Shown here: positions 1 to 64,000 of the stretch, in pieces
Layout of the letters: every line of letters begins with the position of its first letter
How positions within the stretch are numbered: position 1 is the first letter of the stretch
NCBI GenBank assembly: GCA_039566865.1
Contig: CM076961.1
Coordinates: 9,447,501-9,511,500 of the forward strand
Length of the DNA: 64,000 bases
Source: Aurelia coerulea
Lineage: Eukaryota > Cnidaria > Scyphozoa > Semaeostomeae > Ulmaridae
Direction of reading: 5' to 3'
Program-made: the position numbers and the translations under genes
Notes under the pieces: generated by a model
Told to the model about the DNA's origin: nothing
Databases searched by the model: none
The model's input: the letters and a program-made list of their open reading frames with translations, nothing else

Positions 1-204
1 CAAAAGGAAAAGTGCTGTATTTATTTCACAAGTAACAAATTGGAAAGGCGTAAGAAAAACAACGCACGCTATAGTGACGAAATTCCTTTTGAATAAAATA
101 TTTTTTGAAACATTTTTTGAATGAACTGTAATGTGGGCTTCCTGTGCATAGTATTGGGAGATGCATCCTAAGCCAAAGTAAAGAATCCTTTTTAAAGAAT
201 CTGA

Positions 205-400
205 AGGTGCTGTGGCGCAGTGGAGTAATCCTCTGACATTGCAGCCAGAACAGTCAGGTGGACCGAGTTCGATCTCAGGTAGAGCCCCATCACTTCAGCG
301 TCATGGCAAGGGGTCGCGCACTCGATTAGGCCTATTCTACTTCTGCGATCCCACCGTTTGGCGCTAAAAACCGCAACTTCACCTTCACCTTCACCTTCTC
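205..400 (+). mobile_element. tRNA-derived SINE, copy 1
   Basis: A pol III type 2 promoter layout is visible: an A box TGGCGCAGTGG at 213-223 and a B box GTTCGATCTC at 267-276, about 45 bp apart as in tRNA genes. The unit continues into a non-tRNA body with GGTCGCGCACTCGATTAGG near 320 and ends in a (TTCACC)n tail at about 376-399. Two further copies (859-1003 and, inverted, 21368-21426) share the head. The repeated head plus the simple tail is the reason to call a SINE rather than a tRNA gene; no cloverleaf closes convincingly. Its mobilising LINE cannot be named. Confidence 0.75.
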
Positions 401-858
401 CAATTACAAGTTTGTCTTGGTACTCCTTTTGCGATTTCTTGCTGGAAGCCCTCTGCCGTGGTTTCGATTTGAAAACATCATTGTCTGAAGCAGCGAACAC
501 CGAACGAACACTTTTGCAATGAGTTCTTTCTTCTTCCCAGAAACTTTAAGCCCACGTAAACGAAGATAGTTTTTTCAGTTCTACGGCTTTTATTCCAGAG
601 ATCTTTGACGTATCCATAGTCCATACCAAGCAACAAACTATGCTTGGCCTAAAAGTGTCCGTTTTCCTTCAAACGATCTATTACAGCAACTTGGCAAAAC
701 TGTGGCTTGTCAGAGCATGGTACATAAGTACAAGGATTTTCAGAAAAGCTGTTCTTGATATAACAGAGCACAGTTGAAGAACATTCAAGCAATAAACAAG
801 CGAAAAAGACACAAACACTTCGTGTACTTTGATGCACTTCCTAGTCATCGCAATAACA

Positions 859-1003
859 AGGTGTTGTGGCACAGTGGTGTAATCCTTTGACTTTGCAGCC
901 AGAACAGTCAGGCAGACATTGTTCTATACACTGTAGAGCCCACCACTTTGAGTGTCATGACAAGGGGTCGTGGACTTGATTAGCGCTTAGCTACTTCTGC
1001 GAT
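859..1003 (+). mobile_element. tRNA-derived SINE, copy 2 (truncated)
   Basis: It shares the 205-400 head and body (A box TGGCACAGTGG at 867-877), but the B-box region is decayed (TTGTTCTATACAC). It stops abruptly in the GCGAT segment where the CAGGGGCGCAC terminus of the next element begins at 1004, so the SINE was probably cut by that insertion. Confidence 0.65.
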
Positions 1004-1557
1004 CAGGGGCGCACATTCAAATTTTGTTTGGGGGGGGGTGTCAACATGCTTTGGACCGACTAAATTTTTTCGGACCGACTGAAAGTATAGCAAGCAGTGG
1101 TGTGGCCAGGGTAAATTAAGTATCGAAACGAGGGTGTCCCCAGGAAAAATGTTTGGGCTACCCCTTTACTTTGGCTTAGAAGGCATCTCCCAATATCATG
1201 CTTGCCTTTAGCGACAAGGAAAACTTGATCATTTTGTGACAATTATGCTATAAATCAGCACACGAGGGACATTTTTGAAGACAGATCCCTTACTTTGGCT
1301 TAAAATTCATCTCCCAATATCATGCTTACTTTTAGCGACAAGGAAACCTTGATCGTTTGTGGCAGTTGTGCTATAAATCAGCACACAAGGAAAAAGTTTG
1401 AAGAAAGATCTTTTACTTTGGCTTAGAATGTATCTCAAAATACCATGCTTGCCTTTAGCGACAAGGAAACCTTGATCGTTTGTGACAGTTATGCTATAAA
1501 TCAGCACACAAGGAAAATATTTGAGAAAGATCCTTTTCTTTGGCTTAGAATGCATCA
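1004..1557 (+). mobile_element. 124-bp-monomer tandem element, copy 1 (right end missing)
   Basis: It begins with CAGGGGCGCACATTC, then about 90 bp later CAGTGGTGTGGCCA (1095-1108), then four head-to-tail monomers. Each carries a TTTACTTTGGCTTAG block followed by ATCTCCCAATATCATGC or a close variant; anchors lie at 1185, 1309, 1432 and 1554 (spacing 122-124). The same order recurs at 20125-21367. Partial reading frames across the monomers are by-products of near-multiple-of-three spacing. No transposase is present; this looks like a non-autonomous DNA element. Confidence 0.65.
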
Positions 1558-1675
1558 TGGACTTGGAGTTTTATGTATAGGCGTAATCTTAAGTACAACG
1601 ACTTCTTCACCGGCAAGCCTTGCAAAAACGACTTGTTTTAGTGTGTTTGTCCTCTAAGAAGGTTTTCCCTTATGT

Positions 1676-1860
1676 CTGGGGCGGATCCAGAGAAAATCTT
1701 AACTGGGTCCAATCCGAAGGTGAGCGAAGCGAGCCGAAATTATAGGGGGGTCCATGGGTGCCCCGCGGAAAATTTTTTGTGACCACGCCCTTCAGATTGG
1801 CTTAAAACACTATTTCAGGGAAATTTCCTTCGACCACGCCCTCCACGGCTGCACACTAAA
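1676..1860 (+). mobile_element. hAT-like end fragment (GGGGCGGATCCAG type)
   Basis: The terminus resembles CAGGGGCGGATCCAG. It is followed by a block with GGTGAGCGAAGCGAGCC and TGACCACGCCC that recurs, diverged, at 2427-2560 and (inverted) near 53085-53165. No opposite end or TSD was found. Confidence 0.4.
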
Positions 1861-2426
1861 TGTTGCAAAGTTATGATTCAAAACTCGATTACTTTATTGA
1901 TTAGAGTTTGAGGTTATGTGATATTTTTTGGTCATGATTATGAATATTTCAAGTCTCCAAAATCATCAAAGAATTTCTTGCGATGCTTGAGGAATAATAT
2001 ATCATTTTGAAATACTACGTCTAATCAAAGTGTACATCATGACTTTTTACTAGCTTGATTAAAGTCTTAAAATGACACTTATGCTATCATTCATACACGA
2101 ACACGATCAACTCATATAAACATACATAGATCATACATAGATGGATAGAAGGTCAGCTCCTTGGATGCCGTTAAAAAGGTGAACACTTTATTTAAATCTG
2201 ACACATCAGCTCTATCTCTCTTCTCCATATTACTCAGTTCCTACAACAGTCAGTGTAGGACAGCGCTAACCCCCGTACAGATACAATGGACCGCTATATT
2301 CGTTTGTATATATTATGCTGGTTTTGTTCTGTTATTCATTCTGTCGCAGTATTCTATATTCGTGACCACATAAGAAATCTCTCTCTGAGTCCTCTTAAGG
2401 TAACATTACTGCGACAGAATCTAAAA
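1861..2426. other. Gene-free stretch with a short inverted repeat
   Basis: No coding sequence or family was recognised. The only structure seen is a perfect 14-bp inverted repeat, ATTCTGTCGCAGTA at 2338-2351 and its complement at 2407-2420, which could mark a small degraded TIR element or a hairpin. Confidence 0.4.
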
Positions 2427-2560
2427 CAGAGGCGGATCCAGGACAAAAACTGACCAGGGCTCATGGGTCATCAGTCTATGGAGGGTGCGTCACAGGGCGT
2501 GGTAGTATCATGCAAATTTTTGACCACGCCCTATTTTCTGGCATATCCAAAATGAACAAT
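2427..2560 (+). mobile_element. hAT-like end fragment
   Basis: It starts CAGAGGCGGATCCAGG, the same terminus type as 1676 and 32688, and contains the shared TTTTTGACCACGCCC block. No partner end was found nearby. Confidence 0.4.
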
Positions 2561-2699
2561 AATACTTTAATCTAACTGAAATTCAATGCACGTTTACAGT
2601 TAAAATTCGTTATACTAAATCGTTTGATTCTATCAAGGTCCCATCCTAAAAACTCCATGTTGACATTATACAGCTAAAATAACCTATCGCTAAAAAACC

Positions 2700-3983
2700 A
2701 TAACTTTAAAACCCTATTTACAATCATGCAATATTTACAATTGAAAGAAAAATTAACCCTTTATTGACTTCTCAAAACCATTCAGGGAGGATGCCGTCTT
2801 AGATTCAGCTGGGAGGCTATTCCATAGTTTAGCTCCCCGGAAAGAAAAGCATTTTTGCCCATTTGTTGACTTTTCTTTGGCAACCTTAAATCAGTTTCAG
2901 TATTCCTGAGACTGCGGGAGGAACTTGTTGAGTTTTTGATAAAAAGGTTACACAGGTATTGTGGAGCCAAATCATTGAGCGACTTGAAGACCATCATTTT
3001 AGAAACATCAATGAGTTCTACGATAGTCTTCCAGCCCAACTCATCGATAAGTTGTCTGCTTGGGGTATCAAAGCTGCTATTTGTAATCATCCTAGCAGCA
3101 CGATTTTGAAGCTTTTGCAACTGGTTTATGTCTGTAGAACCAGCACAACCCCAAACAGAACAACAATATCGAAAATGGGGCTCAACAATGCTTGTGTAAA
3201 GAGTTTTCAAACTCTCCTTAGATAAAAAAGACTTAGCATGTCTTAAAAAGCCGATTGCCCTGGAGACCTTGGTAGAAACTGCCTTAATTTGCTCCTTCCA
3301 GTCCAAAGAGCTATCGATTTGTACTCCAAGGTACTTTGTCTTTTGAACTACTTCGAGCTCATTGTCACGTATTTTCAGTTCCAAGACTTCGTTTCGACTT
3401 TTGAGAGAGTTGTGTTTCTGCTTTGTAGATATGAGCATTGAATGAGTTTTTGCTACATTCAACAAGGACAGCTTATTGCCTTGCAACCAAGTGTCCAGTT
3501 TTTTAAGATCACTGTTTATAGCCTCATTCAACTGAGTCAAATCGTTCGACTGTTGGCACAGACTGGTATCATCAGCATACATAGTCACAGAGGAATTTTG
3601 GACAGCCTGGGGAAGATCGTTGATATAGATGAGGAAGAGAAAGGGGCCAAGGCATGACCCCTGTGGGACTCCCACTTCTATTTCCTGGATATCTGAATCA
3701 ACACCGTTAACCCTACAGAATTGTTTGCGGTTGGATAGGTAGGAACTAAACCAAGATAGCTCTCGCTGCTGCACGCCATAAAGTTCGAGCTTTTTACAAA
3801 GAATGTCGTGGTCGACCGTATCAAATGCTTTTTTCAGGTCAATAAACACTAATCCCACCAATTTACCGAGATCAAGCCCATTGTACTAATCATCGTTCAT
3901 TTTAAGCAAACAAGTCAGCGTGGAGTGAAGGCGTAAAAACCCAGATTGGTCAGCTGTGAAAAGGCCATTTCCTTTCATATGCT
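2700..3983 (-). pseudogene. LINE family A, reverse transcriptase C-terminal part and 3' end
   Basis: This is the 3' portion of an APE-type non-LTR retrotransposon. Read on the minus strand it shows the RT fingers and palm: FIDLKKAFDTVDH (motif A), GVPQGSCLGP (motif B) and MYADDTSL (catalytic motif C), then the thumb and the conserved YLGVQID and HFRYCCSVWGC segments. One in-frame TAG lies at 3886-3888. The frame slips near 2850, so the last residues are not the original ones. Coding sequence continues across the insertion at 3984-6119 into 6120-7400. The 16116-16765 copy is a close relative. Replication-incompetent as it stands. Confidence 0.9.
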
Positions 3984-4432
3984 GAGGCCCCCAAAGGGGG
4001 GGTCCCTGGAGCACTGGAGCCCATCATTTTGACAGCATGGAGCCCGGAGCCCAAACGATTTCCTTAGTGGAGCACTGGAGCCCATCGGTTTCTCCATGTG
4101 GAGCCCTTTATCTCAAACAATTTTATTTGCGAAGGCCAAGCAAAAAACGGACAACATTTAACATCAACTTTGTAATGAATTTTTGAAGTTTCCAGGTTTC
4201 TTCGAGACATTGTTTCTAGAAATCTGGCAATTTACTTATGATTGGAAATCTTTCAGTTAGAATTTCAATCCTTATGCGCCAGGAATTTTATACTTTTTGT
4301 AGCTCATTGCGTCAGAGCGTATTTCTTCCCTGTGGTAAAAAGATCAGAACTTGCAGTGAAAATTGACAAACAGATAACGTTGCAAGGAGATTTATATTCG
4401 CAAACAATCTACTTTCAGACCTTCAAGGGAGT

Positions 4433-4690
4433 GGGGTGGCCAGGGTAAATTAAGTAAGGGGCATTGACATGAGGTTTTGCCCACAGGAAAATTTTTGGGA
4501 CCAGGCCCTTTACTTTGGCTCAGAATGCATCTCCCAATATCATACTTGCAATAAGCGATGAGGAAACTTTTATAATTTTGTGACAGTGGCAGTCATTCTA
4601 CAAGTCAGAGCGTGAGGAAAATTTTTCGAAGGGATATCTTTTATTTTAGCATAGAAGGCATCTCCTGATTCCATAATTAACAGTGCTAAA
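4433..4690 (+). mobile_element. 124-bp-monomer tandem element, fragment
   Basis: It begins GTGGGGTGGCCAGGGTAAATTAAG like the second terminus of the 20125-21367 element and contains two degraded monomers with ATCTCCCAATATCATAC and related blocks. Confidence 0.55.
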
Positions 4691-4754
4691 ATAGATGGTT
4701 TAATAGTCTTATAAATGAGCTAATTGAGAAGACATCGTGCCTTGTGGACCACAT

Positions 4755-4792
4755 AGTTAATACTAATAATAATAATAATAATAATAATAATG

Positions 4793-4845
<53 letters not shown>

Positions 4846-5145
4846 CAATTTCTTTAAAGTTGGTAGTATACGTCTATAGTGCACATCAAAAGATGTGCAC
4901 TAATTAATACCAACTAATTACAATTCAACTCTTTACATATCTATTTACAAACTCTGCAGGTACATGTATTTACATTCCATTCTCTGATTTTTCGTTTGAA
5001 AGAGAGGACACTGTCACAGCTCTTTACCACATCAGGTATGCTATTCCAAAGGTAGCTGCCTCTGTATGTTATAGTGAGGTAGTTGCCCACGAAAACTTGA
5101 CTACTCTTGAGCTTCTCTTACAGTTGTATGAAGGAACTTATTAGT
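4755..5145 (-). pseudogene. LINE family B, 3' end fragment with (AAT)n tail
   Basis: On the minus strand the 5080-4970 part encodes a typical LINE C-terminus (SYLWNSIP, then a CTCRVCK cysteine cluster). This matches the CNCNICK and CNCRLCK ends of the LINEs at 11985-14801 and 60323-60684. An untranslated part with TTAGTTGGTATTAATTAG and ACCAACTTTAAAG follows. The tail is an imperfect (AAT)n run at about 4762-4844 (TTA on the element strand). It sits inside the 3984-6119 element. Confidence 0.65.
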
Positions 5146-5250
5146 TCCAGCAGATGAAAGATGCCTTCATCGATAGAGTGGTCTTCCCGTTTTTCACAAG
5201 ATGCATTAACCCCAAAAGCTCTCTAAACAATTCCAAGATAAACCAAAGTA

Positions 5251-5837
5251 CCGGGTGTCCAAAAAATGTATGCGGGTTTGATTGAATCCAGCGCTGTGAA
5301 TTTAGCTTAAATAAATGTATAATCACTCTAAAGATGTTTCTCGATAGTTAACTTAAACATAGATACCTCGTTTGTTGATATTGGTACTTTGAGAGCAGAC
5401 AAGTTCATCTTAAAAGCTCAAATTTGCCTCTTCCTCCAAACCAGAGCTTTAGCCTTTTGGCCTAGGCAATTTCTTAAGGCACAGCGTATTAATCAACGAT
5501 AGCCTTGATGAAATTTGAACAATGTTCGATCTTGTGTTATTCTGTTTTCCAGAAGTCACCCCCCCCCCAAGTCACCAATTGGGAAGTCTCTTAATTTTTC
5601 ATTAATTTCAGTTCTTAATTTCGATGTGCTTCAGGAATTTGCTTAGGTCAAAAGGCCAAAGCTTTGGTTTGCAAGTGCACCCAAATTTGAGCTTTCAAGA
5701 AGCACCAATACCAACAAACGAGGTACTATGTTCAAGGTAACTATCGAGAAACATTCTGAGAGTGATTAGCCATTGGTTAAAGCTAAATTCACATCGCTGG
5801 AGTCAAACAAATTTGTATACATTTTTGAGACATCCGG
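5251..5837. mobile_element. Mariner-like MITE, CCGGGTG family, copy 1
   Basis: It is flanked by TA (5249-5250 and 5838-5839). The left end reads CCGGGTGTCCAAAAAATGTA; the right, complemented, is CCGGATGTCTCAAAAATGTA. The inverted similarity continues inward for well over 100 bp, including the GTACCTCGTTTG region. There is no transposase. TA duplication and the terminus suit the Tc1/mariner (IS630) group. Length is 587 bp. Confidence 0.75.
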
Positions 5838-6119
5838 TATTTTCTAGGGGACTCGTGCTTGTTATCAGCTTTAGTTGCGCATATCCAGTTTAAACCACAA
5901 ACTGCACTTTCTCGCTCAAGAAACAACGAGTGCAGTCTGGCACTACGCGGCTTGCTAAAACTGACAAAATCATCTTTTCGCTAATTTTATGAAGTGGAGC
6001 CCTGGAGCCCTGAAAAGTATGCAATGGAGCCCTGGAGCACGGCAATTTTGCCTTAGGGAGCCCGGAGCCCATTGAAATATGCCCTGGAGACTCGGAGCCC
6101 GAGATCCCTTAGGGGGCCT

Positions 6120-7400
6120 CTATGCTGGTACAGTTGATCAAAAACAAGTTTTTCAAAGAGCTTTGAGATGACAGGCAAGACTGATATTGGGCGATAATTA
6201 GATTGTACAGTCTTATCACCATCTTTGAAAATTGGGGTAACTCTAGCTACTTTCCATGAATCTGGGAACTGGCTGGTTTGAATGGATGTGTTAAACAAGA
6301 AAGCCAGAGAGTTTTCAATATAAGGCAAAGCAAGCTTCATAACGTAGCTAGAGATATTGTCAACCCCAAAGCTCTTTGATTTTTTAACCTTGGCAAATGC
6401 ATCTCTGATATCTTTCAGCTCGATTGTCTTGAAGTTAAATTTGGCCTTGTCTTTGTTAACTTCATAGTCACCTGATAGAAGGGGATTAGCGGCAGGTTGT
6501 ATTTTATCTGCTAGCTCTCTACCTATAGTGCAAAAGAAGTTGTTCATTGAATTGGAAACATCCTTTTTGTTCCGAGTTTCAATGCCTGACTCTTTGAGAC
6601 AATCAATGCTACTTGATTTTGATCTCTTATTGAGAAGTTCATTAATTGTTTTCCAAGATTCTTTCATATTGCCTTTACATTCAGAGATCCTATCAGTATA
6701 ATGCTGTTTCTTCAGCTGAACATTAAGAGCATTGACCTTATTACGGATATGTCTGTAAGAATCCATAAGGATTGGGGATTTACCTTTGACTGCTGATTTT
6801 TTCAGTTTGTCTCTTGTACGCATCAAATCCCGAAGATCCTTGTCAATCCAGGGGCAATATTTTTCAGAAACCCGCATTTCACTCAAAGGGGCATGTTTTT
6901 CTATGATCAAAGAAAACATTTCAGACCAATGATTGACAAGCAAATTCACATCATCAGTTTCAGTAAGCATTTTTTCCCAACATATCTCAGAAACATCTGC
7001 AAGGAATGCTTCCTCATTAAAATTTTTCATTTTGCGAGTCTTGATCTTTTTGTGACCTTTTTCTACTGCTCCATCGAATTTCCGAATGCAGTAGACCATA
7101 TAGTGATCACTCAAGGAAACCTCATGCACCCCTGACTTTAGTATGTTTCTGGGACATGTTGTAGCGACATGGTCTATGAGTGTTGCAGTGTCAAGAGTGA
7201 CTCTTGTTGGTTCCTCGATAAGCTGCTTGAAGCTGAAAAGCTCATACAGACTAGAAATGTGCTTTGCATTGTTATCCAATGACTGATCAGTTGATTTTTT
7301 GGCAAGATCACAATTTGTGTCTCCAAGGAGAATAATTTCTTTGCCCTCCTTGTCAAGGAAAGCAAGAGCTTTTTCCAGCTTATTAAAGTTGTTTTTGTAA
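6120..7400 (-). pseudogene. LINE family A, endonuclease C-terminus and RT N-terminus
   Basis: Read on the minus strand from about 7400 the frame opens with part of an apurinic-type endonuclease (GDTNCDL, then LIDHVATTCP and LSDHYMVYC, matching the S-D-H signature of APE domains). A linker follows, then the start of the RT (NYRPISVLPVISK). It runs open to the insertion at 6119, where translation into the DNA element gives unrelated residues. The true continuation is at 3975 and below. The 5' end of the LINE is missing, as usual for 5'-truncated copies. Together with 2700-3983 this is one element of about 2.5 kb. Confidence 0.88.
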
Positions 7401-7470
7401 ATAGTTGGTATAAATTAGTAATTATATTACTATTTTAAATAGACCAACTTTAAAGAAGATTATTATCATT
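7385..7470 (+). mobile_element. LINE family B 3'-end remnant
   Basis: GTAAATAGTTGGTATAAATT followed by CCAACTTTAAAGAAGATTATTATCATTATC resembles the 3' UTR and (TTA)n tail of the LINE at 14690-14801. No coding part is kept. It abuts the 5' truncation point of LINE A. Confidence 0.45.
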
Positions 7471-7484
7471 ATCCCTGAAAATCT

Positions 7485-8185
7485 CGTATGGTGTAGTTTT
7501 TTTTGTAGAATTATTTTTAATCAAGTTGTTTTTGGTAGGAATCGCGGCCTTGTTGAGGGTGTTTACCTCACATAATGGAGAACAGAACAGTGAAATTTTC
7601 TGCCCTTAAAAATATTTTCCTGAACTAATGAAGTATACCAGGAGATAGCAATATCGCTCCTTGAATCATTCTGAAAAAATCGTACTGTTACATGGTGTAG
7701 TTTTTTTTGTAGAATAAGTTTTAGTCAGAGTGTTTTTGGTAGGAATCGCGGCCTTGTTGCTGGGTGTTTCCCTCGCAGAATGCAGAACAGAACAGATACA
7801 TTTTCTGCCCTTAAAAATGTTTTCCGGAACTACTGAAGTACACTAGGAGATAGCATAATCACTCCTTGAATCATTTTGAAAAAATCGTACGGTTACATTG
7901 AGTAGTTTTTGTAGAATTATTTCTAATCAAGGTGGTTTTGGCAGTACTCGCGACCTTGTTGCTGGGTGTTTCCGTTGCAGAATGCAGAACAGAACAGATA
8001 AATTTTAGCCTTCAAAAATATTTTCCGAAACTAATAAAATATACCAAGAGATAGCGTAATCATTCCTTGAATCATTCTTAAAATTTCATGTTACATGGTG
8101 CAGTTTATTTTATAGAACTATTTTTAATCAAGGTGTTTTTTGGTCTGGAGTTGTTCGTTGTTGGGTCGGGTGTTTCTCCTACGGA
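7485..8185. repeat. About 203-bp tandem repeat, four diverged copies
   Basis: Four consecutive units begin with TGGTGTAGTTTTTTTTGTAGAA or variants near 7491, 7695, 7900 and 8098. Each continues with TTGGTAGGAATCGCGGCCTTG or its variant, GAATGCAGAACAGAACAG, and CTCCTTGAATCATT. Spacing is 198-205 bp. Divergence is sizeable, so the array is not recent. There is no open frame. Confidence 0.75.
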
Positions 8186-8399
8186 ATGCATATCAACAGA
8201 TAGATAACTTGGAAATATCGTAGGAAATATTATTCAAATCAAGTTTTTCTTTGAAACTGACTTCTGCTTTCCATCTCTGTTTATTTCTTGAATGTGAATT
8301 GGGCGATAGACAAAAATTGTACGTGACACAATTTGGTTGATAGCCCATCACTATATTTTTGCTGCAGAGCGCTTTGGTCAGCGGTATACCAAATACCCT

Positions 8400-8735
8400 C
8401 ATCCTATTTGATATCGATCTTTTCTCTAGCAGCTACGATGTTCCTGCCAAAGCTTTGATTACAGAGTTAAAATGGCCAACTGTGAGGGATATGATCAGAA
8501 GTGAGACTGCAACAATTGTATTTAAGTCTGTTAATAGTCTCGCGCCTGATTATCTCTCACACTTGTTTGTTAGAAATTCTGATCGCAATATTATCAACCT
8601 TAGAAATGCCGAAACTGACTTGCTAGTGCCATTCATGAAAAGTAGCAACGAGGCAGAAAGCGTTCGCATTTCGTTGAGCGAAAATCTGGAATGATCTCAG
8701 CCACGAGGCCAAGCAAGATCCCTCTTTATCTTCAT
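8400..8735 (+). pseudogene. LINE 3'-terminal coding fragment, family E-like
   Basis: It encodes the last part of a LINE RT protein: LKWPTVRDMIRSETA, VFKSVNSLAPDYLSHLF, LRNAETDLLVP. A frameshift follows near 8670, after which another frame gives the usual IWNDLSHEAK ending. The LINE is interrupted at 8736 by a TTAA-flanked element and resumes at 9491 with its 3' UTR. It is related to the minus-strand fragment at 45812-46460. Confidence 0.8.
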
Positions 8736-8739
8736 TTAA

Positions 8740-9487
8740 CCCTATTACTAACGGGCTTTTTGGATCCTTGTAGTACCGCCCCCCTCTTTTCCGTAACTTC
8801 GTCAATATTGCAGATATGAGGATGAAACTTAGTACAATAGTTTAGAGGAAAATAATCTACACAATAGGCTACTTTTTAAATTCTCCATTGCATCGATTTA
8901 AGTTTTTATTTAATAATTTCTTTCAAAGTTCTACTAGAATGCATCACAAAGCACCACTGAGTAAAAATCGGCAATGTAATATCCATTTAATCTCATTGTT
9001 TATATCATACCTATATTCATCATTTATTTACATTAGTTTGTCATTGTTTAATTTAAGCCCTTAAGTACCGATGCAAATACTCTAAAATGCTTTATAATTA
9101 TCTATAGCGATTAGAAGAACCAATTTTGGCCATTAAAGATGATCTAATGAATTTGGTATTATTTATATGACGTCATAAACTGTCATGACGTCATGAACGT
9201 TAAAGTGCTGATGTCATCAAAACTTGATAGAATTATGTATCATCTGAAAGCTCTCATCGAGAGCTATCGAATGCTGGTATTGGCAATACTCTAGGATCAT
9301 CCTGGCAAAAATTAGACGTGATCAGTGTCTACCATTTTGAACTAATATTTCAAAATTTAATTAGTCTATTAAATTTTAGGAAAATTCGCACAAAGTTTCA
9401 GCTCTTTTTCTTTCGAACTAACGACACTGCATCAAATATACTTTGCCGCAGGCACTTTGTGCCCCCCCCCCCCCGGTAGTAATAGGG
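8740..9487. mobile_element. piggyBac-like MITE with CRE sites, copy 1
   Basis: It is flanked by TTAA (8736-8739 and 9488-9491). Ends are CCCTATTACTAACGGG and, complemented from the right, CCCTATTACTACCGGG. TTAA targets and CCC ends are the hallmark of piggyBac. It is 748 bp with no transposase. The interior carries TGACGTCA at 9168-9175 and 9186-9193, and TGATGTCA at 9209-9216. A poly-C run precedes the right end. It sits in a LINE 3' end, and the host LINE is contiguous once it is removed. Confidence 0.85.
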
Positions 9488-9490
9488 TTA

Positions 9491-9690
9491 AGAACAAGAT
9501 AAAGGGTTGATTGTAAATTTATTGTAATTTGTTGCAAATAAATAATTTATGATTGTAATTAGTTTCCTTTTCCCGTTATTAGTTTAAGTAGATTTGTAAT
9601 TTGTAAAGTTTTGGCACGGCCCCCTGAGAATCAATCATATTGACTGACTGGGCTAGCGAGGATGAATAATTTTGAAATGAAATGAAAAAG
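9491..9690 (+). mobile_element. LINE 3' UTR and (GAAAT)n tail
   Basis: This is a continuation of the 8400-8735 LINE: an AT-rich segment, a GGCACGGCCCCCTGAGAATC block resembling the 3' stem-loop of CR1-like LINEs, and a short TGAAATGAAATGAAA tail at about 9672-9688. The tail repeats at 61845-61860. Confidence 0.65.
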
Positions 9691-10195
9691 GCCAGCTGGA
9701 TTGAATTTGTTTCAAAACAGTTTCTTGAATGCTCCCTAAAAAGAAATGTTAAACTGTTCCCCAGTTCTAGACTTATGACGATGAGTCTCTTGTTTCCCTG
9801 TGCTCTTTACTTCAGAATGGCGCTTCGGTCAACAGAGACTCATATTATTACTCTGAAAAACCTGACCCTATTTAGGGCTAATATGCTGGGATTCCTAGCA
9901 TACCAATCAGCTTGCGAGATTTGCGAACTACTATGGTTTACGGCAAATCTGTTGGGACTTTTAGCCAATCAGGCGAGGTCTGGCAGGGCAGGTAGCAAAG
10001 GGAGGCTGTTCATCTTTTAATTTTCGCGATTTAGCGATTTTGCAATCTTGATTCGCCAAACAAAATGCAAGATGGCTGACTCAGAGCTTCTGCAGAAAAC
10101 AGAAACGCAGTTTGGAGTTGAGTTGTCCTAATTCCAGGCAGTTTATTTAAAAGTTTTGAAGGGTGAAGATATCTTCGTGTCTGGCTGCAGGAACA
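9691..10195. other. Unassigned stretch
   Basis: No family or gene was recognised. Weak frames here lack any motif. A CAAGATGGCTGAC sequence at about 10069 resembles a YY1 site. Confidence 0.3.
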
Positions 10196-10590
10196 GGGAA
10201 AACTTATTTCTTATTGCAGCGCAGCGGTAGCGGAGCTGCGATTTAAATGAAACTTACTTCCAAAAACACGGGTGCCTATATACGTGAACAAAGGAGCAGA
10301 GAGCCATGACTCTTTTAGGCCTTAGTTTTCCGCATGGGTGTGTGTGAACAAAGGAGCGCAGAGAGCCATGACTCTTAGGCCTTTGTTTTCCGCATCGGTT
10401 ATGCTAACTACACGCCTGCCTGCCATCTTCCACCCACCCTCGAATTTTGAAAAGGAAGTTGGCTACATTGTACTGCAAATTGAGAAGAAGAAGGGACTTC
10501 ACACACTTAGGTACGTATCAAAATTTGCCTCTTTATCATTGCAAATATGAGAGACTTTCTTTTTATTCTCTCTGTTGTTTTGATAATTGC
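10196..10590 (+). repeat. Dispersed 0.4-kb repeat, copy 1
   Basis: It runs from GCAGCGCAGCGGTAGCGGAG to TTCTCTCTGTTGTTTTGAT and recurs at 14808-15205. Inside is a partial duplication of a block with GTGAACAAAGGAGC and GAGAGCCATGACTCTT. Short frames in the two copies disagree through indels, so it is not coding. Class unknown. Confidence 0.6.
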
Positions 10591-10648
10591 AGCGAGCGTA
10601 GCGAAGCGGACATTTAGATGCGACAAATTGCCAATCGTGGATTATGTA

Positions 10649-11233
10649 CCGGGTGCGCCAAAATAAACTATGCACTTTGGCAGGCCATGATAAATCGTAC
10701 ACTGGACCGATTTTGAAGATTTACGACTTAATCTTTAGCAGAAAGCCTGAATTAGATACTGGAATTTTTTGCTAATTTTTTCAGGGGCAGTTTTTAGAGC
10801 TAGAAGCGAGTTTTTTAAAATTTTAGCTTTCGAAAACATTGAAAACGATAAGAAAACATCAATCAAGTTTGTCTAAAGAATCGGATGAATGGACAAAGAG
10901 AGAACTTGTTCGTGGTGATTCGGGATTTAGAAATCTGCTGTACGAGAGTTCCCCAAATCACCCTGAAAACGTTTTCTCCTTGTTCATTCATGTTGAGTCT
11001 TTTTAAATTGTATTGATCGATGATTTTTTTTATCGTGTTCAGTGTATTCGAAAACGAACATTTTAAGAAACTCGCTTCTAGCTCTAAAAACTGAAAACTG
11101 AAAAATTTGCAAAAAGTCCTAGAATCTAATTCAGGCTTTCTGCTAAAGATTAAGTCATAAATCTTCAAATTTGGTCCAGTGTACGATTTATTGTGGCCTG
11201 CCAAACGTGCATAGTTTATTTTGGCGCACCCGG
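10649..11233. mobile_element. Mariner-like MITE, CCGGGTG family, copy 2
   Basis: TA flanks at 10647-10648 and 11234-11235. Left end CCGGGTGCGCCAAAATAAAC and right end its exact complement; the arms match for roughly 200 bp (GTGTACGATTTAT, GCAGAAAGCCTGAATTAGAT). Length is 585 bp, no transposase. A larger copy with the same termini is at 52153-52971. Confidence 0.85.
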
Positions 11234-11239
11234 TATGTA

Positions 11240-11425
11240 TCTGGCTGTGTGGCTAACTGCAATGCGTCATTCGAAAGGAATTTGATACCTGCAGCGTTCC
11301 TTGGCAATTAAAACAATAATGACTACACTCAAATTCAATCAGCTTGTTCTCATTGCTTCAAATTTAACAATGCTCAAATGTTGTCGTTGAATGAACGACA
11401 GACTCAAGACTGTTTTGAAAGCCAA
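11240..11425 (-). repeat. Dispersed repeat, inverted copy of 24600-24790
   Basis: GCAATGCGTCATTCGAAAGGAATTT, CAATCAGCTTGTTCT and AACAATGCTCAAATG match the complement of 24600-24790. On this copy's plus strand a frame reads LNERQTQDCFES; the other copy reads LNERQTHDRFES on its minus strand. A shared short coding remnant is possible, but I do not recognise it. Confidence 0.55.
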
Positions 11426-11984
11426 AGGAACACAAGGATTGCTCCGAACGCCGCATTCAATTCTTTAGAGGTCCAAACTCACATGAAAAATATTGATTCC
11501 CCCTGTTACTCTATACCAAATGTCATAGCAAAGTTCTTCACCACAGAAATGAATAAATGACACCAAAGCTGCTTGGCCTGCTCGAATATTTAGGCTGTCA
11601 GCATTTGAGTGGCATTTTACAAGGAGATTTTGCTCGTACAACATCAATTTCAATCTTAATTCAATTTTCCAATAGCCTGATATAACACTATGGTAAACAG
11701 AGGTCCAAACTTGACTCTCTCTCTACAAACAACAGACAACGATCTGATCAACTGTCAACAGCAGGACCAAAGCCAGTGGGGGGAGGGAGACGCAGCACCA
11801 CCCAGGAGGCCATTTTGTAAGGGAAATGAGATAGGGTTTGTCTGAGAAAAATTGTGTGCCCTTCGATGTAGTAGGTGAATGCTCGTGAAAGTGAGCCCCC
11901 CTCTCCCTCCCTCAATGTTGGGGGGGGGGACTGTCTTATAGCTACTACTCTTCTGAGCTGCACTCACTTAACTTCGTTAACAAT
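11426..11984. other. Unassigned stretch
   Basis: No gene or repeat family was recognised. There is a poly-G run at about 11921. Confidence 0.3.
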
Positions 11985-14801
11985 TCCTTTTAGATGGATT
12001 TAAACAGCCCTACCGTTTAGATGTAACATCAAATTGTGGAGGGATACTTGTAGACGTAAATGACCAAATTCCTTCAAAGGAAATAAAGTCTGTTTCCATA
12101 CCAAATGATATACAAGCCATTCCTATTGAACTAAATATCAGAAAATGCAAATGGCTATTGCTCCCCATCTACAAACCGCCTTCTCAAAACGAGGCATATT
12201 TCATCAACCAAATTGAAAAAATATCAGACTCTTTATCAAACTCGATAAAAAACTGTCTAATTTTCGGAGATTTTGATATGGAAGTATCTAGCAACATATT
12301 AAACTCATTTATACAGAACAATGGCTTATACAGCCTAATTAAATCACCAACTTGCTTCAAGTTCTCTATCAATCCGAGATGTATTGACCTGATGTTAACT
12401 AATATGAAACACAGTTTCTTTGCGAGCCAGTCTTTTAAGATCGGCTTCAGTGACTGTCATCACTTAATTTACACGGTACTTAAAACTCAATTCACAAAAC
12501 TCCAGCCAAAACGTATTAGATCTCGCGATTATAAAAAGTTTTCTGAGAGTCGTTTTCCATCAGATCTAACAGGCGGAATCCTGGAAACAAACCCAGATGA
12601 CCTCACAGAGTTTGAAAATGTTTTTGTGGAAACACTGAATAAACATGCCCCACACAAAACTGTTCGAGTCAGAGGTAACAACAAACCATTTGTGACGAAA
12701 GAGCTCCGAAAAGCAATGATGCTGAGAACTAGGCTTAAGAACATTGCAAATAAGAGCGGAAGCGAATATGACAAAAAAAGGTACCGTGTACAGCGAAACC
12801 TTGTTGTCAAAATGAACAAGGATGCCAAGAGAGAATATTACAGTAAAATAAATCCCACAGAAGCAGGTAAAGAAAAGACTTTTTGGAAAACGTTTAAGCC
12901 ATTGTTCTCATCAACAGGTACAGCTACTGATAAAATAGTTCTGGTCGAGAACGAGGCTATACTTACTGATGATAAGGAGGTTGCCGAGTGCTTTAATTCC
13001 TACTTTGCAAATATTGTAGAAACACTTAATATTCCCCCTGAGGTTTTAGAGGAATATGAAACATCTCCTGATCCAGTTGTAGATGCAATCAACCCAAGTA
13101 TTAAGAAAAGCAAGGATATGTATGATACCTAGGGAAATTTTGAATCCTCCAAGGTAGACCCCACCCAAGTCTTTAGCGAAATCTATCGATTAGATAAATC
13201 AAAGAAAACAAGTGGCGGTATTACTGTTGACATGCTTAAGCTAGCTGCAAACCATTGCTACAAAGAAATCACCCACCTCATAAATAATGGAATCCAAAGT
13301 AGCACGTTTCCATCTAACCTTAAGTTAGCTGACCTATCACCTTGCTTCAAAACTGGGCATTCGGCTACAAAGAAGAATTTTCGACCAATAAGTGTGCTAT
13401 CATGTCTTTCTAAGATATATGAAAGACTAATGTACACTCAAATGCCCATATTCGTGAAGGACAAGATTTCACATCTATTGTGTGGATTTCGACAGAAATA
13501 TAGCACCCAGCATGCCTTGATTAAGTTAGTTGAAGCATGTCGCAAATGCCTAGACAATAAAGGGATCATGGGCATGGTACTTATGGACCTCTCGAAAGCT
13601 TACGACTGCTTGCCCCACGACCTATTGTTAGCAAAACTTGCAGCCTATGGCTTTGGGACTGGTAGCTTAAATTTATTGCATAGTTACCTCTCACACAGAA
13701 AACAGCGTGTTAAAATTAGCTCCACCTTCAGTGATTGGCACTATAGCTCATCAGGTGTACCACAGGGTTCAATTCTTGGGCCGCTATTGTTTAATGTATA
13801 CATAAATGATCTTATATTTTGTATTGAGAAATCAGAAATATGCAATTTTGCTGATGATAATACATTGTATGCCTCTGGAGAAGACATAGGAGATGTAGCC
13901 ACATGTTTAGAAATTGATATCGAAAATGTTCTTAAATGGTTCGACTCTAACCGCATGGTGGCAAATCCTGAAAATTTTCAAGTGATGTTCCTTGGGCTAC
14001 CAAAAAGTGCAAACATCTGTATTGAAATTCATTATCTGGTTTTAGTCCCAAAAGATGATGTAAAACTTCTTGGAATTACCATCGACTCTGAACTGAAGTT
14101 TACAGATCATGTCAAGTCCTTGTGTGTCAAAACAAGTAGAAAAGTAACTGCATTCTCTAGAGCGGCAAGACTACTTGACTTCAAGAAAGCAAGGCTGCTA
14201 TACAATGCTTTTATACTGTCAAGCCTAAGCTATTGTCCGTTAATTTGGATGTTTTGTGGAAAAACCGCCAACAGGGAGATAAAAAAAATCCACAAACGTG
14301 CTCTACGTATACTTTTCAATGATTATGAAGCCTCATTCGAAGAGCTTCTACAAAGAAACAATGAGCAGACAGTCCATATAAAAAACCTCCATAAGCTAAT
14401 GACTGAGGTCTATAAGTCTTTAAATTGCCAAAATCCAACATTCATGTGGGATCTGTTCATAAGAAAGGAAGTGACTTACGACCTTAGAGCAAAAGATCTA
14501 TTACAGCTACCAAAAGCTGGAACTGTTTTAAACGGCTTAAAATCAATTGCCTTCAGAGGCAGTATTCTTTGGAACGCTTTACCTGATGAGATAAAGTCAA
14601 GCCAATCTATAGCCTCGTTCAAAATACATGTCAAACAATAGGATGGAGACAGTTGCAATTGTAATATCTGTAAGTAGCTGAAATTGTAAATATTGTATGT
14701 TTGTAAATAGTTGGTTTGAATTAGTTGCCCTATTTATAGAGTAAACTAAACTTTGTATCCAACTTTAAATAAATTCTTTATTATTATTATTATTATTATT
14801 A
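11985..14801 (+). pseudogene. LINE family B, endonuclease plus RT, 5'-truncated, two nonsense codons
   Basis: This is an APE-type LINE in a single frame. An endonuclease part runs from about 11985 (YRLDVTSNCGG, WLLLPIYKPP, IFGDFDME, IGFSDCHHLIY), then a linker. The RT follows, with motif A MDLSKAYDCLPHD, motif B SGVPQGSILGP and motif C CNFADDNTLYA. The C-terminus has a CNCNICK cysteine cluster. Only two stops break it: TAG at 13130-13132 before the RT, and TAG at 14639-14641 just before the cysteine cluster. The second stop is inferred from the conserved ending of related copies. A 3' UTR of about 110 bp ends in (TTA)n at 14780-14801. It is the best-preserved LINE here; few defects imply a fairly recent insertion. 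Confidence 0.92.
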
Positions 14802-14807
14802 TAACAG

Positions 14808-15205
14808 CTAGTTGCAGCGCAGCGGTAGCGGAGCTGCGATTTAAATGAAACTTACTTCCAACAACACGGGTGCCTATATATATATGTGAACAAAGGAGCA
14901 GAGAGCCATGACTCTTATTAGGCCTTTGTTTTCCGCATCGGTGTGTGTGTGAACAAAGGAGCGCGGAGAGCCATGACTCTTAGGCCTTTGTTTTCCGCAT
15001 CGGTTATTCTAACTCCAAGCCTGCCTGCCACTGCATCTTCCACCCACCTTCGAATTTTGAAAAGGAAGCTGGCTACTACATTGCACTGCAAGTTGAGAAG
15101 AAGAAGAGACTTCACACACTTAGGTACGTATCAAAATTTGCCTCTATATCATTGCAAATATGAGAGACTTTCTTTATATTCTCTCTGTTGTTTTGATTGT
15201 TCAGC
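14808..15205 (+). repeat. Dispersed 0.4-kb repeat, copy 2
   Basis: It matches 10196-10590 nearly end to end (TTGCAGCGCAGCGGTAGCGG, GCCTATATA, TTCCACCCACC, GGTACGTATCAAAATTTGCC). It lies directly after the (TTA)n tail of the family B LINE. Ends lack clear TIRs. Confidence 0.6.
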
Positions 15206-15385
15206 TGAAATGTTTCCGAGACGGGAAGCTGCAGCGGGCCTCGGCCTAGGCGTTGTTGGCGCTGCTTGTATGTAACGATAGTAAAAGGGTACGGTTTGTT
15301 TAAGAATAAAATCTCTTCATATTCCCTTTGAGATCACAACAAACTTCTGAAACAACTCAGATAATTCGACACTTCCACTTCTACG
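15206..15385. other. Unassigned stretch before a TIR end
   Basis: No gene was recognised. It ends with CTTCTACG (15378-15385), which also occurs at 31652-31659. Confidence 0.3.
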
Positions 15386-15485
15386 AGGGTACCCAATAGA
15401 CCCTTATTCCCGATTCCCGCTACGTTTTTAGCCCAATTCCCGATTCCCGACCATCTTTTTTAAGGAATTCCCGCTTATCGTCTGA
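15386..15485 (+). mobile_element. Left terminus of an element, AGGGTACCCAATA
   Basis: The terminus AGGGTACCCAATA is followed by ATTCCCGATTCCCG repeats. Its inverted partner, TATTGGGTACCCT, ends at 31651 after similar CCCGATTC-type repeats. The 8 bp outside each end are identical (CTTCTACG). Either this is one insertion swollen by later insertions to 16.3 kb, or the match is fortuitous. Confidence 0.5.
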
Positions 15486-15884
15486 ACATGGTCTGAAAGT
15501 GTATTGTAGTCCAAATTAATCATTTTCACGACTTATGGCGAAGACCAGAGGCCTGCGCTCTGTTTATGGCTCGAATGATCAGGAGCGGAAATGCAAATTT
15601 TTTGAGGGGGCTGTGTTCAAAGGACCGAGTTTCTTCCACGAGGACCGATTTTTGCGAAATAAATGTTGTTGCAAATGTATGAAAAAAAAAGCTTTCCTTT
15701 CTGCCATAATTTGCCGAAAATACACTATAACAGACATAGCGTTTTACAAGCAATTGAAACGGAATTAAGCAAACAGTTTTCTTGCTAGCATCTTAGCCAT
15801 CTGCCCTGAATGATCCAGTCAAAGCATCACAGGATGTCCACGTTATTAGGCATGCAAGCTTGCTCATATGGAATCAATTAGCGG
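15486..15884. other. Unassigned stretch
   Basis: No coding sequence or known repeat was recognised. Short opposing frames here are too weak to call. Confidence 0.3.
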
Positions 15885-16115
15885 CTTGACTAGGGTAAAT
15901 TAAGGGAGGCATGGCAATGCAGGAGCCTGGGGGCCAAGAAAATTTTTGGGGCCACACCTTTTACTTTGGCGTAGAATGCATCTCCCAATATCATGCTTGC
16001 CATTAGTAGTGAGGAAACCTTGATAGTTTTTATAACAGTTTTTCCTATTAGTCGAACCACGAAGAAAATTTTGAAGAAAAATCCTTTACTTTGGCTTAGA
16101 ATGCATCTCAAAAGT
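15885..16115 (+). mobile_element. 124-bp-monomer tandem element, fragment
   Basis: GACTAGGGTAAATTAAG followed by two degraded monomers (TTTACTTTGGCGTAG, ATCTCCCAATATCATGCTTG). It is truncated where the LINE fragment at 16116 starts. Confidence 0.55.
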
Positions 16116-16765
16116 CATTCTCAAAAGTCAAAATAAAGACTTGGAACTGAAAATTCGCGATAATGAGCTTGATGTAGTCAAAAGGACAAAATACCTTGGT
16201 GTGCAAATTGACTGCTCCTTGGATTGGAAAGAACAAATCAAGGCAGTTTCTAGCAAGGTCTCCAGGGCAGTTGGTTTTTTGAGACATGCCAAGTCTTTTC
16301 TTCCACAAGAAACTTTGCGAACTCTCTACACAGGTATTGTTGAGCCCCACTTTCGATACTGTTGTTCTGTTTGGGGCTGTGCTGGTTCAACTGAAATTAA
16401 TCAGTTGCAAAAACTTCAAAAACGTGCTGCTAGGATTGTAACGCATAGCAGCTTCGATGCCCCAAGCAGACCCCTTATCGAAGGGCTGGGATGGAAGACC
16501 ATTGACGAACTTGTAGCCTATGAGTCTCAGACAATGGTCTTCAAGTCCTTAAATGAGCTGGCTCCGCAATACCTGTGTGACCTCTTCACACGAATTTCGC
16601 AGTGTTCATCCTCAGCCTTCGTAATACAGGAACCGACCTTAGGTTACCCAAGAAAAGGTCAAATAATGGCCAGAGATGTTTCTCCTACAGAGGTGCAAAA
16701 CTGTGGAATAGCCTCTCAGCCGAGTCTAAGCAGGCAGCCTCACTGAAGAGTTTCAAGACTATTTA
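16116..16765 (+). pseudogene. LINE family A, second copy, 3'-terminal coding fragment
   Basis: The RT thumb and C-terminus are closely similar to 2782-3400 on the other strand: LKIRDNELDVV, YLGVQIDCSLDWKEQIKAV, HFRYCCSVWGCAGST. The upstream RT is missing (5' truncation). Small indels near 16620 shift the frame; another frame restores the usual LWNSLSAESK ending up to a stop at about 16763. The following sequence is split by the 16796-17396 foldback. Confidence 0.88.
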
Positions 16766-16795
16766 GGTACAGGCATCTTTTTCTTTCGCTTGATT

Positions 16796-17396
16796 AACAA
16801 GAGCAGATTTTGCAATACAATAGCAACAGTTGCGTTTGATTGACACCTCAATTCAAAGCGATTAGCGGCTGCAGACAAAGGAAATTCTCTCAACCAGTAA
16901 TTCAAAACAAACAAAGCCGCAAAAGTTTCCCCAAAACTGGTAGGGCAAACTCTCGCCTTGTGCAAGCGAAAGATGGTTTTTAAGGGAAGTTATGTGCTTA
17001 TAGCGAAAAAAGAAGGGTAAATCTAATGTTCTGTCGCTTAGATTATGTTTATTTGATTTAGGAGCTGTTTTGTAATCGTTTCATTTTAAGCCCTAAAGAC
17101 GCGAGAATTACAATGCCTTCTGCTCCGCTCCTGAATCAAATAAATATAATCTAAGCGACAGAACTTTAGATTTACCCTTCTTCTTTCGCTATAAGCACAT
17201 AACTTCCCTTAAAAACCATCTTTCGCTTGCATAAGGCGAGAGTTTGCCCTACCAGTTTTGGGGAAACTTTTACGGCTTTGTTTGTTTTGAATTACTGGTT
17301 GAGAGAATTTCCTTTGTCTGCAGCGGCTAATCGCTTTGAATTGAGGTGTCAATCAAACGCAACTGTTGCTATTGTATTACAAAATCTGCTCTTGTT
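16796..17396. mobile_element. 601-bp foldback element with 270-bp inverted arms
   Basis: Left arm 16796-17065 and right arm 17127-17396 are each 270 bp and inverted, around a 61-bp spacer (17066-17126). I count 8 mismatches, about 97 percent identity, with no gaps. Direct repeats CGCTTGATT flank it (16787-16795 and 17397-17405), a 9-bp TSD; the identity extends to TTCGCTTGATT. Termini read AACAAGAGCAG. Very long TIRs with a 9-bp TSD suggest a Mutator-like non-autonomous element. There is no protein. A transcript would fold into a hairpin of about 270 bp. Confidence 0.88.
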
Positions 17397-17405
17397 CGCT
17401 TGATT

Positions 17406-17689
17406 TTAAATTTTAAACATTATTGGACATCTATATTATTAAAACGTGAAGCGAATTTTGTGTGGCGTAAAACTCGAGCACCGTTGCGCTGATCCTCGCG
17501 AAACTTTCCAAATATCTTCGTCTTCCCTCTACGGGGTGCAATAGAGATTTCGTTTTCTCAAATTCGCCCCCAAATCAGGGTAAGGGGCGAATTCGGTGAC
17601 ATCAAAGGATTGGCGGAATCCCTTTCAGTTGTCTGTGTACAAGGGAATGATCTTTACGCATATCACAATTGTCGGACCAAGTACCTGGG
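17406..17689. other. Unassigned stretch
   Basis: No gene was recognised. It contains GGGTAAGGGGCGAATTC near 17578. Confidence 0.3.
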
Positions 17690-19350
17690 ACCTTCGTCTT
17701 GGTACCACTTTCTTTCTTTTGAAAGGGCAAGGAGGAGAGGGCAGAGTTACATAGATCGGCTTCTTTTTCAAGCAAAAATATTGTTGGCTAGGGAGGAGAG
17801 AACATGCGAGTTTTAATGGGGGCGTCGAATGAGAATATCCTCAGCAGCAAGGCCTCCATATCGGGAGATGGGATGGGATGGAAGAACATGTGGCAGGAGT
17901 ACGGGAGGAAAATGTGAAATCCAGGGGGGATAGACCTCGCAGGGCAGCATCTATGGATGCGCGTTGGCGTACACGACTTATGCTTGAGGTTTGAATGAGA
18001 AAGGGAGGCCATTCTTAGTCCAGGGGGGACACTCTTCATATACGCAGATGGGTCAGTCCGAGGAATTTTCAGGAAACCCAAAAAATATCACTTTAGCTTC
18101 ATTACAACCCAAAAAAGCAGCTCATCTTATACCTTGACATCTGTAAACGAGCATAAAAGATCCAGAAACAGTGCAAATTGAGGCCAGGATTGTCAAATAT
18201 TTGATGACCAAAAATATCGAGAACATAATTTCAGTTTATTTGGAGCCAAGAATATCACTTTCAGCAATATTCTGACTCAAAAATATCAGACTTACGTCCC
18301 CGTATGTGCATGTGCTGAGTGCCCCCCCCCCCGGATCCTTAGCAGCACGGGACCAGAGATCCAAGGCTCCTATCGTTCCATACTCTGGTTCCACTGCTCC
18401 GGATTATACACCTACATCGGATGATAAAAAGCAGATAATGATGTCAACGATCTCCTGTTTGTGTGATTTATTAGCGTCCATTATCAAGTTCTGAGTGAAA
18501 AGTTTCTCCTTCGAAGAGGAGCGCAATCTTGCGCAATAAATTGACACTTCAAACAGGAAGGAAGAATAATCCCTATCATGCGAAGAGAATCCCATCCCAT
18601 CCACAAACTTCAGAGCCTGCAAACTGCAGATGTAATAGGCATGAAAGACTCACCAGTGATTCAAGAACCCCACTTGCTGACACATGTCTAAGCTAAGGGT
18701 ACTACCAACACACCAACCCATCTGATGATCAGCTCATCAAATGAAAGTTTAGGCCTAGCCTGAAGTAAACATTCTGTCCTCGGAGCGGAGAAACTTTCAA
18801 AGAATTGCCTCGTGATCGTTGTAGACTTCCTTAACCTTTAGAATATGCTTGACTGTTTATAATTCCTTCAAAACAAAGTTTCATCCCAAGTTATCAAGTC
18901 TCGAAGACAGGCAAACTGGGCGGCACACTTCATCATCGTCGAACTCGTTTACCACGCACAGCAACTTCCGTGATTTTGGTGTTGTCACGAACAACGGATC
19001 ATGTCATAAATAAGATCATGAGTGCATCCTTACAAGGGAATGCTTGAGAGAAGTAGGGGGGGGGGGGTAGAATGAAAGGGGAGATTTATTCTGAGGGGCA
19101 TAGAGCTAAAAAGAGAGAACGGGATATAAATGGGCAATGAGATGCTTATAGTAGATGTCCTACTCAGAGTTCCTCTTACTTTCGCACGTTCTAAACGAGA
19201 GGATATAAATATGCTCGCTGCAAAGGAGCCCTTCGGGGGAAGGAGAGTTGAGAAGTCTATTCTAAACAGTTAGTGAATTGAACGAGGAATTTGCTGAAAG
19301 GGTCAAGGGGTGCGACAACGATTGACTGTTTCGTTCGTTCGTTCATTAAT
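17690..19350 (+). repeat. Segmental duplication, copy 1
   Basis: Colinear blocks match 24381-25910: TTGAAAGGGCAAGG with ATAGATCGGCTTCTTTTTC and AAATATTGTTGGCT near 17715-17790; CCACTGCTCCGGATTATACAC near 18390; GGGGCATAGAGCTAAAA and TACTCAGAGTT near 19095-19170; ATGCTCGCT and TATTCTAAACAGTT near 19211-19270. Blocks between them differ by indels. No exon could be defined. This copy lacks the mariner-like element present in copy 2, so it shows the empty site (AAATATGCTCGCT). Confidence 0.7.
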
Positions 19351-19948
19351 CAATCAGAAGCAATTCTTTTCAATGATGCTTACGTTTTCTCTGGGGGGAG
19401 GGGGGTCTAGCAAAATATCCCTTTTTGGCATGTTGGTGTTTTGATAACCTGCTCTAGAAAAATTTCTTTATCTTGATACCCCGTGCTAGAAAAAGTGGTG
19501 AAAACGATACCTTGAAAACAAATGTAATAAGTAACCGTCCCCCTAAGGTATTGCTAGGAGTTTCTTATTCAATGTCATATTTGCAGGTAACGACGGGGGC
19601 CTAGGCTTATCCAAATCACAGATTATCCAAATATTTCCTTACTTACACGGTTGATATATGTTGTTAATTTGGGCACAACGGAGGAGCATTAGTATGTAAA
19701 TTTCAGAAGAGCAAAGATTAAAGACGGTAAACGATGGAAAGTAAGGGAGCGGTTATTTTAATCCTGGGTACCAGCGCGGAAGATACTTCAACATAATTAG
19801 ACAACATTTCATTTTCATACCCCATCTTGAATTTGGAAAAAAGTTTTATACCCCACCACCTTTCAGCGAAATGGTTTTGTACCCCATCCAGAAATCTTCC
19901 AGGACGTGATGTATAAAATCTATACACATGCATGCCAATTTAATCCAG
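19351..19948. other. Unassigned AT-rich stretch
   Basis: No gene was recognised. It contains repeated TACCCC-type motifs (CATACCCCATC, ATACCCCACCACC, GTACCCCATCC near 19817-19888), like those in 23770-24050. Confidence 0.35.
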
Positions 19949-20124
19949 GCAATTTTCAGGGGCGGACTGGCACTTTTTTTCTGGGGTGGCGTTTTGGCTC
20001 AGCAAGGGCCCGTAGGGTGCGGCCAGTCCTTGATTGGGTGCGGTCACTTGAAAAAACCCAATTTCAAGTACTATCATAAAAGGTGATATGAATTTTTGCA
20101 TTACTCAATCCGTTCGTTTGCGAG

Positions 20125-21367
20125 CAGAGGCGCACATTCAAATTTTGTTTGGGGGAGTGTCAACATGCTCTGGACCGACTAATTTTTTTTGGACCGACTG
20201 AACGCATAGCAAGCAGCGGTGTGGCCAGGGTAAATTAAGTGGAGGTATTGAAACGAGGGGGTCCCAAGGAAAATTTTTCGGGCTACGCCCTTTATTTTGG
20301 CTTAGAATGCATCTCCCAATATCATGCTTGCCTTTAGCGACAAGGAAACCTGGATCGTTTTGTGACAATTATGCTATAAATCAGCGCACGAGGAAAATTT
20401 TTGAAGAAAGATCCTTTACTTTGGCTTAGAATGCATCTCCCAATATCATGCTTGCCATTACATTAGAGACAAGGAAACCTTTGTCGTTTGTGACAGTTTT
20501 GCTATAAATCAGCGAACGAGGAAAATTGTTGAAGAAAGATCCTTTACTTTGGCTTAGAATGCATTTCCCAATATCATGCTTGCCATTAGCGACAAGGAAA
20601 CCTTTATCGTTTGTTACAGTTTTGCTATAAATCAGCGAACGAGGAAAATTTTTGAAGAAAGATCCTTTACTTTGGCTTAGAATGCATCTCCCAATATCAT
20701 GCTTGCCTTTAGCGACAAGGAAACCTTGATCGTTTTGTGACAATTATGCAATAAATCATCGCACGAGGAAAATTTTTGAAGAAAGACCCTTTACTTTGGC
20801 TTAGAATGCATCTCCCAATATCATGCTTGCCATTAGCGACAAGAAAACCTTGATTGTTTTTTAACAGTTATCCAATGAATCAGAGCATGAGGAAAATTTT
20901 TGAAGAAAGATCCTTTACTTTGGCTTAGAATGCATCTCCCAATATCATGCTTGCCATTAGCGACAAGAAAATCTTGATTGTTTTTTAACAGTTATCCAAT
21001 GAATCAGAGCACGAGGAAAATTTTTGAAGAAATATCCTTGACTTTGGCTTAGAATGCATCTCCCAATATCATGCTTGCCATTAGCGACAAGGAAACCTTG
21101 ATTGTTTTGTAACAGTTATCCTATGAATCAGAGCATGAGGAAAATTTTTGAAAAAGATCCTTCACTTTGGCTTAAAATGTATCTCCCAGTATCATGCTTG
21201 CCAGTGCTAAAATGGAAGATTTGACATTTCTCCGAAAATTCTTACCAAACCTATACCCATATACCAAACCTATTTTCTCTTCGGTTTTAGAGGAATCTCG
21301 TGAACAATTTTTTGACAAAAATGGGGAGGGGGCAATTGCCCCCCAACCCCCCGTGGCCACGCCACTG
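20125..21367 (+). mobile_element. 124-bp-monomer tandem element, most complete copy
   Basis: It starts CAGAGGCGCACATTC, has an inner left terminus CAGCGGTGTGGCCA (20214-20227), and ends TGGCCACGCCACTG (21354-21367), whose complement matches the inner terminus at 12 of 14 bases. Between them are eight monomers with ATCTCCCAATATCATGC-type anchors at 20311, 20435, 20563, 20686, 20810, 20934, 21058 and 21181 (spacing 123-128). The last 130 bp are unique (GGGGGCAATTGCCCCCC). No flanking TSD is visible. Long frames on the minus strand are repeat artefacts. Confidence 0.8.
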
Positions 21368-21426
21368 TCCGCCTGAATGTTCTTGCTGCAAAGTCAGAGG
21401 ATTACACCACTGCGCCACAACACCTT
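21368..21426 (-). mobile_element. tRNA-derived SINE, copy 3 (5' part only)
   Basis: The complement reads AAGGTGTTGTGGCGCAGTGG and continues through CCTCTGACTTTGCAG to AGGCGGA, where the tandem element's terminus cuts it. The A box is intact and the B box is absent. Confidence 0.6.
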
Positions 21427-21950
21427 CTGCCAGTTTGGGAAAATGGAAGGCCCTTGGTTGACTCCTCTATAAATTGTATAGCAAGGTCTCTCTCTAATAC
21501 GTCTAGAATGTTGAAACAGAAAGGTCAATCTAAGGCTGAGTAACTATGGATGTCAACTGCACTGGAAGGACTTTTTGGCGCTTGACAATAAAGGGGTAAA
21601 ACTGCAAAATAAGTTGAACGAAAAGGGCTCAAACTAATGGGCCAAAAATGGGGATTTTTGCTTCACTACTGGGCCGGGAAGAGGGCCTACTGGGCCAATG
21701 GCCCGCTAGTTATAATATTAAAAGATGCCCTGACTCAACGTGAAGAGGTGTTCATTTGGTTGGGGCCCAGAGACATTAGACGTGATAGCCATTGTTTCGA
21801 ATCAGCTTTCGAAGCTTACGTGTATGGTTATAGATTGATGCTTAAATTCAAAAATTTCTCTTTATGAAGGGCCCGCTTTTCAAAATCATAAGGGGGCCCG
21901 GGTGGCGATCGCCACCTAGCCACCCGGGCCAGTCCGCCCCTGGCAATTTT

Positions 21951-23045
21951 CATACAGCTCCAGTGATTCATCATTTCCAGTTGTCTTTTAATTTTACTTT
22001 TAAATGTTAACTGATGACTTCACATGAATAATTTTCAAACAAAATAGTTTTGCACCTCATACCAATTTCCCTTGATATTTGGATACCCCCACACAGTAAT
22101 GGGAAAGATTCTCAGGTCCCTGTCAAAAGTCCTCCGCCTTGGTAACCCATGATCAAAGATGACTGCTCCCTAACCGAACAAGAGCAATGACTGCAACTGT
22201 GGGAAATTTGGGAAATTAGGCAGCGCAACTTAGCAGGATCGATTGAAAAAATCTTGAGGGACTTTAAATTGCATGAACATTTAGCAAAGAAAGGATACAT
22301 AAGCAGTGAACAGAGGTACTAAATACTAATAATTAGTATACTAAAAATAGTCTGATCCAGGGTATGAACAGAGGAAGCAATGGGGAGAAATAGAGGAACA
22401 ACAAAGAACAGGTTCATCTTGCCTCTATCTCTGGAATTATAAAGGACGTTGGTAAGCATCGACGGAAATGAACACCGATTAAACCGTGCCTATATGTGAT
22501 AAGACTTCGTATTTCAAAAAGTGAGTAGCTATGCAGAAGGAAGGACAACGAGAATAGAGACGGCTGCGAGAAACAAAACGGATGAAGTTTTTAGATACAG
22601 GGTGCATATATCAAATGCAGGTAAATCAACTAACAGAACAGTGCAAAAAGGTCTCGGAGTAGACAGGCGAGACGGAGTGGAATTGAATTTGGTGTAAGGC
22701 TGGTGCAAAGAGCTGACCAGAGCTGATAAAACAGGATTATACTGGGTTTGGAAAAGGAGAAATTACACCAGAGACATATGCGTTTGAACATGAGACATGT
22801 AAGAGAGACTGCAATGGATCTCAGCATACGCCACTTAGATGGGAGTGTAAGTGTACTCTGTTTTTGAATTTCCCCATTTTCGACTATTGATTTGCAAGCA
22901 GGTTGAAGTAAATTCTTATTAGAAATTTTAACAAGCTCTTGGAAAGAAAATAATGAACATTATATAATGTCATATGCTACCATTTAGAGAGCTGTAATTT
23001 TCTCAAAGAAACTGCCCCGGTATACAGTGCTGAGATATTCCTTCC
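21951..23045. other. Unassigned stretch
   Basis: About 1.1 kb without a recognisable gene, repeat end or splice-supported exon. Confidence 0.3.
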
Positions 23046-23320
23046 AGTCAACCAAGGCCTAACAACGTGAAGGTCTAAGTTCAAGTTAGAATTTCCATTC
23101 CGCAAAATTAAACTGGAAACAAATGCCTATCTTATCTGGGGCCAAACATGGAATAGTCTTCCATCTGAGTTGAAATCAACAAACAATATCAATGCATTCA
23201 AACATAAGAGCAAAGAGAACTTTTCTAAAATATGCAGAAAGAGGAAAATGACATATATGTCTTCAACCAAGGACCATAGTGAAAACACACATGCAGCTGT
23301 GTATTTCCTATTCTAAGCGT
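23046..23320 (+). pseudogene. Probable LINE C-terminal fragment
   Basis: In the frame through 23120-23215 the sequence reads like a LINE end: TWNSLPSELKSTNNINAFKHK. This corresponds to the G-x-x-x-WN-LP-E-K pattern of LINE C-termini elsewhere in the window. It is short and degraded, with no RT motifs. Confidence 0.5.
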
Positions 23321-23349
23321 CAGTGGAAGACTTTACCTGCAAACTGAAA

Positions 23350-23521
23350 ACAGAGACGTATGAACCGGGGGCACTGGGAGCATGTCCCCCCCCCAAAGAT
23401 TTTGCAATAAACAAAGACGTTCCCTTTTTATTTTCAGGAAGTGCCCATTTAGCTTAATGAAAAATGCCCTTGAAGTGTTGTGCCCCCCCCCCCCAAATTT
23501 GAGATGCTTCCTACGTACCTG
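23350..23521. mobile_element. Short hAT-type MITE (CAGRGACGTA termini), copy 1
   Basis: The left end is CAGAGACGTATGAA; the right, complemented, is CAGGTACGTAGGAA. Flanks ACTGAAAA (23342-23349) and AATGAAAA (23522-23529) agree at 7 of 8 bases. The interior holds G/C homopolymers. A relative in the opposite orientation is at 32017-32158. Confidence 0.65.
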
Positions 23522-23524
23522 AAT

Positions 23525-23610
23525 GAAAATAAGAATCGTGGCTGCAACATGACCCAATTAAACGTTAACCATGGCTGAGAGGGCAACTATGATAACAATT
23601 GAACATTTGA
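23525..23610 (+). repeat. Diverged duplicate block, paired with 27300-27385
   Basis: CCCAATTAAACGTTAACCATGGCTGAGAGGGCAACTAT-like sequence here corresponds to CCCAATTAAGCGTTACCATAGCTAACAGGGCAACTAT-like sequence near 27330. It may be a further piece of the local segmental duplication. Confidence 0.5.
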
Positions 23611-23715
23611 TACAAATGCGTCTCCCTATCCCTGGTGAGCAAAGAACAACAAAGCAAAAAAGGGGGAATTCAATCAACGAGAGTAGCGAAGGCACGAGAG
23701 CACAATGTGAGCATC

Positions 23716-24071
23716 CCCGGGGGGGGGGGGGGGTCACTTCAATAGGCGGATGACGGGGGTGTGCCATTTTCAATTGTAAAATCATACCCTAAAATTTATG
23801 CATTTTTCAAAAACCATACCCCAAAATTTACGGGCCTTTCAAAAAAGATACCCTAAAATTGTGACCAAAATTCGAAATTCTAACCAAGTACCTGAAATCA
23901 GATTAAATTCAATACCCTCAAGCATTTTTCTTCCAAAATGACACCCCAAAATTTATGTTCATTTGTGATGTTACCAAAAATGACACCCTAAAATTTATTT
24001 TCAGCCTGAAAAAAGGTACCCCAAAAAATGGCACATCCCGTACTGGTACATATGGTAGTGACCCCCCCGGG
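23716..24071. mobile_element. G-rich TIR MITE with perfect 8-bp TSD
   Basis: TSD TGAGCATC at 23708-23715 and 24072-24079. Termini are CCCGGGGGG...GTCACT and, complemented, CCCGGGGGGGTCACT. The interior has repeated ACCCCAAAATTTA/ACCCTAAAATTTA blocks. Length is 356 bp, non-coding. It is similar in style to 44281-44670. An 8-bp TSD fits hAT or P-type elements; the superfamily is unassigned. Confidence 0.8.
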
Positions 24072-24380
24072 TGAGCATCTAAATCATTTAGAGTATAGTT
24101 AAAACTAAGAGAAAAAGAAAACACGCAGAGAGCACACGGAAGGCAGCAAGAGCAAAGCAGGCAAACGAGAGATAGTGAAGGAGTGAGAAAAAATACGACA
24201 ATGAGAGCCAGGAGAGAACATGTTGGTCAACGAGTCAACTGGATAGATCGAGGAGATCTTAAGGGTCTGCAGAATTATTGAAAGTATTCAGCATGGAGAA
24301 GATATAAACAGTTAACAGAGGGATAGAGAGTACCAAATAGACCCCATTCTCAGGTATATTCAGGACATTTGTGCTTAGAC

Positions 24381-25910
24381 TGGGGTACTCCCACTTTTTC
24401 TTTTGAAAGGGCAAGGGCAGAGTTTCATAGATCGGCTTCTTTTTCCAGCTAAAATATTGTTGGCTCGAGAGGAGAGAACAGGGGAATTTTAATGGGGGCT
24501 TCCAATGGGAAAGGGAGATCATGCAAAGGTGCAAGGGACTGACATTCGAAGGTTCCTATTGTTCCACTGCTCCGGATTATACACTTGACATTGAAATATT
24601 AGGGCTTTCGTCGTAATGGCTTTCAAAACGGTCGTGAGTCTGTCGTTCATTCAACCATAACATTTGAGCATTGTTAAATTTTGAAGCAATTAGAACAAGC
24701 TGATTGAATTTGAGTATAGTCATTATTGTTTTCAGTATAAATTCCTTTCGAATGACGCATTGCAGAGCTTTTGTTCTGTCCCAAGACAACATCAGGCCTT
24801 TCACAGTGGACATCTGATAAGACTTATAACATCATGGCAGTTATCTCTATGGAATTGTTTTGACAGTCTTGCTTTCATCAAAGGTAACTCGGACTCATTG
24901 TAATTAGTCTGCAAACTGCTAGCCAAAAGGAACAGCTTTCCTGGCATTTATCTCTAAATGGACGCTACGCTTCGCTTCGCGCAGTTACAAAACATAGAAC
25001 GAATGCAAGGAATCACGCCATAAGTCTAGGCCAAGGCCCTTGAAGGCCTACAAAGAAATCCAACAGAAAATATCATGGATTTCTTCTTTACCAAGGAAGG
25101 CTTCAGGGGGCGGCGGCTCAAATGGGATCGCAAATTTCTTCGCAGGGGCATGGAGCTAAAAGAAACGATCTTCTAACATTTCATTTATTTTCAAATTGGT
25201 TCCTTTCTCCAGAGATACCGCAGGCGGAGGCAGAAGAGGGGACATAAGGGCAAAGAGAGTCATGTCTTACTCAGAGTTTCTCATTTAATTTCGGCCATCC
25301 TAGAGGAGGGGAACAGATACAGTAAGAACCCAGCAAATAGAAACCACTCTATAAGAAACCTCAGGCTGATTTGTTTGAGAAATGATGCCCTCATATGAGA
25401 AACTTCTCAGCCTGATTCTTTGAAGGTTTCCTATAGGAGGATCCCAAAAATTTTTCATATTTAGTAATTTTTGTGAAAATCAGGTGCCAAATATTTTTAG
25501 AGATTTCATGCAAAAGTATCTCCATCTACAGTATACTTGGCATGCATGCTATGATTGACCAAATTTGGAGAGAATGATACGTAACAAGAACATACTGTTT
25601 GATAGCGTTTGCTCAGGGGTTTCTTTAAAGATTTGAAGGTTTCTTAACCATGTGATAAGAAACATTTCAGCCTGTTTGCAGATTAATGCCCTTTAATAAG
25701 AAACCCAACAGGCTGTTTTGAAAAAACTGGTTTCTATTTTGCGGGTTCTTACTGTATGCTCGCTACCACGGAGCGCTTCGAAGGGAGTCTCCAATGAAAG
25801 GGATAGTTATTCTAAACAGTTTGTGAATCGAACAAGGAATGGGCTTTTATGGTTGAGGGATGCGATAACGACTTACTGTTTCTTTCATTCGTTGATTAAT
25901 TAAAAACTAG
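24381..25910 (+). repeat. Segmental duplication, copy 2 (with insertions)
   Basis: The counterpart of 17690-19350, with the same block order. It contains two segments missing from copy 1: 24600-24790 (inverted copy at 11240-11425) and the mariner-like element 25320-25754. The flanking GATA/TGCTCGCT junction matches the empty site in copy 1. Confidence 0.7.
25320..25754. mobile_element. Mariner-like MITE, CAGTAAGAACCC family
   Basis: TA flanks at 25318-25319 and 25755-25756. Left end CAGTAAGAACCCAGCAAATAG; right end complemented CAGTAAGAACCCGCAAAATAG. GAAACC-type motifs (AAGAAACCT, AAGAAACATT) recur throughout. Length is 435 bp, no protein. The TA duplication is confirmed by the unfilled site in the paralogous segment near 19211. 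Confidence 0.85.
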
Positions 25911-25942
25911 AGGGGTATCGCCCTTTTGGAATGCTTTCATAA

Positions 25943-26480
25943 GGGTTTAGTCATTTATAACTCTGGGTACCGGGGTGGGTTAGAATTGGTGGGGGTATGA
26001 AACTATTCCAAGGAAAATTGGGGAGTATGAAACTTCTTTTGGAAATTTTAGAGGGGGTACGGAAACTTTAATGGTAGATTCTCCAGAAAATTTCTTCAAT
26101 GACACGATAAGGCTTATGGAATACCATATCCTCGCACAACTGCAACTCTAGCTAGCTTCTTAATGAGGGCCTTCAAATCATCCATTGTCCCCCATTATAT
26201 TTGTATAAAATTCCAGCTCACTGGCCTTCCAAGGTAGTACTTCATTAAGTTAAAATAGCATTGCCTTTCGTCTTTTTATCTCTTTTACAAAACAGAGCTT
26301 CTGTGACGTGGTTATCTGAAAATAGTTTGATAGATGGCCAGTCGTAGGGTATGAAATCTTTTCCTAATTTTCAATTGGGCTCGAAATTTTTTTGAGATAA
26401 TTGGAAGGGGTTTAAAAACTCTTAGCTAGCTTAGCAATTCTAGCCCGCCCCGGTACCCAGAGTTATAAATGACTGACCCC
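25943..26480. mobile_element. PIF/Harbinger-like MITE
   Basis: Long TIRs sharing AGTCATTTATAACTCTGGGT and then ACCGGGG(T/C)GGG, with outermost GGGTTTAGTC on the left and GGGGTCAGTC on the right. 3-bp flanks TAA lie at 25940-25942 and 26481-26483, as expected for PIF/Harbinger. Length is 538 bp, no transposase. Confidence 0.7.
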
Positions 26481-26483
26481 TAA

Positions 26484-29095
26484 GGGAAATAGTTTTTACA
26501 ATATGAAGCGAAATTCTTGAATACTATGAGTCTGATCCTCTACTCTTCCTCTCTTTTTCCTTTAATCTTGGGACAAATTTTGATTTCATCTCCCTATAAT
26601 ATCAATGTTAATGCAGAGAGGTCTGAGTGGCCTACATTTAAAAGCCCACTTTTTTGGAATGAGGAAGGTTGGTAAAGGAGCTATTGCGATGAATTGCAAT
26701 GCTTTCAAGATGCCTGACGAAAACGAGGTTCGACCATGCGACATATCTTGAGCTCATGCAGCACACAGTTGCACCATTATGGCGGCTTAGGCCCAAGAGA
26801 ATGCTCTGATACTCAGGGCACCCGGTGGAAAGATCACTTACGTGACGTCAAGAATTCCTGTTGATTCGTCATCTCAAAGGTTGAAAAATCGACGAGCCAT
26901 CACATTTTAATCCGTGGTGCAACATTTGGGGACCTGCTTAAAATGATCGATAGGTAGGAAAGCCATTTATTGTTCCTTGCAATAGCACTTATACTTCTCC
27001 CCGGTAGCTCTGGTTGCCGTTGCTTTTCTTCTCTGAGTTCTGAGGGTCTATTTGCTTTCACAGGCCGCAGAGGAGGGAAACGGATATTTCCACTATGAAA
27101 TTTATTAATGCAGAACCATTTCTGCAAGAATTCAGGAGATGCAGTATTGAAACTTTTTTAGTTTAGTTAATGAAAAGTCGTACATAAGAAGCTTCCGTGA
27201 TTGTTATAATTCAAAAACTTTGTTTCGAAAGTCGGAGACGGTAAATTTAAGAACAAGAGTAGGCATGGGATCAATTTTAAGAACAAGTCCAGTCAAATTG
27301 AAAGTGAGAATCTTAGCTACAACAAAACCCAATTAAGCGTTACCATAGCTAACAGGGCAACTATTACAACACTGAGACATTTATTGGAATCACCGTGCAA
27401 CATGCTATTAATGAAAGAGCCAAGATTGCAATGCTGTTTTTACATTTGGGACCTTAAAGCGCAAGTTTTCTGGTAACCAGTGCATCAAGAAAGATGGAAG
27501 TGATGTTTGATAAATCAAATTGCCAGTAAGAAGAGAGAAAGACCTCTTCTACAGCTTCAGAATTTGAAGAATTTTCAAAGTGACGTAGGCCCTGCTTAGG
27601 TGGCCCATCCCTCCAGAAGAGAAGAAGATCCACATTTTCCAAGAGCATAGCCCAGGCCTAAATCCGCCAGATAAACACATGAAAGATCATTTCCCTTCAT
27701 AAACATTGCAGAAACAAGGGTCTAGAGAGGGGGTTCCAATCAGGTAGAAATTAAGATAGATTTGAAACTTAGAAATGAATCAAATGTTAAATGATGGATG
27801 TAAAAAGTTTGCCTAAATGTTCTCCCACCCAGATTACTCATCTGTTTTGCGTGGTGTGGTTATATGGAAGAAAAATTGCTTTGCTGGTTGCTGGTTATAT
27901 GCCACAAAGAGTTTGCCGTGGTAACACTGACATGAAAAGGAAATTTGAAGTCAACAAGACTGTTTCATATTGATGTTTGTTGCAGTTTTCGGTCGAAGAT
28001 TTCCAAGGGCAGGGAATGTCTGTTCAGTGATGAAACTGCGTTTCTACAAACAACAATTAATCTAATTGAAGCAGAGAGTAATTCTTCAAAGCTGCAGTAT
28101 TTTTGAAGCTAATTTGGAAGTGACAAAGTGTTCTCCGCGAATGGATATAAAATCAAATTGCAGGATTATTTGGGATAGATTTCAAAATCTACTTTTATTG
28201 GAAAATTTATGTTTCAGTTGGTGTTTATGATGTTATTGCAAACTTTCTTATGACTGTTGACGCAGTGAAAAAATCCCTTAGAAATTGTGAAGTAGCACAA
28301 AAACATTTCACATAAAAACATTGGCTTACTTTGACAGCACCAGAATATAGTTGCAGAAAATAACAAGAAATGAGCCTCAAAACTTTCAACAAACAAATTT
28401 AGGAGCAAAGGGCAGTCCAACAATGACAAGAAAATAATTTTAGAGGCTGAAAGTTATTGGCCTAGCAAATCTCAACTATTTGATTACTATCATTTTCATG
28501 AACTTTGAAGTCAATTTCCTGGAAATGCGATTTTTTCGCGAAATCTGTGTAATGGATATATTTTTAATGTCAAAACGATAAGAGATATTTAAATGAAATT
28601 TTGTCAAAATGTTTGCCGAATATGGAGCTTCAAAATGAACCTCTGCTTTTACATTGGCTAAGCACAAGGGGATTAAGACCCTTATGTCTACATTTTTTGC
28701 CATCAACATTTAATCACACAAATGGGGATGGCAGGACGATTCGCGACTCTAATGGAATGCTAGGACAATAACCTTGCAAATCAACATTGTTTCGGGGGGA
28801 AGGGCGTGTTTATACCTAATCGCTATGGTTAGAGCTGCGGATTGTCAAGAAATGGCTTAAGTGTTCCAAGGACTTTTGGCAGACATTGTACATACTTGCA
28901 TGAAGTCCAGCTAATTTCATTGAGATAACTTTAATCAGTAGAGAATGAAAATACTTTTCCGTGTACCATTTTTTGCAAAATTTCGTCTATTGTTGGTTGC
29001 TATGGCAACATGAAAGGTGCCATTTTGAACTTTTCAGTCCAAAAATCTCACAATCATGCCTATCTACCATCTCAACTTGGTTATATACCCATATT
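26484..29095. other. Unassigned stretch; RFX-like palindrome
   Basis: No protein-coding exon or transposon end could be supported in 2.6 kb. GTTGCTATGGCAAC at 28996-29009 is one base from the palindromic X-box bound by RFX factors; a single occurrence may be chance. A frame at 28476-28709 on the minus strand has no recognisable motif. The 27300-27385 part pairs with 23525-23610. Confidence 0.3.
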
Positions 29096-29125
29096 CATAG
29101 TAATTCTATGACCGGGAGGATGCTA

Positions 29126-29524
29126 CCTTAAGCACCCAGGAGGCTTATTTAATTTCGGGCCCTCCACAGGGGGGCATATTAGAGAGGGGGCTTATTATAT
29201 AGGGGGTCTTATTCACAAAATCAAATGACGGGGATACAGATGACAGCTTTTTAGGTCATTTACACCGTATTTTGCGGATACAATATACAATTTTACGAGT
29301 CAAATACATAAATTCGACACAGTTTTATCTCAAACCACATCAGAATTAACATGCAAGCTTATCTAGGTCAATAAATGGGAAATCTTTGGTAGCCACTACA
29401 ATTTGATATAACAAGGGGGGCTTAATACAGAGAGGGCTTATTTGAATTTTGGCTCAGAGGGGAGGGGCTTATTAGAGAGGAGGGCTTAATAGAGAGAGGG
29501 GGAGGCTTAATAGAGCTTTTACGG
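29126..29524. mobile_element. Mariner-like MITE, CCGTAAAAGCTC family, copy 1
   Basis: The right end TAGAGCTTTTACGG is followed by TA (29525-29526). The left end is decayed (CCTTAAGCACC after TA at 29124-29125). The interior shares AATTCGACACAGTTTTATCTC and AATTAACATGC with 40245-40492. Repeated GAGGGGGCTTATTAGAG-type blocks near both ends give internal structure. Non-coding. Confidence 0.65.
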
Positions 29525-29526
29525 TA

Positions 29527-30039
29527 AGTATACAGTGAACTTTTCAGGGTAATAGTTTATAAAGAGTGGAAAGAGCAATGCAAAATGAAAAGAGACAAGG
29601 AAATATAGATGCCGTGTAGAGGGTGTATACTAAGTTTGCAAAATAGAAAGCACAGCAGGGATATAATTCTAAGCAAGACAACTGTTGTTCGTTCTCGCAC
29701 CGGCTCCCTCTTGCTTTCAATTTTCAAATAAATGCAACAGAACCCTTTGGAGATTGGAATACGCCACAAACTGACTGCATTGATTTGTAACGCTAAATAG
29801 ATCTTCTTAACAAAGTATCAACATTTGGCCTTGGTGTTCAAAGATACTCCCAAATTATACTAATGTCCCCCTTCACAAGTACTCTTTTGAGACCGATGTA
29901 TTATGGAATAAAAAAAAAGATGTATCCCTTTGTCACCAGCGCACTAAATTCAACTGTCCATACACCTGAATGACAAATACGACGGCGGGCCAGCGCGGCG
30001 CCGTAGGCGACGCGCGGCAAGCCTAGTAGGTTTTGAATA
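29527..30039. other. Unassigned stretch
   Basis: No gene was recognised. There is a short GC-rich patch (GCGCGGCGCCGTAGGCG) at about 29994-30012. Confidence 0.3.
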
Positions 30040-30185
30040 TTGTAAATAAGGTTTTATAGTTTGATTTAATTAATAGCTTTTTACTTTGTTTCTGTAGATT
30101 TTAATTATTGTTTTTATCGGAGGGCCCCTTGAAAACCAGCTTCTGCTGAAGGGCAACCCTCCTTAAAAGAATTAAATATAATATG
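30040..30185 (+). mobile_element. LINE 3' UTR remnant
   Basis: An AT-rich leader, then GAGGGCCCCTTGAAAACC and GAAGGGCAACCCTCCTT, which can pair as the 3' stem-loop typical of CR1-like LINEs. An A/T-rich tail at 30165-30190 follows. No coding part is kept. Confidence 0.5.
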
Positions 30186-30719
30186 AAAATAAATATCTCC
30201 CAATACCATGCTTGCCATTAGCAGCGAGGAAACCTTGATAGTTTTGTGACCATTATCCTATAAATCGGAGCGCGAAGGAAATTTTTGAAGAAACATCCTT
30301 TACTTTGCCTTAGAATGCGTCTCCCAATATCATGCTTGCCATTAAAAGCGAGGAAACCTTGATGGCTTTGTGATAGTTATCCTATAAATTGGAGCACGAA
30401 GAAAATTTTTGAAGAAACATCCTGTTACTTTGGCTCAGAAGGCATCGCTTACCCGACTTATATCCAGCCATTTTGTCTACGTTTTTAAAGGAATCTCGAG
30501 GATTTCTTTCCTGTAAACTTAGTTTAACAAAAGACAGGTAACACATAAATCTTTGCCTTTCGAGTATCGACGTCCTGAAAAATTCAGATTCAAGTTCAGA
30601 GCCGGATCGGAACCGACTTTATCACTATAAAATAGCGATTGGGATCGAGTTATGAAATTATTGGGGTGGGGGGTGTCACACCCCGCACATCCCCTCATTT
30701 GCGCCCCTGCAAATTATAT
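30186..30719 (+). mobile_element. 124-bp-monomer element, right-hand part with GCGCCCCTG end
   Basis: About two and a half monomers (ATCTCCCAATACCATGCTTGCC, ATATCATGCTTGCC) are followed by a unique segment ending TTTGCGCCCCTG at 30719. The complement CAGGGGCGCAAATG matches the outer left terminus CAGGGGCGCACATTC seen at 1004. Together the copies define a family with CAGGGGCGC outer ends. Confidence 0.6.
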
Positions 30720-31539
30720 TTCCTATTTGGGTTTCTTACTGCAGAGATCAGTGTAAACGTAGGGCTTGTTGTGTTCTTCTAAATCTCTCCTCACTGCACC
30801 CGGTGGGTGCAGTGCAATGTTAATCAACACATGATATCACGCTCATTCATGATTTTGCTGAAAATGGGGTACATTTGAAGCCAGGTCTTATGACTAATAG
30901 AATCTCAAAAATGGGGTATTCTATTGTTTTCTCTCCAAATTTTTCTTTGTGGTGAAAGTTGGTGCCACTCTGACTCTGTCCCCTCTCATAGTAAATTGCG
31001 ACACAGTTGATGATATTGTATTTCATGGCCTAGGCTGACTTCATTTTCCATGCGTCTTCTCACTAGACTTATGACCTGGAGTCCTTTGTTTCCCCGACAG
31101 AATGGCCTAAGAGAGCAGGAATTCCCCTACACTCCACAAAATCACTTCAAACTCTGGCCTAAAGAGCTTGAACATTAAAAAGCAAACTGATACAAAGAAT
31201 GGTGTTTTCCTGACCTAGTAATCGCAAAATATATACTTTTAAAGCAGTAATCTTCCTCTGCAGAAATAAAATAGATCCGTCGCAGCTACTAGAACTCTAG
31301 GCCATATCGACCATTTTTGTTTGCATCAACAACAACTGTCAAAATAGCGCCTTCTTATTGGTTGAAAACTAAATGCTAGCAATTTGTTGGTGAGTACTGA
31401 ACCACTATCTGCGAGGGCCTAAAGTGTGCCCACTTTTTCGGAGTAATGGTATGAGTCCCTTTTGACCAAGTGATATCAACAAATCAAAGAATGCACGGAA
31501 ACAAGGGACGAAAAGGCATAAGTCTAGGTAAATCCCGCT
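30720..31539. other. Unassigned stretch
   Basis: No gene was recognised. It contains CACTGCACCCGGTGGGTGCAGTG at about 30789-30811, a short inverted repeat. Confidence 0.3.
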
Positions 31540-31651
31540 TCCTGAAAGCTGGTGCCAATTCCCGAATCCCGCTCAAAAAAATTTGACGATTCCCGATTCT
31601 CGATTTCAAAAAATGGCGATTCCCGCTTCCCGAAAACATATTGGGTACCCT
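31540..31651 (-). mobile_element. Right terminus matching 15386, TATTGGGTACCCT
   Basis: It ends TATTGGGTACCCT and is followed by CTTCTACG, identical to the 8 bp preceding the left end. Internal ATTCCCGATTC and GATTCCCGCTTCCCG repeats resemble those at 15405-15475, though on the same strand rather than inverted. Confidence 0.5.
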
Positions 31652-32016
31652 CTTCTACGTTCTCTTATCTTAGAGGGGGATAATGTCTTTACTGACACCG
31701 GTTATTATTATACTAAGTGTTAACATTGTTAAGGAAGTGTTGCTCAGCAGCAATTGTTTTTGAGATTATTGGGGGGGGGGGCTCTAGCCCTCCTAAGAAA
31801 CAAATTATCTTCCACAAAATTCATTTTGAATAGCTGAGTTTAAATTCACGAAAGCCATCGTTGTGATAACTATGTTTTTGCTGTGAAAATGTCCCGGGGG
31901 AAATGTAAAGAGTTTTATCACAAGTACACAGATTTCCTTTTGTAAAAAGGTGCTGCTTTTTGTATGTTTTCTTGCTTCTTTCTTCTGGCGTCCATTCCGT
32001 TGGATGGAGCCAATAC

Positions 32017-32158
32017 CAGTGACGTAGGAAACATCTCAAACTTGAGGGGGGCACGACACTCTGCTTAAATGGCACTTTTTCATTAAGCAGGGGCACTTCC
32101 TGGAAAATAGTCACTTCTTTGTTTATTGCAAAATCTTGGGGCCGTACCTACGTCCCTG
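32017..32158. mobile_element. Short hAT-type MITE (CAGKGACGTA termini), copy 2
   Basis: Ends CAGTGACGTAGGAA and, complemented, CAGGGACGTAGGTA. Flanks GCCAATAC and GACAATGC agree at 6 of 8. The interior (AACATCTCAAACTTGAGGGGGGCAC) is the complement of the 23350-23521 right part. Confidence 0.6.
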
Positions 32159-32687
32159 GACAATGCTTTAAAGACAGCAACTATTCTTTACCACCCTCAC
32201 ATTTAGTATTGTTGGGCATCAACAACTTGTATATCAAACCATACTAGCTGTTGACATTGTCAAGGAGGTGCAGCTGAATAGATCTCGCTTATCATATTGT
32301 TTGTTGAAAATTATGCTCGCAGTTTGTGAAAATTACTGTTTCCAAGTCTCTTTTTGCCCATCTCAGACCGAGGGATCTATCACTCTGTAAAAACTTAATG
32401 TACCTTTGGCAAAAAATCTTTTTGTTTTCAAGAAAAATCCACAAAAATCCTTAGAAATTCTATTGTTTTAAAAAATCTCGTACGCCTTTTTGGAAGAATG
32501 ATACACCCCTTAGCTGACTTCAAAAGGCCGCACATTTTGATCACATCCTCAGACCATACAGAATACAGAATTAAATCACATTGCAATTCATCGTTTACAC
32601 CTTTGTCTGCCCAAGTGTACCCTTTTGTTGTTTAGCTGTAGTTAGATTTTGAACTTGATTACCAATACCAATACATGTTTCAATAGA
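32159..32687. other. Unassigned stretch
   Basis: No gene or repeat family was recognised. Confidence 0.3.
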
Positions 32688-32905
32688 CAGGGGCGGATCC
32701 AGGGGAAATTTTGACATTCGCACAAGGCTCAAGCTTAACGGATAAGTATATCCGAAGGAATGACCGAAGGTCATTCGAATAAAGCTGGGGGTTTGGGGGG
32801 CGCTTTGAGCCCCCCAACGGGTCCAGGGCAGGGCCCTGGTGGGGGTTCCAGGGGGCGAAGCCCCCTGGAAGCTATCGCATTTTTGACTTTCAGCAGGGCT
32901 TAAAT
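32688..32905 (+). mobile_element. hAT-like left-end fragment with GC-rich hairpins
   Basis: It begins CAGGGGCGGATCCAGGGG. It contains nested palindromic blocks (GGGGCGCTTTGAGCCCCCC; GGGCAGGGCCCTGGTGG; CCAGGGGGCGAAGCCCCCTGG at about 32847-32868). No right end was found. Confidence 0.5.
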
Positions 32906-32974
32906 TAATTCAAAATTAATGAATTATCTCCAACTATATTACCTCTACAAATGATAAAAATTGGTGCCACAGTA

Positions 32975-33138
32975 CGGTAAGAAACCGAAAAAATAGAAAC
33001 CAGTCATTAAAAAAAACAGTTTTTTTTAATACTTTTCAATCGAAAAATATAGATGTTTCTTATGTAAGGATACCTTTTCTACCCAAAATCAGCATGAAGT
33101 TTCTTCAAAAGTAATTTTTCTTTTGGGGGTTCTTACTG
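32975..33138. mobile_element. Mariner-like MITE, CAGTAAGAACCC family, short copy
   Basis: Left end CGGTAAGAAACC after TA (32973-32974); right end GGGTTCTTACTG followed by CA, a decayed TA. The interior GAAACCAG and AAGTTTCTTC motifs match 25320-25754. At 164 bp it is an internally deleted relative. Confidence 0.65.
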
Positions 33139-33580
33139 CATCACGATCACCATCAGGTCAAGATTAAAACAAAGTTGATAGGAAACTCACCAAAGATAAT
33201 TATGATCCAATCATATACATCAAATCAATCAACAATTAGATTCAGCGACTGTCTTTCAAACAGCATCTTTGTTGGAAAGCATACCTTCTGTTCTTCATGG
33301 CTCCTCTCCCTTTTTGAGTATGACTCATTGAACAACAAACGGTATTCAGCAAATGTATCCATTACCTCCTACTGCTTCAAACATCTCCCCGCTAAATAAA
33401 ATGATCTTCCAACAACAAAGTGTATCCCGTCATTTTGGTGAAATGAATGTGGCTTTTCAGCGACTGAGGATTTAGTTCAACGGAATATCGTATCAAATGA
33501 GGGGTAAAGAACGTGGATGGTTTGTCAAGTGCTCTAGGGTAAGATAACTGTCAGATAATAAGAAAAGATAGTTGGTTCGC
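33139..33580. other. Unassigned stretch before the satellite
   Basis: No gene was recognised, and no TIR that would bound the neighbouring hAT-type gene was found. Confidence 0.3.
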
Positions 33581-36500
33581 ATTGATCAGCAAGGAATCTT
33601 TTGAGCAAAATTAGGAACAAATGTCCAGCTTTGAGGAACTTGGCATGATAACTTGGAAGAGGGAAGAATTAGTCAACATTGATCAGCAAGGAATCTTTCG
33701 AGCAACATTAGGAACAAATGTCCAGCTTTGAGGAACTTGGCATGATAACTTGGAAGAGGGAAGAATTAGTCAACATTGATCAGCAAGGAATCTTTCGTGC
33801 AACATTAGGAACAAATGTCCAGCTTTGAGGAACTTGGCATGATAACTTGGAAGAGGGAAGAATTAGTCGACATTGATCAGCAAGGAATCTTTCGAGCAAC
33901 ATTAGGAACAAATGTCAAGCTTTGAGGAACTTGGCATGATAACTAGGAAGAGGGAAGAATTAGTCAACATTGATCAGCAAGGAATCTTTCGTGCAACATT
34001 AGGAACAAATGTCCAGCTTTGAGAAACTTGGCATGATAACTTGGAAGAGGGAGGAATTAGTCAACATTGATCAGCAAGGAATCTTTCGAGCAATATTAGG
34101 AACAAATGTCCAGCTTTGAGGAACTTGGCATGATAACTTGGAAGAGGGAAGAATTAGTCAACATTGATCAGCAAGGAATCTTTCGAGCAACATTAGGAAC
34201 AAATGTCCAGCTTTGAGGAACTTGGCATGATAACTTGGAAGAGGGAAGAATTAGTCAACATTGATCAGCAAGGAATCTTTTGAGCAACATTAGGAACAAA
34301 TGTCCAGCTTTGAGGAACTTGGCATGATAACTTGGAAGAGGGAAGAATTGGTCAACATTGATCAGCAAGGAATCTTTCGAGCAACATTAGGAACAAATGT
34401 CCAGCTTTGAGGAACTTGGCATGATGACTTGGAAGAGGGAAGAATTAGTCAACATTGATCAGCAAGGAATCTTTTGAGCAACATTAGGAACAAATGTACA
34501 GCTTTGAGGAACTTGGCATGATAACTTGGAAGAGGGAAGAATTAGTCAACATTGATCAGCAAGGAATCTTTCGAGCAACATTAGGAACAAATGTACAGCT
34601 TTGAGGAACTTGGCATGATAACTTGGAAGAGGGAAGAATTAGTCAACATTGATCAGCAAGGAATCTTTTGAGCAACATTAGGAACAAATGTCCAGCTTTG
34701 AGGAACTTGGCATGATAACTTGGAAGAGGGAGGAATTAGTCAACATTGATCAGCAAGGAATCTTTCGAGCAACATTAGGAACAAATGTACAGCTTTGAGG
34801 AACTTGGCATGATAACTTGGAAGAGGAAAGAATTAGTCAACATTGATCAGCAAGGAATCTTTTGAGCAACATTAGGAACAAATGTACAGCTTTGAGGAAC
34901 TTGGCATGATAACTTGGAAGAGGGAAGAATTAGTCAACATTGATCAGCAAGGAATCTTTCGAGCAACATTAGGAACAAATGTCCAGCTTTGAGGAACTTG
35001 GCATGATAACCTGGAAGAGGGAGGAATTAGTCAACATTGATCAGCAAGGAATCTTTCGAGCAACATTAGGAACAAATGTCCAGCTTTGAGGAACTTGGCA
35101 TGATAACTTGGAAGAGGGAAGAATTAGTCAACATTGATCAGCAAGGAATCTTTCGAGCAACATTAGGAACAAATGTCCAGCTTTGAGGAACTTGGCATGA
35201 TAACTTGGAAGAGGGAGGAATTAGTCAACATTGATCAGCAAGGAATCTTTCGAGCAACATTAGGAACAAATGTACAGCTTTGAGGAACTTGGCATGATAA
35301 CTTGGAAGAGGGAAGAATTAGTCAACATTGATCAGCAAGGAATCTTTTGAGCAACATTAGGAACAAATGTCCAGCTTTGAGGAACTTGGCATGATAACTT
35401 GGAAGAGGGAAGAATTAGTCAACATTGATCAGCAAGGAATCTTTCGAGCAACATTAGGAACAAATGTACAGATTTGAGGAACTTGGCATGATAACTAGGA
35501 AGAGGGAAGAATTAGTCAACATTGATCAGCAAGGAATCTTTCGAGCAACATTAGGAACAAATGTCCAGCTTTGAGGAACTTGGCATGATAACTTGGAAGA
35601 GGGAAGAATTAGTCAACATTGATCAGCAAGGAATCTTTCGAGCAACATTAGGAACAAATGTCAAGCTTTGAGGAACTTGGCATGATAACTAGGAAGAGGG
35701 AAGAATTAGTCAACATTGATCAGCAAGGAATCTTTCGAGCAACATTAGGAACAAATGTACAGATTTGAGGAACTTGGCATGATAACTTGGAAGAGGGAAG
35801 AATTAGTCAACATTGATCAGCAAGGAATCTTTCGAGCAACATTAGGAACAAATGTCCAGCTTTGAGGAACTTGGCACGATAACCTGGAAGAGGGAGGAAT
35901 TAGTCAAAATTGATCAGCAAGGAATCTTTCCAGCAACATTAGGAACAAATGTCCAGCTTTGAGGAACTTGGCATGATAACTTGGAAGAGGGAAGAATTAG
36001 TCAACATTGATCAGCAAGGAATCTTTCGAGCAACATTAGGAACAAATGTCCAGCTTTGAGGAACTTGGCATGATAACTTGGAAGAGGGAGGAATTAGTCA
36101 ACATTGATCAGCAAGGAATCTTTCGAGCAACATTAGGAACAAATGTCCAGCTTTGAGGAACTTGGCATGATAACTTGGAAGAGGGAGGAATTAGTCAACA
36201 TTTATCAGCAAGGAATCTTTCGTGCAACATTAGGAACAAATGTCCAGCTTTGAGGAACTTGGCATGATAACTTGGAAGAGGGAAGAATTAGTCAACATTG
36301 ATCAGCAAGGAATCTTTCGAGCAACATTAGAAACAAATGTCCAGCTTTGAGGAACTTGGCATGATAACTTGGAAGAGGGAAGAATTAGTCAACATTGATC
36401 AGCAAGGAATCTTTTGAGCAACATTAGGAACAAATGTACAGCTTTGAGGAACTTGGCATGATAACTTGGAAGAGGGAAGAATTAGTCAACATTGATCAGC

Positions 36501-36878
36501 AAGGAATCTTTTGAGCAACATTAGGAACAAATGTACAGCTTTGAGGAACTTGGCATGATAACTTGGAAGAGGGAAGAATTAGTCAACATTGATCAGCAAG
36601 GAATCTTTCGAGCAACATTAGGAACAAATGTCCAGCTTTGAGGAACTTGGCATGATAACTTGGAAGAGGGAAGAATTGGTCAACATTGATCAGCAAGGAA
36701 TCTTTCGAGCAACATTAGGAACAAATGTCCAGCTTTGAGGAACTTGGCATGATAACTTGGAAGAGGGAAGAATTAGTCAACATTGATCAGCAAGGAATCT
36801 TTCGAGCAACATTAGGAACAAATGTCCAGCTTTGAGGAACTTGGCATGATAACTTGGAGGCGGCGAGAATTAGGCAGC
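33581..36878. repeat. 97-bp satellite, 34 units, no detected length variation
   Basis: Head-to-tail units are anchored on ATTGATCAGCAAGGAATC at 33581, 33678, 33775, 33872 and so on to 36782. The total span equals exactly 33 periods of 97, so I see no net indel across the array. Variants recur in non-adjacent units: CGAG/TGAG/CGTG, GTCCAG/GTACAG/GTCAAG, GGAAGAATT/GGAGGAATT. This suggests gene conversion or unequal exchange. Because 97 is not a multiple of three the array cannot be a protein repeat. It ends within about 10 bp of the stop codon of the gene at 36887. Confidence 0.97.
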
Positions 36879-36886
36879 ATTGAACT

Positions 36887-39800
36887 TTAGTATAACTCGG
36901 AGGATACAACATCATCTTCGTTCTGCAAAGTTACGTCAGAATTAAGGATATTGATCATGGTCATTCTTCTATTGTGTCTTCTTCCAAATATGTCTATTGC
37001 CTTATCAACATTAACTTTAATGTCTTTGTGGGTATAAAGAGAAGCCAAGCCATTTAAGCGTTCCTGTGACATTGTGCTTCGAAGGTACGTCTTTAACAAG
37101 GGAATGGATGATGCTGATCTTTCACAGGTACAGCTGGTGACAGGAAGAACTGCAAGAATTTTTAAGGCTGTAAAGATGTTGGGGAAAGAAAGTGCGTTTG
37201 TTTTTTTGATCGTCTGAGTTATGCTGCATGGCAACTCCTTGTCTGGAACATCTTTCCATGCAGATTCCCAATTATCAACCTCATGCGACAAGTTAGAAAT
37301 GTTCGGCAAGTCCTTCTCATACTGAACGCAAAAATCTCGAAAATCACGTTTCCATTGATTGTCTAGCCGTTGGATATCGACTTTGGACTTTCTGCTCGAA
37401 TGGGCATCAAAGGTTTGACCATCAGTTGTGTCAGTTGGCTCTGGGTAGATATTTTCTTCCAGCTGATCCTCGTTGATGACACTGTGTGCCGTCACATCAC
37501 TTTCGTCGTAAATTATAGGCTCGTGTCCTTTCTTTTCGCTGCATTTGTAGTCATTCTTCAGGATTGCTGGTATAATCGATGTTCCTTTCATGGCGATGCA
37601 ATTTTTCTGGGTGAATCTTGTTGACATTTCACTTATCAAATGATCAAGGAATTTGATGGAGACATTGCGTTTGAAATAATCTTTCACACTCTCTGCTGGG
37701 ATGTTGCTTCTATTTACTTGACGTCTGCAAATTCTACGATTTGTTATGGGTGCCCCAATTTCATTTGCAATCTCAGTAGCCTTCTGAAACCAAGTTTCGT
37801 GGTATGAATCGATCAGATTCCTTGCTGTGTTAAGAGATTTCATCATAATGTCGACTTGCTTCAATCCTTCAATGATGTCAATATGGGCTCCTTGTAGCTG
37901 AATGGTTACTGATCTTGTGTAGCCAAGACAATTCCTCACAATAACAAGCGTCATCAGGAAGTCGAAATTGGAACAAACGGCAGCCAGTGCATATGCTTCT
38001 GCAGCAGCAGAATCCCACTTTCTATCAACATTATCACGAATTGTGAACAAAGCTTCTGTGATAGGAATATACATTTCTAGAAATCTTGCCAAGCCATCAA
38101 GTCGTAGCACCCATCTGGTTCTGCATACATCAATTAATTTTGTGTACTTGTACTCTGGCATAAGCTTCTTGGTCATTTCTTCTAAGAGTAGTTGTTTCTT
38201 TGGTGAATTATTAAAAAACTTTGATATTACTTGAATATTATCCATCATGTTTCGGACATTCTGGACCTTGCAAGCAGCAGCAACACAAAGATTGAGCTTG
38301 TGCGATGCACAGTGAGTGTAAAGGGCCAGGTTGTTTTCTTGCAAAATGCGAGTTGCGACTCCAGAGTATTTTTCAGCCATGTTGTCTGCCCCATCATAAC
38401 ATTGACCACTGCAATCTTTAATATCGAGCTTTAACTCTTCATTGATGCATTTGGTGATCTTTTCTTGCAGTGCCATACCAGATACTCCTTTGTCACAATG
38501 AATGAATTTTATAAATCTCTCCTGGATCTCTCCCTCTTTATCAACATAGCGCAAAACTAAAGGCATCTGTTCTTTATTTGAGCAATCTGTCACCTCATCG
38601 GCAAGGATAGAATAAAATTTGCTCTCTTTTACTTCTTCGATAATTTGTTTTGTGACTGTTTCAGCACAGCAAGAAATAAGTTCATTCTGTGTCGTTTTGG
38701 AACGACAAGTTGCATTTCGTGGTGCCGTTTGAAAATGCTCCTCAAGCACTTTATCACCGCTGTCAACCCGAAAATCCAGCAAAGCTTGAAAGTTGCCACA
38801 GTTGTCGGTCTCGTAGTTATCAGAATCGTCCCTGTGTCCACGTAAAGGAATGTTGTGTCTTGCACATAACAATACTGTTTTGACAATGGGGGCAAGTTTA
38901 TCACGATTTTTGGAGATGGTTCTGTCCAATATTGTGTCGTGAATTTGATTGATCGGTTTGATCTTGTTTTCTTTTACTTTGGTGAACGTTTGCATGGTAA
39001 GGAGAGAGGCTTTATGAACATCATTTTTTGTGTGATCTTGAAAACGACGAGATGCACATGACCAGTCTACAAATGGACTCTTCATCAGCTTGTCAAGTTT
39101 TGAGGCATTAGCACCAGTTTTGCGACCAAAAAGAACGCAGGCAACACAAAAGGCACCATCAATTTTTTTGGAATACACCAACCATGGAAACTGTTGGAAC
39201 CAAGAAGACACAAACTTTCGCTTCTTTCCAGAAATAACACGGGAAGGAAAGGAAAAATTTTCATAAGGCTTCCAAACGTTTTTCAAAACATCATACTTCT
39301 GGCTATCATTCAAGCTATTTGCGTTGAGACTGATGGACCCTATATCAAAATCTAATGCTTTCTGTGAGCTGGATTCAACGGGAGGGTCTCCAGAAAGATC
39401 TTTGCCTGTATTTGTCACTTCATTTCGAGAAAGAATGGCAAAGGAATCTTCTTGGACAATCTCTTCCTCTGTTTGCATAACAATGGCTGGCTTAGGAGGA
39501 AAGAAAAGCTTTGACTGTTTGATTTTCTTGGGATTAGGTGCACTGGAGGAGCTTGCTCTTTTATTTGTTCCTTTAACAACAAAGATAGGAACAACGTGAT
39601 TTGGCAGAGAAGAAGGGTATACATCATCTTTTGGTCCCCCAGAAGTTGTCCATAAGATTCTGACAGGATTGGCACTTTGCAAATTTTCTCTGGGAAGAAG
39701 CTGTGCATGGCAAATTTTAACAGAATTCTTTCTACCATTATCTGGATAGATTGAATGGATGGGGAGGCCTAGAACACTTGACAAACCCAGAAAACAAATA

Positions 39801-40109
39801 AAGGGACTCCAATGACCACTTACACAATTCAAAGATGCCTCAGATTTTATGGCATCAGAGAAATTTTGCCTGTTGGTGACAAGCAGGTCATTTGGACTAA
39901 ATGTAAATGACCTTGAAAAGAATGTTTCCATTAAATCCTTTTGGTTTGATGTTGCCAAATTTGTAATGAAATGAGGATGAGAAGCATAAAATTCTGAAAA
40001 CAGGAACAGCTCAGCAGATGTTAATGCCCTCAACAGATGGGACAAGTCTTCAGAACCAGAGATTGCCATAGAACATGAATTGTACAAACAATTGCCATCA
40101 TCTGAAGAC
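36887..40109 (-). CDS. OTU-like protease module fused to hAT transposase, exon 2
   Basis: This long open exon encodes residues 71-1144 of a predicted 1144-residue protein. The acceptor ...AACTAG lies just before 40109; the split codon started by exon 1 (AA) is completed by G, giving K-S-S-D-D-G-N-C. DGNC (C78) is the OTU cysteine-protease box; NH at 241-242 could supply the histidine. A basic stretch (PKKIKQSK) is near 264. A TTF-type zinc finger follows at about 375-436 (C392, C395, C422, later His). The hAT RNase H-like core has ADEVTD (D575), YDGADN (D643) and CASHKLNL (671-678). The dimerisation domain is at about 1052-1112 (LPVTSCTCERS, LKTYLRSTMSQERLNGLA). Expected role: DNA transposition, or a domesticated derivative, in the nucleus. 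No nonsense codon, unlike every LINE here. No TIR was found around it. Confidence 0.88.
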
Positions 40110-40244
40110 CTAGTTAAATAAATTAAGTAGCTGCCTCAATTGATTGATTTTTTTGCATTTTTCACAATATCAGTAACTTCATGTTTTCTAGTAAGATATA
40201 TAAAAATAATGTATAAGGTGATTCATGAGACAAATTCTAAAGTA

Positions 40245-40492
40245 CCGTAAAGCTCTAATTAAGCCCATGGGGACTTATTTAATTCTGGACACTTCTTAGT
40301 CCTTTTACATCACATTTTGTGGTTTAATCATACAATTTTACAAGTTAAATATATGAATTCAACACAGTTTTATCTCAAACCATATCAAAATTAACATGCG
40401 AACTCATTTAGCTCAATAATGGAAATCTTTGGTAACCTCTGGAATTTGATATAAGTGTTAATGGAGAGGGGGACTGAACAGAGCTTTTACGG
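40245..40492. mobile_element. Mariner-like MITE, CCGTAAAAGCTC family, copy 2
   Basis: TA flanks at 40243-40244 and 40493-40494; ends CCGTAAAGCTCTAATTAAG and, complemented, CCGTAAAAGCTCTGTTCAG. The interior matches 29126-29524. It lies in the predicted intron. Confidence 0.8.
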
Positions 40493-41725
40493 TAACTGCC
40501 TGCATACATGTACCCCAGAAGAGCAGGAGTCACAAAAGTCTGGATGAAATTGTCCTTTGTCTATCTATGATCTATTTCTTTCATAAAAAGTACTCATTCT
40601 TTGAAAGTCTGATTTTGAGCTAAAGTTACTTAATTTGTTCTCTATTGCACAAATATGCACAAAAGCATAAACCAATGTGAACATTTCATATTTCATTGCA
40701 TTGCATCAATACTGCTATTTTGCGACAAGGATTTTAGGCCCTGAGTCTTGATAAATAGCCTGTGTATAGGGTCTGCAGGGGAAAAGTGGGTAGAAGTTGT
40801 AGCTTGAGGAAAACAGTGAACAAGATTTTAGCAAAATTTATCCAAATTGTTCGCACTACCCATTTTACCCTAAACTTTACCCACTTCACCCCCAACAGAC
40901 CTAAACATAAGAAATGTGTTGACTGGTGGTACTCAATGGTGCAATTAATATATCCCTTGATCGTTTCACATGTTACACTCAATGCAACAGAGCAGGTCCT
41001 TTTATCATGACTCAACATCTTTGATAAAGATATTGCACATGATGATCACTTAAGTCAATAATTTATACTCATCCAGTTAGAAAAACACAGAGCTAAAAGT
41101 GACTGAACAAGAAAAATAAAAGCTAAATAAAAAATAACCTTGCTGCATCTTTCAAAGGGTCATCTTTCAAGCTTCACAATGGCTTGATTCCAGAGTGATA
41201 AGTTTGCAAAGTGCACACGGAAGATGTGCACCTGGCTATTGTTTTAAGAAGAATTGCTCTATTGTTCTTCTTTGTTATATGAAATTGCGTGCGGAACATC
41301 TTCCGCACGCACCACATAAATAGCAGTCTGGGCTTGATTATTTCATTTCTTCCCAAGCTGGGCATTTATTATTGGGAAAATTACTGTGTACAGTGGAGGG
41401 TGGAGTTTGGGAGACTGAATGAATGTTGAGGAGACAGGAGACCATTATTTCATTTTGAAATTTATTGCTTAGTTGTTGTCCGTAGAAACAATAAAATAGC
41501 GAGATAATGACTTCTGTGTTCCTTGTTCGAAGTTTTCCTATACCCACCCCACTCCACATGCAAAGAATTAGAATTAGGCCTAGACTAGGTCCAGGAGGAG
41601 GCTAGGCCCCACTCCGCGACAATCTAGATCTTGATCTAAGCCATGTTTGATATTCAGTTCATAAAAGTATGTATATTTACTATAACACTTAGCTGCCTAT
41701 TTCCTAATCATCTGTGTATAGTTAA

Positions 41726-42562
41726 AGGGAATATAAGCATATATCAGGCGCTTTCTATAAATAGATACACCAGAGCATGCGCATAGCAGTTGCATTCTAA
41801 CTGTGCACGTGAAAGTGAGCTCTGCATTGCAAATTTGTAGTGCGAGGAGATTCTCGATATACTTTCCAATATGGTTACCCAGCAAGCAAGATTCCTTCTT
41901 CCTGACTGCGACGATTCTGAAGTAGTTTGCTCGAGTGAATCGAGATAAAAGAAGTGAGAAGGAAAGGTAATTTAGCTCCACTTACGTCTCAATGACCTAA
42001 TCGTATGAGTTGTTTGTTGTTTGCCATCATTGTCGCGATCGATGGATCCAGTGTTTATATTAGGCCCGGCTCGGCTGCTTTGTTGAATGCTCACTATTTA
42101 TCAGTATTTCTTCCGCAACACTAGCCCTTTGTCCATAGATTCCGTAAGGCTAACTTTAGTGTAGATTCCCTTGTCTGAAGATACGTTTAGGCCCAATGAG
42201 ATGTGCTTGTTTATCCTGTACCCATCCATTTCAGCAATTCATTCGTATCGTAAATGGACTCAAAGCGCTTCGATTCTTCAGGACATCAAATTCTGTGGCT
42301 ACAAGGTCTGCTCCATCACGGAGGTCAATGAACAGGCAATATTTCTTTCCATTTCTTGTCCGTTTTTGCCCCTTAGCGGATAGAGAAACAACGAAGCAAC
42401 TCTTCCCCGCCATTACTGATCGCCCGTTACGTGCCCTCGTGCAGGCTAGGCTGCAGTGAAAGTGATCACGTGCAATGGTAGATAGCTTGTTGTGATTGGT
42501 TAAATTTGATTGACAGTTTAGGTCTTGTGGCTCGGAGCCACTTATATATGCTTATATTCCCT
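41726..42562. mobile_element. TTAA-flanked MITE in the intron
   Basis: TTAA at 41722-41725 and 42563-42566. TIR AGGGAATATAAGCATATAT on the left; on the right the complement reads AGGGAATATAAGCATATATA. The TTAA target resembles piggyBac, but the terminus lacks CCC, so the assignment is loose. Length is 837 bp. A 60-codon frame at 42231-42413 on the minus strand has no recognised motif. Confidence 0.75.
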
Positions 42563-42620
42563 TTAATGAGTTTGGTTGGTTGATCTTTTTAAAAGGAAAG
42601 AGCTACATTACTGTACTTAC

Positions 42621-42832
42621 TTTACAATTATTATGCTCTCATTTTGATCAATATCCAAACGATGATGTCTTGCTGGCAGGAAAGCTTCAGCATGGCTATC
42701 AAGAGGCAATGCTCTTACTGCAGCATCAGATAAGAGGGAAACATTCTTCAATCGATTCTCTGCAACAAATTCTTCGATGCTTGCGGAATCTTGCGCGTCA
42801 ATAAAGGCTTTAACTTTGTCGAGGATTTCCAT
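42621..42832 (-). CDS. OTU-hAT gene, exon 1 (start codon to donor)
   Basis: ATG at 42832-42830, then 70 codons plus two bases, ending at a consensus donor (GTAAA/GTAAGT). The peptide begins MEILDKVKAFIDAQDSASIE and looks helical and acidic, ending in hydrophobic ESIIIV. It has no catalytic motif and would lead straight into the OTU box of exon 2, where OTU domains normally begin with a short strand before DGNC. The start is chosen because it is the first ATG of this frame and the frame ends at the donor. Untranslated upstream exons cannot be excluded. Confidence 0.7.
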
Positions 42833-43340
42833 TTAAAGCTTCGATGATAATTTGGCGCCCTTTTCGAAGAAAAGCAGAACAGAAAGACTTCAATGCGAGG
42901 CCAATCACATCTCTTCCTTTGCCTTTTGCCTAAATAACATCGATTTGTTCTCACAGTTTAAACAGCATCGCTCGCCTCGATTTTCCCACGCTTTGAAAAA
43001 TAGCACATCACATCGCTTTCCTCGATCCACCATTGGCATTTCTTCAGAGCTCAGACTGGACCAAAAACCATCGCTCGCCTCGAGTTCGCCCAGATCAAAA
43101 TCTCGCTTCTTAGCATACGTCTCATCGATATCCTGGTGAAGTTTTGAATGAAGATTTCATCAGCAAAAATCATCCCTATCCTCGATTTCGCATCCATTGC
43201 ATCCAATAGATCTGGAGAAAAGTCTTGACTGCATTCTTTGAGATCTGTTCTATAGTTTCCGGTTTGTTGGCTTCTCCACGGTCCGTCCATCGGAATGCTG
43301 AAACTCGTCTATAAAGTTGCTGCGCATGCGCTCCGCAACA
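42833..43340 (-). promoter_or_regulatory. Candidate promoter/5' region of the OTU-hAT gene with an NRF-1-like site
   Basis: No open frame here is convincing. The sequence is richer in CG dinucleotides than its surroundings (repeated CTCGCCTCGA, CATCG, GCTTCG). TGCGCATGCGC at 43321-43331 matches the NRF-1 consensus found in many animal housekeeping promoters, about 490 bp upstream of the ATG. No TATA box was identified. Promoter role is inferred. Confidence 0.4.
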
Positions 43341-43448
43341 ACAATAAAAGAATTATCGTGGTTAGGCCAAGTAACATCTACATTTAAAATGTAAAAAAAA
43401 AATGATATCTTCGTGACACAATATGTCGTACAGAATCTTTTACATTAA

Positions 43449-43829
43449 AGACCCTGTGCTAACCAGCAGTCTTTGCAGGCATTCTTTGCAAGATAGATAA
43501 ACAACCTTGTGCAAGATGACACGTGCAAGGTATGCAAGTTGGAATGGCTCCTTTGAAATTGGAGAAAGGGAATATCAAATTTTGGACTCTACAGCATTGT
43601 CTATGTAACAACGCCATTCAGTTGGAAACTTTATCAGAGATTTGTTTTGTTATCAGGAAGAACAGCATTTCATTGTACATTCTTAAATTAGCTCACAAGC
43701 TGACGAGACTTTCTTCTGTTCTTTTGGGGACTAGGAATTTTTGCAATGATCTGTGGGATTTTAAGGGTCTCTGAAAATGCATTGTGGGATAGCTGATGAC
43801 CACAAAGACCCATGGTTAGCACAGGGTCT
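43449..43829. mobile_element. TTAA-flanked MITE, 16-bp perfect TIR
   Basis: TTAA at 43445-43448 and 43830-43833; TIR AGACCCTGTGCTAACC exact at both ends. Length is 381 bp, non-coding. TTAA suggests a piggyBac-type target choice. Confidence 0.8.
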
Positions 43830-43833
43830 TTAA

Positions 43834-44272
43834 GTATAACCTTATTCAGTTGTTGTTTTTGTTGCAGGACCAAAGAATTGCCTGTTCTAATTCATGTAAT
43901 GAATGTATTCAGGTCTGATTTGCATTCAGACAAAGTAAAACACAGTGGGATGGAAAGCCATTAATTAAAACAATGTGCTGCAGGATGGACAATTACAGTT
44001 GTCGAGACTAAACATTGCGCATTATGAAGTATTTCCATCAAGATTGTTTTTCACTAATACAAAACCTGTTTTCCTACATTGTTGGAATTAGACATTGAAA
44101 AATTTGTTGTGATGATGCAGCTGTTTGGTTATTCTTGCTGATGCTCATCAATGCAGGTGGGTGAAGCAACAATGGACGATAAGAGAAAGCTAATTACAAA
44201 GAAAGGATCAAAGCCAGTGATGCGAATATGACTGTGAAGTGCCATTCATAGCAGTTTAAAAGAATAAAGTTA
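43834..44272. other. Unassigned stretch
   Basis: No gene or repeat was recognised. Confidence 0.3.
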
Positions 44273-44280
44273 ACTACAGT

Positions 44281-44670
44281 CACGGGGGGGGGGGGTTCTT
44301 CCATAGTAAAGGTACCTGGGGATGTGCCGCGAGCAAGGGTATACTTTTTCGGACTTCTAGTCTAGCCAAGGGTATCCTTTTTTGCAATTTTGGCCAGCAA
44401 CGGTCTAGCCAAGGGTATCATTTTCGACAATATTGGTCTAGCGAACGGTCATGACATCATATTTGGCACAAATTTGACAATATTGGTCGAGAAAATGGTC
44501 AAAATTGGTCTAGCCAAGGGTACCATTTTCGTAAAAATTGGTTAAAACAATGGTAAAATTGGTCTAGCCAAGGGTACCATTTTCGTAAAAATTAGTCTAG
44601 CCAACGGTACCCTTTTGAAGATGCTCGCGGCAGACCCCTACCCAAAATTTGGCCAAGGACCCCCACCGTG
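44281..44670. mobile_element. G-rich TIR MITE with TCTAGCCAAGGGTA repeats
   Basis: Perfect 8-bp TSD ACTACAGT (44273-44280 and 44671-44678). Ends CACGGGGGGG and, complemented, CACGGTGGGGG. The interior contains about six repeats of GGTCTAGCCAAGGGTA(C/T)CATTTTCG or close variants. Length is 390 bp. Style and flank length resemble 23716-24071. Confidence 0.8.
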
Positions 44671-44678
44671 ACTACAGT

Positions 44679-45195
44679 ACCTGTAACTGATAATTTGCAA
44701 TTCATTGAGACCAGTATTACATTTGGCTGTAATGGATTTTGTAATAGTGGTAGCCTGTCTTGAAACGAGGAAACCGTTGTCATGTTTGGAATATTTCGAC
44801 CTCAGAACATTGGAGAGAGCTCCCTGAGAGGGCCCTAGAATGTAAACTTTCATTTTTGGCAAGACAGATTGGGTTATATTCTAAAAAAGCATCTGTATCG
44901 AAAGATATTTTGATACATTTTGTGTGCACAATAGTGATAGAAGCTCTGACACTTTTCAATCGAACGTCTTGTATAAAAATGTTGTTCGATCCCGATTCTT
45001 TTGAAGGTCTATTTGAAAAAAATTATTTTTCTCAAACAATAGGCTATTGTTTCACATGGATTGCGCGCAAGACAGATTTTTCAATCTTGCTTGAAGCTGC
45101 AGTCACTTCACTACGTTAACAGCTAGTTTTTATAACTTATTGCTTTGCTTATATGTCCGCGTTCACCCTAGCTACTTGCAAAGAACGAGCGAAGT
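44679..45195. other. Unassigned stretch
   Basis: The plus frame at 44760-45119 has no recognisable domain, compositional support or splice context, so I do not call it a gene. Confidence 0.3.
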
Positions 45196-45203
45196 CTTGC
45201 TGT

Positions 45204-45460
45204 CAGGACCGTCAAGAGGGGGGGGGGGGGGTAGCCAGGGTAGTTACCAGGGGGCCTGGGGCCTTTGGGGGCCCGCAAGAAATAAGGTATGTATCTTTTC
45301 TTTGTTGTAGTTTTCTTTCGGGAACGATTTCAGGCCCGTTAGCCCACTGAGATTCTAAATAAAAGCTAAAAGCAACGTTTTAACAGTGTACAGGAGGGCG
45401 TGGCCCATGGATAAAAGGGCGTGGACTGAATTGGGCCCGGCCCATCTCTCGACGGCCCTG
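45204..45460. mobile_element. hAT MITE, CAGGRCCGYCRAGAG family, short copy
   Basis: Ends CAGGACCGTCAAGAG and, complemented, CAGGGCCGTCGAGAG. Perfect 8-bp TSD CTTGCTGT (45196-45203 and 45461-45468). Same termini as the 51662-55087 element. Length is 257 bp. Confidence 0.88.
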
Positions 45461-45811
45461 CTTGCTGTGGACTTTGGACTCTAGAACGTCTCTAGGGAAA
45501 CTAATCGAACGTCCTGAAATAAGCGAAAGAGTTTTGTTCCTCACACTAAAGGACAAGTCCGTGGATGTTTTGCAAAAATAATTTGCAAAATGTTTGGGCT
45601 CTCTGGCAGGCAATCTGAAAGCGAGACTTTAAAAAATTGGGTCCGGTTTTTCACTGTTTCATTATGAGTCCCTGTGAGCAAAGTACCGCAGGGATACAAG
45701 GGACTCATCGTCATAAGTCTACCCCAGTTCCTCAAATGCATTCTTTAGTCTATTGATCCCTTGTTCCCTAAAAAAAGTTTCTCATGTTCCCTGATAGAAG
45801 TCAGCCTTTCG

Positions 45812-46460
45812 TTCATTTTTCATTCATTTTTTTCAATTTCATTTTTAATTATTTATACACGGTGCCCCCATCAATCAACGACTGCTTTACAGGGGGCCGT
45901 GTTAAAAAGCTTACAAAATTAACAATACTTTTCTAAAATAACCTAATTACAAGTGATAAAATCTAAAAAATCTAACTAGAATACTTATGATAAAAAATTA
46001 AAAAGAGTAAAATCAAAACTGGCGAATGGAACGAAAAATCACAATCAAATGTTCAAGCAGAAGGCTGCAGATGGTTTTTTAGTTGGCATTTAAACGAATT
46101 AAGCGAATTTGCTTGTTTTATATCCAACGGAAGCTGATTCCAAGTTCTAGCGCCACGAAAAGATATCGCTTTTTGTCCTTTGCAGGTTGTCATCCTTGGG
46201 ATATAGAGATCAGTGGCTGCATTTCGCAAGCTAATATCAATATTTCAGTCAGAATTTTTTGTGAACAAATCAGAAAGATAGCTAGGTGCAAGGCCAGTTA
46301 TTGCTTTATACGTAACCGTAGCTGTTTCACTTTTAATCATATCACTGACAGTAAGCCATTTAAGGTTCTTAATCAAAAGGGTCGCATATGTATCATAACT
46401 GCTATTTGAGACAATCCTTGCAGCTCGATTTTGCAATTTTTGCAGAGCTTGCAATCTAGC
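45812..46460 (-). pseudogene. LINE 3' end fragment, family E-like
   Basis: On the minus strand it encodes LQKLQNRAARIVSNSSYD, LKWLTVSDMIKSETAT and YKAITGLAPSYLSDLF. After a frame change near 46250 it gives the LRNAATDLYIP and WNQLP endings. The 3' UTR has CACGGCCCCCTG and TGGGGGCACCGTG, which pair as a stem-loop, and an (ATGAAA)n-like tail near 45812-45845. It is related to 8400-9690. The 5' part is lost. Confidence 0.8.
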
Positions 46461-46608
46461 TTCGCCAAAAACTTGTCCTCTTTAGTTTTGCCATGGAATT
46501 GCTGAAGTCTCTACAATAGTAATCTCCGAAAAAGCTGAGCCCATCATAAAACTTTTCATAAATAAAGCAACTGAAACTCCTTCGAAACAAATAATCTTCC
46601 TGTCTTCG

Positions 46609-49290
46609 TTGGCTCCTCCTCCGGAGAGCTCTTCCTCCTCTCTAAGTAGCCTGCTCATTGAGTCTGCACGCAGGCTACTCTCTAAGGCGCTGCAAAACAA
46701 TAAACATACCAAAATGAAACTTGATTTTATGGAAAATCATTTCAATAACAATAAAGCTGACGTTGACAAAGCGTGTAAACATTTTCAAGAAATATTACCA
46801 AGTGCCGCAAAATCTTCTCTTACTTCCTCGCGTGAAACAAACGGTAAAATGATCTCATCTGATAAAAAATGGTTCGACTCTGAATGTAAAACGCTAAAGG
46901 ATGAACAGCGGTATTCCTTGAAAGAGAGACATAACAATCAAGAGAACGTAACTTGTCAGGAAGAATGTAAAAATTTGTCCAAAACATTCTCTAACCGATG
47001 TTAACTAAAGAAGAAATCATTTTTGGAGAACAAAATCAACGAATTACAGAGCTCTGAACCGGAAGAATTTTGGGACAGATGGAAAACTTTTCATGACAAT
47101 GGGGGGGGGGGCCTTCTTCTTCTGCCCCAATTTTAAAAGATGACAATATATGGGAAAAATACTATACCAAACTATTTCAAAGCAACTGCAAAAAGTCATC
47201 TCTTAATGTTCCAGCAAACTCTCAGTCTCAAGCACAAAATGTAAAAATATCATAAAATGCACCTATCTCAGAAACTGTATCAATAAACTTAAAAATGGCA
47301 AAGCAACAGGTATAGACTATCTAAATCTCGAATGAGATGATAAAAACTACTTTTCCTCTGATCAAAGAAGCGTTCCTTAAGTTACTAAACCTCCGTTTAC
47401 AAAGTGGATGTGTGCCGTCGATATGGTGCAAAAGTGTTATCTCACCCATTCACAAATCTGGTAATAAAATGGACCCGGAAAATTACAGACCTATATGTGT
47501 TATTAGCTGTCTGGCGAAACTGTTTTGCCTCGCTCTAAATAACAGGCTAAAAGCACAGACATCTGATCACATTTTCACATGGAAAACGTTAATTAATAAA
47601 TATGTGCATCACCAACCGAGAGAAAAAATTTATGCATGTTTTGTGAATTTTAGAAAAGCTTTCGATTCGGTCTGGCACAATGGTCTTTTCCATAAATTAG
47701 AAGAACTAAACATTACGGGAAACTTTCTTTCGATCTTAAAAATATGTATTCACAAAGTTTATGCTCCGTTCAAATTGACAACATGATGACACAATTTTTC
47801 CCCTATTCTAAAGGTGCCTGTCAGGGTTGCCCTCTTAGCCCGACCTTGTCCCTAACCTTGCACTCTGCAATTCATCTCCCTTAGGTCTACCGAATGGTTC
47901 AAGCATCAGTTGTATGATGTATGCCGATGACCTCATACTTCTCTCCAGATCTGAAGAAGGGCTACAGTATATGCTTGACAAGCTCCAAGAATTCAGTGAG
48001 TCCTGGGAGCTATCCATAAACTTGAAAAAAACAAAAATGTCTCACCTTCCAAAAGAAAAATAAAGTCAGTCACACTTCGACCTTCTATGTGCAGAATACG
48101 GCTATAGAAAGCGTCTCTGAATACACTTACTTGGGAATTACTATCAATTGTAGTGGATCCTTTCGTACTGCTCTAGTTGACTTAAGAAACAAAACAAATC
48201 TTGCATTCTTCTCTCTTAATAGCAAATACCAATTCAAGAAACTACCAGTCCGAGTATTTCTAAAACTTTTTGATTCCCTATTATCTCCAATCCTTTTATA
48301 TTGCTCAGAAGTTTGGGCTTCTTTTGATTACATGGACCTTAAAAAATGGGACCTATGTGAAATAGAAAAAATGCATCTTAACTTTTGCAAAAGAATCCTT
48401 GGAGTGAACAGATCTACAAGCAACATTCTAGCAAGAAGAGAACTAGGAAGATACCCCATTAAACTCACAGCTGATAATCGTTTCATCTCCTTTTACCGTC
48501 ATATTGAAAATATGCCATCAGAAACCCTAGTCTACCAATCACTTCTCATGAATAAAGAACTTCCACTAAACCTGAGTTGCCTAACCCACCTGCAGAATAT
48601 AGAACACTTCGCATCCACCTCTCTCGTATCTAATTTCTCCAAAGTTACTATGAAACATTCGTTAAGACAAGCTTACAGATCCTTCTGGAGATCTAAAATT
48701 CACGAAACCCCAAAAAGTACTTTCCTGTCTGAAATATCGATAAAGAGTTTGTATATGAAACTTATCTCGATTGTCCGATCAGAAAAACAAGAATACTGAC
48801 AATCAAACTGCGTACAAGCGATCACAATTTACGATTGAGAAGGGTAGACATTCAAGACCTGTTGTTCCAAGAAAGAAAAGACTATGCCAATCGTGCAATC
48901 ATAATTCCGTCGAAACAGAATTCCACTTTTTAAGTGATTGCTCAGCCTATAGTGACATTCGTGTGAAATTCCTGTCAAAAATCGTAAACCAATTTCCAAG
49001 CTGCAAACTCTTGAAACCAAATAGCCTGTTTCAATATCTTTTTATCAATAAAGAAGTAGTCCAAGATCTCCTGACATTTATTCTGACTATACATAATAAA
49101 AGAAACGAAAGTGTCACTAACTCGAACCCCACGTCTCACAGTGTCTAACTTGGATTTTATTCTCGTTCGTTTCGCTTTATATAACCTTAGTTTTGTTTCT
49201 TCTTAGTTAGATTTGTTTGTAAATTTAGTTGTAAATTTACCTGTAAAACGTTATTGTTAAATTTACAAATATACTATCAAATTAAGACAG
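46609..49290 (+). pseudogene. LINE family C, multiply frameshifted
   Basis: A different LINE lineage. Open pieces: 46609-47004 (endonuclease-RT linker, with WFDSECKTLK), 47337-47786 (RT fingers and motif A; ENYRPICVISCLAKLF, FRKAFDSVWHNGLF), 47800-48060 (GCPLSP then MMYADDLILLS, the catalytic motif C, starting at 47914), 48089-48799 (YLGITINCSG and thumb), and 48771-49148 (a cysteine/histidine C-terminus, CQSCNHNSVETEFHFLSDC). Several indels, including a 10-base G run at 47101-47110, separate them. The 3' part to about 49290 is AT-rich. Inactive. Confidence 0.85.
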
Positions 49291-50025
49291 TCTGATTGGT
49301 GTCTTGAAGAGGCATCCCGCTAAAGAAAAATTAAAGCAGATTGCGCGCAGAGTTGCGTTATTAATTATTTGTGATCATGTGAAGATCGCCCAGACAACAG
49401 GTTTTGCGATACAATAATATTGTCCACTTTTCTTTTATAGCATAGAGAATAGAGTATATACAGATATATTTACTGATTCAGTTGTCAACAGGTAGAAAAA
49501 TTTATGAATTGCTATAACAAAACATGTTGGTGATAAGTGGCACCAATGCATGGCAACAATAATGATGTCGGGATACTTATTGTATTGTATTTCATTTACT
49601 ATCGATGACCAACATGTCAATCTCCAAACATTTTTAAGCCGTTCTTCTGCATTTTTCTCATTAGGACAGGGGGTGTTAACTAAATCCAGATTCACAGAAC
49701 TAGAGCAGGCGCATAAATCTTCTTCATGAAGGAGCTATCTACAATTTATGTCGCAAAACTGATTTTTAAGGGAAATTTTGCAAAAAAAGATTACGCTGAA
49801 GAGGAGTATTTTACCACGATGAATTCCATGCAAATCCTATTGAAAAACACGATGCATCTTGGTCGAAATTTTCTTGCCTCTATCTTTAAATGTAATAGTA
49901 TTCAATGTAACTGGTGTACTTTTCAAACTGAAAAAGAATCTTCCAAAATCGTTATCGACGATAGTCAGTAAATTTTTGTCGCTACTAATTCGTAACAAGT
50001 AGCATTTTAGGGACAACCGAATATT
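49291..50025. other. Unassigned stretch
   Basis: No gene was recognised. The short plus frame at 49726-49971 carries no motif. Confidence 0.3.
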
Positions 50026-50030
50026 AAGTC

Positions 50031-50408
50031 GTGCTCATTTCACATTCTCGCTTCTCGCCAATGCTGCCTCAAGAGATAATGAAAGCAATGAATAAATGTA
50101 AGACTTCACATTGGTCTGGTCTAGATCAAATTTCCAGCTTTTTCCTCAAGGCAGGAATGCCAATTTTAGCTCAGCCCCTGAGTCAACTATTTAACTTGTC
50201 TTTATCTTTAGGCCTGTTCCCTGACACTTGGAAGTTGGCAGGGGTCGCACAAGCCTTTAAGAATGGTCCTGCTGATGGAAACTCTAATTATCGCCCAGTT
50301 TCTGCTCTACCAGTTGTCTCTCGCCTTTTTGATAAACTAATTCATGAACAGCTGTACTACTACCTTAATTCCAACCAACTCGTTTTTGGAATACAATCAG
50401 CATACTAA
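50031..50408 (+). pseudogene. LINE RT N-terminal fragment
   Basis: It encodes only the start of an RT: KTSHWSGLDQISSFFLKAG, FPDTWKLAGVAQAFKNG, NYRPVSALPVVSRLFDKL. It stops after IQSAY, where intact copies continue QSAF...S into motif A. The catalytic palm is absent. Similar in layout to family A. Confidence 0.8.
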
Positions 50409-50499
50409 TCAGCATCAGCATACTGGTTGCATTCTATTCTATCATGTTTGCTTAAATGCACTAATGATTTGTACTTGAATTTAGAGTGATATGGTAAAG

Positions 50500-50537
50500 T
50501 GCGAGTTGCGAGTTGCAGTTGCCAATTGCGAGTTACA
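50500..50537. repeat. Short GCGAGTT repeat
   Basis: A few copies of GCGAGTT/GCAGTT, a smaller version of the array at 56760-56940. Confidence 0.5.
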
Positions 50538-50916
50538 CCAACCTCGATTCCATGGCTATCATTGTCTTCAGCCTCTCTTCTTCAGCACAAATGATACCCC
50601 TGGACCCCTGGTTCCTACCTGCTGTCTTGTGGTGAATGTATTCTAATTTATGTCAAAAATTATGCAAGCACTCTATTCAGCAATGGCGTCATATTCACAA
50701 ATTCACACAGCAAAACTCAAAAGGTGTGGAGGTCAACTGTTTCCCGCGCTTGCAATCTGATGGTGCGATGCAAGCAAAAATGTGTCTTGTTGAAGCAAAG
50801 ATTCAATAAAAGTAAGCTGCAAGTTGGAAAGTTTTACTGTACTGAAGCGAGAAAACAAAAGATGTCGCTGCTAGTCGGTAAGTTTAGTTCGTGCCGTGAT
50901 TTTACACAAGTCAAGA

Positions 50917-51173
50917 CGAGGGGCAAATCACTGATTATTTTTTCGTACACCTTCCTTAAAATCACAAAAAATCACATACAAAAATCACATACAAAAATCA
51001 CAAAATCACCATACAAAAATCACAAAAATCACAAAATCATAGAAAAATCACAAGAAAAAATCACAAAAAATCACTAAAATCACAAAAAAATCGCTAAAAT
51101 CGCAGAAAAAAATCGTGTGACTTTAAAATCACAAAAATCACGTACGCTATTTTGAGAAGTGATTTGCCCCTCG
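50917..51173. mobile_element. MITE built of AAAATCAC repeats, perfect 8-bp TSD
   Basis: TIR CGAGGGGCAAATCACT, perfect at both ends; TSD AGTCAAGA at 50909-50916 and 51174-51181. The interior is a run of (A)nTCAC units (about 50960-51145). Length is 257 bp. The 8-bp TSD fits hAT-like insertion. Confidence 0.85.
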
Positions 51174-51181
51174 AGTCAAGA

Positions 51182-51653
51182 TAGTTTTGTATTGTCTCAT
51201 TCTTGGCCTTGTCAGTTGACTACGTTGCTCCTCTAAGAATGTTTTCAATATTTTCAGTTATCTGTTGGATATGATTTTCTGATATTTCATCCATGTTGTT
51301 GGGAAATTCGCAAAATTAATAGCAAGTATTACAGCATTCCATTTAACATATGAGTTCTGATTTTTTAGAAGGTTTTCTGTTTATAACTTTAAAATCTTCA
51401 ACAGGCCTCGTAACAAAAATGATCGTGCAAAGTCTTCGTATAATTCTTTATAACAAGCAAACTTTGCAGCATTTATTCATGTTCTCCTTGTTTTTCTTGA
51501 GAACTTACATAGGCATAGGCATAGATAGCTAAAATGAGCTTGAACACTTGAGGAAAGTCCTCTACTATTCTCGCAATCTTTGTCTGAGGTGTCGCTCTTT
51601 CGTTGAATGTGAAAAATCAGTGTCTGGCACTAGAATGGTCTCTTTCCGTTGTA
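51182..51653. other. Unassigned stretch
   Basis: No gene or repeat was recognised between two elements. Confidence 0.3.
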
Positions 51654-52152
51654 CGACCATGCAGGACCGCCGAGAGGGGGGGTAGCCGGGGCAACTGCCC
51701 CGGGGCCCGGGCCCCGCCAGGGGCCCGTAAAAATGAAGCTTTGTTTTTCTGTTGTATGTTGCAATGATATCATCTAGCTGGGCCCCGCAAGGGGCCCCGG
51801 CAAAATCAAATTTTCTTCTTGTCCATTGCACTTTCAAGTTCAAATGATATCACGGGCCTCAGTTCATTTCAATTGCAATAAACTTTGTGTTGTGTTGTAA
51901 GTTTCTCTGGCCGAATGTAAACAACAACAAAAATGCACAGAAATCGAACGGGAGTCTACATCTCCTCGCTGCTATCAACGTTGTTTCGTTAAATCGTATT
52001 GAGAATAAGCTACTGAAAATATTGCTCATGCAATTACTGATGTTTTCGAAGAAATAAACTCTGTCAGAAAATCTATTACTTTTCTATCTACGTTCTTCAG
52101 GCCCGTCGGAAGATCTGTCATTTTTGATATTATGCAATTCAAAAATATTCTA

Positions 52153-52971
52153 CCGGGTGCGCCAAAATAAACTATGCACGTTTGGCAGGCCACAATAAAT
52201 CGTACACTAAACCGATTTTGACGATTTATGACTTAATCATTAGCAGAAAGCCTGAATTAGATTCTAGGACTTTTTGCAAATTTTTCCGTTTCCAGTTTTT
52301 AGAGCTAGAAGCAAGTGTCTTAAAATGTTCATTTTCGAGAACATTGAAAACGATCAAAAAACGTTGATCAAATTTTAAAAGATAATAATAATAATAATAA
52401 TATATCAATATTTATACAGGTTTACTTGGTCAACTCAGAACAGCTGCTATAAATCAAGGACCTGTGTCTAACGAAAAGTAGTAAAACTATTATTTACAAT
52501 ATAAGGTTTCTTCAAAGTTAAAAATTAAAATCAAAGTCATTGCACCCGTTTCTGAATCTCACAACTGAGTTTTCATTTTTTAGTTCAGGTGGCAGATTCA
52601 ACATGAATGAATAAAGAGAAAACGTTTTCAAGGGCATTTGGGGGTTTAGTACGAACTTTCGTACAGCAAATTACAATCATTCAATTTCCAAAGCGCGAAT
52701 CACCACGAACAAGTTCTCTCTTTGCCCATTCATGTCGATTCTTTAGAAAACTTGATCGATGATTTTTGATCGTTTTTCAGTCTTTTCGAAAACTAACATT
52801 TTAGGAAACTCGCTTCTAGCTCTAAAAACTGAAAACGAAAAATTTGCAAAAAAAACCCAGTATCTAATTCAGGCTTTCTGCAAATGATTCAGTCATAAAT
52901 CTGCAAAATCAGTCCAGTGTACGATTTATTCTGGCCTGTCAAACGTGCATAGTTTATTTTGGCGGACCCGG
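52153..52971. mobile_element. Mariner-like MITE, CCGGGTG family, copy 3 (enlarged)
   Basis: TA flanks (52151-52152 and 52972-52973). Ends CCGGGTGCGCCAAAATAAAC and, complemented, CCGGGTCCGCCAAAATAAAC. Arms match 10649-11233. Extra interior of about 230 bp includes a short (TAA)n near 52384-52401, perhaps a small insertion. Confidence 0.85.
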
Positions 52972-53469
52972 TATATCCTCGTGAAATTGATTGAGGTCCT
53001 ATTTTCAAAATTTCCCGGAAAAACCTTCATCAGTCACGATCCTTTGCCTCTTTAAATGGCAGATTTTACAAAAATGATGCATTTTCCAGCGATCTAAAGG
53101 GCGTGGTCATGAAAAATTTTCCCGGGGGCGAGCCCCCGGACCCCACTTTTGCTCGCTGCGCTCGCATCAAGTTCTAGCCTCCCACAATAGAATTTCATTC
53201 CGACATGCCTAGTTCATACCATGGATCATTTTGTTGCTAGAAATTGATGAGGATTAGACATTGCATTGCACTTTAGTCACAAAATCCGACATAAAAATTC
53301 ACGTTTTTCATGTTTTGGAATTCACGAGATTTTTCCAACTGTGCTCTCGTAGTAGGCTCATTCCAAAAGTCTCTTGTTTCGCCCCCTCCCTCTGTTGACT
53401 TACCGCTACAAAGGGAGTCATAACAACAACAACATAACGCAAAAGTTAGAGGGCCTTGAGGGACCTATT

Positions 53470-55044
53470 AATCTACGCTTTTGGTGCCAGTGCCAAGCAA
53501 GGGGCCCGCAATTTTTTCTAGGATCCTGGAGCGGATAGTACACGATCAGATGTTTGATTTCCTTCTTGAAAATAATGTAATCACCAAGAATCAGTCAGCT
53601 TTTCGTAAACTATACTCCACAATAACATCCTTGATATGCAGTACCGATTTTTGGTATGAAAATATTGACAGTAAGAAATTGAACTTGACCATATTTCTTG
53701 ACCTAAAGAAAGCATTTGATACGGTCGATCACAAAATAATGGTCAACAAATTGTGCAGATGCGGTATAAGGGGCAACGCTGGGAACTGGTTTAAGTCCTA
53801 TTTAGATCATAGGAAGCAATTTTGCTCTGTAAATGGACAGAGATCAATGACAAGTGAGGTAACGTGTGGCATACCTCAAGGTTCCTGCCTAGGTCCACTC
53901 CTTTTTATCATATATCTAAACGACTTCGAGAAGTGTTTGAAATTTTCCCAAGCAAGTATCTATGCCGATGATACAAATGTAACAATCGCATCGGATGATG
54001 TTGAGAAACTGGTCTTAGAGGCGCAACAGGAATTGCTCAACCTCTCAGAGTGGATGAGAATAAATAAGTTAAGTCCTAACCCCGCAAAGACAGAATATAT
54101 GATAATAGGCCATTCTCGTAAAGTAAATGCGCTGAATATCTCGAATGCACTCACGTTAAATGACTCAGATATTAAGCGTGTTACGAAGACGAAATCGCTA
54201 GGTGTAACTGTCGACGAGAACCTAAAGTGGGAAGAGCAATACAAAACTGTGAAGGGTAAAGTTTTTGGAGCACTTGCGTCATTAAAGAAATTAAGAAATA
54301 TAATTCCCCAAACAAAGCTGTGTAGTGTCTACTACGCTATTGTCGAGAGCCATCTACGTTATGCTAATGAAATATGGGGCAGCCTTCCAAAAACAAAACT
54401 TGATACCCTCCAACGTCTGTAGGACAGGACCCGGTCAATAATCGAAAGCGCCAGATTCAAGGATAACTGGTCATGTGACTGGCTGAGCGTTGAAAATATT
54501 ATTCGATTTGATAGATCGGTCATGACATATAAGATTATGAACAAATTAAGCCCTGAAAGCCTCTGGGATAAATTTCAGCAAAGATCGTCGCAGTCAAACT
54601 ATGCAACAAGATACTGTAGAGATCTACAAATTCCTAGACTAAATACAGAATATGCGAAAAAGAGTTATTACTATTCTGCTATGAAAGTTTGGAACAATAT
54701 CCCAGTTGATATTAGAGAACTCCCGACTATTAGTCGCTTTGAAAAAGAACTAAATGAGTATTTGAAGAGCTGACTGAAAATATCAGTTTAAAACACGACC
54801 CCCTGGAAGAACAGCATCTTAGGTAATTTGATCTTTTGTTAATAACCAATTTATTTATTGTATTTAAGCTGAAGGGTAGTTTCGTGTATAAGAAATTATA
54901 TCATATCATATCATATCATATCATATCATATCATATCATATCATATCATATCATATCATATCATATCATATCATATCATATCATATCATATCATATCATA
55001 TCATATCATATCATATCATATCATATCATATCATATCATATCAT
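53470..55044 (+). pseudogene. LINE family D, RT with one nonsense codon and (TATCA)n tail
   Basis: The 5' end is truncated near the RT start. It then has a continuous frame with LERIVHDQMFDFLLENNVI, motif A FLDLKKAFDTVDHK, motif B GIPQGSCLGPLLF and motif C IYADDTNV, thumb, and YANEIWGSLPKTKLDTLQRL. A single TAG at 54420-54422 interrupts it. The same frame resumes to the true stop at 54771-54773 (KVWNNIPVDIRELPTI, FEKELNEYLKS). The 3' UTR is short and ends in about 29 TATCA units (54897-55044), best read as the LINE's own 3' tail. The insertion lies inside the hAT element. Confidence 0.92.
54897..55044. repeat. (TATCA)n microsatellite
   Basis: About 29 near-perfect 5-bp units terminating the family D LINE. 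The open frame across it (repeating YHIIS) is not a gene. Confidence 0.95.
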
Positions 55045-55095
55045 CCACTAGTTGCCCCGGGGCCCGCCCTCGCTCTCGGCGGCCCTGCGACCATG

Positions 55096-56759
55096 ATGCG
55101 TCTCATTTGAAATCAATTTCAGTCATTGGTCATTGACTCATTGACCTGAACAAATTTGAATATTGATTATCAGAATTTAAATGTCGATGAGAAACACTCA
55201 GCCATCTATCGATCTATTCGCAACGCATTTTGACGATGCATTGGCTCTCAGCTTTCGCTCGAAGTGTTGCTCTTCAAGATCAGCTATTGGAAAGTTTGAA
55301 AACATAATGAAGCAGAGTGCAAAAATATTGTTTGCAAGTAGTTGGCTTGGCATTACCATTATTACTGTTAGAAAGTAAACTCCAGTATGGAAATTTTGAT
55401 GCATGGAATATCAGCGTTTCAACGAGAAAAGATAGTATCAAAGTAAGTATGTAGCCTTCGGATTTCATCATAGTAAACCCAGCGATAAAACCTCAATTGT
55501 GGACATATAAAAAATATGATGATGTTAGAAATGCTTTCAATCTTCCCATTCCGTCATATACCTTTGACAATCTCTTACGCTGTTTAACGCACATCTTTGG
55601 AGGAAACTTGAAAGGTTTTGTACAGCGAGTCTGGACTCTTCCCTCCTGATATTTCAGATTTTAAGATGTTGCTATTTTTTGTTGTCATAGGTACTTAAAG
55701 TAACGTTTGTAATTTTGACAGGATTTACAGCAGAAAATGATTGCTAAATTCAAATCCAAATCCAACCATTCTTCTGAAGGTCTTGCGACATTCTGTTAAT
55801 TTTTTGTTAATTCACCTGTTTATTTTCAGTGCTCAGTAAAATTTAAGAAAGGTCGCAAAAGTTCAATTCATTCCACTCCATCTAGCAATGAGAAATCTGT
55901 TTGAAACGGTTATTTTTTTGGTTCACCCAGTGAACCAAACTTTGTCAACCACAGTTTTCTAGCACAAACATTGTTGTTAAAAGGAGGCAACTGATCTGAA
56001 GCATCCAGCGCATCACGTGTGAGTTTCTTACGAGTTTCTGTAATTTCACAATTTAGAATTCGAGTCGCCTAACTTTATATCAGGTGTACGGTGTGTTAAA
56101 GGAAAGTAAAACAATTAGCATGATTGATACAACTGTTGGCACGTTTCTTAGCAAAGAAAATAAGATGCTCATCAAGAGTTGAGTTTCTTGACCTTTCCAA
56201 AATCCCGGCTTCGTGTACCTATTATATCGAATAGAAAGACGTATGTACCTAATGTACAAAGAGCAGATATTCCAGGAAACACAGTACCTCTAGGTGTTAT
56301 GTAGGATGTTACAAGGATGTCACTGTGAAGAGAGATATTTTCATTCCATTTGCAGCTTTCCGTTTGCAACAGAGACCTCTAGAGGAAAGTAAACACTTTA
56401 CAAATTTTACAACCTATTCTATATTGTTCTTTTTAGATTCTCTGTTTGCTAAGGCAAAAATTTTCCTTGTTGTTTGCATCGTTAGGCCCATTCACTGAAG
56501 TAGGAAAACAAACCTCCAGTATAGACTTATCACAATTGCTTTATTTCTGGTTCCCTTCGAGTTTCCTAGAGTAGTAAGTCTGTAATGTTACTGTAGTAAC
56601 AAGTGTAATGATGTGATAATATATGTAATAAGTCTGCTATACGGTCGGAGTTAATTTATGCAAAAAGCTCCTTGCTTTAGCATTAGCCAATGAAAATGAA
56701 GAAAGAGCCCCGTAGGCACCAGGGTAACAACTGGCCGCCCATTGTTACCCTGGGTTCGA
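55096..56759. other. Unassigned stretch
   Basis: About 1.7 kb with no recognised gene, repeat family or exon. Short frames at 55181-55378 (+) and 56172-56369 (-) have no motif. Confidence 0.3.
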
Positions 56760-56940
56760 GGTTGGAGTTACACTTATTTTGCGAGTTGCGAGTTGCACTT
56801 ATTATGCGAGTTACGAGTTGCGAGTTGCACTTAATTTGCGAGTTGCGAGTTGCGAGTTGAACGAAAGTTGCGAGTTGGAAACTCAAAAGCGCGAGTTGGA
56901 AACTCAAAAGTGCGAGTTGAAACTAAAATTACGACTTGCC
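56760..56940. repeat. GCGAGTT minisatellite
   Basis: Clusters of GCGAGTTGCGAGTTGC alternate with CACTTAATTTGCGAG and later GGAAACTCAAAAGCGCGAG units, giving a two-level repeat structure. The frame across it is an artefact. Confidence 0.8.
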
Positions 56941-58082
56941 TGATTTTCTTTTGAATGAATGAATTCTTCGCCAAATAAAAGGGTTTTTTGAAGTGGCAAT
57001 TGAATTTAAAACTGTTTTATGGATTTAGCGTTTTTAGGCCGTTGTAATTTTCTTTATAATAAATCAATTATAAGAAGCTGCAGGCCTATTACAATTCGTG
57101 GCTATCATTCCTCCAAGTCGTTCACGAATATTACTGTAATGCAGTAAACTGGGGACTTGCCTTAGTGGTCTTGAGAGAAAATTAAAAGCGAATCATTAAT
57201 TCGTAGTCTTTCCCTTTCAAGAAGACTTGTGCATGTACATGTTAATTGTTGAGCTCAGAAAAGAAATTGAAGTAAATTGAGCTCTACTGAAGGTGTTTTC
57301 CGATTTGGAAATGCATCCTCAACAAAGGCAAATTCGAGAAGCACAACACTCCTAAATCTGGTGCTATTTAGCAAAAACACTTTGCTTTTCAAGGAATTGG
57401 TAACACTTCCCTATACACCCTCTTGCTTTTCAAATTTCGTAGGTATTTTCGACGGAGTGATATTACTCATGTTAGCTTCAGCATGATTTCTTGCATATCC
57501 TTCAGTTAGGCCTGATCTGATACACGTTTTTCATTTATAAGAAACTTGAAAAAGCCCACAGTACTAAAAGTTTCTTACTTTTAAGTGAAAATTTCAGCTT
57601 TTTAGTTCTTAAGTTTCTTAATGTGTTTCTTATTTCTTAGATGCATGTAGTTTCTACCACTGCCACGTATTCGTTTCTTGACAGACAGCACACTTTTTAG
57701 CAAGGAGAGTTCACTTTGAATCAAAACACAAATTTATCATGAATATTACCAAAAGAATAAAGGCTTAACAATAATTTGTATTTGGCTTTAAAAGTTTCTT
57801 GCCAATTCTCAAGCATAGTACCAGAATTTCTTAATTTTTCGCAATCCTGGTACCAGTTTCTTATAAACCAGATTCTTATATAAAAAAAACCTGTATGTAG
57901 TCATTTTTCAACAAAAGAAGTAAGAACCCGCTTATAAGTAAGTGTAGGGCATCCCAGAAAATTCAGAAACTCTATAGAAGCGATGAGAGGTCAATTCGAA
58001 GTTAAGAAACTTGTCAATCTTTAGTTATGAGTTGAAAAGTATTTTGGGCATACAGCCTATTACCAACTGGAAAATCTGAGGT
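56941..58082. other. Unassigned stretch with GAAACTT-rich remnant
   Basis: No gene was recognised. 57530-57945 is rich in AAGAAACTT/AAGTTTCTTA and contains AGTAAGAACCC near 57920, suggesting a degraded CAGTAAGAACCC-family MITE without readable ends. Confidence 0.35.
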
Positions 58083-60250
58083 TTTTTTTGTTTTTTTTTT
58101 GTTTTTTTATATACACAATCTAAAAATATACGATTTAACAGAGACATAGTTACAAAAACGATACCATTGGGAGCATGATAGGCATGGCTACCCTAAATGA
58201 TCTTAACAAATAACAATACAGATACTAAAGGCTATACCAAAGCTTCTTTTGATCTCTCCTAAGGGAGAAACCGGTTTAATCGAAAGATATGGCGACACTA
58301 CTGCTTGAATCAAAATTGAAAATTGAATCAGTAACAACAGCCAAAATTGAAAATTGACAGATTTTGGTATAGTATTTAGTAACATAGATACATTTACTAT
58401 ACATATATTATTTTATAAGAAGTTAAAGATTAATAGAGAAGGATGAGACAGAAGATTAATTTACCTAGGTTTGTAATTGCTGGTGCTACAAGAAACGCTC
58501 TGATGTATGAATGAATTTTAGCGTTGATTCCAAAATTTCTTTATTTTGGTTATGAGAAAATCTTTTATCACCATACAACATTATTTGCACAAGGGTTTGA
58601 TTTGGCAGGTTTAAGATGTTGTGTAGTTGCAATGCTTCGTTAACCGCGCCTAGGAGATCACGCCTTTGATCATCATATGCATGGCATTGCAGCAAGAAGT
58701 GTTCAGTATCCTCAATTCCATCATTAATTAGACACATTGGGTCAACTGTGTCTCGAAAGTTATGATTGAATTTGTGACAACTTAGCTTACTGAGGCCTAC
58801 GCGTAGCTGGGTGAGGATGGCAACACCTTTTGGATCATAAATTCCATAAACAGGTTTCTGGGTAGGGCGGATAAGAGAAGAGAGTCTGTTTTTGAATGAG
58901 CTTACTGTAGGTGATTCCCTGATCTCAGAAGCAGGACTGTTCCATTCTTTTAACCCTAATCCATTTGGGCTTTTTTCGAGCTATCATTTATGGGGGGGGG
59001 TGCTTTTCACCCCCCCCCTCTGAAAACTGCCTTAGACTCATCCGAATTCAATGCAACTTGGCACAGTTATAGAACAGGTTAATTTGTAGCTCGTAGCGTA
59101 ATTTGGGTGTGGCTGCCACACCCTGTGACGTCACAGTGACGTCACGAAGCTGAAAATCTGTGAAAATCAGGCTTCCAAGTTGAATTCAAGTTTAATGAAG
59201 ATTTTGCACGAACTTTATGCAGTTTTTGGTTCACTTTGTCAACATATTTGGTGATAAAATATTATTTTGTTGAAAATAACGATTTTGGAGTGAGATTTTC
59301 GCAGAAATTAGCCGATTCTTATGACGTCATTTTTGTGCGATTAATTTATTCTATGTAAAAAGAGACCAAAAGAACCTTAAAAATGGTGATTATCTATAAA
59401 AAAATGTATCATTAGAGTGTTTTTCATTGAAAAAGTTCCAAAAAACTTGAAAAAATTGCTAATTAGTCCAAAATGGCGGCCAAAATGACGTCATCATAAA
59501 GAAATGCTGACATCATCAATTTCCAGAAATTCCGGTATCAAATTGAAGCCCTTTGTTTGCTGATTCATTTGCTGTATAATACTTCATAATTCAATCAAAT
59601 AATTCCATTGAAATCATTGAAAACAATGATTTTGCTGCTACCTCTTTCCAAATATGGGCATGTCACGTGACCTGTGAGTCCTATTGTTCAAAAATTTTCC
59701 CACCAAAATGTGGCTAATAGATAATTAGTAAAAGTCAGGGAGGCTGGGGGACATAGCATATGTCCTTTAAAAACGCGGCAAATAAAACCTTGAGGGGGGG
59801 GGGTGGATTCCACCCCCCACATGTGGATTAGGGTTAAACAATCGGGATAGAAGCTTGACTCAAAGCACTTTGTTCTTGCATATATTCGCCCAACAACAGC
59901 CTGATTTCTAAGACCATAATTTGACCAACGAAGTTGTGGAATAGGACATCTTGTATGTTCCGGAGCAAGTTTATTGATGAACTTAAAGAAAAGAACGAGA
60001 CGCCTGCTCCACCTTCTATCATTTAATTATTCCCAGCCAAGTTCCTCATATATTTTGTTTCTTGAAGTACCTTTCCACGCGCCAGTTATGGCTATGTAAG
60101 GTGATTTCATGGCTGAAGTGACACACTTTCTGCGGGATATGATAAATGACATCACCATAGTCGAGATGTGGACGAACATAGAGTTTATAAAGTTCGTTTA
60201 GAGTTTGAAACTCTAAATCTGAGGTTGAAACAGCAACTACTGCTTTCAAA
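58083..60250 (-). pseudogene. LINE C-terminal fragment with 3' UTR, split by a piggyBac-like MITE
   Basis: On the minus strand 60249-60046 encodes the thumb-like ELYKLYVRPHLDYGDVIYH. After the insertion at 58954-59833, 58737-58486 encodes a cysteine/histidine end (DGIEDTEHFLLQCHAYDDQR). An AT-rich 3' UTR runs to a poly-A-like tail (poly-T on plus) at 58083-58112. RT motifs A to C are absent. The C-terminus resembles that of family C. Confidence 0.8.
58954..59833. mobile_element. piggyBac-like MITE with four perfect CRE palindromes, copy 2
   Basis: TTAA flanks (58950-58953 and 59834-59837). Ends CCCTAATCCATTTGGG and, complemented, CCCTAATCCACATGTGG. Length is 880 bp, no transposase. TGACGTCA occurs at 59126-59133, 59137-59144, 59332-59339 and 59486-59493, with TGACATCA at 59508-59515. 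A YY1-like AAAATGGCGGC is at 59471-59481. Poly-G/C runs lie near both ends, as in 8740-9487. Confidence 0.85.
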
Positions 60251-60322
60251 TCTGTGAATAAACTCTGTCCAGATTATATGGCTCAAATGTTTCAAAGACA
60301 GCGTGAACAGGCAGATAGGACC

Positions 60323-60684
60323 ATCATCATCATCATCATCATTAATTTATTTACAAAGTAGGCTGAAACAAAACCATAGCTAAAATTACAGCTAATTAAG
60401 GCCTAGTTATTTACAAAATTTACAATCTAATCTAAAAATAATATGTATATATATAATTACAGTAATTTCACTAACTATCCTGTTATGAACCCAACCTGTT
60501 GTACATATGTTTTGCAAAGCCTACAGTTGCATTTATCACCATTCCAGCACCTTATTTTCTTTTTGAAAATTTGAAGGGTGCTGGAGTCTTTTATCTCGTG
60601 TGGTAGCAGCTGCCACATCCTATTTCCAAGGAAAGCTACAGACTCGATTCCAAAGGACGTAGTGCGTAGGACGCTAAGAAACAC
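60323..60684 (-). pseudogene. LINE family B-like 3' end with (ATC)n tail
   Basis: The minus frame reads GIESVAFLGNRMWQLLPHEIK and then a CNCRLCK cluster, the same ending as the LINE at 11985-14801. A 3' UTR and an (ATC)n run at 60323-60346 on the plus strand follow. It abuts another LINE end on the opposite strand at about 60655-60684. Confidence 0.75.
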
Positions 60685-61081
60685 CGAAACTGACTTGAAA
60701 CTTCATTTGTTTAGAACAAACAACGGACAAAAGTCATTTGCATATCGAGGGGTGACCGTTCGGAATGGTCTTGATCACCAAATCAAGCTGTCTCCCTCGC
60801 CATCAAGTTTCAAATTAAAGGAAGGTTTATAACAACCAATTTCATGCACTTCCTTGCATATTGACCAAAGTCTGTCCCACATTAGACGTCAGGCGAGATT
60901 GCCGTCAACGTCTACCACTTACCCAAAACTAGCCATCATTCTATTCACGAAAAGTCTCTTGCCTGAAGTGTAATGTTGGATAGACTATAGATTTTCTTTC
61001 TGTAGCAATTCTTTTTCTTTTCGATAGGACTAATTAAAAAATAGCTTTACTTTTGTAATTTATCTGAAAATGTAGTAAGTA
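60655..61081 (+). pseudogene. LINE family E, terminal coding fragment and 3' UTR part 1
   Basis: The frame reads LRNTETDLKLHLFRTNNGQKS, then YRGVTVRNGLDHQIK to a stop at about 60830. The 3' UTR continues to the TA at 61080-61081 where a mariner-like element is inserted. Confidence 0.75.
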
Positions 61082-61709
61082 CCGGGTGAGTCAGAAAAAA
61101 GGATCCCCGCTTGGAAGGCTACTGCTCCATGAATATCAGAGCAATAATATTGAAAAATGTCTTGTTTTATTGCCAATATGTTCAATTAGGTTCAGTAATT
61201 TACCGGGCCTTAATCGGCCATTCCTTCCCGTGGATATGGGTGATTTTCTGGAGAAAGCCCCTTCAAAAAACCTGCAAAAACGAATGAAAACAATGAGCAC
61301 ATTTTCCTTCCTAAAACTGATGACACTCACATAAATTCATGTATTTTGTCCTCTTGGGAGAATGGAATCCCCCTGAATAGGTCATCGATATCAGGGGAGG
61401 ACTTGTTAATCCTCCCAAGAGGATAGCACGTGCTAAAGCGTTCACAGGTCATTGCTGTACGGCATTGTAAGGCAGAAATGTTAGGGAAATCTGTTCATGA
61501 TTTTGGGCACGTTTTGAAGGTTTTTTGAAGAGGCCTTCTGGAGAAAATCGCTCATAATTTCAGAATGGAGAAGCCGATTTCAGTCAGGTAAATTTTATAG
61601 TAGATTTGAACATTTCTACTATAAAACTATATATTTGCCGATATAATTGTTTCGATATCCAGGGAGCAATGACCTTTCAAACGAGGATTCTTTTTTCTGC
61701 CTCACCCGG
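61082..61709. mobile_element. Mariner-like MITE, CCGGGTG family, copy 4
   Basis: TA flanks (61080-61081 and 61710-61711). Ends CCGGGTGAGTCAGAAAAAAG and, complemented, CCGGGTGAGGCAGAAAAAAG. The centre has a second inverted repeat, TCCTCTTGGGAG and CTCCCAAGAGGA (about 61350-61424). Length is 628 bp. A 40-bp relative starts at 63961. Confidence 0.88.
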
Positions 61710-61860
61710 TAGTATTAGATAGTTATTTATTAATCTATTTATTGTTATCATTATTTTTTTTCTATTTTAAGAGGGCACATTGTAAAACAGTTTTTGATTA
61801 ATAACTGAATGTTTTCACCCTGTATAAAGAAATTGAAATTAATGAAATGAAATGAAAATA
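61710..61860 (+). mobile_element. LINE family E, 3' UTR part 2 and (GAAAT)n tail
   Basis: This continues the UTR interrupted at 61081. It ends AATGAAATGAAATGAAAA, the same tail as at 9672-9688. The segment AGAGGGCACATTG to TCACCCTGTATAAAG may form the terminal stem-loop. Confidence 0.65.
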
Positions 61861-62099
61861 TTCAATTCTTCCGCCCATGGCTGTTTCTGTTCCTATGCTT
61901 TGAATATCTCAGATATGAACTTAACGTTTTCTCTGGGTTTGAGAAGTCAAAACTTTGGTATCTTGCTCCTTCCAGTCCACGACAGCATCTATATTTGGTC
62001 CATGAATTGTATACTATGGAGGAGGTGGACGCAAAGAAACAAACAAATTGTTGGCACACTGAGGCCTTTAGAACCTACATTCTCATCAGAGTCTGACTT

Positions 62100-62500
62100 T
62101 TACGATTTAGTATCAAGTTTTTTTGGTCCATGAAAATTATCTGCTACAGATTTGTCATATTTTGGACCAAACATGGTCAACAACGATTGATAATATCCAT
62201 CAGTAGTCTTGCATTGCTTATAGCGATTTCCCTTACTACCTTTTTTTTGTGGAGCTAGAAATTTTTTTGTCACGTCTACTAGTCCTCCCTTGCCAGCAAT
62301 TCTGGGCGAGGTGAGGCGAGGCACAGAGGCACATATGTTCTTCTCAACGAAATTGAGGCATCGTTGCAATGAGTTAAAAATTGGCGTGCTATCCAAAAAC
62401 GCACGGAAAGGAAATGTCAAAGAAGCAGTCTTCTGCTCGTCTTGGTTTCGAGCTTGGAGAATCGTAGAAAGTGTAATCTTTCTGACATGTTTCCTCAACT
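62100..62500 (-). CDS. Possible exon of an unknown protein
   Basis: An open minus frame of about 132 codons begins immediately after CCGTTTTTAG, a plausible splice acceptor, and runs to a stop. The peptide is lysine-rich and hydrophilic (KGGLVDVTKKFLAPQKKGSK); no domain was recognised. No donor-paired upstream exon was identified. It could be the last exon of a host or transposon gene, or a chance frame. Confidence 0.3.
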
Positions 62501-63037
62501 AAAAACGGTATAGATCCAAGCCTTTGCAAGTACGCCTGAAGAAAATAGCAAAATATAATCATATCATGCTTTACTGCTTACTATGGGATGGTCAAGCAAG
62601 GACTAATTTTCAGGTGGACGCAAGATTATTTTCTTCTTTGCTCTCTACAATTCAGTTTAGTAATGAATCAAACATCTGCTTCTCAGTTGTCCCACACAAT
62701 TCATTCCAATAAAAATGGCTCCTTTCTCTGGATGTTTAAAACTTCTTGTTTCAGCTCAAATCATGCAGCCCCAGACATCAGCTGACTGATTGGAAACATT
62801 AAAAAGTTTTTGGCCACAATGCTGAAGTAAAACTTAAAAATGTAAATTATAATTCTGAGGGCAAGAAAACTTATTTTTTGAGTCACTTTTAATGCTAGAA
62901 ATTATTTTTTGGGTTGATGGTTTGTGCCCCTGCCAGAGCACCCTTATCCTAAATATATACGAGTACCCCCCCCCCCTTGGCATTGTCCTTCAAAAGCTAG
63001 CATCTTCAGTAAAATTGTAGAGCAGACGTCATTGAAT
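62501..63037. other. Unassigned stretch
   Basis: No gene or repeat was recognised. There is a poly-C run at about 62967-62977. Confidence 0.3.
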
Positions 63038-63301
63038 TTAATCTAATGTTTGTCTGCCCTCAAAATGGAAGCCTTGGAAATCCTGTGATAGCTCGTCTGG
63101 AAAACTTCTAAGGATGCTAACCTCTACCTTGGCTGTGAACGACTCACCAAGTCCTGTTTTATACTTTTGTAAGGCGATATTTGTTTGCATTTTAGATAGC
63201 ACGGCTTTTAAAAATCTTAGGCGAAAAAGGCGCCTTGTCCCAGTGGGCCAGTCTACTCCTCTGCTTGCTTTGCAATTATTTTGCAGCTGGCTATAAAGCA
63301 A
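63038..63301 (-). CDS. Possible exon of an unknown protein
   Basis: A minus frame of 87 codons (WPTGTRRLFRLRFLKAVLSK, GLGESFTAKVEVSILRSFPD) ending in TAA. Composition is protein-like, but there is no recognised domain, start context or splice support. It may or may not relate to 62100-62500. Confidence 0.22.
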   Translation of the reverse strand: MLYSQLQNNCKASRGVDWPTGTRRLFRLRFLKAVLSKMQTNIALQKYKTGLGESFTAKVEVSILRSFPDELSQDFQGFHFEGRQTLD

Positions 63302-63960
63302 TTATACTTTTACCATGTTGCGTCTTGTAAATGTATTTGTTCACTTTGGTGGCACATCATCGACCCAGCATGCTGATATACAGTTAAGTATACATAAAAG
63401 TTTGCATCCTGTCATAAAAGATGGTATCAAGGACATCTGATGCACTCCTTTTCAAGTCTCGTCATTTCATTTGACGCATTGCCAACATTAAAAGCAATGC
63501 TATCAGAAATAAACAGAATTATTCATTGTGCTGAATCTATGGTGGTTTGAATAATAAATCATTATTTGACGTTGAATAAACGGAAACCTATCATTATTGA
63601 TTCTTACTGGTGACATTAAACCAACACGAATTAGATCTAGTCTGTGTCGCAGATCCAACCTTCAGGGAATCTTGTGCACAGGCATGCAATGAGGCACTAC
63701 CCCCGGAACATTCATTAATAGTTTAAAAGTATTGTCATTTGTCAAATCATGTTTGTTTGCAAATCAATAATCTGTCAGAAAGTTTCAAGAAGCCTTCAAG
63801 GTAAGTAGTTATTTGATGATTTGTAATTTTTTGCAACCATAAATGCTCGGGAAATCATTGTCGGCTATATTAAAAAGACATCAAAAGGCTAAAGGAAGTT
63901 AATTTCAAATACAAGAAACGGTCCTATTGATGTAGACAAAATTTCCAAATTTCTATACTA
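63302..63960. other. Unassigned stretch
   Basis: No gene or repeat was recognised. Confidence 0.3.
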
Positions 63961-64000
63961 GGTGAGCCAGAAAAAAAGTTCCCACTTTCGACAGGCCACG
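63961..64000 (+). mobile_element. Mariner-like element, left end cut by window edge
   Basis: After TA (63959-63960) it reads GGTGAGCCAGAAAAAAAG, similar to the 61082 terminus (GGTGAGTCAGAAAAAAG). Only 40 bp are visible. Confidence 0.5.

Follow-up and report, generated by a model that had tools for sequence, protein, structure and literature searches.

What does an OTU-type protease domain do at the head of a hAT transposase, and is the gene that joins the two a transposon gene or one taken over by the host? We addressed this question at a locus within a 64,000-nucleotide stretch of the Aurelia coerulea genome, referred to here as the window. We think it probable that the locus is a hAT copy truncated at its 5′ end, whose gene encodes a transposase preceded by an OTU domain at the N-terminus and by a zinc finger, that this fusion marks one hAT branch, and that the OTU domain acts in cis.

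The gene lies on the minus strand and has two exons, whose spliced product of 1144 amino acids has no internal stop. Residues K71-S-S-D-D-G-N-C78 are formed where the exons meet, and the frame proposed in an earlier note made from the sequence alone, with this box at its junction and no nonsense codon in 1144 residues, was borne out. Its parts are as follows.

42832-42621, minus strand: exon 1, with the ATG at 42832-42830; 70 codons plus 2 nt
42620-40110, minus strand: phase-2 intron, GTAAGT...TTTAACTAG (CTAG), with the acceptor AG at 40111-40110
40109-36887, minus strand: exon 2, including the TAA stop
40108-39572, minus strand: OTU-like domain, residues 72-250, from Pfam and family profiles
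40090-40088, minus strand: codon (TGT) of the presumed catalytic Cys78
39598-39596, minus strand: codon (CAC) of the presumed catalytic His242, in N241-H242
39214-39002, minus strand: TTF-like zinc finger stretch (C392, C395, H430, and H436), by eye; Cys and His columns conserved
38860-38360, minus strand: DUF4371 stretch of the transposase, Pfam 98.4 bits, above the curated cut-off
37210-37022, minus strand: hAT C-terminal dimerization region (Dimer_Tnp_hAT), Pfam 35.5 bits against a cut-off of 21.4

With both the dimerization region and the transposase core in place, the gene belongs to the hAT superfamily, which the short terminal inverted repeats (14 bp in the second copy described below, one end left in the window copy) fit as well. 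The transposase shows conserved D, RW, and CER motifs, which we take to have catalytic roles, and the zinc finger stretch presumably deserves the family name TTF.

The OTU domain of the window scores below the Pfam cut-off (20.5 bits versus 23.3). None of eight fused relatives scanned passed this cut-off (best, 22.5), and eight of nine OTU relatives scanned did, although seven of those eight had been picked for their OTU label and none is shown to be fused to a hAT transposase. In a wider OTU alignment that includes the window, 31 of the 48 members match OTU at E ≤ 0.01. When the family profile was compared with solved structures, 22 chains were recovered at E ≤ 10, four of them below 0.001, with OTUD1 (2.9e-7) and VCPIP1 (5.8e-7) at the top; single-sequence searches of the PDB returned no OTU. 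The residue two places after the His is a valine in this family, and many OTUs have Asn or Asp there. The family Cys and its NHFVPL motif align with C219 and NHYIPLV of VCPIP1, the former named as catalytic in excerpts of PMC12394548. Judged through relatives and profiles, the family is related in sequence to OTU domains, and protease activity is plausible for the window copy because its Cys and His occupy columns that align with VCPIP1. The proposal that an OTU-type domain is joined to a hAT transposase in one spliced gene is supported. Searches of viral contigs yielded no relative, PHROGs nothing relevant, and Rfam nothing at the gathering threshold.

The extent of the element became apparent by comparison with a second copy located elsewhere, on C3.

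32688-43207, minus strand: surviving extent of the transposon copy; homology to C3:7105472-7113650 begins exactly at 32688 and ends at 43207
32688-32701, plus strand: 3′-side terminal inverted repeat of 14 bp, whose inverted twin closes the opposite end of the C3 copy but is missing from the window copy
33580-36883, unstranded: tandem array of 34.1 units of 97 bp inside the element; the array of the C3 copy is shorter
41722-42566, unstranded: TTAA-flanked inverted-repeat element within the intron

The C3 copy is a whole element of 8,502 bp with 14-bp inverted ends, AAGGG flanking both sides, and an intact spliced frame, and its 5′ side extends 323 bp beyond the limit of the window copy. A Tip100-type terminus pointed to 32688 as the end of the element, and the second copy confirmed this position. 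A scan for inverted ends and duplications around the window gene alone gave no result; the main scan reached no further left than 33000, and the copy has lost its 5′ end. The TTAA-flanked element has at least 34 other genomic copies at 95-99% and was probably inserted later, given its absence from the C3 copy. The window locus is a 5′-truncated copy of a cut-and-paste hAT transposon, damaged yet readable and probably no longer mobile. The earlier note's word "complete" is not supported for the element, as the 5′ terminus is absent and five conserved transposase positions carry residues found in no aligned relative.

Beside the C3 insertion we read 5 bp (AAGGG) and not 8 bp, from one insertion, as both ends and flanks were seen in this copy only; no duplication is readable at the window copy. 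According to the portions of PMC12730594 available, hAT target duplications are usually 8 bp but 5-7 bp in named subgroups, and 5 bp in hAT5 transposons. The C3 copy shares with hAT5 a hAT transposase and 5 bp on both sides, but the hAT5 descriptions in those portions mention no OTU domain. We accordingly call the element hAT5-like, a label that refers to the 5-bp AAGGG of one insertion.

The fusion is not confined to these two copies. Homologs share it, a comparison that the earlier note had called for: OTU was detected in 28 of 64 homologs with a family profile built from 16 rows, 14 of which are among these homologs. In the A. coerulea genome, 15 of the 16 long hAT frames examined carry an OTU, the exception being L039, in which none was detectable. 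In a hAT-core tree of 52 rows, a branch with an SH-aLRT of 100 separates two groups: one contains every one of the 27 OTU rows, five undecided rows, and two without OTU; the other has 10 rows without OTU and eight undecided. Leaving the undecided rows out, two changes between presence and absence of OTU are needed on this tree. OTU and hAT distances are correlated (r 0.71 over 23 rows), a value reached by none of 2000 permutations, and pN was below pS in all 36 OTU pairs among nine representative loci. The OTU-hAT fusion is the mark of one branch among hAT elements.

We found no case of an OTU on a hAT transposase in the literature searched. Among host enzymes, VCPIP1 and OTUD1 resemble the window family in that the Cys box aligns, and VCPIP1 also shares NHxxPL; unlike the transposon-borne OTU, they have, to our knowledge, no transposase part. 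Ginger1 DNA transposons of Hydra and other animals likewise carry an OTU protease domain on a DNA transposase, and a role of ubiquitin in transposition has been proposed for them (excerpts of PMC2836005). However, their transposase is Gypsy-integrase-like with a C-terminal OTU, whereas that of the window family is hAT with an N-terminal OTU, which excludes the window gene from Ginger1. Helitron and Helentron elements similarly bear a deubiquitinase-type domain, OTU or VTD, on a mobile-element protein (excerpts of PMC9741609), but this protein is a rolling-circle Rep-helicase and not hAT, and membership was rejected. As far as these sources describe them, OTUs on transposases were already known from Ginger1 and Helitrons. 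The OTU-hAT branch bears on the question of why transposons repeatedly gain ubiquitin-removing domains.

Two readings of the window gene itself would undermine this account. The start might lie inside exon 2 or in a different first exon, and indeed the whole exon-1 peptide showed no significant similarity, by HMM and alignment, to N-terminal sequences from three annotated relatives, ranking 9 of 32 candidate exons with a score equaled by a fraction of 0.49 of 2000 shuffles; moreover, L031 and L032 have no good first exon in the upstream DNA examined. We nevertheless consider such a misassignment improbable. The likeness of the exon-1 tail to the pre-box sequence of relatives ranked first among 49 possible donors, the donor itself is the best of the candidates, the C3 copy has the identical donor and acceptor and keeps its frame despite a 3-nt deletion in exon 1, and an AG was seen by eye at the same phase-2 site ahead of the box in 14 of 14 other OTU loci (nine families, counting the window's own, with several loci being near-copies); the junction is therefore more than chance. 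In addition, the exon-1 motif AExFLP resembles AE[VI]Y[LVI]P of P0024, P0069, and P0121, a comparable candidate first exon lies upstream of L033, and the first Met of exon 2 falls past Cys78. The other reading, a domesticated host gene, was raised in the earlier note and draws on the long open frame next to fragmentary LINE frames and on the missing 5′ terminus, which would leave the copy fixed in place. It appears very improbable in view of the two-ended C3 copy, 99% identical in exon 2, which does not fit a single fixed host copy under selection without mobile relatives. Between the two copies of exon 2 we counted 15 nonsynonymous differences over 2537 sites and six synonymous over 682, few events with no clear constraint, and at the 15 residue differences the commoner family residue is that of C3 in 12 and of the window in three.

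As for the function of the OTU in a mobile transposase gene, the place of the catalytic Cys is held by Cys in five, Ser in nine, and Asn in one of the 15 OTU frames of the genome, with the His retained in all. Since the Cys is replaced in 10 of these 15, protease activity would not be a general need and, to judge from these residues, cannot be general across OTU-hAT families. We propose that the OTU would serve its own transposase in cis, as a module directed at ubiquitin. In the Cys lineages, including that of the window copy, the most likely course, which we put forward tentatively, is that it would deubiquitylate the transposase or its partners, sparing the complex from turnover; where Ser or Asn stands in place of the Cys, it would most likely bind ubiquitin or a partner and perform no ordinary cysteine catalysis. 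It is also conceivable, if somewhat unlikely, that the OTU is a pseudo-enzyme throughout the clade, a ubiquitin- or protein-binding part of the transposase whose Cys has just not yet been lost in some families. The Ser and Asn frames favor this, as do Ser families whose copies are identical or nearly so and have long frames, the still constrained Ser-Ser pair L031/L038 (pS 0.78 versus pN 0.33), and the four parsimony changes needed for Ser, at least two of them forced by starred branches. Against it, the relatives with a letter at the site have Cys in 80 of 85, in an alignment-based count with search words favoring Cys-bearing boxes, and His in 62 of 62, and VCPIP1, which shares the NHxxPL motif, is an active deubiquitylase in excerpts of PMC12394548. 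Returning to an OTU that may cleave in some lineages and bind in others, one might venture that an animal hAT branch has carried the OTU since its origin and that several families independently changed Cys to Ser, kept the His and the rest of the domain, and went on multiplying, in which case the OTU would be a needed, ubiquitin-holding part of the transposase with cleavage optional. C-to-S trapping mutants are used in the laboratory, and natural Ser forms would be their counterpart. The natural Cys, Ser, and Asn versions in one genome make the need for cleavage versus binding directly testable by a transposition assay.

The earlier note had read a spliced gene here that joins an OTU-type protease module to a hAT transposase. 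The frame was borne out: joining two minus-strand exons in phase 2 gives an open frame of 1144 residues, which carries the box KSSDDGNC around the presumed catalytic cysteine (C78) and NH at 241-242.

42832-42621, minus strand: exon 1, joined to exon 2 in phase 2
40109-36887, minus strand: exon 2, the 3′ partner of the phase-2 join

The donor GTAAGT had the top consensus score (7/9) among 32 ATG-anchored candidates, and the 7 residues preceding the junction were the best of 49 donors in likeness to relatives and VCPIP1, judged against 11 tails that we picked. A second copy of the transposon in the same genome, on contig C3, has an identical junction, and a 3-nt deletion there stays in frame. 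When the DNA was read by eye, an AG stood at the same phase-2 position in 14/14 other OTU loci, which form nine families once the window's own is included. The residue at C-7 is Arg in 43 and Ser in 5 of the 60 relatives with a readable place; these are what an unspliced AG|N would encode, and other codons give them too. An AExFLP-like motif lies about 20 residues ahead of the junction in the database relatives P0024, P0069, and P0121, and a candidate first exon of L033, a locus of this genome, has a motif resembling it. The exon-1 peptide as a whole showed no significant similarity (rank 9 of the 32 candidates), and the DNA examined upstream of loci L031 and L032 held no good first exon.

In Pfam, the DUF4371 and hAT dimerisation regions of the window protein exceed their cut-offs and the OTU match falls under its own. 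A 48-member profile compared with solved structures found 22 chains at E ≤ 10; in four (OTUD1 and three VCPIP1 chains) the E-value was under 0.001. The remaining chains were OTUD5, A20 (TNFAIP3), OTUD7B, OTUB1, two labeled ubiquitin thioesterase, three labeled RNA-dependent RNA polymerase, and one uncharacterized protein; nairovirus polymerases carry an OTU. Pfam OTU matched 31 of the 48 alignment members at E ≤ 0.01. The curated OTU cut-off was exceeded by eight of nine proteins scanned one by one, seven of the nine having been chosen for their OTU label and the eight that passed not being shown fused to hAT; among eight fused relatives scanned, OTU was below the cut-off in five and had no match in three. 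The family Cys aligns with VCPIP1 C219, the catalytic cysteine according to the available text of PMC12394548, and the family NHFVPL aligns with VCPIP1 NHYIPLV. The N-terminal domain is predicted to have an OTU fold. Related OTU domains with no hAT seen were also present in P0132, where the domain adjoins a PHD finger, and in P0154, a mollusc protein with the source label Vertnin, hinting at a wider OTU family.

The same fusion, which the earlier note had proposed to seek in relatives, recurs: the family profile, itself built partly from these sequences, detected OTU in 28 of 64 homologues (62 from one search and two from a second), and some of those scored without OTU may merely have a late-starting listed frame. 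In a hAT-core tree of 52 rows (13/65 were dropped for lacking the core motif or for being short), all 27 OTU rows lay on the same side of one branch with SH-aLRT 100; P0036 and P0038, sub-threshold in the profile, were entered as OTU by eye from their NHFVPL tails. That side also holds five undecided rows and two without OTU (P0034 and P0022), and the opposite side holds ten without OTU and eight undecided. Presence of OTU requires two changes on the tree without the undecided rows and six with them as a class, and OTU distances correlate with hAT distances (r 0.71, 23 rows). One old fusion event is the simplest reading. The fused members with source names belong to Hydractinia and Dendronephthya. 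Models with OTU alone belong to Xenia and Hydra, and none of the names shown mentions OTU. Literature searches on OTU with hAT or transposons gave, by the titles and abstract starts listed, no paper that combines OTU with hAT. Repbase reports, where many transposable elements are documented, lay outside this search and may record the combination. The available part of PMC10027918 does not mention OTU. Available portions of two other papers give transposon precedents for OTU, Ginger1 (PMC2836005) and Helitrons (PMC9741609), and hAT7 elements with a TET/JBP gene are a parallel (PMC12730594, accessible text).

Of 418 candidates, 150 were scored; hAT frames 1000 residues long or longer were listed at 18 places, and 16 frames were examined (the window, the C3 copy, and 14 others). 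OTU was present in 15; in ten of these it was read in the 5′ part only, where its frame stays open to the stretch end toward the hAT part, and we infer from place and length that it is the listed hAT frame. The sole case of undetectable OTU was L039 (C5:10730500-10732700), the upstream portion of a hAT frame 1026 residues long. The presumed catalytic His is kept in 15/15 OTU frames, and the Cys place holds Cys in five (window, C3 copy, L034, L035, and L040), Ser in nine, and Asn in one (L036); the 15-row locus alignment enters the C3 copy twice and leaves the window out. Among database relatives with a letter at this place, Cys was found in 80/85, Ser in two, and Tyr in three, a count from a word search biased toward Cys boxes. 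In a 29-row tree, with the box masked in 28 rows (P0087 did not fit the mask), Ser needs four changes, at least two of them forced by starred branches. Between families, pS is 0.60-0.85, near saturation, and pN is 0.33-0.53, with pN < pS in 36/36 OTU pairs of nine representatives. From these comparisons, the OTU domain appears to be kept under constraint even where the Cys is absent.

OTU is identical in L031, L042, and L043 (two contigs) and nearly identical in L038, L041, and L044, as judged over the OTU, and frame lengths in both groups are 1074-1091 residues. This likeness may reflect duplication; some of the families with Ser appear to have undergone a recent spread, via their own or another's transposase. 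Our analysis demonstrates the architecture, the element, the shared history, and the catalytic-site variation; as to role, the OTU would engage ubiquitin at the transposase. For the Cys forms, with their predicted activity, our first choice is that the complex would be shielded from turnover; alternatively, the OTU could act upon repair factors, a role that has been suggested for Ginger1 (PMC2836005, available text). For the Ser forms, binding without ordinary catalysis would be likelier.

The genome (574 Mb, 294 contigs) was searched for further copies, and a second was present on C3. Homology between the two starts exactly at 32688, at CAGGGGCGGATCCAGG, and ends at 43207; the C3 copy continues for 323 bp beyond the point matching 43207 to an inverted CAGGGGCGGATCCA, for a total of 8,502 bp. 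AAGGG flanks both its ends; 5-bp duplications mark the hAT5 group (PMC12730594, accessible text). A 97-bp array is internal to the element in both copies, and a TTAA element in the window's intron, with at least 34 other copies, is absent from the C3 copy. From this comparison of ends, the window locus is a DNA transposon copy with one end lost, so that "complete", as the earlier note had called the transposase, does not hold for the element. Between exon 2 and its C3 counterpart there are 21 differences, of which 15 are nonsynonymous; the commoner family residue is in C3 for 12 of the 15 residue differences and in the window for three, and at five places where the C3 residue is common to most relatives, the window residue occurs in 0/41 to 0/52 of them. 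The copy in the window thus seems to be decaying.

The hAT part has four further relatives at 92-96% (G000 C21:3242832-3244476, C5:2931145-2932761, C5:3047625-3049241, and C5:13168377-13170640); they have no long frames in the loci examined and are decayed copies or derivatives. Two more hAT-type termini lie at window positions 1676 and 2427 (plus strand), matching the terminus at 32688 in 14/15 bases; good partner ends for them were not found within the window. Slightly past the lost edge, 43445-43833 (389 bp, with 38-bp inverted ends starting TTAA) is probably a small TTAA element. LINE-type reverse-transcriptase frames occur in pieces at 2785-3885, 13133-14638, 47325-47783, and 53472-54419.
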